A stretch of DNA of 33,915 nt, from NCBI GenBank assembly GCA_021734245.1, contig JAIPJH010000024.1, positions 1-33,915 on the forward strand, given 5' to 3'. The translations under genes and the position numbers were made by a program. Shown piece by piece: positions 1 through 33,915 of the stretch; the first letter of the stretch is position 1, and each line of letters opens with the position of its first letter. The notes under the pieces were generated by a model. The model searched no databases. It was not told the origin of the DNA and was given only the letters and a program-made list of their open reading frames with translations. Origin of the DNA: Candidatus Cloacimonadota bacterium (GTDB lineage: Bacteria; Cloacimonadota; Cloacimonadia; Cloacimonadales; TCS61).

Positions 1-28
1 AAATAGTATCAACTGACCATATGTGTTA

Positions 29-1048
29 TTAACAGCCTGCTTTGCAAGCAGTTACGTTAATGGATTTTTTCAGGCATTGTCCAAGAACAGACTTACCGGC
101 AAGGCTCCGGAGGTTTTCAGCCGGAGCCGCTACCTGTTCTTGTTTCCGGTTATCCCTGGCAGGTTGCTTCCCAGCAGAGCCTGCTTCCGTTTCACCGGAG
201 TCGAGAAAATCTAAATTTGATTCTTTTGAGTCAAGTTTTTTTGAAGATAGATCTTTATTATACCGGAGTTTCTGCGGCAGCAGATCGATGTATTGCTGAG
301 CGACTCTGGGCGATAGATGTGAAAGATGACTAATTTGTTGAAGTTCCGTAATGCCATGTAACCAAAGCATTTCCACTCTATGATAATCCTTGATATAGCG
401 ATCAACAGCTTCCTTGCTGTGATGCGTTTTGGCGGCAATTTTTGGAGTAAGATAGCCTTCCAGATATAAAGATATGATTTCTCTTTTGTGCGTAATTGCA
501 CCAGAGAGATCATGGATATTTCCTCTTGTTGGCAGAAGGTGTCCCTCTTTCTGGATCTGGTTGACGTATTGGCTGACCACAGCATCTGACATTCCCAGCA
601 GCATAGCGAGATCGAGTTGTGTGAGCAGTGCTCCCTGATCGAAAGCTTCATCTACTAATCTTTGAATGCGATTCTTGCGTAATGTCTTGGTGTCGAATCC
701 GAAAGCGATATGATCGATATCGGCATCGGTAACCAAAGAGAGAACAACCGGCTTCATTCTGGTTTGAGCGATACTTTTCCCACGCTGCGGATATTCGTCT
801 GTAGGAACTGCCATCCAAACCAGTTGACCGCATTGGATATGTCGGAGATCGTCATCGATGCTTCCTACCAGAAAGAAGTCTTCCAGAAGTTGCAGGATGT
901 CGTCTACAATAGCTTTGGCAGTGACTTCTCCCTTATCATATCCATAATTATGCAGGAAGCGATGGAGCAGGTGATTCTTCAGGCTTTTGTCTTTGAGTCT
1001 TCTCACTTTCTTCAATTGGATTTGAGCTTTTGTTAATGGTTTTGTCAT
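29..1048 (-). CDS. DUF1670-like helix-turn-helix protein, second of a tandem pair
   Basis: The 339-residue protein has a central helix-turn-helix-like stretch (DLAMLLGMSDAVVSQYVNQI) and a following block with THKREIISLYLEGY and HSKEAVDRYIKDYHRV, which I recall as typical of DUF1670, a family of unknown function. The start at 1048 is chosen over an upstream ATG at 1156 because AAGGAGG lies 8 bases before it. That ribosome site overlaps the stop codon of the gene upstream, so translation is probably coupled. The last 60 or so residues are low-complexity, more GC-rich and contain a perfect hairpin, unlike the rest of the protein. It is clearly a paralogue of its neighbour. DNA binding is inferred from the HTH-like segments; the target is unknown. 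The family name is from memory and moderately sure. Confidence 0.7.
   Translation of the reverse strand: MTKPLTKAQIQLKKVRRLKDKSLKNHLLHRFLHNYGYDKGEVTAKAIVDDILQLLEDFFLVGSIDDDLRHIQCGQLVWMAVPTDEYPQRGKSIAQTRMKPVVLSLVTDADIDHIAFGFDTKTLRKNRIQRLVDEAFDQGALLTQLDLAMLLGMSDAVVSQYVNQIQKEGHLLPTRGNIHDLSGAITHKREIISLYLEGYLTPKIAAKTHHSKEAVDRYIKDYHRVEMLWLHGITELQQISHLSHLSPRVAQQYIDLLPQKLRYNKDLSSKKLDSKESNLDFLDSGETEAGSAGKQPARDNRKQEQVAAPAENLRSLAGKSVLGQCLKKSINVTACKAGC
103..128. repeat. Perfect hairpin inside the 3' end of the DUF1670-like gene
   Basis: GGCTCCGG at 103-110 and CCGGAGCC at 121-128 form an 8 bp perfect stem with a 10-base loop. It lies within the GC-rich codons of the C-terminal tail. A second small palindrome (CTGCTT, three bases, AAGCAG) lies in the last codons near position 37-51. 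Confidence 0.6.
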
Positions 1049-1056
1049 TTTCCTGA

Positions 1057-1063
1057 CCTCCTT
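1057..1063 (-). promoter_or_regulatory. Strong ribosome binding site overlapping the upstream stop codon
   Basis: On the minus strand AAGGAGG stands 8 bases before the ATG at 1048 and shares bases with the TAA stop (1062-1064) of the preceding gene. It fixes the start of the second DUF1670-like gene and indicates coupled translation of the pair. Confidence 0.8.
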
Positions 1064-1886
1064 ATTTTTCATCAAGTCCGGATTTTTTTTTTGCTTCAGG
1101 ATTAACTGATTGAGGTTCGAGCAGAGCTTGCAATCTGGGATTGCTCTTTTGTTCATAAGCTCGGAATAATTCCAAATATTCTCTTACCAGCCGGTCTGAT
1201 TTTTGTGAAATCAATCTGATTTGATTTCTTTTAAATCCTTGTTTATGCAACGTGATGATCTGTATGAAATCTATTAGATAGCGTTTCACACTTCGTTCGG
1301 AATGGTTTGTGATCCGTTCAATATCAGTGAATGTATAATCTTTGAGATAATAATCGATGATGATGGTTTTGTGAGAAATACCTGGTCCCATATCCAGTTT
1401 TGAACCACGGGTTATGATGAATTTTCCTGATTGGTTCAATGCTCTGACATCCCGCTTGACAGTAGCTGGACTGGTAGTGAGAAGCATAGCAATATCTTCA
1501 TAACTCAACAGTGCACCTTGATCGTAAGCTTGTCTGGTAATGCGGGCGAGACGATGTCGGCGAACACCGGCGGTACCATATTCTGCCAGGACATCAAGAT
1601 CGGTGTTGAAGTCGAGGAGTTTCAAACGAACATTCTTTTTTCTGCAAAGTCGGATATGCTTTCCTGCCGGTTCTTCTGCAGATACTGCTTCATAAGAGAT
1701 TTCACCGTTGGAAAGTGTTACATTGGAATGTTCTTCATAGTACTGGGAAAATTGAGAATAAAACGCTTCAGCAATGATGGGGGTAAGATTGAAATCCACC
1801 GATAGCTTCTGAATAATTGCGTCTTTGGAACTCTTGCTTTTGAGACGACCGATTCCCAAATAGTCATCTTGTTTTTTCTTAGCCAT
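1062..1886 (-). CDS. DUF1670-like helix-turn-helix protein, first of a tandem pair
   Basis: The protein is 274 residues if it starts at the ATG at 1886, which is preceded by AAGGAGAG; a longer frame back to 2087 lacks such a site and would run through the probable promoter. It shares the layout of its downstream neighbour: AYDQGALLSYEDIAMLLTTS followed by an HTH-like TVKRDVRALNQSGK, then GISHKTIIIDYYLKDYTF and NHSERSVKRYLIDF. These blocks resemble DUF1670 (function unknown). Two HTH-like segments suggest nucleic-acid binding. Only 13 bases separate it from the second gene, so the two form an operon, and a palindrome in the probable promoter would suit autoregulation. No transposase is visible beside them. 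Confidence 0.72.
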   Translation of the reverse strand: MAKKKQDDYLGIGRLKSKSSKDAIIQKLSVDFNLTPIIAEAFYSQFSQYYEEHSNVTLSNGEISYEAVSAEEPAGKHIRLCRKKNVRLKLLDFNTDLDVLAEYGTAGVRRHRLARITRQAYDQGALLSYEDIAMLLTTSPATVKRDVRALNQSGKFIITRGSKLDMGPGISHKTIIIDYYLKDYTFTDIERITNHSERSVKRYLIDFIQIITLHKQGFKRNQIRLISQKSDRLVREYLELFRAYEQKSNPRLQALLEPQSVNPEAKKKSGLDEK

Positions 1887-1916
1887 AGGACTCTCCTTAT
1901 TTTTTTTCTTTAAGAC

Positions 1917-1945
1917 GATCAGGAATGTCCAGCCTGATCTGTCAA
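1917..1945 (-). promoter_or_regulatory. Putative promoter with operator-like palindrome for the DUF1670-like operon
   Basis: On the minus strand a perfect -35 hexamer TTGACA (plus-strand 1940-1945) is directly followed by a 7 bp inverted repeat, GATCAGG (1917-1923) and CCTGATC (1933-1939), with a 9-base centre. The palindrome fills the space between the -35 box and where a -10 would lie; the -10 itself is weak (around CTGATC). The position is that of a repressor operator, but this is inference. Confidence 0.45.
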
Positions 1946-1986
1946 CCTTCCTATGGTCAATTGGACTAAACTTTAAATAGGAAAAA

Positions 1987-4404
1987 ATGAAAGTTATATT
2001 TATTCTTTTGTTTGTATTTATAAGTTTTAGTTCGTTGCTATTCAGCACCACCTGGGAAGTCAAACAAGACGGTACCGGAGACTTCACATCAATTCAGGAA
2101 GGTATCAATGCATCAGTAAATTCCGACACAGTTCTTGTTTATCCTGGAACATATTTCGAAAACCTTGATTTCAACGGAAAAAACATAACTCTTTGCAGTT
2201 TGGAGTTAACAACAGGTGATCCTCAGTATATCACTTCAACCATAATAGACGGTCAACAACAAGCTAGTTGTATAAGAATACATAATGGCGAGACCGAAGC
2301 GCGTATTCAAGGCTTTACAATTCAGAATGGCTTTGGAACTCTATTTTGGTCAGAAGATGGAGGTGGTATACTATTACATGATTATAGTACAGCCTATGTG
2401 ACAAATTGTGTATTGAAACATAATATATCTACTTTAGGTGGTGCTCTTTATGCAAGACATGGCTTTTTTTATGTTTCAGGATTGACTATTACAGAAAATT
2501 ATTCTGGTATAGGTGGAGCACTTTACATGGCTGATGATAGTACAATAACTTTCGATCAGAATAATCGCTGTAATATCTATAATAACAATTCCGGTAAAGG
2601 AGCAGATATCTATGTTACCGATACAGGTCATGTTGATATTTATGTAGATACATTTACTGTGTTTAATCCGAGTAGATTTTTTGCACAGTATTATGATGAC
2701 TCTACACTTAGTATAGACATCCAACATAACTGGATGGAACTTGAACCTAATGATCTTTATGTAGCGGTTGATGGTGATGATAACAATAGTGGATTATCAC
2801 CAGATGAACCTTTAAGAAATATATCCTGGGCAGTACGCAAGATACAAGCAGATGAACAAAATCCACGTACAATCCATGTTTCAGCAGGAACATATTCCTG
2901 GGCAGAGAATCAACAGATATATCCTTTTGGTTGTAAAGAATATGTCTCAATAATTGGAGAAGATATGGATAATACTATATTGTATAATGATTTTAGCCCG
3001 GCTGGAGTAGTTACTGGTCATAATGTACAAGGATCTATTGAAATCTCAAACTTCAGTATGCAAAATAGTTCAGATTATTATACTTGGTCGGTTGTTTTTT
3101 TTTATGAAATATTATTCTTGAAAATGTCTAACATTAATATTAGTAATAATAACAATATAAGGAATGTATTTGCATCGGAACATGTATATAATGAATTTGA
3201 TAATCTAATAATTACAAATAATACGTCTCAAAGACAATGTTCAGGTTTACTATTTGCTGATAATGCTGGTTTTTTAAAGAATAGTATAATAGAGGGAAAT
3301 GTTTGTGATGGCCCAAATCAATATGGCTATGTTGTTGCTATGCAGTTAGAGATTTTTGATGATTTTCTAGTGGAAAATTGTAAATTCTCGAATAACTCTA
3401 CGAATAACACATTTAGTCATATCGTAAGAGCAACAGGTAATTTTAATGAATCCTATGATATCACATTCAAAAATTGTTTATTCTCAGATAATGAAATTGC
3501 AAGTGATAAAGTAGTATCCTGCTTTTATACTGGAATCACAAGTTTTATAAATTGTTCATTTACGAATAATGTGTCTTCATCTTATACTTTACTTGGATGT
3601 ACTAATTTAGATTTAACGAATACAATTATGTATAATCCAGATAATTCATTAGAAATTTTCATGGAGGACCATACATCTGTGAATCCAGGGATATTTACTC
3701 TAAATGTTGATTATAGTAATATTAGGGGCGGAATAGATGGAGTTTATAATCAGAATGGGGTTAATATTATCAACTGGAATGTTGGCAATATAGACGAAGA
3801 ACCATTATTTATTCAGACTGGCAATGATCCATATCAACTTTCACAATTTTCACCTTGCATCGATGCTGGAATACCCGACACTACAGGTTTGTTTCTTCCA
3901 CCATATGATCTTCTACATCATGAACGTATTTGGGATGGAGACAATAACGGAGAAGCAATCATTGATATGGGCTGTTATGAATTTGGAGCAGATTCAGTGG
4001 GAGTTCACAATTACGAATTGCCAATTACTAAATACGACTTATCTAATTACCCCAATCCCTTTAATCCTTCAACAACAATCTCATTCAGTCTTCCCAATGA
4101 AATCACCGGACAAGCTGAAATAAATATCTTCAATTTAAAAGGCCAAAAAGTAAAAACTCTGCCTGTCACTCTGAGCCCTTCGACGCGGCTCAGGACAAGC
4201 TTAGTCGAAGAGTCAGGTATTAATCAATTGAAAGTTCCCCGTCCTTCGACGCAGCTCAGGATGACACAAGCGGGGAACAAAGAATATTCCGTCGTTTGGA
4301 ACGGCACCGACGATAACAACAAACCAGTCTCCTCTGGTATTTACTTTGCTCTCCTAAAAGCTGGAAAGATCGAAGCAAGCTGTAAGATGCTGCTTTTGAA
4401 GTGA
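1987..4404 (+). CDS. Secreted right-handed beta-helix protein with type IX secretion C-terminal sorting domain
   Basis: The 805-residue protein starts with a signal peptide (MKVIFILLFVFISFSSLLF). A first pectin-lyase-like beta-helix follows (FTSIQEGINASVNSDTVLV and IDG/IQGFTIQN-type rungs, about residues 25-250). A second begins near residue 256 with YVAVDGDDNNSGLSPDEPL, the DUF1565-like opening seen in many FCB surface proteins. The C-terminus (687-805) is a type A sorting domain: NYPNPFNPSTTISFSLP, INIFNLKGQKVKTL, WNGTDDNNKPVSSGIYF and a final KMLLLK. It is probably exported across the outer membrane and anchored at the surface. Enzyme activity cannot be assigned. The sorting domain carries about 38 extra residues (roughly 727-764) encoded by two palindromic repeats. 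The middle of the gene is markedly AT-rich. AGGA lies just before the ATG. Confidence 0.85.
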   Translation: MKVIFILLFVFISFSSLLFSTTWEVKQDGTGDFTSIQEGINASVNSDTVLVYPGTYFENLDFNGKNITLCSLELTTGDPQYITSTIIDGQQQASCIRIHNGETEARIQGFTIQNGFGTLFWSEDGGGILLHDYSTAYVTNCVLKHNISTLGGALYARHGFFYVSGLTITENYSGIGGALYMADDSTITFDQNNRCNIYNNNSGKGADIYVTDTGHVDIYVDTFTVFNPSRFFAQYYDDSTLSIDIQHNWMELEPNDLYVAVDGDDNNSGLSPDEPLRNISWAVRKIQADEQNPRTIHVSAGTYSWAENQQIYPFGCKEYVSIIGEDMDNTILYNDFSPAGVVTGHNVQGSIEISNFSMQNSSDYYTWSVVFFYEILFLKMSNINISNNNNIRNVFASEHVYNEFDNLIITNNTSQRQCSGLLFADNAGFLKNSIIEGNVCDGPNQYGYVVAMQLEIFDDFLVENCKFSNNSTNNTFSHIVRATGNFNESYDITFKNCLFSDNEIASDKVVSCFYTGITSFINCSFTNNVSSSYTLLGCTNLDLTNTIMYNPDNSLEIFMEDHTSVNPGIFTLNVDYSNIRGGIDGVYNQNGVNIINWNVGNIDEEPLFIQTGNDPYQLSQFSPCIDAGIPDTTGLFLPPYDLLHHERIWDGDNNGEAIIDMGCYEFGADSVGVHNYELPITKYDLSNYPNPFNPSTTISFSLPNEITGQAEINIFNLKGQKVKTLPVTLSPSTRLRTSLVEESGINQLKVPRPSTQLRMTQAGNKEYSVVWNGTDDNNKPVSSGIYFALLKAGKIEASCKMLLLK
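4165..4278 (+). repeat. Two palindromic repeats inserted in frame in the sorting domain
   Basis: The first element has arms CTTCGAC (4178-4184) and GTCGAAG (4204-4210), with weaker outer pairing of CTGA and TCAG. The second is bounded by a perfect 8 bp inverted repeat, GTTCCCCG (4234-4241) and CGGGGAAC (4271-4278), enclosing a CCTTCGAC...GCTCAGGATGAC core. That core recurs in inverted form at 16749-16774. Both are read through in frame and add about 38 residues to the protein. Confidence 0.75.
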
Positions 4405-4939
4405 TTTTCGGACTCGACTTCAGAAGAATGAAATGAGACTGGAGTTGAGAACGAAAAACTTAAAGAACGTGTTCTGAACTCCGGACAAGTCTGAAGTCCA
4501 GTACACAAGGAAGCAAAGCTAAAAGAATTTTCACGAGATACGAGTTTCTGAGTTGCCACGAGTTTTAACTCGTGGAGAGAGAGAGAAAAAAATAATAATT
4601 CGGGTTTTAAACCTTCAATTGAGCTAAAGCCCATTTTTATGATTGTTCTAAAATCCCCGCGATAAATCACGGGGCTATTCATTTGGACTTGACCATTTTC
4701 TTGCACTTCAATATCCAAATAAATCGGGAGAGTTGAGAGCAATTTTTGTAGAAGTTTTCAAGTCCAGTTTAGCCATGTTCACCTGAACTTGAGTCCTTTT
4801 TATTTTATTATGTACACGAAAAAATCCTAATTATAATAAAAATCGTAAATAACAAAGTAGAAAGTTGACAGAAAAAAGCAGCAGAATTTTTTTGTAAACT
4901 TAATAAAAAGTTTAGTATTATAAAAATATCGGGGGAAAT
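4405..4939. other. Long intergenic region made largely of palindromes
   Basis: I see no convincing gene in these 535 bases. Three structured blocks are visible: around 4467-4505 a block with GTTCTGAACTCCGGACAAG; a 9 bp perfect palindrome at 4556-4575 (CCACGAGTT, two bases, AACTCGTGG); and an imperfect hairpin at 4655-4674 with CCCCG and CGGGG arms. The last 140 bases before the EF-G-like gene are AT-rich and probably carry its promoter. A TTGACA occurs at 4865-4870 but lacks a -10 at normal spacing. Confidence 0.6.
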
Positions 4940-6976
4940 ATGAAGAATATCCGAAATATTGCTCTGGTCGGTGCCAGTGGAGCTGGCAAAACCAGCCTGG
5001 CAGAGCAAATGTTATTCAACTCAAAAGCTACTACCAGGGTTGGTAAAATCGAAGATGGCAACACAGTGATGGACTCCAATGCTGAAGAAATAGAAAAAGG
5101 CATGTCTATGACCCTTGGCGTAGCAAATCTCAACTGGAAGGACACCAAAATTAATATTCTGGATACTCCCGGATATGTTGATTTCTCTGGTGAACAAATC
5201 GCTGCCGCTACAGCAGTGGAAAATGTGTTGTTCGTTGTGAATGCAGCAGCCGGATTTGAAGTAGGTTTGGAACAATCTCTGGAATTACTGGGTGATCGAA
5301 AAGTTACCAAATCCATCATTATCAATCGCATGGATAATGAAGGTGCCGATTTCAAGAAAGCTCTGGAACTTATCGGTGAAAATACTGATATCACTCCTGT
5401 ACCAATTATGATCCCAATCGGAAGAGAACACAAATTTAATGGTGTAGTAGATATCGTTCAAGGCAAAGCTTTTATCGAAGGAAAAGCGGCTGAAATTCCT
5501 GCCGACCTGGCTGATACTGTAGAAGAAGCCAGAATGTCTTTGATGGAATCGGTGGCAGAAAGTGATGATGCACTTCTGGAAAAGTATTTTGAAGAAGGCG
5601 AGCTTACTGATGAAGAAATGGCAAATGGAATTCAAAATGCCATTAATGCCGGAACCCTGGTTCCTGTTTTTGCCTGTTCAGCTACACATAACATCGCTGT
5701 AAATGAAGTAATGGACGCTATCGTTAGGTATCTTCCTGCTCCAGATCAGATGAAACTCACAGTTCTGGAAGGTGATGCTGAAAAGAAAATAGCTTTAGAT
5801 GAAAACGGCGAATTATTTGCTTTTGTATTCAAATCATTTTCCGATCCAAATGTGGGCGATATTGCTTACGTTAGAGTGTTTTCCGGTTCTATGAAATCCG
5901 GATTGGATGTATATATTCCAGAACGTGACAGCAAGGACAGAATTGGAACGATCAATACAGTTATAGGGAAAAATCGAAAGGATATTTCCGAGCTGAAAGC
6001 CGGTGATATCGGTGGTTTGGTTAAGATCAAGGTTGCACGTGGATTCAATTCTATCGTTAAGATCGGATCAAAACTTAGAATGCCGGAAGTTGCACTTCCT
6101 ACACCAGTTTTCTGGCAAGCTATCAAAGCCGATAATCAAAGTGATGAAGACAAGATCGGTGCTGCTCTTGCCAAATTCCTGGAAGAAGATCCAACCATCA
6201 GCATGAGCATGAACGCTGAAACCAATGAAAACATTCTGGCAGGAATCGGTGAACAGCAGATCGGGCTTATTCAAAAGCGTCTCAAATCTCGTTTCAAGAT
6301 AGAAACGAACGTAAAAACTCCTTCGGTTCCTTACCGTGAAACTGTAAAAGGCAATGCAGATGTAAGCTACAAACACAAAAAACAATCCGGTGGAAAAGGA
6401 CAGTTCGGAGAAGTTTATTTCCGCGTAAAACCTCTTCCTCGCGGCGAAGGTTTTGAGTTTATTAATTCCGTGGTTGGTGGTACAATTCCCAGCAAATTCA
6501 TACCTGCTATAGAAAAGGGTTTGAACGAGATAATGGGAGATGGAATCATTTCCGGAAATCCCATCGTTGATATCAGCGTTGACGTTTATTATGGAAGTTA
6601 TCACGATGTCGACTCATCTGAAATGGCTTTCAAGATCGCAACCTGGCAATGTCTTAAGAAAGCTTTCAAGGAAGCAAAAGGAATTTTGCTGGAACCAGTT
6701 CACAATGTTCAGATCATCATTCCCGATGAATACATGGGCGATGTGATGGGAGACATTTCTACACGTCGTGGAAAAATTATGGGAATGGAACAAAAAGGCA
6801 AAAAGCAGACTTTGAATGCTCAGATGCCTTTGGCTGAATTGTTCAGTTACTATCCTGCCCTGAAATCTCTTACCCAGGGACGTGGTAAATTCACTCAGGA
6901 ATTTTCACATTACGAGAAAGTTCCGGATGATATTGCTGCCAAAGTGATCGAAGAAGCTAATAAAAGAGACGAATAG
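4940..6976 (+). CDS. fusA: Elongation factor G-like translational GTPase (EF-G2-type)
   Basis: The 678-residue protein has all EF-G domains: a GTPase domain with P-loop GASGAGKTS (11-19), DTPG (75-78) and NRMD (129-132), then domains II-V, with SYHDVDSSEMAF in domain IV and GDISTRRGKIMGME in domain V. Canonical EF-G has GHIDHGKTT, DTPGHVDF and NKMD. Here the P-loop histidine is absent, the catalytic-loop histidine is Tyr79 (DTPGYVDF), and NKMD is NRMD. These changes are shared, as far as I recall, with the EF-G-like paralogues of Thermus and Thermotoga, so it is probably not the main translocase. It should act on the ribosome, but its exact role is not known to me. GGGGGA precedes the ATG, and a strong terminator follows, so it is likely transcribed alone. 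Confidence 0.85.
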   Translation: MKNIRNIALVGASGAGKTSLAEQMLFNSKATTRVGKIEDGNTVMDSNAEEIEKGMSMTLGVANLNWKDTKINILDTPGYVDFSGEQIAAATAVENVLFVVNAAAGFEVGLEQSLELLGDRKVTKSIIINRMDNEGADFKKALELIGENTDITPVPIMIPIGREHKFNGVVDIVQGKAFIEGKAAEIPADLADTVEEARMSLMESVAESDDALLEKYFEEGELTDEEMANGIQNAINAGTLVPVFACSATHNIAVNEVMDAIVRYLPAPDQMKLTVLEGDAEKKIALDENGELFAFVFKSFSDPNVGDIAYVRVFSGSMKSGLDVYIPERDSKDRIGTINTVIGKNRKDISELKAGDIGGLVKIKVARGFNSIVKIGSKLRMPEVALPTPVFWQAIKADNQSDEDKIGAALAKFLEEDPTISMSMNAETNENILAGIGEQQIGLIQKRLKSRFKIETNVKTPSVPYRETVKGNADVSYKHKKQSGGKGQFGEVYFRVKPLPRGEGFEFINSVVGGTIPSKFIPAIEKGLNEIMGDGIISGNPIVDISVDVYYGSYHDVDSSEMAFKIATWQCLKKAFKEAKGILLEPVHNVQIIIPDEYMGDVMGDISTRRGKIMGMEQKGKKQTLNAQMPLAELFSYYPALKSLTQGRGKFTQEFSHYEKVPDDIAAKVIEEANKRDE

Positions 6977-6995
6977 GATTCAATGAAAAATTTTT

Positions 6996-7030
6996 GCAGC
7001 CCTGTTCATCTTTGCAGGGCTGCTTTATTT
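6996..7030 (+). terminator. Rho-independent-type terminator after the EF-G-like gene
   Basis: GCAGCCCT (6996-7003) and AGGGCTGC (7016-7023) form a perfect 8 bp stem with a 12-base loop, followed by the T-rich TTTATTT. It begins 20 bases after the stop codon and separates this gene from the yebC operon. Confidence 0.8.
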
Positions 7031-7077
7031 ATCAAATATTTCAGAGATAGAATGAGTAAATTTATTGCGGAGGAAGA

Positions 7078-7827
7078 ATGTCCGGTCATAGTAAATGGAG
7101 TTCAATAAAACATAAAAAAGGTGCAGCCGATGCCAAACGCGGCAAGATCTTTACACGTTTGGTAAAAGAGATAATTGTTTCTGCCCGGGAAGGTGGTGGT
7201 GATCCTGATTCCAATCCCAGATTGCGACTGGCAATTGCCAATGCCAAAAGCAATAACATGCCGAATTCCAATATTGACAGAGCGATAAAACGCGGAACCG
7301 GCGAGATCGAAGGTGCCAGTTACGAAAATTATTTGTACGAAGGTTATGGCCACAACGGTGTAGCAATCCTGGTGGAAACACTCACCGATAACAAGCAGAG
7401 AACAGTTTCGGAAGTTCGTCATTGTTTTTCCAAATTTGGTGGTTCGATGGCAGAAAGCGGAGCAGTTTCCTGGATGTTTGAACAGAAGGGTCTTATCGAA
7501 ATGGAGAAAAATGATCTGGATGAAGATGAAGTGATGATGGCTGCTTTGGATGCCGGAGCGGAAGATTTTGTAGCAGAAGAAGACAATTTTGAAATTTACA
7601 CCGATTATCAGGATCTTCACACAGTTGTCAAAAATCTGGAAGAACAAGACTATAAATTGGGGAAAACAGAGCTTACCAGAGTTCCCAATAATCAGATCAA
7701 TGCAGATGATGTTGCTGAAAAATTGCTGAAGCTTCTGGATAATCTGGAAGATCTGGACGATGTTCAAAAAGTTTATGCCAATTTTGAAATTTCCGAAGAT
7801 GTGATGGAGAAACTCTCAACAGATTGA
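7078..7827 (+). CDS. yebC: YebC/TACO1-family translation regulator
   Basis: The 249-residue protein has the full YebC/TACO1 pattern: N-terminal MSGHSKWSSIKHKKGAADAK, then KLIT-like IFTRLVKEI, NPRLRLAIANAKSNNMPN and YEGYGHNGVAILVETLTDN, with GGSMAESGAVSWMFEQKG in the middle. Length is normal for the family. YebC proteins are cytosolic; older work described them as transcriptional regulators, newer work as ribosome-associated factors that help translation of difficult proline-rich stretches. GGAGGAAG lies just before the ATG. It is the first gene of the ruvC-ruvA cluster, a very common arrangement in bacteria, with 13 bases to ruvC. Confidence 0.95.
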   Translation: MSGHSKWSSIKHKKGAADAKRGKIFTRLVKEIIVSAREGGGDPDSNPRLRLAIANAKSNNMPNSNIDRAIKRGTGEIEGASYENYLYEGYGHNGVAILVETLTDNKQRTVSEVRHCFSKFGGSMAESGAVSWMFEQKGLIEMEKNDLDEDEVMMAALDAGAEDFVAEEDNFEIYTDYQDLHTVVKNLEEQDYKLGKTELTRVPNNQINADDVAEKLLKLLDNLEDLDDVQKVYANFEISEDVMEKLSTD

Positions 7828-7840
7828 TCTCGGAGAATAA

Positions 7841-8326
7841 TTGATAATTTTAGGAATCGATCCCGGTAGTCAAAATTGTGGTTACGGGATCCTGCAAGTA
7901 GAAAAACGCAGGATCGTTGCTGCCGGATGCGACGTTATAAAAACTGATACTTCGGCAAAACTGGAAAATAGATTGACCGTAATCTACGAAAATATTAAAA
8001 ATGTAATTGATGAATATAAACCAGAAATTGCTGCGGTCGAAACCATATTTTATGGTAAAAATATCAAATCCGCTTTCACACTTGGCCATGCCCGTGGAGT
8101 CATCATGCTGGCTTTAGCTCAGAGTGGAATTCAAACTTTTGAATATTCTCCAAGAGAAGTGAAACAATCTGTAGTTGGAAATGGAAATGCTTCCAAAGAA
8201 CAAGTGGAATTCATGGTGCAGAAAATTTTGAATATGGATATCAAAAATAAAACTCAGGATGCTACCGATGCGCTGGCGATTGCACTTTGCCAGTTCAATA
8301 AAGAAAGATTCAGGATGAAAAAATGA
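7841..8326 (+). CDS. ruvC: Holliday junction resolvase RuvC
   Basis: The 161-residue endonuclease cuts Holliday junctions symmetrically after RuvAB branch migration. The four catalytic acidic residues of the RNase H-like fold are all visible: Asp7 in GIDPG, Glu67 in AAVETIFY, and Asp140 and Asp143 in TQDATDALAIAL. The start is TTG at 7841, preceded by CGGAGA; translation from there gives the canonical MIILGIDPGS, and no ATG fits better. It lies 13 bases after yebC and overlaps ruvA by four bases (ATGA), so the three genes are one transcription unit. Length is slightly short of the usual 165-175 residues but complete. Confidence 0.95.
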   Translation: MIILGIDPGSQNCGYGILQVEKRRIVAAGCDVIKTDTSAKLENRLTVIYENIKNVIDEYKPEIAAVETIFYGKNIKSAFTLGHARGVIMLALAQSGIQTFEYSPREVKQSVVGNGNASKEQVEFMVQKILNMDIKNKTQDATDALAIALCQFNKERFRMKK

Positions 8327-8931
8327 TCGCTTTTTTAGATGGAATTATCAGTCACAAAGAACCTGTTTTTGCTGTTTTAAATTGTGCCGGAGTTGGTTAT
8401 GAAGTGAATATTCCACTCAGCACCTACGACAAACTTCCCGAGATCGGAAAAAAAGTGAAACTTCATATTCATTATTCTTTCAACGAAATGGATGGTGTGC
8501 GGTTATTTGGTTTTATAAGCCAGGAAGAGAAAAATCTGTTCCGCAATCTGATAGCAATTTCCAAGATCGGGCCAAAACTTGCCCTGGCGATTCTGAGCGG
8601 ACTTCCTGTTAATGATTTGATGCGGGCAATTCAAGCTGGAGATGTCGGTTTGATCGCAACAATTCCCGGAATTGGCAAGAAATCTGCCGAAAGATTGATC
8701 ATCGAACTCAAAGATAAAGTTGGAAATATTTCTGCCGAATCTATTCTGATTTCCCAAGGTGATTCTTCCGATATCGTTACAGAAGCTGAATCTGCGCTCA
8801 TCACATTGGGTTATAAGCAATTTGAAGTAAGAAAGCAAATTTCCAAACTGATAAAAGAAAAAGATTATAAAACTTCCGAAGAAATTGTGAAAGCAACGAT
8901 TCGCTCTCTCTATAAAAAAAGCAGAAGGTAA
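8323..8931 (+). CDS. ruvA: Holliday junction branch migration protein RuvA
   Basis: The 202-residue protein binds four-way junctions and loads the RuvB motor. Domain I has the OB-fold pattern (GVGYEVNIPLSTYDKLP, YSFNEMDGVRLFGFIS), domain II carries two helix-hairpin-helix motifs (LIAISKIGPKLALAIL and LIATIPGIGKKSAERLIIEL), and the C-terminal RuvB-binding domain is present (ESALITLGYKQFEVRKQISKL). The ATG overlaps the ruvC stop. RuvB is not in this cluster; the next gene is rsmB, so the motor must be encoded elsewhere. Confidence 0.95.
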   Translation: MIAFLDGIISHKEPVFAVLNCAGVGYEVNIPLSTYDKLPEIGKKVKLHIHYSFNEMDGVRLFGFISQEEKNLFRNLIAISKIGPKLALAILSGLPVNDLMRAIQAGDVGLIATIPGIGKKSAERLIIELKDKVGNISAESILISQGDSSDIVTEAESALITLGYKQFEVRKQISKLIKEKDYKTSEEIVKATIRSLYKKSRR

Positions 8932-8946
8932 TATAAACTGTCTTCT

Positions 8947-10266
8947 ATGATAAACGTACGGTTAGAAGCTTATAAAATTATTTATAAAGTTATATCAAAA
9001 TCTATCTTTTCCGATAAATTATTGCAGCAGATGAGTAAAAAAATAAAATCTGCCGGAGAAGAATCTCAACTGCTTTATTTACTTGTGAAAGGTGTTATCA
9101 AGATGTACAAGAATCTTGATTATATCGCGTCTTTTCATACTGATAAAAATAAATGGCAAAACACAAATCTAAAATTTAAAATACTTATTTATATCGGACT
9201 TTATCAACTTATTTATACCGATAACATTCCTGAACATGCTGCAGTGAACGAGACAGTGGATACAGCAAAAAAACTGTTTGGAAGCAAAGTTGCCAACTTC
9301 GTTAATGCTGTGCTAAGGTCGTATCTTCGCTCCCCTGAATTTGCTTATCCCGAAGATCTCATTTCCAGATTGTCTATAAAATATTCTTTTCCCGAAGATA
9401 TTATTCAGAAATGGCTGGAATATTGGGGAGAAGATGATACTACAAAACTTTGTAAATATTACAATCAAGCGCCCAAGTTACACTTCAGAAGCAATCATCT
9501 GGCTACCGATCCTGATAAATTGAAGAAATATTTTGAAAGACGAAACATTCAAATTCACAAACATGAATTTTCGGAAAATATGTTTGTTACAGACCAGGCG
9601 ACAGCAGTTTTGAACGATGTGGCTTTCAGTGAAGGATATTTTTCTATTCAGGATACTTCTGCGGCTTTGGTTGTGGAACTTCTGGAGCCCAAAATGCATG
9701 AATCGATCTTAGACCTTTTTGCAGCACCTGGAGGAAAGGCAACTTACATATCGGAATTAATGGTTGATACCGGAGAATTAATCGCAGTAGATAAATTTCC
9801 CAACAAAATAAAGAAATTGAAGCAGGCGATGGAACGGCTGAAATTGACAAATATTACAGCTATTGCAGAAGATGCCTTCAATTATGGCCCTGTTGCTCCT
9901 GCATTCGACAAAGTTCTGCTGGATGTACCCTGTTCCGGCTGGGGAGTTTTTCAGAAAAAAGCTGAACTGCGCTGGCAGCAGAACCAGAATATCAAAAAAT
10001 TGCTAAAATTGCAGGAGAATGCCCTTAAAACCGGAGCTTCATTCGTCAAAGAAAATGGCTTTCTAATCTATAGTACCTGCACATTGAATCAAGAAGAAAA
10101 TGAACGTCAGATTGAAAAATTTCTTGCAAGAAATAAGATGTTCAAACTTATTCCAGCCAAGAATATTTTGAAAAGTGGCGTTACAGATAACGGCTATCTG
10201 AAAACGCTGCCCTTCAAACATAATATGGATGGTGCTTTTGCTGCCAAAATGCAAAAGATCGATTAA
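8947..10266 (+). CDS. rsmB: 16S rRNA (cytosine-967-C5)-methyltransferase RsmB
   Basis: The 439-residue enzyme has an N-terminal NusB-like RNA-binding domain (about 1-135, with NIPEHAAVNETVDTAKK and ANFVNAVLRS) and a C-terminal SAM-dependent methyltransferase domain. The SAM motif is LDLFAAPGGKA (256-265). The two cysteines of RNA m5C methyltransferases are present: Cys329 in DVPCSGWG and Cys378 in YSTCTLN. It should methylate C967 (E. coli numbering) of 16S rRNA. The region before the ATG has only a distant AGAAGG, so initiation may rely on coupling to ruvA, 15 bases upstream. It is followed by the PASTA gene with a 13-base gap. Confidence 0.92.
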   Translation: MINVRLEAYKIIYKVISKSIFSDKLLQQMSKKIKSAGEESQLLYLLVKGVIKMYKNLDYIASFHTDKNKWQNTNLKFKILIYIGLYQLIYTDNIPEHAAVNETVDTAKKLFGSKVANFVNAVLRSYLRSPEFAYPEDLISRLSIKYSFPEDIIQKWLEYWGEDDTTKLCKYYNQAPKLHFRSNHLATDPDKLKKYFERRNIQIHKHEFSENMFVTDQATAVLNDVAFSEGYFSIQDTSAALVVELLEPKMHESILDLFAAPGGKATYISELMVDTGELIAVDKFPNKIKKLKQAMERLKLTNITAIAEDAFNYGPVAPAFDKVLLDVPCSGWGVFQKKAELRWQQNQNIKKLLKLQENALKTGASFVKENGFLIYSTCTLNQEENERQIEKFLARNKMFKLIPAKNILKSGVTDNGYLKTLPFKHNMDGAFAAKMQKID

Positions 10267-10279
10267 GGAGATTTATTAG

Positions 10280-10858
10280 ATGAAGAAAAAAATACAATCA
10301 TTCTTTATAGCAGTTTCTATCTTAGTTGTCATATTTATTGCAGGTTTCTTTTTGATCAATTTTGTGATGAAGCTTATTGTGGGGCATGGTAATGAAGTAA
10401 AAGTTCCCAACCTTGTAAATATGAATTACAATGTGGCACAAAAGCTTTGTAATGAGAACAATCTCTATCTGCATGAAGCAGAAGTGGTTAACAATGACGA
10501 GGTAGAAAAGGGACATATCATCTCTCAAAATCCTCATCCGAATATTATGACCAAAAGATTTAGAACGGTCGATGTGGTGGTCAGTAACGGCCCGGAAATG
10601 GTTAGAATTCCATTCCTGTATAATTTAACTGTAGTAGAGGCTAAACTAAAATTGGAGAATGCCGGTCTGAATTTAGGCAAAAAGATCTATCGCTATTCCG
10701 ACGATGTGGAAGAAGGAAAAGTAGTGTATTCTCAACCAATTGCCGATGAACTTATTGCCAAAAGAAGTCAGGTCGATGTTATTGTGAGCCTTGGAAAATA
10801 CTCTTCCTCTTCTTCATCCAATAATAAATGGAAGAACCTGCTTCAGGGCGAAGATTAA
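10280..10858 (+). CDS. Single-pass membrane protein with two PASTA domains, no kinase
   Basis: The 192-residue protein has a basic N-terminus, one transmembrane segment (about 9-34, SILVVIFIAGFFLINFVM) and two periplasmic PASTA repeats. The first opens with VKVPNLVNMNYNVAQKLCNE (about 40-103), the second with VRIPFLYNLTVVEAKLKLEN (about 108-172); each ends with a VDVVVSNG/VDVIVSLG strand. PASTA domains usually sit on Ser/Thr kinases or penicillin-binding proteins and sense cell-wall material, but neither partner domain is present. A serine-rich stretch (SSSSSS) lies near the C-terminus. AAGGAG overlaps the rsmB stop, so it is the last gene of the yebC-ruvC-ruvA-rsmB unit. A cell-envelope role is inferred from the fold only. 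Confidence 0.88.
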   Translation: MKKKIQSFFIAVSILVVIFIAGFFLINFVMKLIVGHGNEVKVPNLVNMNYNVAQKLCNENNLYLHEAEVVNNDEVEKGHIISQNPHPNIMTKRFRTVDVVVSNGPEMVRIPFLYNLTVVEAKLKLENAGLNLGKKIYRYSDDVEEGKVVYSQPIADELIAKRSQVDVIVSLGKYSSSSSSNNKWKNLLQGED

Positions 10859-10874
10859 AAAGCAATTTAATCGA

Positions 10875-11088
10875 AAGAATTCGTCGACGCTTGCGTCGGG
10901 GTTTTCCAAATTTTCTCCCCTGTTTGAGGGGAGATGCCGAAGGCAGAGGGGTAAATATCTAAGAATTCTTCGACGCTCTGCGTCGTGGTTTCCAACTTTC
11001 CTCCTCTGTATATGTCGTTTTAGCAAAGCAAAACGTCACTGAACATCAGCCTTTTCTATAGGGGAGATGCCGAAGGCAGAGGGGTAAA
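10875..11088. repeat. Two tandem copies of a composite palindromic repeat
   Basis: Each copy starts with AAGAATTC, then a CGACGC...GCGTCG hairpin (10885-10898 and 10971-10985), then TTTCCAA and a TCTCC-type block, and ends with a 29-base block identical in both copies (10927-10955 and 11060-11088; core GGGGAGATGCCGAAGGCAG). In the first copy CTCCCCT (10915-10921) pairs with AGGGGAG (10927-10933). The second copy is longer because about 50 bases, including a GTTTTAGC/GCAAAAC hairpin near 11014-11032, are inserted in it. A related element occurs in inverted orientation at 33711-33752. Confidence 0.75.
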
Positions 11089-11120
11089 GAATTTTCTTTA
11101 TTCAATAAAAATTTCGAACA

Positions 11121-11152
11121 AAAATCACCCTTATTCCGGGTGGTTTTTTATT
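11121..11152 (+). terminator. Rho-independent terminator upstream of gyrB
   Basis: AAAATCACCC (11121-11130) pairs with GGGTGGTTTT (11138-11147), a 10 bp stem with one G-T pair and a 7-base loop, followed by a T-rich run. It probably ends the yebC-to-PASTA transcript. Confidence 0.85.
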
Positions 11153-11260
11153 GTTTTTAAAATATGAAACGCTATCTGCTTGAAATAAAACAACTTACAG
11201 CGCTAATAATTTACTCAAAAATTTGACAGAAGTTTTCGTAACTTTTTGCAAATAAAAAAG

Positions 11261-11289
11261 TTGACACATATTCACCGAAAATCTAAATA
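11261..11289 (+). promoter_or_regulatory. Sigma-70-type promoter of gyrB-gyrA
   Basis: TTGACA (11261-11266) is followed after exactly 17 bases by TAAATA (11284-11289), about 60 bases before the gyrB ATG. A second TTGACA at 11223-11228 has no good -10. The leader is extremely AT-rich and has an ATTAATTA/TAATTAAT inverted repeat (11295-11302, 11317-11324) with a TATAAT at 11312-11317, which could be an additional -10-like element. Confidence 0.65.
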
Positions 11290-11332
11290 GACACATTAAT
11301 TAATTATATATTATAATAATTAATAAGTCTAA

Positions 11333-13246
<1,914 letters not shown>

Positions 13247-13247
13247 T

Positions 13248-13253
13248 GGGGGA
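13248..13253 (+). promoter_or_regulatory. Ribosome binding site that fixes the gyrA start
   Basis: GGGGGA (13248-13253 region) lies directly after the gyrB stop and 3-4 bases before ATG at 13257. It supports that ATG over the in-frame upstream start at 13239, which would overlap gyrB. Confidence 0.6.
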
Positions 13254-13256
13254 ATT

Positions 13257-15950
13257 ATGATACATGATAGATCGAGAATTGAACTTATAGAAATAGAAGA
13301 TGTTTTAAAGAAAGCTTATCTGGAATATTCCATGAGCGTGATCGTGTCACGTGCTCTTCCAGATGTGCGTGACGGTTTGAAGCCTTCTCAACGTAGAATT
13401 TTGTATGCAATGAATGAATTGAACCTGACTCCGGGAAGAGGATTTAGAAAATGTGCAAAGATCGCCGGTGATACTTCCGGTAATTATCACCCTCATGGTG
13501 AACAGGTCATCTATCCTACGATGGTTCGTATGGCTCAACCCTGGAGTTTACGCTACATGCTGGTAGATGGACAGGGAAACTTTGGTTCCCAGGATGGAGA
13601 TCCACCTGCTGCTATGCGTTACACAGAAGCCAGATTACAAAAAGCTTCTGTAGATCTGATGGAGGATCTGGATAAGGAAACGGTTGATTTCCAGACTAAC
13701 TACGACGATACACGCCAGGAACCTACTGTATTCCCATCTAAATTTCCCAACTTGATGGTAAATGGTTCTTCTGGTATTGCTGTAGGAATGGCAACGAATA
13801 TGGCTCCTCACAACGTTTCTGAAGTTTGTGACGGAATCATAGCTTATATCGAAAATCCAGATATGGAAGCAATGGACTTTTTGAAGTACATAAAAGGACC
13901 GGATTTCCCAACTGGTGGCTACATCATTGGCAAACAGGGAATAAAAGATTATTTCCAGACAGGTCATGGCCGTGTGATAATGCGCGGAAAAGCAGCTGTG
14001 GAAACTAAAAACAATGGAATGGAAATGATAGTTATCACCGAGATTCCATACATGTTGAACAAAACTCTTCTCATTGATAAAATTGTTAGTCTTGTTAAAG
14101 ATAAAAAAGTAGAAGGTATCAGCGACATACGAGATGAATCGGGTCGTCAGGGAATGCGACTTGTAATTACAGTAAAAAGGAATGCAGAAGCAAGTACCGT
14201 TCTCAATAAACTTTATAAATATTCTCAATTGCAGACCAGTTTCAGCGTCAATAATCGAGCTCTGGTTGGTGGAATTCCTCAAGTGATAAATATAAAAGAT
14301 ATGGTTCAGAATTTTGTAGATTTCCGTCATGAGGTTGTGGTTCGCCGTACTCAGTATGAATTGAAAAATGCTGAACACCGTTTACATATTTTGGAAGGTT
14401 ACAGAATAGCCTTGGATAATATCGACGATATCATCAAAACGATCCGAGCTTCCAAAACTACAACCGAAGCCAGTGAAAATCTCCAGGAAAAATTTAAATT
14501 AAGTGAAATCCAGGCAAAAGCAATCCTGGATATGAGATTGCAGAAATTAACTGGATTAGAAAGAGAAAAGGTAGAAGAAGAATACAATAAACTGGTCAAG
14601 TTTGTAGCAAAACTGAAAAACATTTTAGAAAAAAAACATCTCAGAATGAATATAATCAAACGAGAAACAAACGAGATAAAAGAAAAATACAAAGATCTCA
14701 GACGCACAACGATCCTGGAAGGTAATGCCGATATCGATACTGAAGATATGATAGCTGATGAAGAAATGGTGGTAACGATTTCTCATAGTGGATACATCAA
14801 GCGTCTTCCTATTGCTACTTATAGAAAACAGGGAAGAGGTGGAAAGGGTCTTGCTGGTTCAAACTTGAAAGATGATGATTTTGTGGAAAGTATATTTGTA
14901 GCATCTACTCACGCTTATATTCTGTTCTTTACAAACTTTGGAAAATGCTATTGGCTCAAAGTTCATCGCATTCCAAATGTAGGTAGATTGGCTCGTGGTA
15001 AAGCGATCGTTAACTTGCTGCAACTGGAAAAAGATGAGAAGATCGAAGCTTTTGTAACAGCTCGTGATTTTGAGCAACCGCATTATGTAACGATGGTTAC
15101 CAAAAAAGGAACTGTGAAGAAATCAGAATTGAATGCTTTTTCTCGTCCCAGAGTAAATGGAATTATTGCCATCAAGCTTATTGAAGGTGATCGTTTGATC
15201 GATGCCAAGATCACGGAAGGTGATAACGATATTTTACTTGCCACAAGTCATGGATATGCAAACCGTTTCCATGAATCTGATGCACGCAGCATGGGAAGAA
15301 ATTCTCAAGGAGTTCGCGGAATCAGATTGCGAGAAGGTGATGAAGTTGTTTCGATGGTTGTCATCAAGCGTGAAGGAACTCTGCTTGCAATAAGTGAGAA
15401 TGGATATGGAAAACGTACCGAGATCAGTGATTATAAAGTAACCAAACGCGGCAGCAAAGGTGTGATAACCCTGAAAACTACAAAACGAAATGGCAACCTG
15501 GTTGCTCTGCTGGAAGTTGTAGATAATGATGATTTGATGATCGTAACCAGAGAAGGAATGATCATTCGTCAGGCGGTGGATCGCATTTCTGTTATCGGTC
15601 GAAATACCCAGGGTGTCAAATTGATCGGATTGAATAAAGGAGATCAGGTATACGATCTGGCACGCATCTTCGCTGAAGATGAAGAGGAAGAAGAAATCCT
15701 GGAAAATGTATTTGAAACTGATAAAGAAGCTACCGACTCTGAAGAAACAACAGAAGAAACAACCAGTGATGATAGTGCTGAAGAATCAGATATGGAAGAA
15801 GACGAACTGATTGATTCAGAAGAAGATAAAGAAACAGAACCTGAAGAAGATTCTGAAGAATCAGATGAAACTGAGGAAGAAAAACCAAAGAAAAGAGGTC
15901 GAAAACCAAAAAATGAAGAGCTGACTCTGGATTTTGACCTTGACGAATAA
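13257..15950 (+). CDS. gyrA: DNA gyrase subunit A with long acidic C-terminal tail
   Basis: The 897-residue subunit cuts and passes DNA. Catalytic Tyr122 lies in [10 protein letters not shown], and the numbering of the N-terminal part matches E. coli exactly. The beta-pinwheel has a GyrA box at 525-531 (QGRGGKG), which distinguishes GyrA from ParC. In the quinolone region E. coli has GDSAVYD with Ser83 and Asp87; here the segment is GEQVIYP, with Gln83 and Pro87. From about 804 the protein ends in a tail in which more than half of the first 70 residues are Glu or Asp, followed by KKRGRKPK, an AT-hook-like basic patch, and a last acidic stretch. The start at 13257 follows a GGGGGA site. A strong hairpin lies 30 bases after the stop. 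Confidence 0.97.
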
Positions 15951-15980
15951 TTAGCCGATATTAGATTTCTGAACAATAAA

Positions 15981-16008
15981 GTAGAGGTGATGATTTGATC
16001 ACCTCTAC
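15981..16008 (+). terminator. Perfect 11 bp hairpin after gyrA
   Basis: GTAGAGGTGAT (15981-15991) and ATCACCTCTAC (15998-16008) form an 11 bp perfect stem with a 6-base loop, 30 bases after the gyrA stop. There is no clean T run after it, so it may be a terminator without a tail or an RNA-stabilising hairpin. Confidence 0.6.
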
Positions 16009-16038
16009 TTGTATTCAATGAAAAAAAAGGAAATGGCT

Positions 16039-16668
16039 ATGCACAAGAAAATGTTTTTTGCCGTCGCATTGGGAATTTTGAGTATTGTATTTTCTTCCTG
16101 CTCAATAAAATATGTCCCCATCCAATCTGCAGATATTTCCATTACAGACGATTTTGCCGTCCTGAAAAAAAAGGACATTACTTTTGCTGTCGAAAACAAA
16201 TACTGGATCAAAGATCCACAGAATTTGACCGATTATTTCACAACTTTTTTTGTCTCGATCAAGAATAATACTGATCGAAGAATTGAGATTAATGAAGCAG
16301 ATATCGTACTTCTGGATGAATATGAAAACCAATATGATGTAGTTTCATTAGATTATATCGAAAATCTACTTCTGCCGAAACAGATAGAATTTTTGTACAT
16401 CGATACCATAGAACAAACGGATGGTGAAGATTCCGATAGACTGCAAATGCTGGAAAAACAGAAAGATACATTAGAAAAGTGGCGAGAATCAAAGAAGAAC
16501 CTGATCACTTATTCTCTGCATTTTGGCACTCTTCATCCAGGAGCTCAAAAATCAGGATTCATTTTCTTTCCAAAATTATCATCCAAAAATAATAAATGTA
16601 AGATCATTTTTAGAGACAACACGATTGAATTTATACGTCAGGATGTTAAAAAGAAGCAGGAAAAATAG
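16039..16668 (+). CDS. Predicted lipoprotein of unknown function
   Basis: From the ATG at 16039 the protein is 209 residues and begins MHKKMFFAVALGILSIVFSS followed by Cys21, a lipoprotein signal with a SSC lipobox. Earlier starts at 16009 (TTG), 16018 and 16033 are in frame, but 16039 has AAAAGGAA at a better distance and gives a normal signal-peptide length. The mature part has alternating beta-like segments (VENKYW, FFVSIKNNTDRRIEINEADIVLLDE) resembling a small immunoglobulin-like fold, then a charged helix, and SLHFGTLHPGAQKSGFIFFPKL near the end. I do not recognise the family. It should sit on the periplasmic face of a membrane. It follows gyrA after a hairpin, so it may have its own promoter. 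Confidence 0.75.
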   Translation: MHKKMFFAVALGILSIVFSSCSIKYVPIQSADISITDDFAVLKKKDITFAVENKYWIKDPQNLTDYFTTFFVSIKNNTDRRIEINEADIVLLDEYENQYDVVSLDYIENLLLPKQIEFLYIDTIEQTDGEDSDRLQMLEKQKDTLEKWRESKKNLITYSLHFGTLHPGAQKSGFIFFPKLSSKNNKCKIIFRDNTIEFIRQDVKKKQEK

Positions 16669-16711
16669 TGTTCGTGGTTGGACTAAACTTGTCCCGAACT
16701 TAGCGTAGGGA

Positions 16712-16774
16712 TCACCATGACACATTTTATTAACAGTACAAACTTAGTGTCATCCTGAGCGGAGTCGAAGGATG
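16712..16774. repeat. Palindromic repeat just before the CDF-like gene
   Basis: TCACCATGACAC (16712-16723) and GTGTCATCCTGA (16747-16758) are inverted copies with one mismatch in 12. The right half continues as GAGCGGAGTCGAAGGATG to 16774 and matches, inverted, the core found inside the sorting domain at 4241-4264. The element ends 11 bases before the next start codon and supplies its only AAGGA sequence. Confidence 0.65.
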
Positions 16775-16785
16775 CAAAGCATAAG

Positions 16786-17664
16786 ATGAACACAAAAGCA
16801 ACTAAAAAATCATCAGTAGCCAAAGTCGGTGTGATTACCGGCGGAACAGCCTTTGTGCTTACGGTTTTCTTGGGAATCACTGCCAATTCTCTGGCTTTGT
16901 GGGCAGATTGCGCAGCTACTTTTCTGGATTTTATGGCAGTTTTCATTGCCTGGCAGGGTTTTAAAAAAGTAGAAACTCAATCAACCGAAAAATTCAATTA
17001 CGGCTACGGCAAATTTGAGAGCTTCTCCAGTTTGGGAATGTCAATTTTAATGATTATCTCATTTGTCTGCATCATGATAATTGCTCTTATTCGTTTCAGC
17101 AATCCAGTTGCAGTTACTGGAATGGGAGTTGTCATTGGTATGGGAGCTCACACGATTTTTGGCGTGATAAATGGAAGTCTGTTTTTCAAAAGTATTCAAC
17201 TTGATAAGCAGGATAAATCTTCTCTCAGTTCTGCTCAACGCAGGATGTATCTTGTAAAGTTCAGTGCCAATATTTTAATGGTGGCAACTTTGATCTTATC
17301 TTATTTCCTGCATCAATATAAATGGGCAATGTATGCAGATCCTGTTACTGCCACAATTATTGCTTTGATGATACTTTCCAATGCTACAAAAATCTTCAAA
17401 CATTCCAGTCGCGATCTTTTAGATTATGCTCTGGAAGAACAGTCACAACTACTTATTTTACGTTCACTGGCAAACCATTTTGATCGTTATGAAAATATCA
17501 AAGACATCAGAACACGTGCTTCCGGTGGAAAGATCTACGTGGAAATATTCCTGGAATTTGATGGTAATCTGAAACATTCTGAAGTCATGGAAACGGTCAA
17601 TTCCATGCAGAATGAAATCACAGAATTACTTAATTGTGATGAGGTGCTGATAATACCAGTTTAA
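16786..17664 (+). CDS. Cation diffusion facilitator-like membrane transporter with degenerate metal site
   Basis: The 292-residue protein has the CDF layout: about six hydrophobic segments between residues 12 and 205, the conserved NYGYGKFES after the second segment, MYADPVTATIIALMIL for the last one, and a C-terminal cytoplasmic domain (about 210-292) with RTRASGGKIYVEIFLEFD. CDF proteins export Zn, Fe or Mn by proton exchange. The transport site normally has His/Asp plus Asp in the second segment and His plus Asp in the fifth. By eye the second segment (WADCAATFLD, 39-48) keeps one Asp but has Ala at the first ligand, and the fifth (VKFSANILM, 157-165) has Lys158 and Asn162. Substrate is therefore uncertain. 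The ATG is preceded only by a repeat-borne AAGGA. Confidence 0.82.
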   Translation: MNTKATKKSSVAKVGVITGGTAFVLTVFLGITANSLALWADCAATFLDFMAVFIAWQGFKKVETQSTEKFNYGYGKFESFSSLGMSILMIISFVCIMIIALIRFSNPVAVTGMGVVIGMGAHTIFGVINGSLFFKSIQLDKQDKSSLSSAQRRMYLVKFSANILMVATLILSYFLHQYKWAMYADPVTATIIALMILSNATKIFKHSSRDLLDYALEEQSQLLILRSLANHFDRYENIKDIRTRASGGKIYVEIFLEFDGNLKHSEVMETVNSMQNEITELLNCDEVLIIPV

Positions 17665-17770
17665 ACTTCCCAATGTGCAAAGCTCTTCGGAATGTTTAAA
17701 TTGCTAATTTCAAAATTTAAAAAAATTTTGAACAAGAAATAGAAATGTAAGATATAAAATTGCTACAAAA

Positions 17771-17819
17771 TCTCATTTCTCATCTCTCATCTCTCATTTC
17801 TCATTTCTCATTTCTCATC
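17771..17819. repeat. Tandem heptamer array, seven copies of TCTCATY
   Basis: Seven uninterrupted 7-base units run from 17771 to 17819, four TCTCATT and three TCTCATC, in the order T-C-C-T-T-T-C for the last base. The array is purely intergenic, and its copy number could vary between strains. Confidence 0.9.
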
Positions 17820-17839
17820 TCTTAAATCCCCAAATCAAT

Positions 17840-17886
17840 AAACATCAACATTCGGAAGAGCTACGCACATTCCGAAGTTGATGTTT
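17840..17886. repeat. Long hairpin with one bulge upstream of aspS
   Basis: AAACATCAACATTCGGAA (17840-17857) pairs with TTCCGAAGTTGATGTTT (17870-17886) across 17 base pairs with a single bulged base and a 12-base loop containing GAGCTACGCACA. The segment AATGTGCAAAGCTCTTC near 17673-17689 resembles the inverted strand of the loop and arm, suggesting two diverged copies of one element. Confidence 0.8.
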
Positions 17887-17974
17887 GCAAACAGGATGTT
17901 TGCCTTACTTGACAAAATAAGCTTCACATTAAATCTCGCATTCTTAATAAATTATAAAAATATAAGAGGATAAA

Positions 17975-19789
17975 ATGCTGGATTTTATAGGAAGTAAAAA
18001 ACGAACGAACTACGCTGGCAGACTTACAGAAAAAGAAGTTGGCAAAACTGTAACTTTGATGGGCTGGGTGCACCGCCGCCGCGATCTGGGTGGACTTATT
18101 TTTATCGATCTGCGAGATATTACTGGAATCGTACAAGTTGTATTTCGGCCAGAAGATGGGGAGCTGCACAAGAAAGCTGGCAGATTGCGAAATGAATACG
18201 TATTTGCTGTTACTGGAGAGGTTTGCGCTCGCGATGAAGGAAATATAAATAAGAAAATGGCAACCGGCAGCATCGAGGTAGCAGCTGAAAATTTACTGCT
18301 TCTCAACGATTCTGAGCCGCTTCCTGTTCAGATCAATGAAAATATACTGGCGGAAGAAGATTTACGCTTAAAATACCGTTATTTGGACTTGAGAAGAGAA
18401 AAACTTCGTCGTATCATGTTGCTACGTCACGAGATCGTTTTTGCTATTCGTGAATTTCTGGTGCAGCATGATTTCTATGAAATTGAAACTCCGATCCTGA
18501 TGAAAAGCACTCCGGAAGGGGCACGAGATTATCTTGTTCCCAGCCGTATTCATCATGGCAAATTTTTTGCATTACCGCAGTCTCCGCAAATCTATAAACA
18601 GCTTCTGATGATAGCAGGTTACGATCGTTATTTCCAGATCGCACGCTGTTTCCGAGATGAAGATTTGCGTGCCGACAGACAACCGGAATTCACTCAGCTT
18701 GACCTGGAAATGAGCTTTGTAACTCAGGATGAAATCTTCGATTTGAATGAAAAATTATTCAAATATATTTTCCGGAAAGCTATTGGGGTGGAATTGGAAA
18801 CACCATTCCCACGTCTTACCTACAAAGAAGCAATGAACCGCTTCGGCATCGATAAACCGGATTTACGTTTCGGCATGGAACTTATAGATATTTCTGAAAT
18901 TGTACAAGCATCGGAATTCAAAGTTTTTTCTGGTGCATTGCAAAGTGGTGGAAGCGTTCGCTGTGTAGTTGCACCTGGTTGTGCTGGTTATTCGCGAAAG
19001 CAGATCGACGGACTTACAGAAATTGCCAAACATCTCGGTGGGAGAGGATTAGCTTACTGCAAAGTGGAAGAAGGCAGTTTAAATGCCGGAATTTCAAAGT
19101 TTTTATGCGAAGAGGAAGTAAGAGAGATCCTGAAGAAAACTGAGGCAAAAGATGGTGATCTGATCCTGTTTGCTGCGGATTCCAACAAAATTGTCTTCAA
19201 GGTTCTGGCAGAAATAAGAAATCATTTTGGACGTGAATTGAATTTGTATGATAAAAACGATTTCAATTTTGTCTGGATCACAGATTTCCCGCTTTTTGAG
19301 TATGATGATCAAACTCAAAAATGGGAAACAGCGCATCACATGTTCACTTTGCCAAAAGAAGAACACGTGAAATATTTTGAAAATGAAGCAGACTGGGATA
19401 AGATCGAAGGGCAGCTTTACGACCTGGTTTGCAACGGCATGGAACTTTCGTCCGGCAGTATTCGTTGTCACCGTTTAGACATTCAGAAGAAGATATTCGA
19501 TGTATTGGGATTCAGCGAAGCAGAACTGGAAGAAAAATTCGGTTTTTTCCTGAATGCACTTAGATATGGAACTCCTCCACACGGTGGAATTGCTCCTGGA
19601 ATCGACAGAATGGTGATGATAATGAGTGGAGCCGATTCGATTCGTGATGTTATCGCCTTCCCGAAAACTCTGCAAGCTTCAGATCTGATGAGCGAATCCC
19701 CTGCGGAAGTAAGTCAGCAGCAGCTGGAAGAGCTGGCGCTGAAGATCGTGAAAACACAGAGAAGCAGAGACACAGAGGGCACAAAATAA
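17975..19789 (+). CDS. aspS: Aspartyl-tRNA synthetase
   Basis: The 604-residue class II synthetase charges tRNA with aspartate. It has the N-terminal anticodon-binding OB fold ([19 protein letters not shown]), motif 2 with [19 protein letters not shown], the bacterial GAD insertion (about 300-420, [20 protein letters not shown]) and motif 3 with [13 protein letters not shown]. Length fits bacterial AspRS. At two positions linked to tRNA discrimination the signals are mixed: Leu38 after HRRRD looks discriminating, as in E. coli, whereas Gly89 in RDEGN looks non-discriminating, as in Pseudomonas (E. coli has Lys). AGAGGA precedes the ATG. The last residues (RSRDTEGTK) are poorly conserved and border the repeat-rich spacer. 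Confidence 0.96.
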
Positions 19790-19800
19790 AATCATGTATT

Positions 19801-19979
19801 GTATCCTGAGCCCTTTGTCAAGCTTGGTCGAAGAATGAAGCAATAATGAAAAAAATTAGTCATCTTGAGGAAACTTTTAACCTGACTTTCGACTGTGTCC
19901 GCCGAAGCTTGGTGAAGACGTGAGAACAACGGCATCACACACCCCGTCAACTTCGTTGCCACCCCTCTCAAGAGGGGAA
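19801..19979. repeat. Cluster of degenerate palindromic repeats between aspS and mtaB
   Basis: Three pieces are visible. At 19803-19833 TCCTGAGCCC, then CAAGCTTGGTCGAAGA, resembles the first element in the sorting domain at 4171-4210. At 19884-19917 a degenerate TTTCGAC...CGAAGCTTGG piece follows. At 19962-19977 CCCCTCT, two bases, AGAGGGG is a perfect 7 bp palindrome, related to the AGAGGGG ends of the elements at 10927 and 33711. Confidence 0.65.
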
Positions 19980-19995
19980 TTGTATTAATATAACG

Positions 19996-21333
19996 ATGAT
20001 AAATTTTATGAAAACCATCGCTGCCATCACGTTCGGCTGCAAAGTGAATCAATACGAAACTTCCTGCATATTGGATGAATTCGCACAGCATGGATATAAA
20101 ATTGTCGATTTTAACAAACCCGCAGATATTTATATAATCAATTCCTGCACTGTTACCAATCGTACAGATTACAAAAGCCGTAATGCTCTACGAAAAGCAT
20201 TGCAACAAAAAGAAATCAATCCTGGAACAAAAGTGGTCATAACAGGTTGTTATTCTCAAAGAAATAGTGATGAAATTCTGAAGATCGGTGATGTAGACCT
20301 GATTGTGGATAACAACGAGAAAAGTAAAATTTATGAGTTGATAGAATACGATAAAAACCTTCCAGGTTTCGGAAACCTGGAAAGGTTGAATATTTTCGAC
20401 GAACTATCCACCACGCAAATGATCGATCATTCCCGTGCTTTTATCAAAGTTCAGGATGGCTGCGATTATTATTGTGCATATTGTGCGGTAGCTTATGCAC
20501 GCGGACCTTCCCGCAGTCGAGATAAAGATAAGGTTATAGATCAGATTACAATCCTAACTGAAAAAGGTTATCGCGAATTCGTTCTGGGTGGCATTAATCT
20601 GGGACTTTTCGGACATGAAAAAAATGATAATTATTTTCTGGCTGATCTGCTAAAAGACATCGAAAAAATCAATAAAGTCAAATTGATCCGACTCAGTTCA
20701 CTGGAACCACAACTTTTCAGTGATGATCTGCTGAATTATTTTAAAGAAAGCAAAAAGATCTGTCCGCATTTTCATATTCCACTGCAGGTTGGCTGCGATG
20801 AACTTCTTCAGAAAATGGGCCGAAAATATACAACAGCAGAATTTCTCCAAACGATCCACAAACTCAAACAAATTTTCCCAAACTGTGCAATCGGAATCGA
20901 TGTGATAGCTGGTTTGCCGGGAGAAACCGATGAACTCTTCCAGAAAACTTATGATTATCTGAAATCTTTGGATTTTACCTATCTTCATGTTTTTTCATAT
21001 TCGCGCCGTCCGGGAACACGAGCTGCAGAAATGAAAGAGCAAGTAAATGGTAAGTTCATCAATAAACGAAGTAATATTTTAACGCAACTTTCCCAGCAGA
21101 AAACAGAAAATTACATATCAAAAAGCCTGAATTCCAAAACAGAACTTCGTGGAGTTATCGAACAGAAAAAAGATGGTTTTTGGACAGCCCTTTCCGATCA
21201 TTTCATCAGGATATATATCTCTTCAGAAAAAGATTTGGAAAAAAAGTATTTACACTTTATTCCCATAAAGAAAAGATTAAATGGAATTGAAGTAGAGAGG
21301 ATAAACGTGAAAGCAGAAAGTGAAAAAAATTAA
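19996..21333 (+). CDS. mtaB: tRNA t6A37 methylthiotransferase MtaB
   Basis: The 445-residue radical-SAM enzyme adds a methylthio group to t6A37 of tRNA. The N-terminal UPF0004 domain carries three cluster cysteines, Cys15 in FGCKVNQYE, Cys51 in NSCTVT and Cys85 in ITGCYSQ. The radical-SAM domain has Cys156, Cys160 and Cys163 in DGCDYYCAYCAVAYARGPSRSR. A TRAM-like C-terminal domain follows (ELRGVIEQKKDGFWTALSDH). GCKVNQYE and YARGPSR favour MtaB over MiaB or RimO. The second ATG at 20008 begins MKTIAAITFGCKVNQ and is an equally likely start; neither has a good ribosome site. Residues 121-130, in the linker between domains, are encoded by a palindromic repeat. It is the first gene of the group leading to mlaF. 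Confidence 0.93.
   Translation: MINFMKTIAAITFGCKVNQYETSCILDEFAQHGYKIVDFNKPADIYIINSCTVTNRTDYKSRNALRKALQQKEINPGTKVVITGCYSQRNSDEILKIGDVDLIVDNNEKSKIYELIEYDKNLPGFGNLERLNIFDELSTTQMIDHSRAFIKVQDGCDYYCAYCAVAYARGPSRSRDKDKVIDQITILTEKGYREFVLGGINLGLFGHEKNDNYFLADLLKDIEKINKVKLIRLSSLEPQLFSDDLLNYFKESKKICPHFHIPLQVGCDELLQKMGRKYTTAEFLQTIHKLKQIFPNCAIGIDVIAGLPGETDELFQKTYDYLKSLDFTYLHVFSYSRRPGTRAAEMKEQVNGKFINKRSNILTQLSQQKTENYISKSLNSKTELRGVIEQKKDGFWTALSDHFIRIYISSEKDLEKKYLHFIPIKKRLNGIEVERINVKAESEKN
20356..20387 (+). repeat. Palindromic repeat inside mtaB
   Basis: TCCAGGTTTC (20361-20370) and GAAACCTGGA (20372-20381) form a 10 bp stem around a single base; outer arms AACCT (20356-20360) and AGGTT (20383-20387) extend it past one bulged base. 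It encodes NLPGFGNLER in the linker between the UPF0004 and radical-SAM domains. Confidence 0.75.
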
Positions 21334-21344
21334 TAGGAATTTTT

Positions 21345-22064
21345 GTGATAAAAATTATTGACCTAACAATAAATTTTGGGCAGCACATTGTTCTGCAAAG
21401 CATAAATCTGCAGATTCAGAAGAATATGATCACAACCATCGTTGGAGAAAGCGGTTGTGGTAAAAGCGTGCTGATGAAAGCAATTGAAGGTCTTATCGTT
21501 CCGACTTCCGGATCGATCGAGATAGATGGTGAGAAATTATTGGATCAGAATCGAGATGGAGTGAAGCGAATTCGTAAGAAAATGGCGATGCTTTTTCAAG
21601 GATCTGCCTTATTGGATTCATTAGATGTTTTTCAAAATGTAGCTCTTCCACTAAAAGAACATACACAAACCAGTGATGATGAGATTTTTGAGATCGTTGA
21701 GGAAAAACTGAACCTGGTGGGACTGGAAAATGTAATGCACAAAATGCCTTCCGAACTCAGCGGAGGAATGAAAAAGAGAGTTGCTTTGGCCAGAGCAATA
21801 ATTTTGCAACCAGATTATATAATTTATGATGAACCGACTACAGGATTAGATCCAATTATTGCTTCAGAAATTACTTCTCTAATAATGAAACTTCACAATA
21901 ATTATAATATTACATCTATCGTCATCACTCACGATCTGGATTGCATAAAAAACTTGAAAAGCAATATTGCCATGATCAATGATAAAAAGATCATTTTTAA
22001 TGGTTCATTCCAGGAATTTATGAATTCCAAAAATGAACATGTACGTAAATTTTCAGGAAATTAG
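21345..22064 (+). CDS. mlaF: MlaF-type ABC transporter ATP-binding protein
   Basis: The 239-residue ATPase has Walker A GESGCGKS (34-41), Q-loop Gln85 (LFQGSALLDSLDVFQNVALP), signature LSGGM (138-142), Walker B IIYDEPTTGLDP (159-170) and H-loop His196 (ITHDLDC). The Q-loop sequence and the MCE gene next to it identify it as the MlaF subunit of a lipid ABC importer/exporter acting between inner membrane and outer membrane. The start is GTG at 21345 with AGGA seven bases before it; it lies 11 bases after mtaB. The permease MlaE, normally adjacent, is not in the window. mlaD follows after 7 bases. Confidence 0.93.
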   Translation: MIKIIDLTINFGQHIVLQSINLQIQKNMITTIVGESGCGKSVLMKAIEGLIVPTSGSIEIDGEKLLDQNRDGVKRIRKKMAMLFQGSALLDSLDVFQNVALPLKEHTQTSDDEIFEIVEEKLNLVGLENVMHKMPSELSGGMKKRVALARAIILQPDYIIYDEPTTGLDPIIASEITSLIMKLHNNYNITSIVITHDLDCIKNLKSNIAMINDKKIIFNGSFQEFMNSKNEHVRKFSGN

Positions 22065-22071
22065 AGGAATT

Positions 22072-22971
22072 ATGAAATTCTATAAAAATAAAAAAGCCAA
22101 CGATTTCAAAGTAGGTCTGTTCACATTGATTGGATTAGCTATTTTGGTTCTGTGCTACATCTGGTTCATGGAGATTTTGGAAAATCGAAATTATTCACAC
22201 TTGAAAGTTGCCTTTGATAATGCCGGAAATACTGAAATTGGAAGTCCGGTAACCATAAATGGTGTAAAAAAAGGACGAGTAGAAGGAATAGAAGTTAAAC
22301 AGGATGGCGTAATCCTGCTGCTTAAAGTTCAACTTGATTTTACTCTTTTGGAAGGAACGGAATTCTATATTTTAGAATCAAGTTTAATGGGTGATATTCA
22401 GATAGAAATAGTTCCGGGAAATCAGGCAGCTGAACTTGATCTGAATAATGTGCATTCCGGAAAAAGACAGATGGGGCTGACGCGTCTGGTTGCCAATCTG
22501 GGAGAGATAGTTGTAGGATTGCAATCCATTATGGAAAAAGTTTACGGAGAAGATAATCTGATCGAAGATTTTCAGGCAGTGATGGACACGACTAAAAATA
22601 TCATGCACAAAGTAAGCGCTTCTTTCGATAAAAATTCATCTCAATTTGAACAATTGATTTCCAACGCAAATAATTTTTCTTCCAAGCTAAATAAGTTGAT
22701 CGACGAAAATGGGGAAGATGTTTCCGATACAATCGGTAAAACATCACTTCTCATTTCCGAAATTGATAAAACGATGCAAAATATGCAGAAGATCACGGTT
22801 GATCTGCAGTCAATTAGCCAGAAAATGAGTAATGAAAACAGCAGTTTCAATCGTTTGATCAGCGAAGAAGAACTTTATAATAATTTGTTGAAAGCCACAT
22901 CCCACATGGATTCTTTAATCCTCGATATCAAAAAAAATCCCAAGAAATACTTTGAGATCAAGGTCTTTTAA
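22072..22971 (+). CDS. mlaD: MCE-domain lipid transport protein, MlaD-like
   Basis: The 299-residue protein has a short cytoplasmic N-terminus, one transmembrane helix (about 14-33, VGLFTLIGLAILVLCYIWF) and one MCE domain (about 43-118) with LKVAFDNAGNTEIGSPVTIN and GVKKGRVEGIEV, the phospholipid-tunnel fold. From about 150 to 285 it is predicted helical, rich in Asn, Ser and Lys with heptad-like spacing, and it ends with LDIKKNPKKYFEIKVF, a common C-terminus in MCE proteins of the FCB group. It would form an oligomeric periplasmic channel that works with MlaF. AGAGGAATT fixes the start at 22072, rather than the in-frame ATG at 22033 inside mlaF. It is longer than E. coli MlaD (about 180), in keeping with a needle-like or coiled-coil type. 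Confidence 0.92.
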   Translation: MKFYKNKKANDFKVGLFTLIGLAILVLCYIWFMEILENRNYSHLKVAFDNAGNTEIGSPVTINGVKKGRVEGIEVKQDGVILLLKVQLDFTLLEGTEFYILESSLMGDIQIEIVPGNQAAELDLNNVHSGKRQMGLTRLVANLGEIVVGLQSIMEKVYGEDNLIEDFQAVMDTTKNIMHKVSASFDKNSSQFEQLISNANNFSSKLNKLIDENGEDVSDTIGKTSLLISEIDKTMQNMQKITVDLQSISQKMSNENSSFNRLISEEELYNNLLKATSHMDSLILDIKKNPKKYFEIKVF

Positions 22972-23009
22972 ATTAGTATTTTAGCAAAAAGAGTTTTAGG
23001 ATAGTTATA

Positions 23010-26000
23010 ATGAAAAAAGTTGTGATCTATTTTCTGTTATGTCTCACGATCAGTTTAAATGCCTACAGTTTTGGTCAGAATAAAATACAAAGTGGTGATG
23101 CCGAGTGGAGCAAAATTGCTACTTTGCATTTTGATATATATTTTCAAAAGGGAGAAGATGATTTTGGAAAAGCAGCTGCTTTGATGGCAGAAGAAGCTTA
23201 TTACAAGATAAAAGCTGATTTCAAATCTCCCATTCGCAGTAGAATTCCCATTATTTTCTATAAATCACGCCAGGATTTTGAAACCACGAATGTGATCTAT
23301 TCGCTGCTTTCAGAAGGTGTTGGTGGTTTTACTGAATCTTCCAGAAATCGCGTAGCAGTGCCTTTTACAGGCAGTTACAAGGAATTGGAAGAAGTTCTTA
23401 TCCATGAGTTGATGCATGCTTATGTGAATGGTTTGAACAGACAGAGAAACAGATTCATGAATCTTTCCGGATTACCTTTCTGGCTGCAGGAAGGATTGCC
23501 TGAATTTGAATCGATCCAAGGGGAAGATGTTTATAATAATATGTTCGTCATCGATCTTCTTATTAACGACGGAATTCCTTACCTGGATCAGGTCGGAGGA
23601 TATTTTGCCTATCGTCTGGGTGAATCTTTTCTGGTGTTCATAAACGATGAATATGGCAGGGAAAAAGTTGTAGAGCTTTTCTTTGCCCTGCGTTATAACA
23701 GCACAGCAAATCTTGCTTTCAAAAAGGTTTTCGATCTGGAATTTCGGGAAATTCAAAAACGATGGAAAAACTATCTGCGTCGTAAATATTTTGCTGATTT
23801 CGAAAAATTCAATATTCCATACGAAGTTTTCACAAAGCTTACCGATCATGAAAAAGATGGTTCCTACATGAATTATGCACCGGTATTTTCTCCCGATGGA
23901 ATGCATTATCTGTATTTTTCCAATAAAAATATTCGCAACGAAATCTGGATGGGATCATCCCTTAAATTGAAAGAAAAAGAATTGATCGTGAAAGGTGAAG
24001 CAAACGGAAAGTATGAAGAGTTTCACTTCCAAAAAAATAATATCAGCTGGTTTCCGGAAGGTAATAGATTTGCTTTTGTAGCTAAAACTTCATATGGTGA
24101 TAAAATCTATGTAATGGATGCTTTTTCCCAAGAAATAGCTTATGAAATTTTACTGGAAGATTTCAATTCCATTTTCGAGATAGATGTTTCGAACGACGGG
24201 AAAAAAATCGCTTTTTGCGGTCAGAAAAATGACAAATCTGATGTTTTTGTTTATGATCTGATTTCGGAAGAGATCACCCAGATTACCAACGACCATTATC
24301 ATGACTTCCAGCCAAGTTGGAGCCCGAATGATGATAAAATAGCTTTCACTTCGGAAAGAACTTTCAATTCTGAAGATAAGAACGTTTTCTATGTTCTCAG
24401 CCGAGATATTTTTTATTATGATATCAATGAAGATGCATTTTATCAAGTAACGGACGATACAACGGACAACGATACTCCATTCTGGAATAAAGATGGTGAT
24501 CAAATCCTATTCATTTCGGATGGCAGAATGTCGACAAACTATCATACGATAGATTTAAATAACGGTAAAAGAGCTCAAGTTACAAAAATTCTGGGTGGAG
24601 TTTTTACGGGAGATCTTAATCAGGATGATTCTGAATTGATATTTTCCTGCTATTACGATGGTGGCTGGGATATTTACACCAAAGCAAATCCCCTGGACAG
24701 TTTAAGCTTTGAAGAATATCAAATTCCGCAAAAAGTCAAATTTATTGATGATCTTTTTGAAAAAATAGATATCAGCGATTATGAATATTATGGAAAGCGC
24801 AAAAGAGACTTCCAGAAAGAAGCTCCAAGTTTTAACAAAAAAGTAACTGCTGTTTCTTTTGAAGACTTTGCTAAAGAAGACAGCTTACGCCAGATTCACA
24901 ATGAAGAAATTGATAAACGACCTACTGAGAAGAAAATACCCGTGATATCAGATTACAAAACGAAATTTGCTTTGGATTACGTTTGGGGTGGAATGGCTTA
25001 TTCACCTTCTGGAGGAACTTACGCTCAACTTCAGATGGGACTTTCCGATCTGATGGGAAATCACTCTCTCAATTTCAATTTGGGAATCAGTGGAACTTTC
25101 GATACATCCGATTTTATCTTCAATTATCTTTACTTAGCAAAACGTATCGATTATGGTTTTGGTGCTTTTATGCTGAACGATGAATACTATTATATTACCA
25201 ATTTCTATGGCACGAATGATTATTTCAGAGAAAGAATTCGGCAAATGGGATTATATGGAATTATTCGTTATCCCTTCAATAAATTCTGGCGAATAGATTG
25301 GGAAAATCTGATTTCCACTACGACTACAATTCGTGATTGGTGGACAGGATCAAGTTGGGAGAAAGAATATTTACCTGCTGCTTTTGCAGATTATTTTGGT
25401 TTGGAAGCTAGTGAAACAGAAACAGTTTATGCACCGCAACTTACTCTGGTGCACGATAATTCTATTTTTGGTTCTACCGGACCGATCAGCGGTTGGCGAG
25501 GAGCTCTTCTGGCAAATCGCAGTTTTTCTACGCAAGACAGCTATTCCATACTATTTGGCGACTTACGTTCCTACAATTTCTTTGCCAAACGTTATTCTGT
25601 AGCTCTTAGAGCTGCCGGTGGTTCTATTATTGGTGACACAGATTCACGCTTCGATATGGATTATTTCAATGGAGTTCGCGGTTTTGAATATGATGAAGAT
25701 GAAGATTTGCTGGGTAAAAATAAAGTGGTCGGCAGTTTTGAATTGCGTTTTCCCTTTATCGATCGTTTAAATTTTGCTTTTCCGTTGCCGCTTTATCTCT
25801 ATCAAATTCGCGGCAGTGCCTTTTTGGATCTGGGAGCAATCTGGACTGATGATCTGCGTTTAACAGAAGCTGGTTCATTGGAAGATCTGATGGCGGGAAT
25901 TGGTTTCGGGCCCCGCCTGAATATGGGATATTTTGTTCTGAAATTTGATATTGCCTGGCAGACCGATCTGGAAAGTTTCAGTAAACCCAGTTACTATTTC

Positions 26001-26021
26001 ACTCTAACTCCGGATTTTTAA
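23010..26021 (+). CDS. Outer-membrane HExxH metallopeptidase / beta-propeller / Omp85-like barrel protein
   Basis: The 1003-residue protein has a signal peptide (MKKVVIYFLLCLTISLNAYS) and three parts. Residues about 30-265 look like a gluzincin-type peptidase: HELMH at 132-136 gives both zinc histidines and the catalytic Glu133, and EGLPEF with Glu161 supplies the third ligand. Residues about 285-590 are TolB/PD40-like propeller repeats (YAPVFSPDGMHYLYFS, QPSWSPNDDKIAFTSER, DTPFWNKDGDQILFISDGR). Residues about 655-1003 resemble the C-terminal barrel of the BamA/TamA surface-antigen group, with GVRGFEYDEDEDLLGKNK, FELRFPF and a terminal Phe. It lies 38 bases after mlaD with AGGATAG before the ATG, so it is probably cotranscribed with mlaFD. 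The pieces are recognisable; the function of the whole is unknown to me. Its stop overlaps the convergent next gene by four bases. Confidence 0.8.
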   Translation: MKKVVIYFLLCLTISLNAYSFGQNKIQSGDAEWSKIATLHFDIYFQKGEDDFGKAAALMAEEAYYKIKADFKSPIRSRIPIIFYKSRQDFETTNVIYSLLSEGVGGFTESSRNRVAVPFTGSYKELEEVLIHELMHAYVNGLNRQRNRFMNLSGLPFWLQEGLPEFESIQGEDVYNNMFVIDLLINDGIPYLDQVGGYFAYRLGESFLVFINDEYGREKVVELFFALRYNSTANLAFKKVFDLEFREIQKRWKNYLRRKYFADFEKFNIPYEVFTKLTDHEKDGSYMNYAPVFSPDGMHYLYFSNKNIRNEIWMGSSLKLKEKELIVKGEANGKYEEFHFQKNNISWFPEGNRFAFVAKTSYGDKIYVMDAFSQEIAYEILLEDFNSIFEIDVSNDGKKIAFCGQKNDKSDVFVYDLISEEITQITNDHYHDFQPSWSPNDDKIAFTSERTFNSEDKNVFYVLSRDIFYYDINEDAFYQVTDDTTDNDTPFWNKDGDQILFISDGRMSTNYHTIDLNNGKRAQVTKILGGVFTGDLNQDDSELIFSCYYDGGWDIYTKANPLDSLSFEEYQIPQKVKFIDDLFEKIDISDYEYYGKRKRDFQKEAPSFNKKVTAVSFEDFAKEDSLRQIHNEEIDKRPTEKKIPVISDYKTKFALDYVWGGMAYSPSGGTYAQLQMGLSDLMGNHSLNFNLGISGTFDTSDFIFNYLYLAKRIDYGFGAFMLNDEYYYITNFYGTNDYFRERIRQMGLYGIIRYPFNKFWRIDWENLISTTTTIRDWWTGSSWEKEYLPAAFADYFGLEASETETVYAPQLTLVHDNSIFGSTGPISGWRGALLANRSFSTQDSYSILFGDLRSYNFFAKRYSVALRAAGGSIIGDTDSRFDMDYFNGVRGFEYDEDEDLLGKNKVVGSFELRFPFIDRLNFAFPLPLYLYQIRGSAFLDLGAIWTDDLRLTEAGSLEDLMAGIGFGPRLNMGYFVLKFDIAWQTDLESFSKPSYYFTLTPDF

Positions 26022-26566
26022 GAAGGATTCTTAACCCTTTTTGGACTTAACACCTGAAATGCTTCCCGGCAATCACTTTCTTTGCCGTCCCGTCGTGAAC
26101 TTACATTATAGAAATTGATCACAATTTCAGGGAAGAAATCTTCCAGAACGGAGACTATTCCTTTGGCAAACGTACGACAATAAATTGCGCAAATATCTTC
26201 GTGACATTGTTCTGCAAGTTTTTCAGCTTCAATCGTTAAGCAATTCTTGCAGAATTTAGTTTCCAGGAAAACTGTATTTCCTTCTGCCCAGATATCCGGC
26301 ATATTTCCACCTCGATCTGCAAAATAGCCCTGTAGAAATTCACGAACTCCTTCCACCGGATTTTGTCGGAAAGCTTCAATGTCAAATTTTCCTGCTTTTG
26401 TGAGTTTGGTCAATCTTTCCATTCCCACAGCAAAACCGGAATAGGAGTTATTCTTTTGAATTGCTCGAAAGGCAATGTTACCAAACTTTTTGTGCAGAAG
26501 TGCAAAATCATTTAGTTCTTCTATGCGAGTTTGAAGACTGAGATTATTGATTCCTTTATCATTCAT
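26018..26566 (-). CDS. Cysteine-rich protein of unknown function
   Basis: The 182-residue protein starts at an ATG with AAGGAG before it. Its C-terminal half holds a cluster of cysteines, KFCKNCLTIEAEKLAEQCHE, then DICAIYC, and later SDCREAF, in a pattern (CxxC, C, C, C) that could bind a metal or cluster. NFYNVSSRRDGKESDCREAF recalls the end of L-2-amino-thiazoline-4-carboxylate hydrolase-like or similar small families, but I am not sure of this. No signal peptide or membrane segment is present, so it is likely cytosolic. Its stop codon overlaps that of the convergent outer-membrane protein gene. Confidence 0.7.
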   Translation of the reverse strand: MNDKGINNLSLQTRIEELNDFALLHKKFGNIAFRAIQKNNSYSGFAVGMERLTKLTKAGKFDIEAFRQNPVEGVREFLQGYFADRGGNMPDIWAEGNTVFLETKFCKNCLTIEAEKLAEQCHEDICAIYCRTFAKGIVSVLEDFFPEIVINFYNVSSRRDGKESDCREAFQVLSPKRVKNPS

Positions 26567-26738
26567 TTATAACTCCTTGCTGGGTGGAAAAGTTATCATG
26601 GCGTAACGTCTGCTGCCATCTGACTCGCAGGATGGGCGAGGTTGGGAGTGAGAATTGATGTTAGTTTCGTCATAATAGTTTGTTTGCACAATTTGTACTA
26701 TAACTTCGGATTTGGTTACGGTTTTCATCTATTTACTA

Positions 26739-27125
26739 TCAGGCTGGCGGTACACCGTACCAGTTATAAAAGTAAACAATCTTACCTGCTGTGTTCCACT
26801 TGATGTGCAGAGCGTTCTGCATGGTAGCAGAAGCGGTTTTCACCCGCACGATCAGTGCAGCCGAGTTGGCTTCAATATCGATAATTCTGTCAGTATATTG
26901 TACTGTCATCTCTTCTGCCTGAGCAAAGAATGTATCGTAGATTTTTTTGATTCCGACTCGATCGGTTTCCCGTTTGGAATTCCAAGGATTATCGGGATCC
27001 GTTCCCAAGCCGTGCACAATGTGATCGATCTGTGGAGCAAACAACTGTGAAACCGCTTCGCTGTTGTGTTCTCTGACTGCTGTGGCGTAGGCTTCAATGC
27101 GGTTATTGATTTGATTTCGTGTCAT
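26739..27125 (-). CDS. SnoaL/NTF2-like small protein
   Basis: The 128-residue protein has the NTF2-like pattern: an N-terminal helix (RIEAYATAVREHNSEAVSQLFAPQIDH), a middle helix (GIKKIYDTFFAQAEEM) and a run of beta strands (TVQYTDRIIDIEANSAALIV, LHIKWNTAGKIVYFYNWY). Such proteins form cone-shaped domains with a pocket and may be ketosteroid-isomerase-like enzymes or ligand-binding proteins; the substrate cannot be told. AAGGAGAATG stands before the ATG. It appears to be a single gene. Confidence 0.8.
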   Translation of the reverse strand: MTRNQINNRIEAYATAVREHNSEAVSQLFAPQIDHIVHGLGTDPDNPWNSKRETDRVGIKKIYDTFFAQAEEMTVQYTDRIIDIEANSAALIVRVKTASATMQNALHIKWNTAGKIVYFYNWYGVPPA

Positions 27126-27200
27126 TGTATCATTCTCCTTTGCAATCTGTTATTTGACATGCCTGATGGTTTGAAGAATCTTTCACGCTTCGTTCATTTA

Positions 27201-27293
27201 CGAAACAGGAGTTTCGCTTTCAATTGTGTTCCAAACCAGTCTTCGTCCCGAGAAATCGAGACTACGAACTGGCAGGCAGGTTTAGAAACAAGA
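27201..27293. repeat. Roughly 93 bp repeat, copy 1
   Basis: The copy begins CGAAAC-AGGA-GTTTCG, a perfect 6 bp hairpin, and continues through CCAAACCAGTCTTCGTCCCG to GGCAGGCAGGTTTAG. The 63 bases from 27231 to 27293 match 30351-30413 with only three mismatches seen (G/A, T/A, A/G). AAACC and GGTTT near the two ends of that part can pair. The spacer 27126-27366 holds little else. Confidence 0.85.
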
Positions 27294-27366
27294 AAAAGTT
27301 TCGTTTCTGTTCTGTATTTCAAAGTGGAATTTGGGAACGAGAGAGAGAACATTTGATAATTTTCTG

Positions 27367-28833
27367 TTAACTGATTTTCCCGCAGCACTTTTTATACTTT
27401 TTTCCACTGCCACAAGGACAAGGTTCATTCCTGCCAATTTTTTTCTCTCTTCTAACAGGTTTGAAAGTAACATTCAGGTCTTCATCTAATTTTGAATTCT
27501 GTTGAATAGGATAGATTTCCTTTGTATCGTCATCATCAATAAACGATTTATCGGAAAAACTGAGGAAATTATATAAGCTTTTACGTCGAGGTTCTTCCAA
27601 ACCGCCTTCAACAATATAAGATGATAACTTTCCTATTTTTGCAATCTCTTCTGAGAAAATGTTGTTAAAATCTGAGAAACTATCTCCCTTATAAAACAAG
27701 CTTTTTCTGAATATTTTGGTTTCTTCCTGGAATTCGGTTACTGAAATGCAATCCGGTTTTAGCCAGTCATGAACGAAATCAGAAGCCCATAACTTATCTG
27801 TATATTGACCTATTACCTTCCCTTTTATTTTCAATGAGATCTCAAGGAATTTTTTGAAAGCAGATTGGGAAATAATATGATACTTATATAAAAACTCATA
27901 AAGATATACACTACCCCAAATAATGAAAATCAATTCGGAATTATTTTCCAGAAAATAATTTGAAGAGATTTGTATAAGATATTGTTCAAACAATTTCGCT
28001 CTGATATTAAAAAATCCGTTGGTAATTTTCTTGGAATTATTTTTTTTTATCAGAAACGTTAGCATTCCATCCCAAATTATACCACTTTGGTAAAAGGGGA
28101 AATTCTTATCATACATAAAACGAAGGAAATATCCGTGTAGGATTATGAGAAAATTATCCCTGCTGTTTTTTTTGCATAACTCGCTTAAATTTACATTCTC
28201 TATTGGCTTTCCAAATAAACTCTTAGCAAGTGAAGTGTAAAAATAATCTTTTAATTCAAAATCATATTTCGCGATTTTTTGGTTGAAACTTTTCACATCA
28301 AAGCCGGATGTGTTTGTTTTATAAAAATCTTCCAAGATCATGAAATATTTGCATTTCGCTATATCGTATTCTGCTCCGCCGATCAATTCATATGATTCGG
28401 CAATTTCTGCGAAGTTTTGTAAAATGGCTTTATCTAACAACTCGGTATATTGGTAATAGATTAACTTTTTAAAAGTATGCAGATAGTAATCGAAGCATTG
28501 GATAGGATGCTTGATAAAATTGGAAAAGGCATGTTTCACTTTTATTTTATCATGTTGAAAGCAATAATAATTCACTAAAGGTTCGTCAATATATTGAAAG
28601 CATTGTAAATATAATTTTGACTGTTGCTTTGCAATGATTTCAGCAAATTTGATAGCGTTATCAAAGTTCTTTGCTTCCGTCTGGGAATCAAATATCTCCA
28701 TTATTACTTCAATGATATCATAATCTCGCACAAATTTTTTAGGTAATTTCTTGGAAAAGAATGCGCACGCTATGTCGAAAATTTCCAGTTTGTCATCGTT
28801 TATATAATGATTCCAAAATTCTTTTGTTGTCAT
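27367..28833 (-). CDS. SEC-C motif protein of unknown function
   Basis: The 488-residue protein ends with a SEC-C zinc-binding motif, [19 protein letters not shown], with the expected Cys-x-Cys-x8-Cys-Cys ligands, as at the C-terminus of SecA. The first 440 residues are AT-rich in codon use, full of Lys, Phe, Tyr and Ile, and look mainly helical (for example [20 protein letters not shown]); I recognise no family there. There is no signal peptide. A basic linker ([12 protein letters not shown]) precedes the zinc motif. The motif may mediate protein or ribosome contact, but this is inference. The gene and the next gene, glmM (43 bases apart, same strand), lie between two direct repeats. AGGT before the ATG is a weak ribosome site. 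Confidence 0.8.
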
Positions 28834-28875
28834 TTCTACCTTTTTTCTATTTAATTTTTAAGATCAATATCTGAG

Positions 28876-30216
28876 TTACATCAGCTTCTCAATCGTTTCC
28901 TTACAAATCTGCTCTGACTTTTCTGCTGTTTCACTTTCCACGTAAACTCGAATAATCGGTTCCGTACCGCTTTTACGGATGTGGATCCAGAATTTTTCTC
29001 CCAGCACTTTGATGCCGTCGGTTGTATCCAAAGTATAATCGGCAAAAATCTCAGGTACTTTTGCCATGATATTGTCCAGTTCTGCCGGATCGACTTTGAT
29101 CTTGTTTTTGGCGAAATAGTAATGCGGAATTTCTGCTGCTAATTTACTGATCGGTTCATTACGCTCTGCCAGGTAACCTAAAATTATAGCCATACCAGCC
29201 GGAGCATCACGAGTGTAATGTACTTCCGGGCAAATGATACCACCGTTTCCTTCTCCACCAACAGGACTTTGCAGTTCTTTCATTTTCTTACCAACGTTTA
29301 TTTCTCCGACTTTGGTGCGATGTACCTGCACGCCAAATTCTGCCGCCACATCTTCTGAAGCCATGGATGAAGAAAGGTTGATAACGATATCACCTTTCAC
29401 TTTGGAAAGGATGAATTTTTCTGCCAGCAGCAAACTGAATTCTTCTCCAATGCATTTTCCCGTTTCATCCACTACGGAAAGACGATCAACATCGGGATCG
29501 GTGGCAAAGCCGAGATCGGCTTTATGTTCTGCGACAGCTTTTTCCAAATCGCCCAAATTTTTATTCAAAGGTTCAGGAATATGAGCAAAGATGCCTGTCG
29601 GTTCGCAATTCAATTCAATGACTTCGCAACCAAGTGCTCGCAGTAAATCCGGTGCGATCATGCCGCCGGCGCCATTCACGCAGTCCAAGACTACTTTAAA
29701 TTTCTTTGCTTTGATCTTTTCTACATCCAAATACGGAATCTGCAGGATTTTTTCAATATGACGTTTGCTGCCATCGGGATCGGAAGATAATTTTCCGATG
29801 CGATCCCAACCTACATAATCAACTGGTTTATCCAGCGAATTGATAAAAGTATCGGCATTTTCGGGAAACAGGAACATGCCATTGGCTCCCACGAATTTCA
29901 TGGCATTCCACTCTGCCGGATTGTGTGAAGCCGTGATGGAAATTCCACCGGAAGCATCACTTTCTTCCACCGCTAAAAGTACAGTTGGTGTTGAGACAAT
30001 TCCCAGATCTACTACATCGCAGCCAACGGACATCAGACCAGCTGTAACCGCGTTGAACATAGCTTGCCCTGTTACGCGGGAATCACGTCCCACAATTATT
30101 TTACCACGTTCTGAAAAAATCCCAAAATGTGCGGCATACTTCAGGGCGATCTCTGGTGTGAGTGATTCTCCGAAAATCCCTCGCACACCGGATACGCTTA
30201 CCATTAATTTGCTCAT
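28876..30216 (-). CDS. glmM: Phosphoglucosamine mutase, archaeal type
   Basis: The 446-residue phosphohexomutase would interconvert glucosamine-6-phosphate and glucosamine-1-phosphate on the way to UDP-GlcNAc. It has the four loops of the family: catalytic phosphoserine Ser97 in TASHNPAEWNAMK, metal loop DPDVDR (240-245), sugar loop GGEGNGG (320-326) and phosphate loop RKSGTEPIIRVY (414-425). The GGEGNGG loop, where bacterial GlmM has GEQSGH and PMM/PGM GExSGH, is what I recall for the archaeal GlmM type. Phosphomannomutase activity remains possible. AGGAGAGAT precedes the ATG at 30216, and no other start is better. Confidence 0.85.
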   Translation of the reverse strand: MSKLMVSVSGVRGIFGESLTPEIALKYAAHFGIFSERGKIIVGRDSRVTGQAMFNAVTAGLMSVGCDVVDLGIVSTPTVLLAVEESDASGGISITASHNPAEWNAMKFVGANGMFLFPENADTFINSLDKPVDYVGWDRIGKLSSDPDGSKRHIEKILQIPYLDVEKIKAKKFKVVLDCVNGAGGMIAPDLLRALGCEVIELNCEPTGIFAHIPEPLNKNLGDLEKAVAEHKADLGFATDPDVDRLSVVDETGKCIGEEFSLLLAEKFILSKVKGDIVINLSSSMASEDVAAEFGVQVHRTKVGEINVGKKMKELQSPVGGEGNGGIICPEVHYTRDAPAGMAIILGYLAERNEPISKLAAEIPHYYFAKNKIKVDPAELDNIMAKVPEIFADYTLDTTDGIKVLGEKFWIHIRKSGTEPIIRVYVESETAEKSEQICKETIEKLM

Positions 30217-30319
30217 ATTTTATCTCTCCTAATTATTTTCAATTCTTTTGCTGGTTCAATTGTCTCGTATGAACCAAGTGTTTTGTCAAATCGTTCTCGA
30301 TTTGAACTCAAACATTTAA

Positions 30320-30413
30320 CGAAACTGGAGTTTCGTTTCTAATTGCTTTCCCAAACCAGTCTTCGTCCCGAGAAATCGAAACTACGAACAGGCAGGCAGG
30401 TTTAGGAACAAGA
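30320..30413. repeat. Roughly 93 bp repeat, copy 2
   Basis: This copy lies upstream of glmM in the same orientation as copy 1 (27201-27293). It starts with CGAAAC-TGGA-GTTTCG and contains the same CCAAACCAGTCTTCGTCCCG and GGCAGGCAGGTTTAG blocks, with one single-base length difference in the left part. The two copies bracket the SEC-C gene and glmM. Confidence 0.85.
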
Positions 30414-30446
30414 GTCCGTAACAGTTCGTCTTTGTTCTGTTCATTG

Positions 30447-33400
30447 TTAAATATCAATTTTCACATACTCTGTTTCCACTCTATATTTTTCTCTTTTCAC
30501 CATCGAGAACTTCTCAATAATCTCTCTGTATCTGTCAAGCTGCTCTTCTTCGTAAATCGAACCGGTTTTAAAATCAATGATCTTGATCAATTTATTTTTT
30601 GTGTCAATCATCATACGATCTATACGGAATTCACGTTCTTCTGCATCAAAAATTGTGAATTCATTAAATACCTTATCCCAGATATTCTTATCGAAAAATT
30701 CTGAGTTTGAATTGATAAAGTTTTCAACTTTTTGAATAATTTCATCCAATTGGTTTTTTGGCAGCAAACTTCCAAATTTTGAAATTGTTTTACTTTTTGC
30801 AAGAGCCAGTTCATCTGCATCATCATACCTGATATGAGAAAGATACCCGTGCACAATATTTCCAATCAAAATAGAAATATTCTGCAGAAACTCGGTTTTA
30901 ATTTTTTCCAGATTGGGAATATCTTTTTCCGCAACATTCTGCCAGTCATTAAATTTGAAAAAATCAGGTAGCTCAAGTTCTTCCGAACTGCGAATTTGAA
31001 TATTTTTTTCATCCTTAGAAATCTCACCAACCTGTATCTGAAAGTTATTTTCTGATGTGTTCTGCAGAATTTCAGCAAATTCCTGGCAGATAGTTTTAGT
31101 AAGATTTTTCAAAACTGAATCTTCGTTTTTTACATCTTTGATCAGTTTTTCCAATCCTCCTTTTTTATCGAAATGAAGATAGAGAAAAAGATTGTTTTTT
31201 GCTCTGGTAAGAGCAACATAAATATTATTCAGTTCATCTCCCGTATCTCGATTTTCAACGTATTCCACCAGAACTTTTTTGGCTGACATCTTCACAATTT
31301 TATCATAATTCGCGGTAAAAGCGAAATCCTGCAAACTGCGGCAATCATCATTGAACTTGTAATACAAACTCAAACCTGAATTATTGCTGCCGCTTCTGCC
31401 CATCACATCAAAAACAGCAAAAACAGTTTCAAACTGCAATCCTTTCGATTTATGGATGGTCATAAGCTTGATCGAATCGCTGACAGACTGCCCAATTTGG
31501 GAATATTCTTCTTTTTCGGAAAGTGCATGGCAGTACTGCAGAAAACCGGAAATATCATTGGTATATTCGTGATTAGAGCGTTCAAATTCGGTAACGACTT
31601 CCAAAAATCTCTGCAGGTTTTTAAGTTCAATTTCAGTATTGAAAACACTGGAAAATCCAAAACTCTCTAAAATCTTTTTGATTATATTTAAAAGCGATTG
31701 CTGCTGATTTCTAAGATCATACAAATTTGAAAAACAGTGATGAAGATTGCATTCCAATAAAAAATCATCTATGTTTTCTGAATCATGGTAGATCCTGATG
31801 ACTTCTTTTAATTCAGATGGTTTCATCAAGATCAGGTCAGATCGCAGGAATTTGATCAGTTCGTAAATATCTTCATAAACCATGAATTTCAAAACAAATA
31901 AGATCGTCTTAACAGCATGATGTGAGAACAGAGAACCAGAAGTTTCGAAAGTATAAGAAATACTGTTTTCATCCAGAATCGTAGCCATCTCGATCAATTC
32001 GGAATTCTTGCGCATCAAAATTGCCGTATCAGCAGGATTTATAGTTTCATCCTGTAAATTTGGCAACAAAATATTATCGACAAATTCCTGGTAGATTTCC
32101 GATTTTTCCAGTTTATTTCCATCAATATTTGAGTTTCTAAGATCAACTTGAACGTAACCGCCATCTTTCTTGTTACAATCGATTTCAGTGTAATCCCAGT
32201 CTGGTATAAAATTAAGGTGTGCAGAACCAAAAAGCCGATTCAGCCAGTTCATCAAGATCGGTTTACTGCGATAGGAAGTTGTTAATGAATCGTATTCTAC
32301 AGGCTCATTCAGGATCTTTGCAAAATCGGTAAGCAGTTTTCGTTCTCCACCTCGCCAGCCGTAAATTGCCTGTTTTTCATCTCCAACAACAATTATGCCG
32401 CCGTAATCTTTCTGCCCGATTCCGCTGGAAATTTCTTTTAGCATGGGTTGGAAAATACTCCACTGCAAAATGCTGGTGTCCTGAAATTCGTCAATTAACA
32501 CAAATCGTGTATTGAAAGAAAGCTGCTCGTAAAAAAGATTCAGAACGTTTTGTTTATCTACGACCGAGATCTGCGGATCGTACAAAAACCTGAACGTGTA
32601 ATAGCTGATATCGGAATGTGTAAAAATGCGGTCGCGAAATTTGATCTCATCATATTTCTGTAGTATTTCTCCTGCCAGAGAAATTATCTTCCACTGTTCA
32701 TCTAAAGCTTTTTCGTAATAGAAATAATCTGCAAGATTGCTTTGAACTTCAGCATAAAAATCTTTCAAATCAGGATTGCGTAATCTACCGCCATTCCAGA
32801 TGTTTTTATCCAGAAGCAATTTAAAATGCTCGTTAATGTAAGATTCATTAGTCAAAATATCGAACAAGGTTGAAGCGAAATCTTTAACTTGCAACGAATT
32901 CCAGACGTTAGAGATCGATTCGATAAAATCTTTTTGCATAAGATCGCTGATCGCAACTGGTTTGTTATAATTTGTAATTTCAGTTTGTAAAAGCATTAAA
33001 AATGATCTCAAGTGTTCATCGTAATTTTTCCAAGAATTTACAGATTTTTCTTTAATTTTATTTTCATCAAAATCGGAAAGATCGATGAATTCAAACAGCC
33101 AGCGATTTTCAATGATATCGGTTATGAATTTGTGAAAGGTTTCCAGATTGCGCCTTTTAGCTTTCAAAAAAATATCCTGATAGATCTGCAGTTTATCTTC
33201 TTTTAAAATATATTCAAAAATTTCGGGAAGAATTTCGTCGTTGATTTTGTTGTCTATCTGGAATTCTATAACGTTATGAAATGGTGCAATGATCCCGCTG
33301 AAAATAGTATTAACAAAAGAATCTATCGTGCTGATGTGAACTGCGGATTTGTTGGTCAGCATGCTTTTGTAAGTTTTTTGCAGGAATGTCATTTCTTCCT

Positions 33401-33656
33401 GATCGAAGCGAAGTTCAGGATTGATGTGTAGCTGCATATTATTCATCAACTCCATGCCAATTTCAGTCTTTTCAACGATCTCTTTCAGCTGTTCAAAAAT
33501 ACGTTCACGAATTTCGGCTGTAGCTTTTTTGGTGAAGGTGATAACAAGGATTTCAACAAAATCAGTTCGATATTTTAGTAAAAGATTGATGAATTCCAAC
33601 GAAAGTCGATAGGTTTTACCGGTTCCGGCGCTGGCGCGGATGAGAAGAGGATTCAT
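30447..33656 (-). CDS. addA: AddA/RecB-type ATP-dependent helicase-nuclease
   Basis: The 1069-residue protein is a superfamily 1A (UvrD-like) helicase with a RecB-type nuclease. Visible helicase motifs are Walker A ASAGTGKTY (9-17), Ia VITFTKKATAEI, II LIDEFQDTS (near 390), III VVGDEKQAIYGWRGG, IV TSYRSKP, V MTIHKSKGLQFETV and VI YVALTRAKNN (near 815). The nuclease at the C-terminus has GNIVHGYLSH, Asp1013 (FRIDRMM), Asp1028 and Lys1030 (IIDFKTG) and QLDRY, the PD-(D/E)XK pattern. It should process double-strand breaks for recombination. The usual AddB partner is not visible; the 259 bases before the start contain repeats. The start at 33656 gives the normal N-terminus directly before Walker A, with AAAGG about 9 bases upstream. 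Confidence 0.9.
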   Translation of the reverse strand: MNPLLIRASAGTGKTYRLSLEFINLLLKYRTDFVEILVITFTKKATAEIRERIFEQLKEIVEKTEIGMELMNNMQLHINPELRFDQEEMTFLQKTYKSMLTNKSAVHISTIDSFVNTIFSGIIAPFHNVIEFQIDNKINDEILPEIFEYILKEDKLQIYQDIFLKAKRRNLETFHKFITDIIENRWLFEFIDLSDFDENKIKEKSVNSWKNYDEHLRSFLMLLQTEITNYNKPVAISDLMQKDFIESISNVWNSLQVKDFASTLFDILTNESYINEHFKLLLDKNIWNGGRLRNPDLKDFYAEVQSNLADYFYYEKALDEQWKIISLAGEILQKYDEIKFRDRIFTHSDISYYTFRFLYDPQISVVDKQNVLNLFYEQLSFNTRFVLIDEFQDTSILQWSIFQPMLKEISSGIGQKDYGGIIVVGDEKQAIYGWRGGERKLLTDFAKILNEPVEYDSLTTSYRSKPILMNWLNRLFGSAHLNFIPDWDYTEIDCNKKDGGYVQVDLRNSNIDGNKLEKSEIYQEFVDNILLPNLQDETINPADTAILMRKNSELIEMATILDENSISYTFETSGSLFSHHAVKTILFVLKFMVYEDIYELIKFLRSDLILMKPSELKEVIRIYHDSENIDDFLLECNLHHCFSNLYDLRNQQQSLLNIIKKILESFGFSSVFNTEIELKNLQRFLEVVTEFERSNHEYTNDISGFLQYCHALSEKEEYSQIGQSVSDSIKLMTIHKSKGLQFETVFAVFDVMGRSGSNNSGLSLYYKFNDDCRSLQDFAFTANYDKIVKMSAKKVLVEYVENRDTGDELNNIYVALTRAKNNLFLYLHFDKKGGLEKLIKDVKNEDSVLKNLTKTICQEFAEILQNTSENNFQIQVGEISKDEKNIQIRSSEELELPDFFKFNDWQNVAEKDIPNLEKIKTEFLQNISILIGNIVHGYLSHIRYDDADELALAKSKTISKFGSLLPKNQLDEIIQKVENFINSNSEFFDKNIWDKVFNEFTIFDAEEREFRIDRMMIDTKNKLIKIIDFKTGSIYEEEQLDRYREIIEKFSMVKREKYRVETEYVKIDI

Positions 33657-33710
33657 TTAGGAAGACCTTTATCAATTATTCCTGATACATATCTGTTTTT
33701 CATTAATTTG

Positions 33711-33752
33711 AACCCCTCTCGGCTAAAGCCGTATCTCCCCTTGACAGGGGAG
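33711..33752. repeat. Double-hairpin palindromic element at the right edge
   Basis: CCCCTCT is followed by a CGGC-TAAA-GCCG hairpin (33720-33731), TAT, and a second hairpin CTCCCCT-TGAC-AGGGGAG (33735-33752). This is the same architecture, on the opposite strand, as 10915-10951, where the small hairpin is GCC-TTC-GGC and the second loop is CAAAC. The rest of 33657-33915 shows no gene. Confidence 0.7.
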
Positions 33753-33915
33753 AGTTCTGAAAATCATTCTTCGACGAATATTGAGTCCCCTCTAAAAACT
33801 CGATTTTAGTTTAACCATTTCACAACCTTCAATTTTATTGACGCTCAACAAAAATGGATCGAAAAACCCAAATTTAACTCCGAAATGGGCAAAACAAGCT
33901 CTGAAAAACTTCTCT

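Follow-up and report, generated by a model that had tools for sequence, protein, structure and literature searches.

A propeller in front of an Omp85 barrel is known from the WD40-Omp85 subfamily, which Heinz and Lithgow described in 2014; they showed no function for it and proposed a BamA-BamB-like platform (PMC4104836). The 'Metallo' Omp85 subfamily of the same authors rests on PF00149, a domain unlike the peptidase reported below (PMC4104836). Fusions of an MCE protein to a barrel (MlaD-barrel fusions) were described in 2023; the MlaD of Veillonella spans the envelope by means of its C-terminal barrel, which is reportedly missing from FCB-group MlaD proteins (PMC10665443). TamA and TamB set a precedent for an Omp85 protein that ends a lipid bridge (PMC12800296).

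The DNA analysed here (the window, 33,915 nucleotides in its whole length) is contig 24 of a Cloacimonadota assembly that is 98.5% complete. Positions 23010..26021 of its forward strand encode, from an ATG start and in a single unbroken frame, a protein of 1003 amino acids for which we coined the label PPB (peptidase-propeller-barrel protein). A sequence-only reading of this gene had recognized a zinc protease, TolB-like repeats and an Omp85-like barrel in one polypeptide, and knew of no described function for such an architecture. We found none either, but the propeller-Omp85 part had been described in 2014 as WD40-Omp85 (PMC4104836). The open-access literature that we searched, main texts only, described neither a peptidase within the propeller-Omp85 architecture nor a link between that architecture and MCE genes; this combination and this linkage appear to be new, while the propeller-Omp85 and MlaD-barrel parts are known.

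Architecture and conservation of PPB

The chain begins with an N-terminal signal peptide (approximately residues 1-20, 23010..23069; MKKVVIYFLLCLTISLNAYS, followed by FGQNK) that has no lipobox cysteine and forms a helix at residues 2-18 in the structure model. A gluzincin-like Peptidase_MA_2 domain occupies residues 30-261 (23097..23792), with a Pfam match at residues 60-256 (E 2.3e-8, 34.6 bits against a cut-off of 32.4); neither an M48 peptidase nor TPR was matched in the Pfam scan. It contains the HELMH motif (residues 132-136, with H132, E133 and H136; 23403..23417) and, within WLQEGLPEF, the glutamate E161 of a WxxEG signature (23490..23492), which is the presumed third zinc ligand. The sequence-only reading had placed HELMH and EGLPEF in one polypeptide, and its residue numbering proved exact. 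The TolB-like beta-propeller (about residues 285-576, 23862..24737) was recognized by PD40 repeats (Pfam, E 5e-15), by Foldseek, and by a weak and partial match to the NCBIfam TolB model, whose score of 89 bits stayed below the cut-off for the full TolB profile (343). A variable linker with one helix (617-634) follows at residues 577-650 (24738..24959), without a single invariant position among 53 homologues, and leads into an Omp85-type barrel at residues 651-1003 (24960..26018), with 16 predicted strands and a C-terminal phenylalanine. All these features lie on the forward strand. In a genome-wide profile search, PF01103 (Omp85) matched PPB at about residues 865-985 with 33.9 bits (cut-off 24), a match that covers profile positions 177-306 only and is unlisted by hmmscan of the full protein. 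The same Pfam scan identified no POTRA family in PPB, the peptidase and the propeller filling that space.

An AlphaFold2 model built with 13 related sequences (mean pLDDT 73.8, pTM 0.71) has an alpha/beta peptidase domain at 30-261, a propeller at about 285-576, the variable linker, and 16 C-terminal strands between 653 and 1001, the barrel part being of low confidence in places (some stretches beyond residue 880 have pLDDT values under 60). Omp85 proteins carry a conserved (V/I)RG(F/Y) motif in loop 6, between strands 11 and 12, and the VRGF of PPB (residues 889-892, 25674..25685) sits in this very position, between strands 862-875 and 904-922 of the model. Foldseek searches with the model matched TolB (E 3e-13) and BamA/FhaC (E about 1e-8 to 2e-9). 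A profile of the PPB barrel, compared with proteins of its own genome, matched the TamA-like protein with an E of 1.6e-10 over 220 columns and BamA with 2e-5 (shuffled control 0.13), the TamA-like protein being the closest among those compared. PPB is thus a member of the Omp85 superfamily, by its 16-strand barrel, its loop-6 motif and its PF01103 match, and one that lacks POTRA domains.

The three domains that the sequence-only reading expected a structure prediction to reveal, namely peptidase, propeller and barrel, were all recovered in the AlphaFold2 model, and the profile families to which it had pointed were all matched (Peptidase_MA_2, PD40 and Omp85 PF01103). The C-terminal barrel, on which that reading staked itself, is present with 16 strands and Foldseek matches to BamA/FhaC. 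Its anatomy of a periplasm-facing zinc-protease fold, a TolB-like propeller and an Omp85 barrel is supported.

Conservation was assessed in 53 full-length homologues that are 35-69% identical to the PPB of the window. Invariant in all 53 are H132, E133, H136, W158, E161, G162, E165, R890 of the VRGF motif and the terminal F1003, and the four catalytic-site residues that the sequence-only reading named (His132, Glu133, His136 and Glu161) are thus conserved throughout. Mean column conservation is highest in the peptidase domain (0.66, versus 0.58 in both propeller and barrel); with its site invariant and the domain the most conserved, the catalytic motif must be under strong selection. Judging from its family, the peptidase would bind zinc and cleave protein.

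PPB was found in 119 of 125 Cloacimonadota genomes and in 70 of the 71 good ones; almost all of them carry a single copy of full length. The sole good genome without it (G041) also lacks MlaD1, the MCE protein discussed below, and since the short MlaE gene is kept there, an assembly gap is possible. Second copies were seen at two places: a divergently transcribed gene for a 977-residue Peptidase_MA_2 paralogue, 26% identical over its N-terminal part, adjoins an MlaD1-PPB pair (L073:10405-13338), and another copy of about 30% identity is located on contig 56 of genome G097. A scan of contigs for relatives of PPB yielded only close ones, all assigned to Cloacimonadota by identity and genome matching, and a search of viral contigs for homologues yielded none. 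Plasmid records contained one informative distant homologue, on plasmid pSR116 of Salinibacter ruber (L097:5935-7836; 28% identical, E 4e-59). It consists of peptidase and propeller only, without barrel, and starts after the signal peptide with FGKNK much as PPB does with FGQNK; the gene that follows it encodes a serine carboxypeptidase and not a barrel. Chains resembling PPB presumably occur in other FCB phyla as well.

Gene neighbourhood and MCE operons

Directly upstream of PPB, on the same strand, lies a gene for an MCE protein that we call MlaD1 (22072..22971, with a possible ORF start at 22033), which has a transmembrane helix, one MCE domain (PF02470, E 8e-9), a long helical tail and no barrel, according to the alignment and a low-confidence model. 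It is preceded by an MlaF-like ABC ATPase gene identified by profile matches (21345..22064), which overlaps the MlaD ORF, and by a gene for a MiaB-like radical-SAM methylthiotransferase (19996..21333, Pfam) that heads the syntenic block. MlaD1 and PPB are separated in the window by 38 bases without a convincing terminator, and a promoter and terminator scan gave results near chance. Two further observations concern the surroundings. The gene at 26018-26566 on the reverse strand encodes a 182-residue protein that has no confident Pfam match; its identity of 85-87% to counterparts from other genera of the family far exceeds that of the neighbouring genes. At the start of the window (29-2087, reverse strand), two DUF1670 genes that overlap in tandem and show helix-turn-helix matches possibly belong to a mobile element.

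The linkage was examined in 40 PPB loci, all within Cloacimonadota. An MCE (MlaD) gene lies directly 5' of PPB in 34 of them, which corresponds to 34 of the 36 loci where the genome has MlaD1 and gene order is readable. The gap between the two genes has a median of about 9 bp and is at most 103 bases in 30 of these 34 loci. The six remaining loci comprise a contig end (G098), two genomes of family f11 in which MlaD1 is elsewhere, unlinked to PPB (G103, G104), and three in which it is absent (G092, G117, G119). In part of the phylum the pair belongs to a longer syntenic run of AspRS, MiaB, MlaF, MlaD and PPB, while at 17 of the 34 loci something other than MlaF comes before the pair and other synteny differs, so that the MlaD-PPB pair outlasts its synteny. 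Across the 40 neighbourhoods, PPB showed no linkage to bam, lpt, sur or deg genes. A third MlaE gene near PPB in family f11 was considered as a re-association and dropped: its neighbours resemble, by sequence, an MFS-type transporter and a peptidase, MlaD is not among them, and in G103 the gene points away from PPB, with unrelated genes between the two.

Apart from the MCE domain, no conserved stretch of MlaD1 in the alignment is longer than its C-terminus (LDSLLxDIKKNPKKYF). A tail of the form DSLxxDIKxNPxxYF is kept across the phylum, unlike the LNEFSRQISEDPxxLLR tail of the second MCE protein described below, and is a possible docking motif. The short MlaE presumed to serve MlaF and MlaD1 lies outside their operon, on contig 25 of the same genome (L098:6150-6902). 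Among 18 genomes tested, it is absent from G092, G117, G119 and G121, all without MlaD1, and present in the others, including G041.

Three genomes from two families (G092, G117 and G119) have no MlaD1, no adjacent MlaF and no short MlaE, and nonetheless keep a full-length PPB, which directly follows MiaB. A fourth (G121) has neither MlaD1 nor short MlaE and contains a PPB match over residues 16-976 at a contig end; it is probably a further genome that keeps PPB after loss of the transporter. PPB of the three genomes is about as conserved as in transporter-bearing relatives, the barrel identity of G092 being at most slightly lower, and a relaxation of particular domains in genomes without the type-1 transporter was not clearly seen in per-domain identities. 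PPB is therefore not lost together with the MCE transporter; it is spread more widely than its proposed partner and cannot depend wholly on it. The retention of PPB after loss of the partner is a pattern that resembles a shared outer-membrane component with several clients, or a factor with a job of its own.

The same genome has a second MCE operon (L099:4416-8433 on contig 69, and L101:2061-2804), which encodes MlaD2, a fusion of a PqiC-like part and a barrel, an MlaE with STAS domain, and MlaF. The gene after MlaD2 combines a PqiC-like ABC_trans_aux match just under threshold (25.1 bits, cut-off 26) with a DUF481 barrel region above its cut-off, and the STAS-MlaE gene comes next. The order is found again throughout the phylum, where several genomes encode the lipoprotein part and the barrel in two adjacent genes. 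Profile comparison detected no similarity of this barrel to Omp85. Both MCE proteins thus directly precede an outer-membrane barrel protein, and the two barrels are of different origins. A profile search of the genome, in which the controls were matched, detected no MlaA or MlaC. The genome has a separate BamA, a TamA-TamB pair and one more POTRA-Omp85 protein; we assigned the names BamA, TamA and TamB from Omp85 matches, protein length and the order of genes. The LptD model had no match, and a Bacteroides control was also missed by this model.

Candidate roles

The most likely job of PPB, to which we would give an even chance, is to serve the type-1 MCE transporter, composed of MlaE, MlaF and MlaD1, as its outer-membrane terminus or docking partner. 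The N-termini of Omp85 proteins are periplasmic by default, and the signal peptide, the barrel topology and family knowledge would place the barrel of PPB in the outer membrane and its propeller and peptidase in the periplasm. MlaE and MlaF would then power lipid movement through a hexamer of MlaD1, whose helical tail would span the periplasm and dock with its conserved end on the propeller or barrel of PPB. The barrel would exchange phospholipid with the outer membrane in either direction, much as has been proposed for TamA and its partner TamB, and the peptidase may clear or process misassembled components, or regulate docking. The domains, the conserved residues, the presence throughout the phylum and the gene linkage are observations, whereas we infer the location of PPB, its docking with MlaD1, lipid transfer and proteolysis. 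MlaD proteins of the FCB group reportedly have no barrel of their own, a gap that a barrel supplied in trans would fill.

The main rival, which we regard as rather unlikely, is that PPB acts independently of MCE in the assembly or quality control of the outer membrane, its peptidase degrading stalled outer-membrane proteins held by the propeller beside the Omp85 barrel, as a single-chain analogue of BepA and a BAM/TAM subunit. By function, if not by peptidase family, this agrees with what the sequence-only reading suggested. The invariant catalytic residues in the most conserved domain speak for it, as do the near-universal presence of PPB in the phylum, its retention after loss of the type-1 transporter, and a barrel whose closest relative among those compared is the TamA-like protein. 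Against this, PPB is linked to MCE genes and not to bam, lpt, sur or deg, its peptidase falls outside the BepA family, and the genome already has BamA, TamA-TamB and another POTRA-Omp85 protein. A BepA-like quality control, as suggested by the sequence-only reading, is possible because a few genomes keep PPB after MCE loss, but it is not what gene context favours, the conserved context being an MCE/MlaF lipid-transport operon and not one of Bam or Lpt.

Gene order itself could mislead: the MCE linkage may be inherited operon order without a common pathway, PPB having an unrelated outer-membrane job, for instance in secretion or nutrient processing. The housekeeping run from AspRS to PPB in part of the phylum, and the position of PPB behind MiaB where MlaF and MlaD were lost, would agree with this. 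We consider it improbable, however, as the MlaD-PPB pair is kept at the 17 loci where the rest of the run is gone, and as the other MCE operon has a second, unrelated barrel in the corresponding position. Least probable, in our view, is a type Vd-like display, as suggested for PlpD (a patatin-Omp85 protein), in which the barrel exports peptidase and propeller to the cell surface. PlpD too has an enzyme domain N-terminal to an Omp85 barrel (PMC4104836), and the barrel-less plasmid homologue of Salinibacter indicates that peptidase and propeller can act free; a folded propeller nevertheless stands between enzyme and barrel, the operon context is that of an inter-membrane transporter, and the default orientation of Omp85 N-termini is periplasmic.

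Returning to PPB as the outer-membrane end of the type-1 transporter, we tentatively propose, at somewhat less than even confidence, a wider rule by which barrel-less MCE proteins of Cloacimonadota, and perhaps of the FCB group more widely, use barrels encoded by the next gene in trans, the type-1 version being an Omp85 protein with a propeller dock and a zinc protease. FCB MlaD proteins are reportedly barrel-less and neither MlaA nor MlaC was found in this genome; a phylum-wide MCE-barrel gene pair is a direct, testable candidate for how such transporters reach the outer membrane. If the rule were true, Omp85 proteins would terminate MCE lipid bridges at the outer membrane in the way that TamA does for TamB, and the superfamily of protein-assembly barrels would gain a link to a second route of lipid transport. 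None of these readings accounts for the invariant protease site that shares the chain with the barrel.

Comparison with known systems

Individual parts of PPB recur in several described systems. TolB shares the propeller fold (Foldseek, E 3e-13) and the PD40 repeats, but is a propeller only, and PPB remains at 89 bits against the NCBIfam cut-off of 343. BepA (M48) has in common with PPB an HExxH metallopeptidase motif and a presumed periplasmic location, whereas the peptidase of PPB is of the Peptidase_MA_2 type, has no TPR, and shares its chain with an integral barrel. PqiC and MlaA act at the outer membrane for MCE proteins, which either share an operon with them or require them; they have no sequence relation to PPB, and PqiC-like and barrel domains belong instead to the second MCE operon.

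The closest likenesses are found among barrel proteins. TamA/TamL share the 16-strand Omp85 barrel, the PPB profile matches the TamA-like protein of its own genome, and TamA serves the lipid-bridging TamB; PPB differs in having propeller and peptidase in place of POTRA domains, and an MCE protein rather than an AsmA-like one as gene partner. In WD40-Omp85 proteins, which we set beside PPB by architecture, a TolB-like propeller is located N-terminal to an Omp85 barrel without POTRA, as in PPB, whereas the peptidase domain and the MCE linkage are features of PPB that go unmentioned in the portion of the source available (PMC4104836). Finally, the MlaD-barrel fusion of Veillonella parvula couples MCE and outer-membrane barrel without MlaA and MlaC, as we propose for MlaD1 and PPB, but does so in one polypeptide (PMC10665443), while the barrel of PPB is separate, of the Omp85 type, and joined to an enzyme and a propeller.
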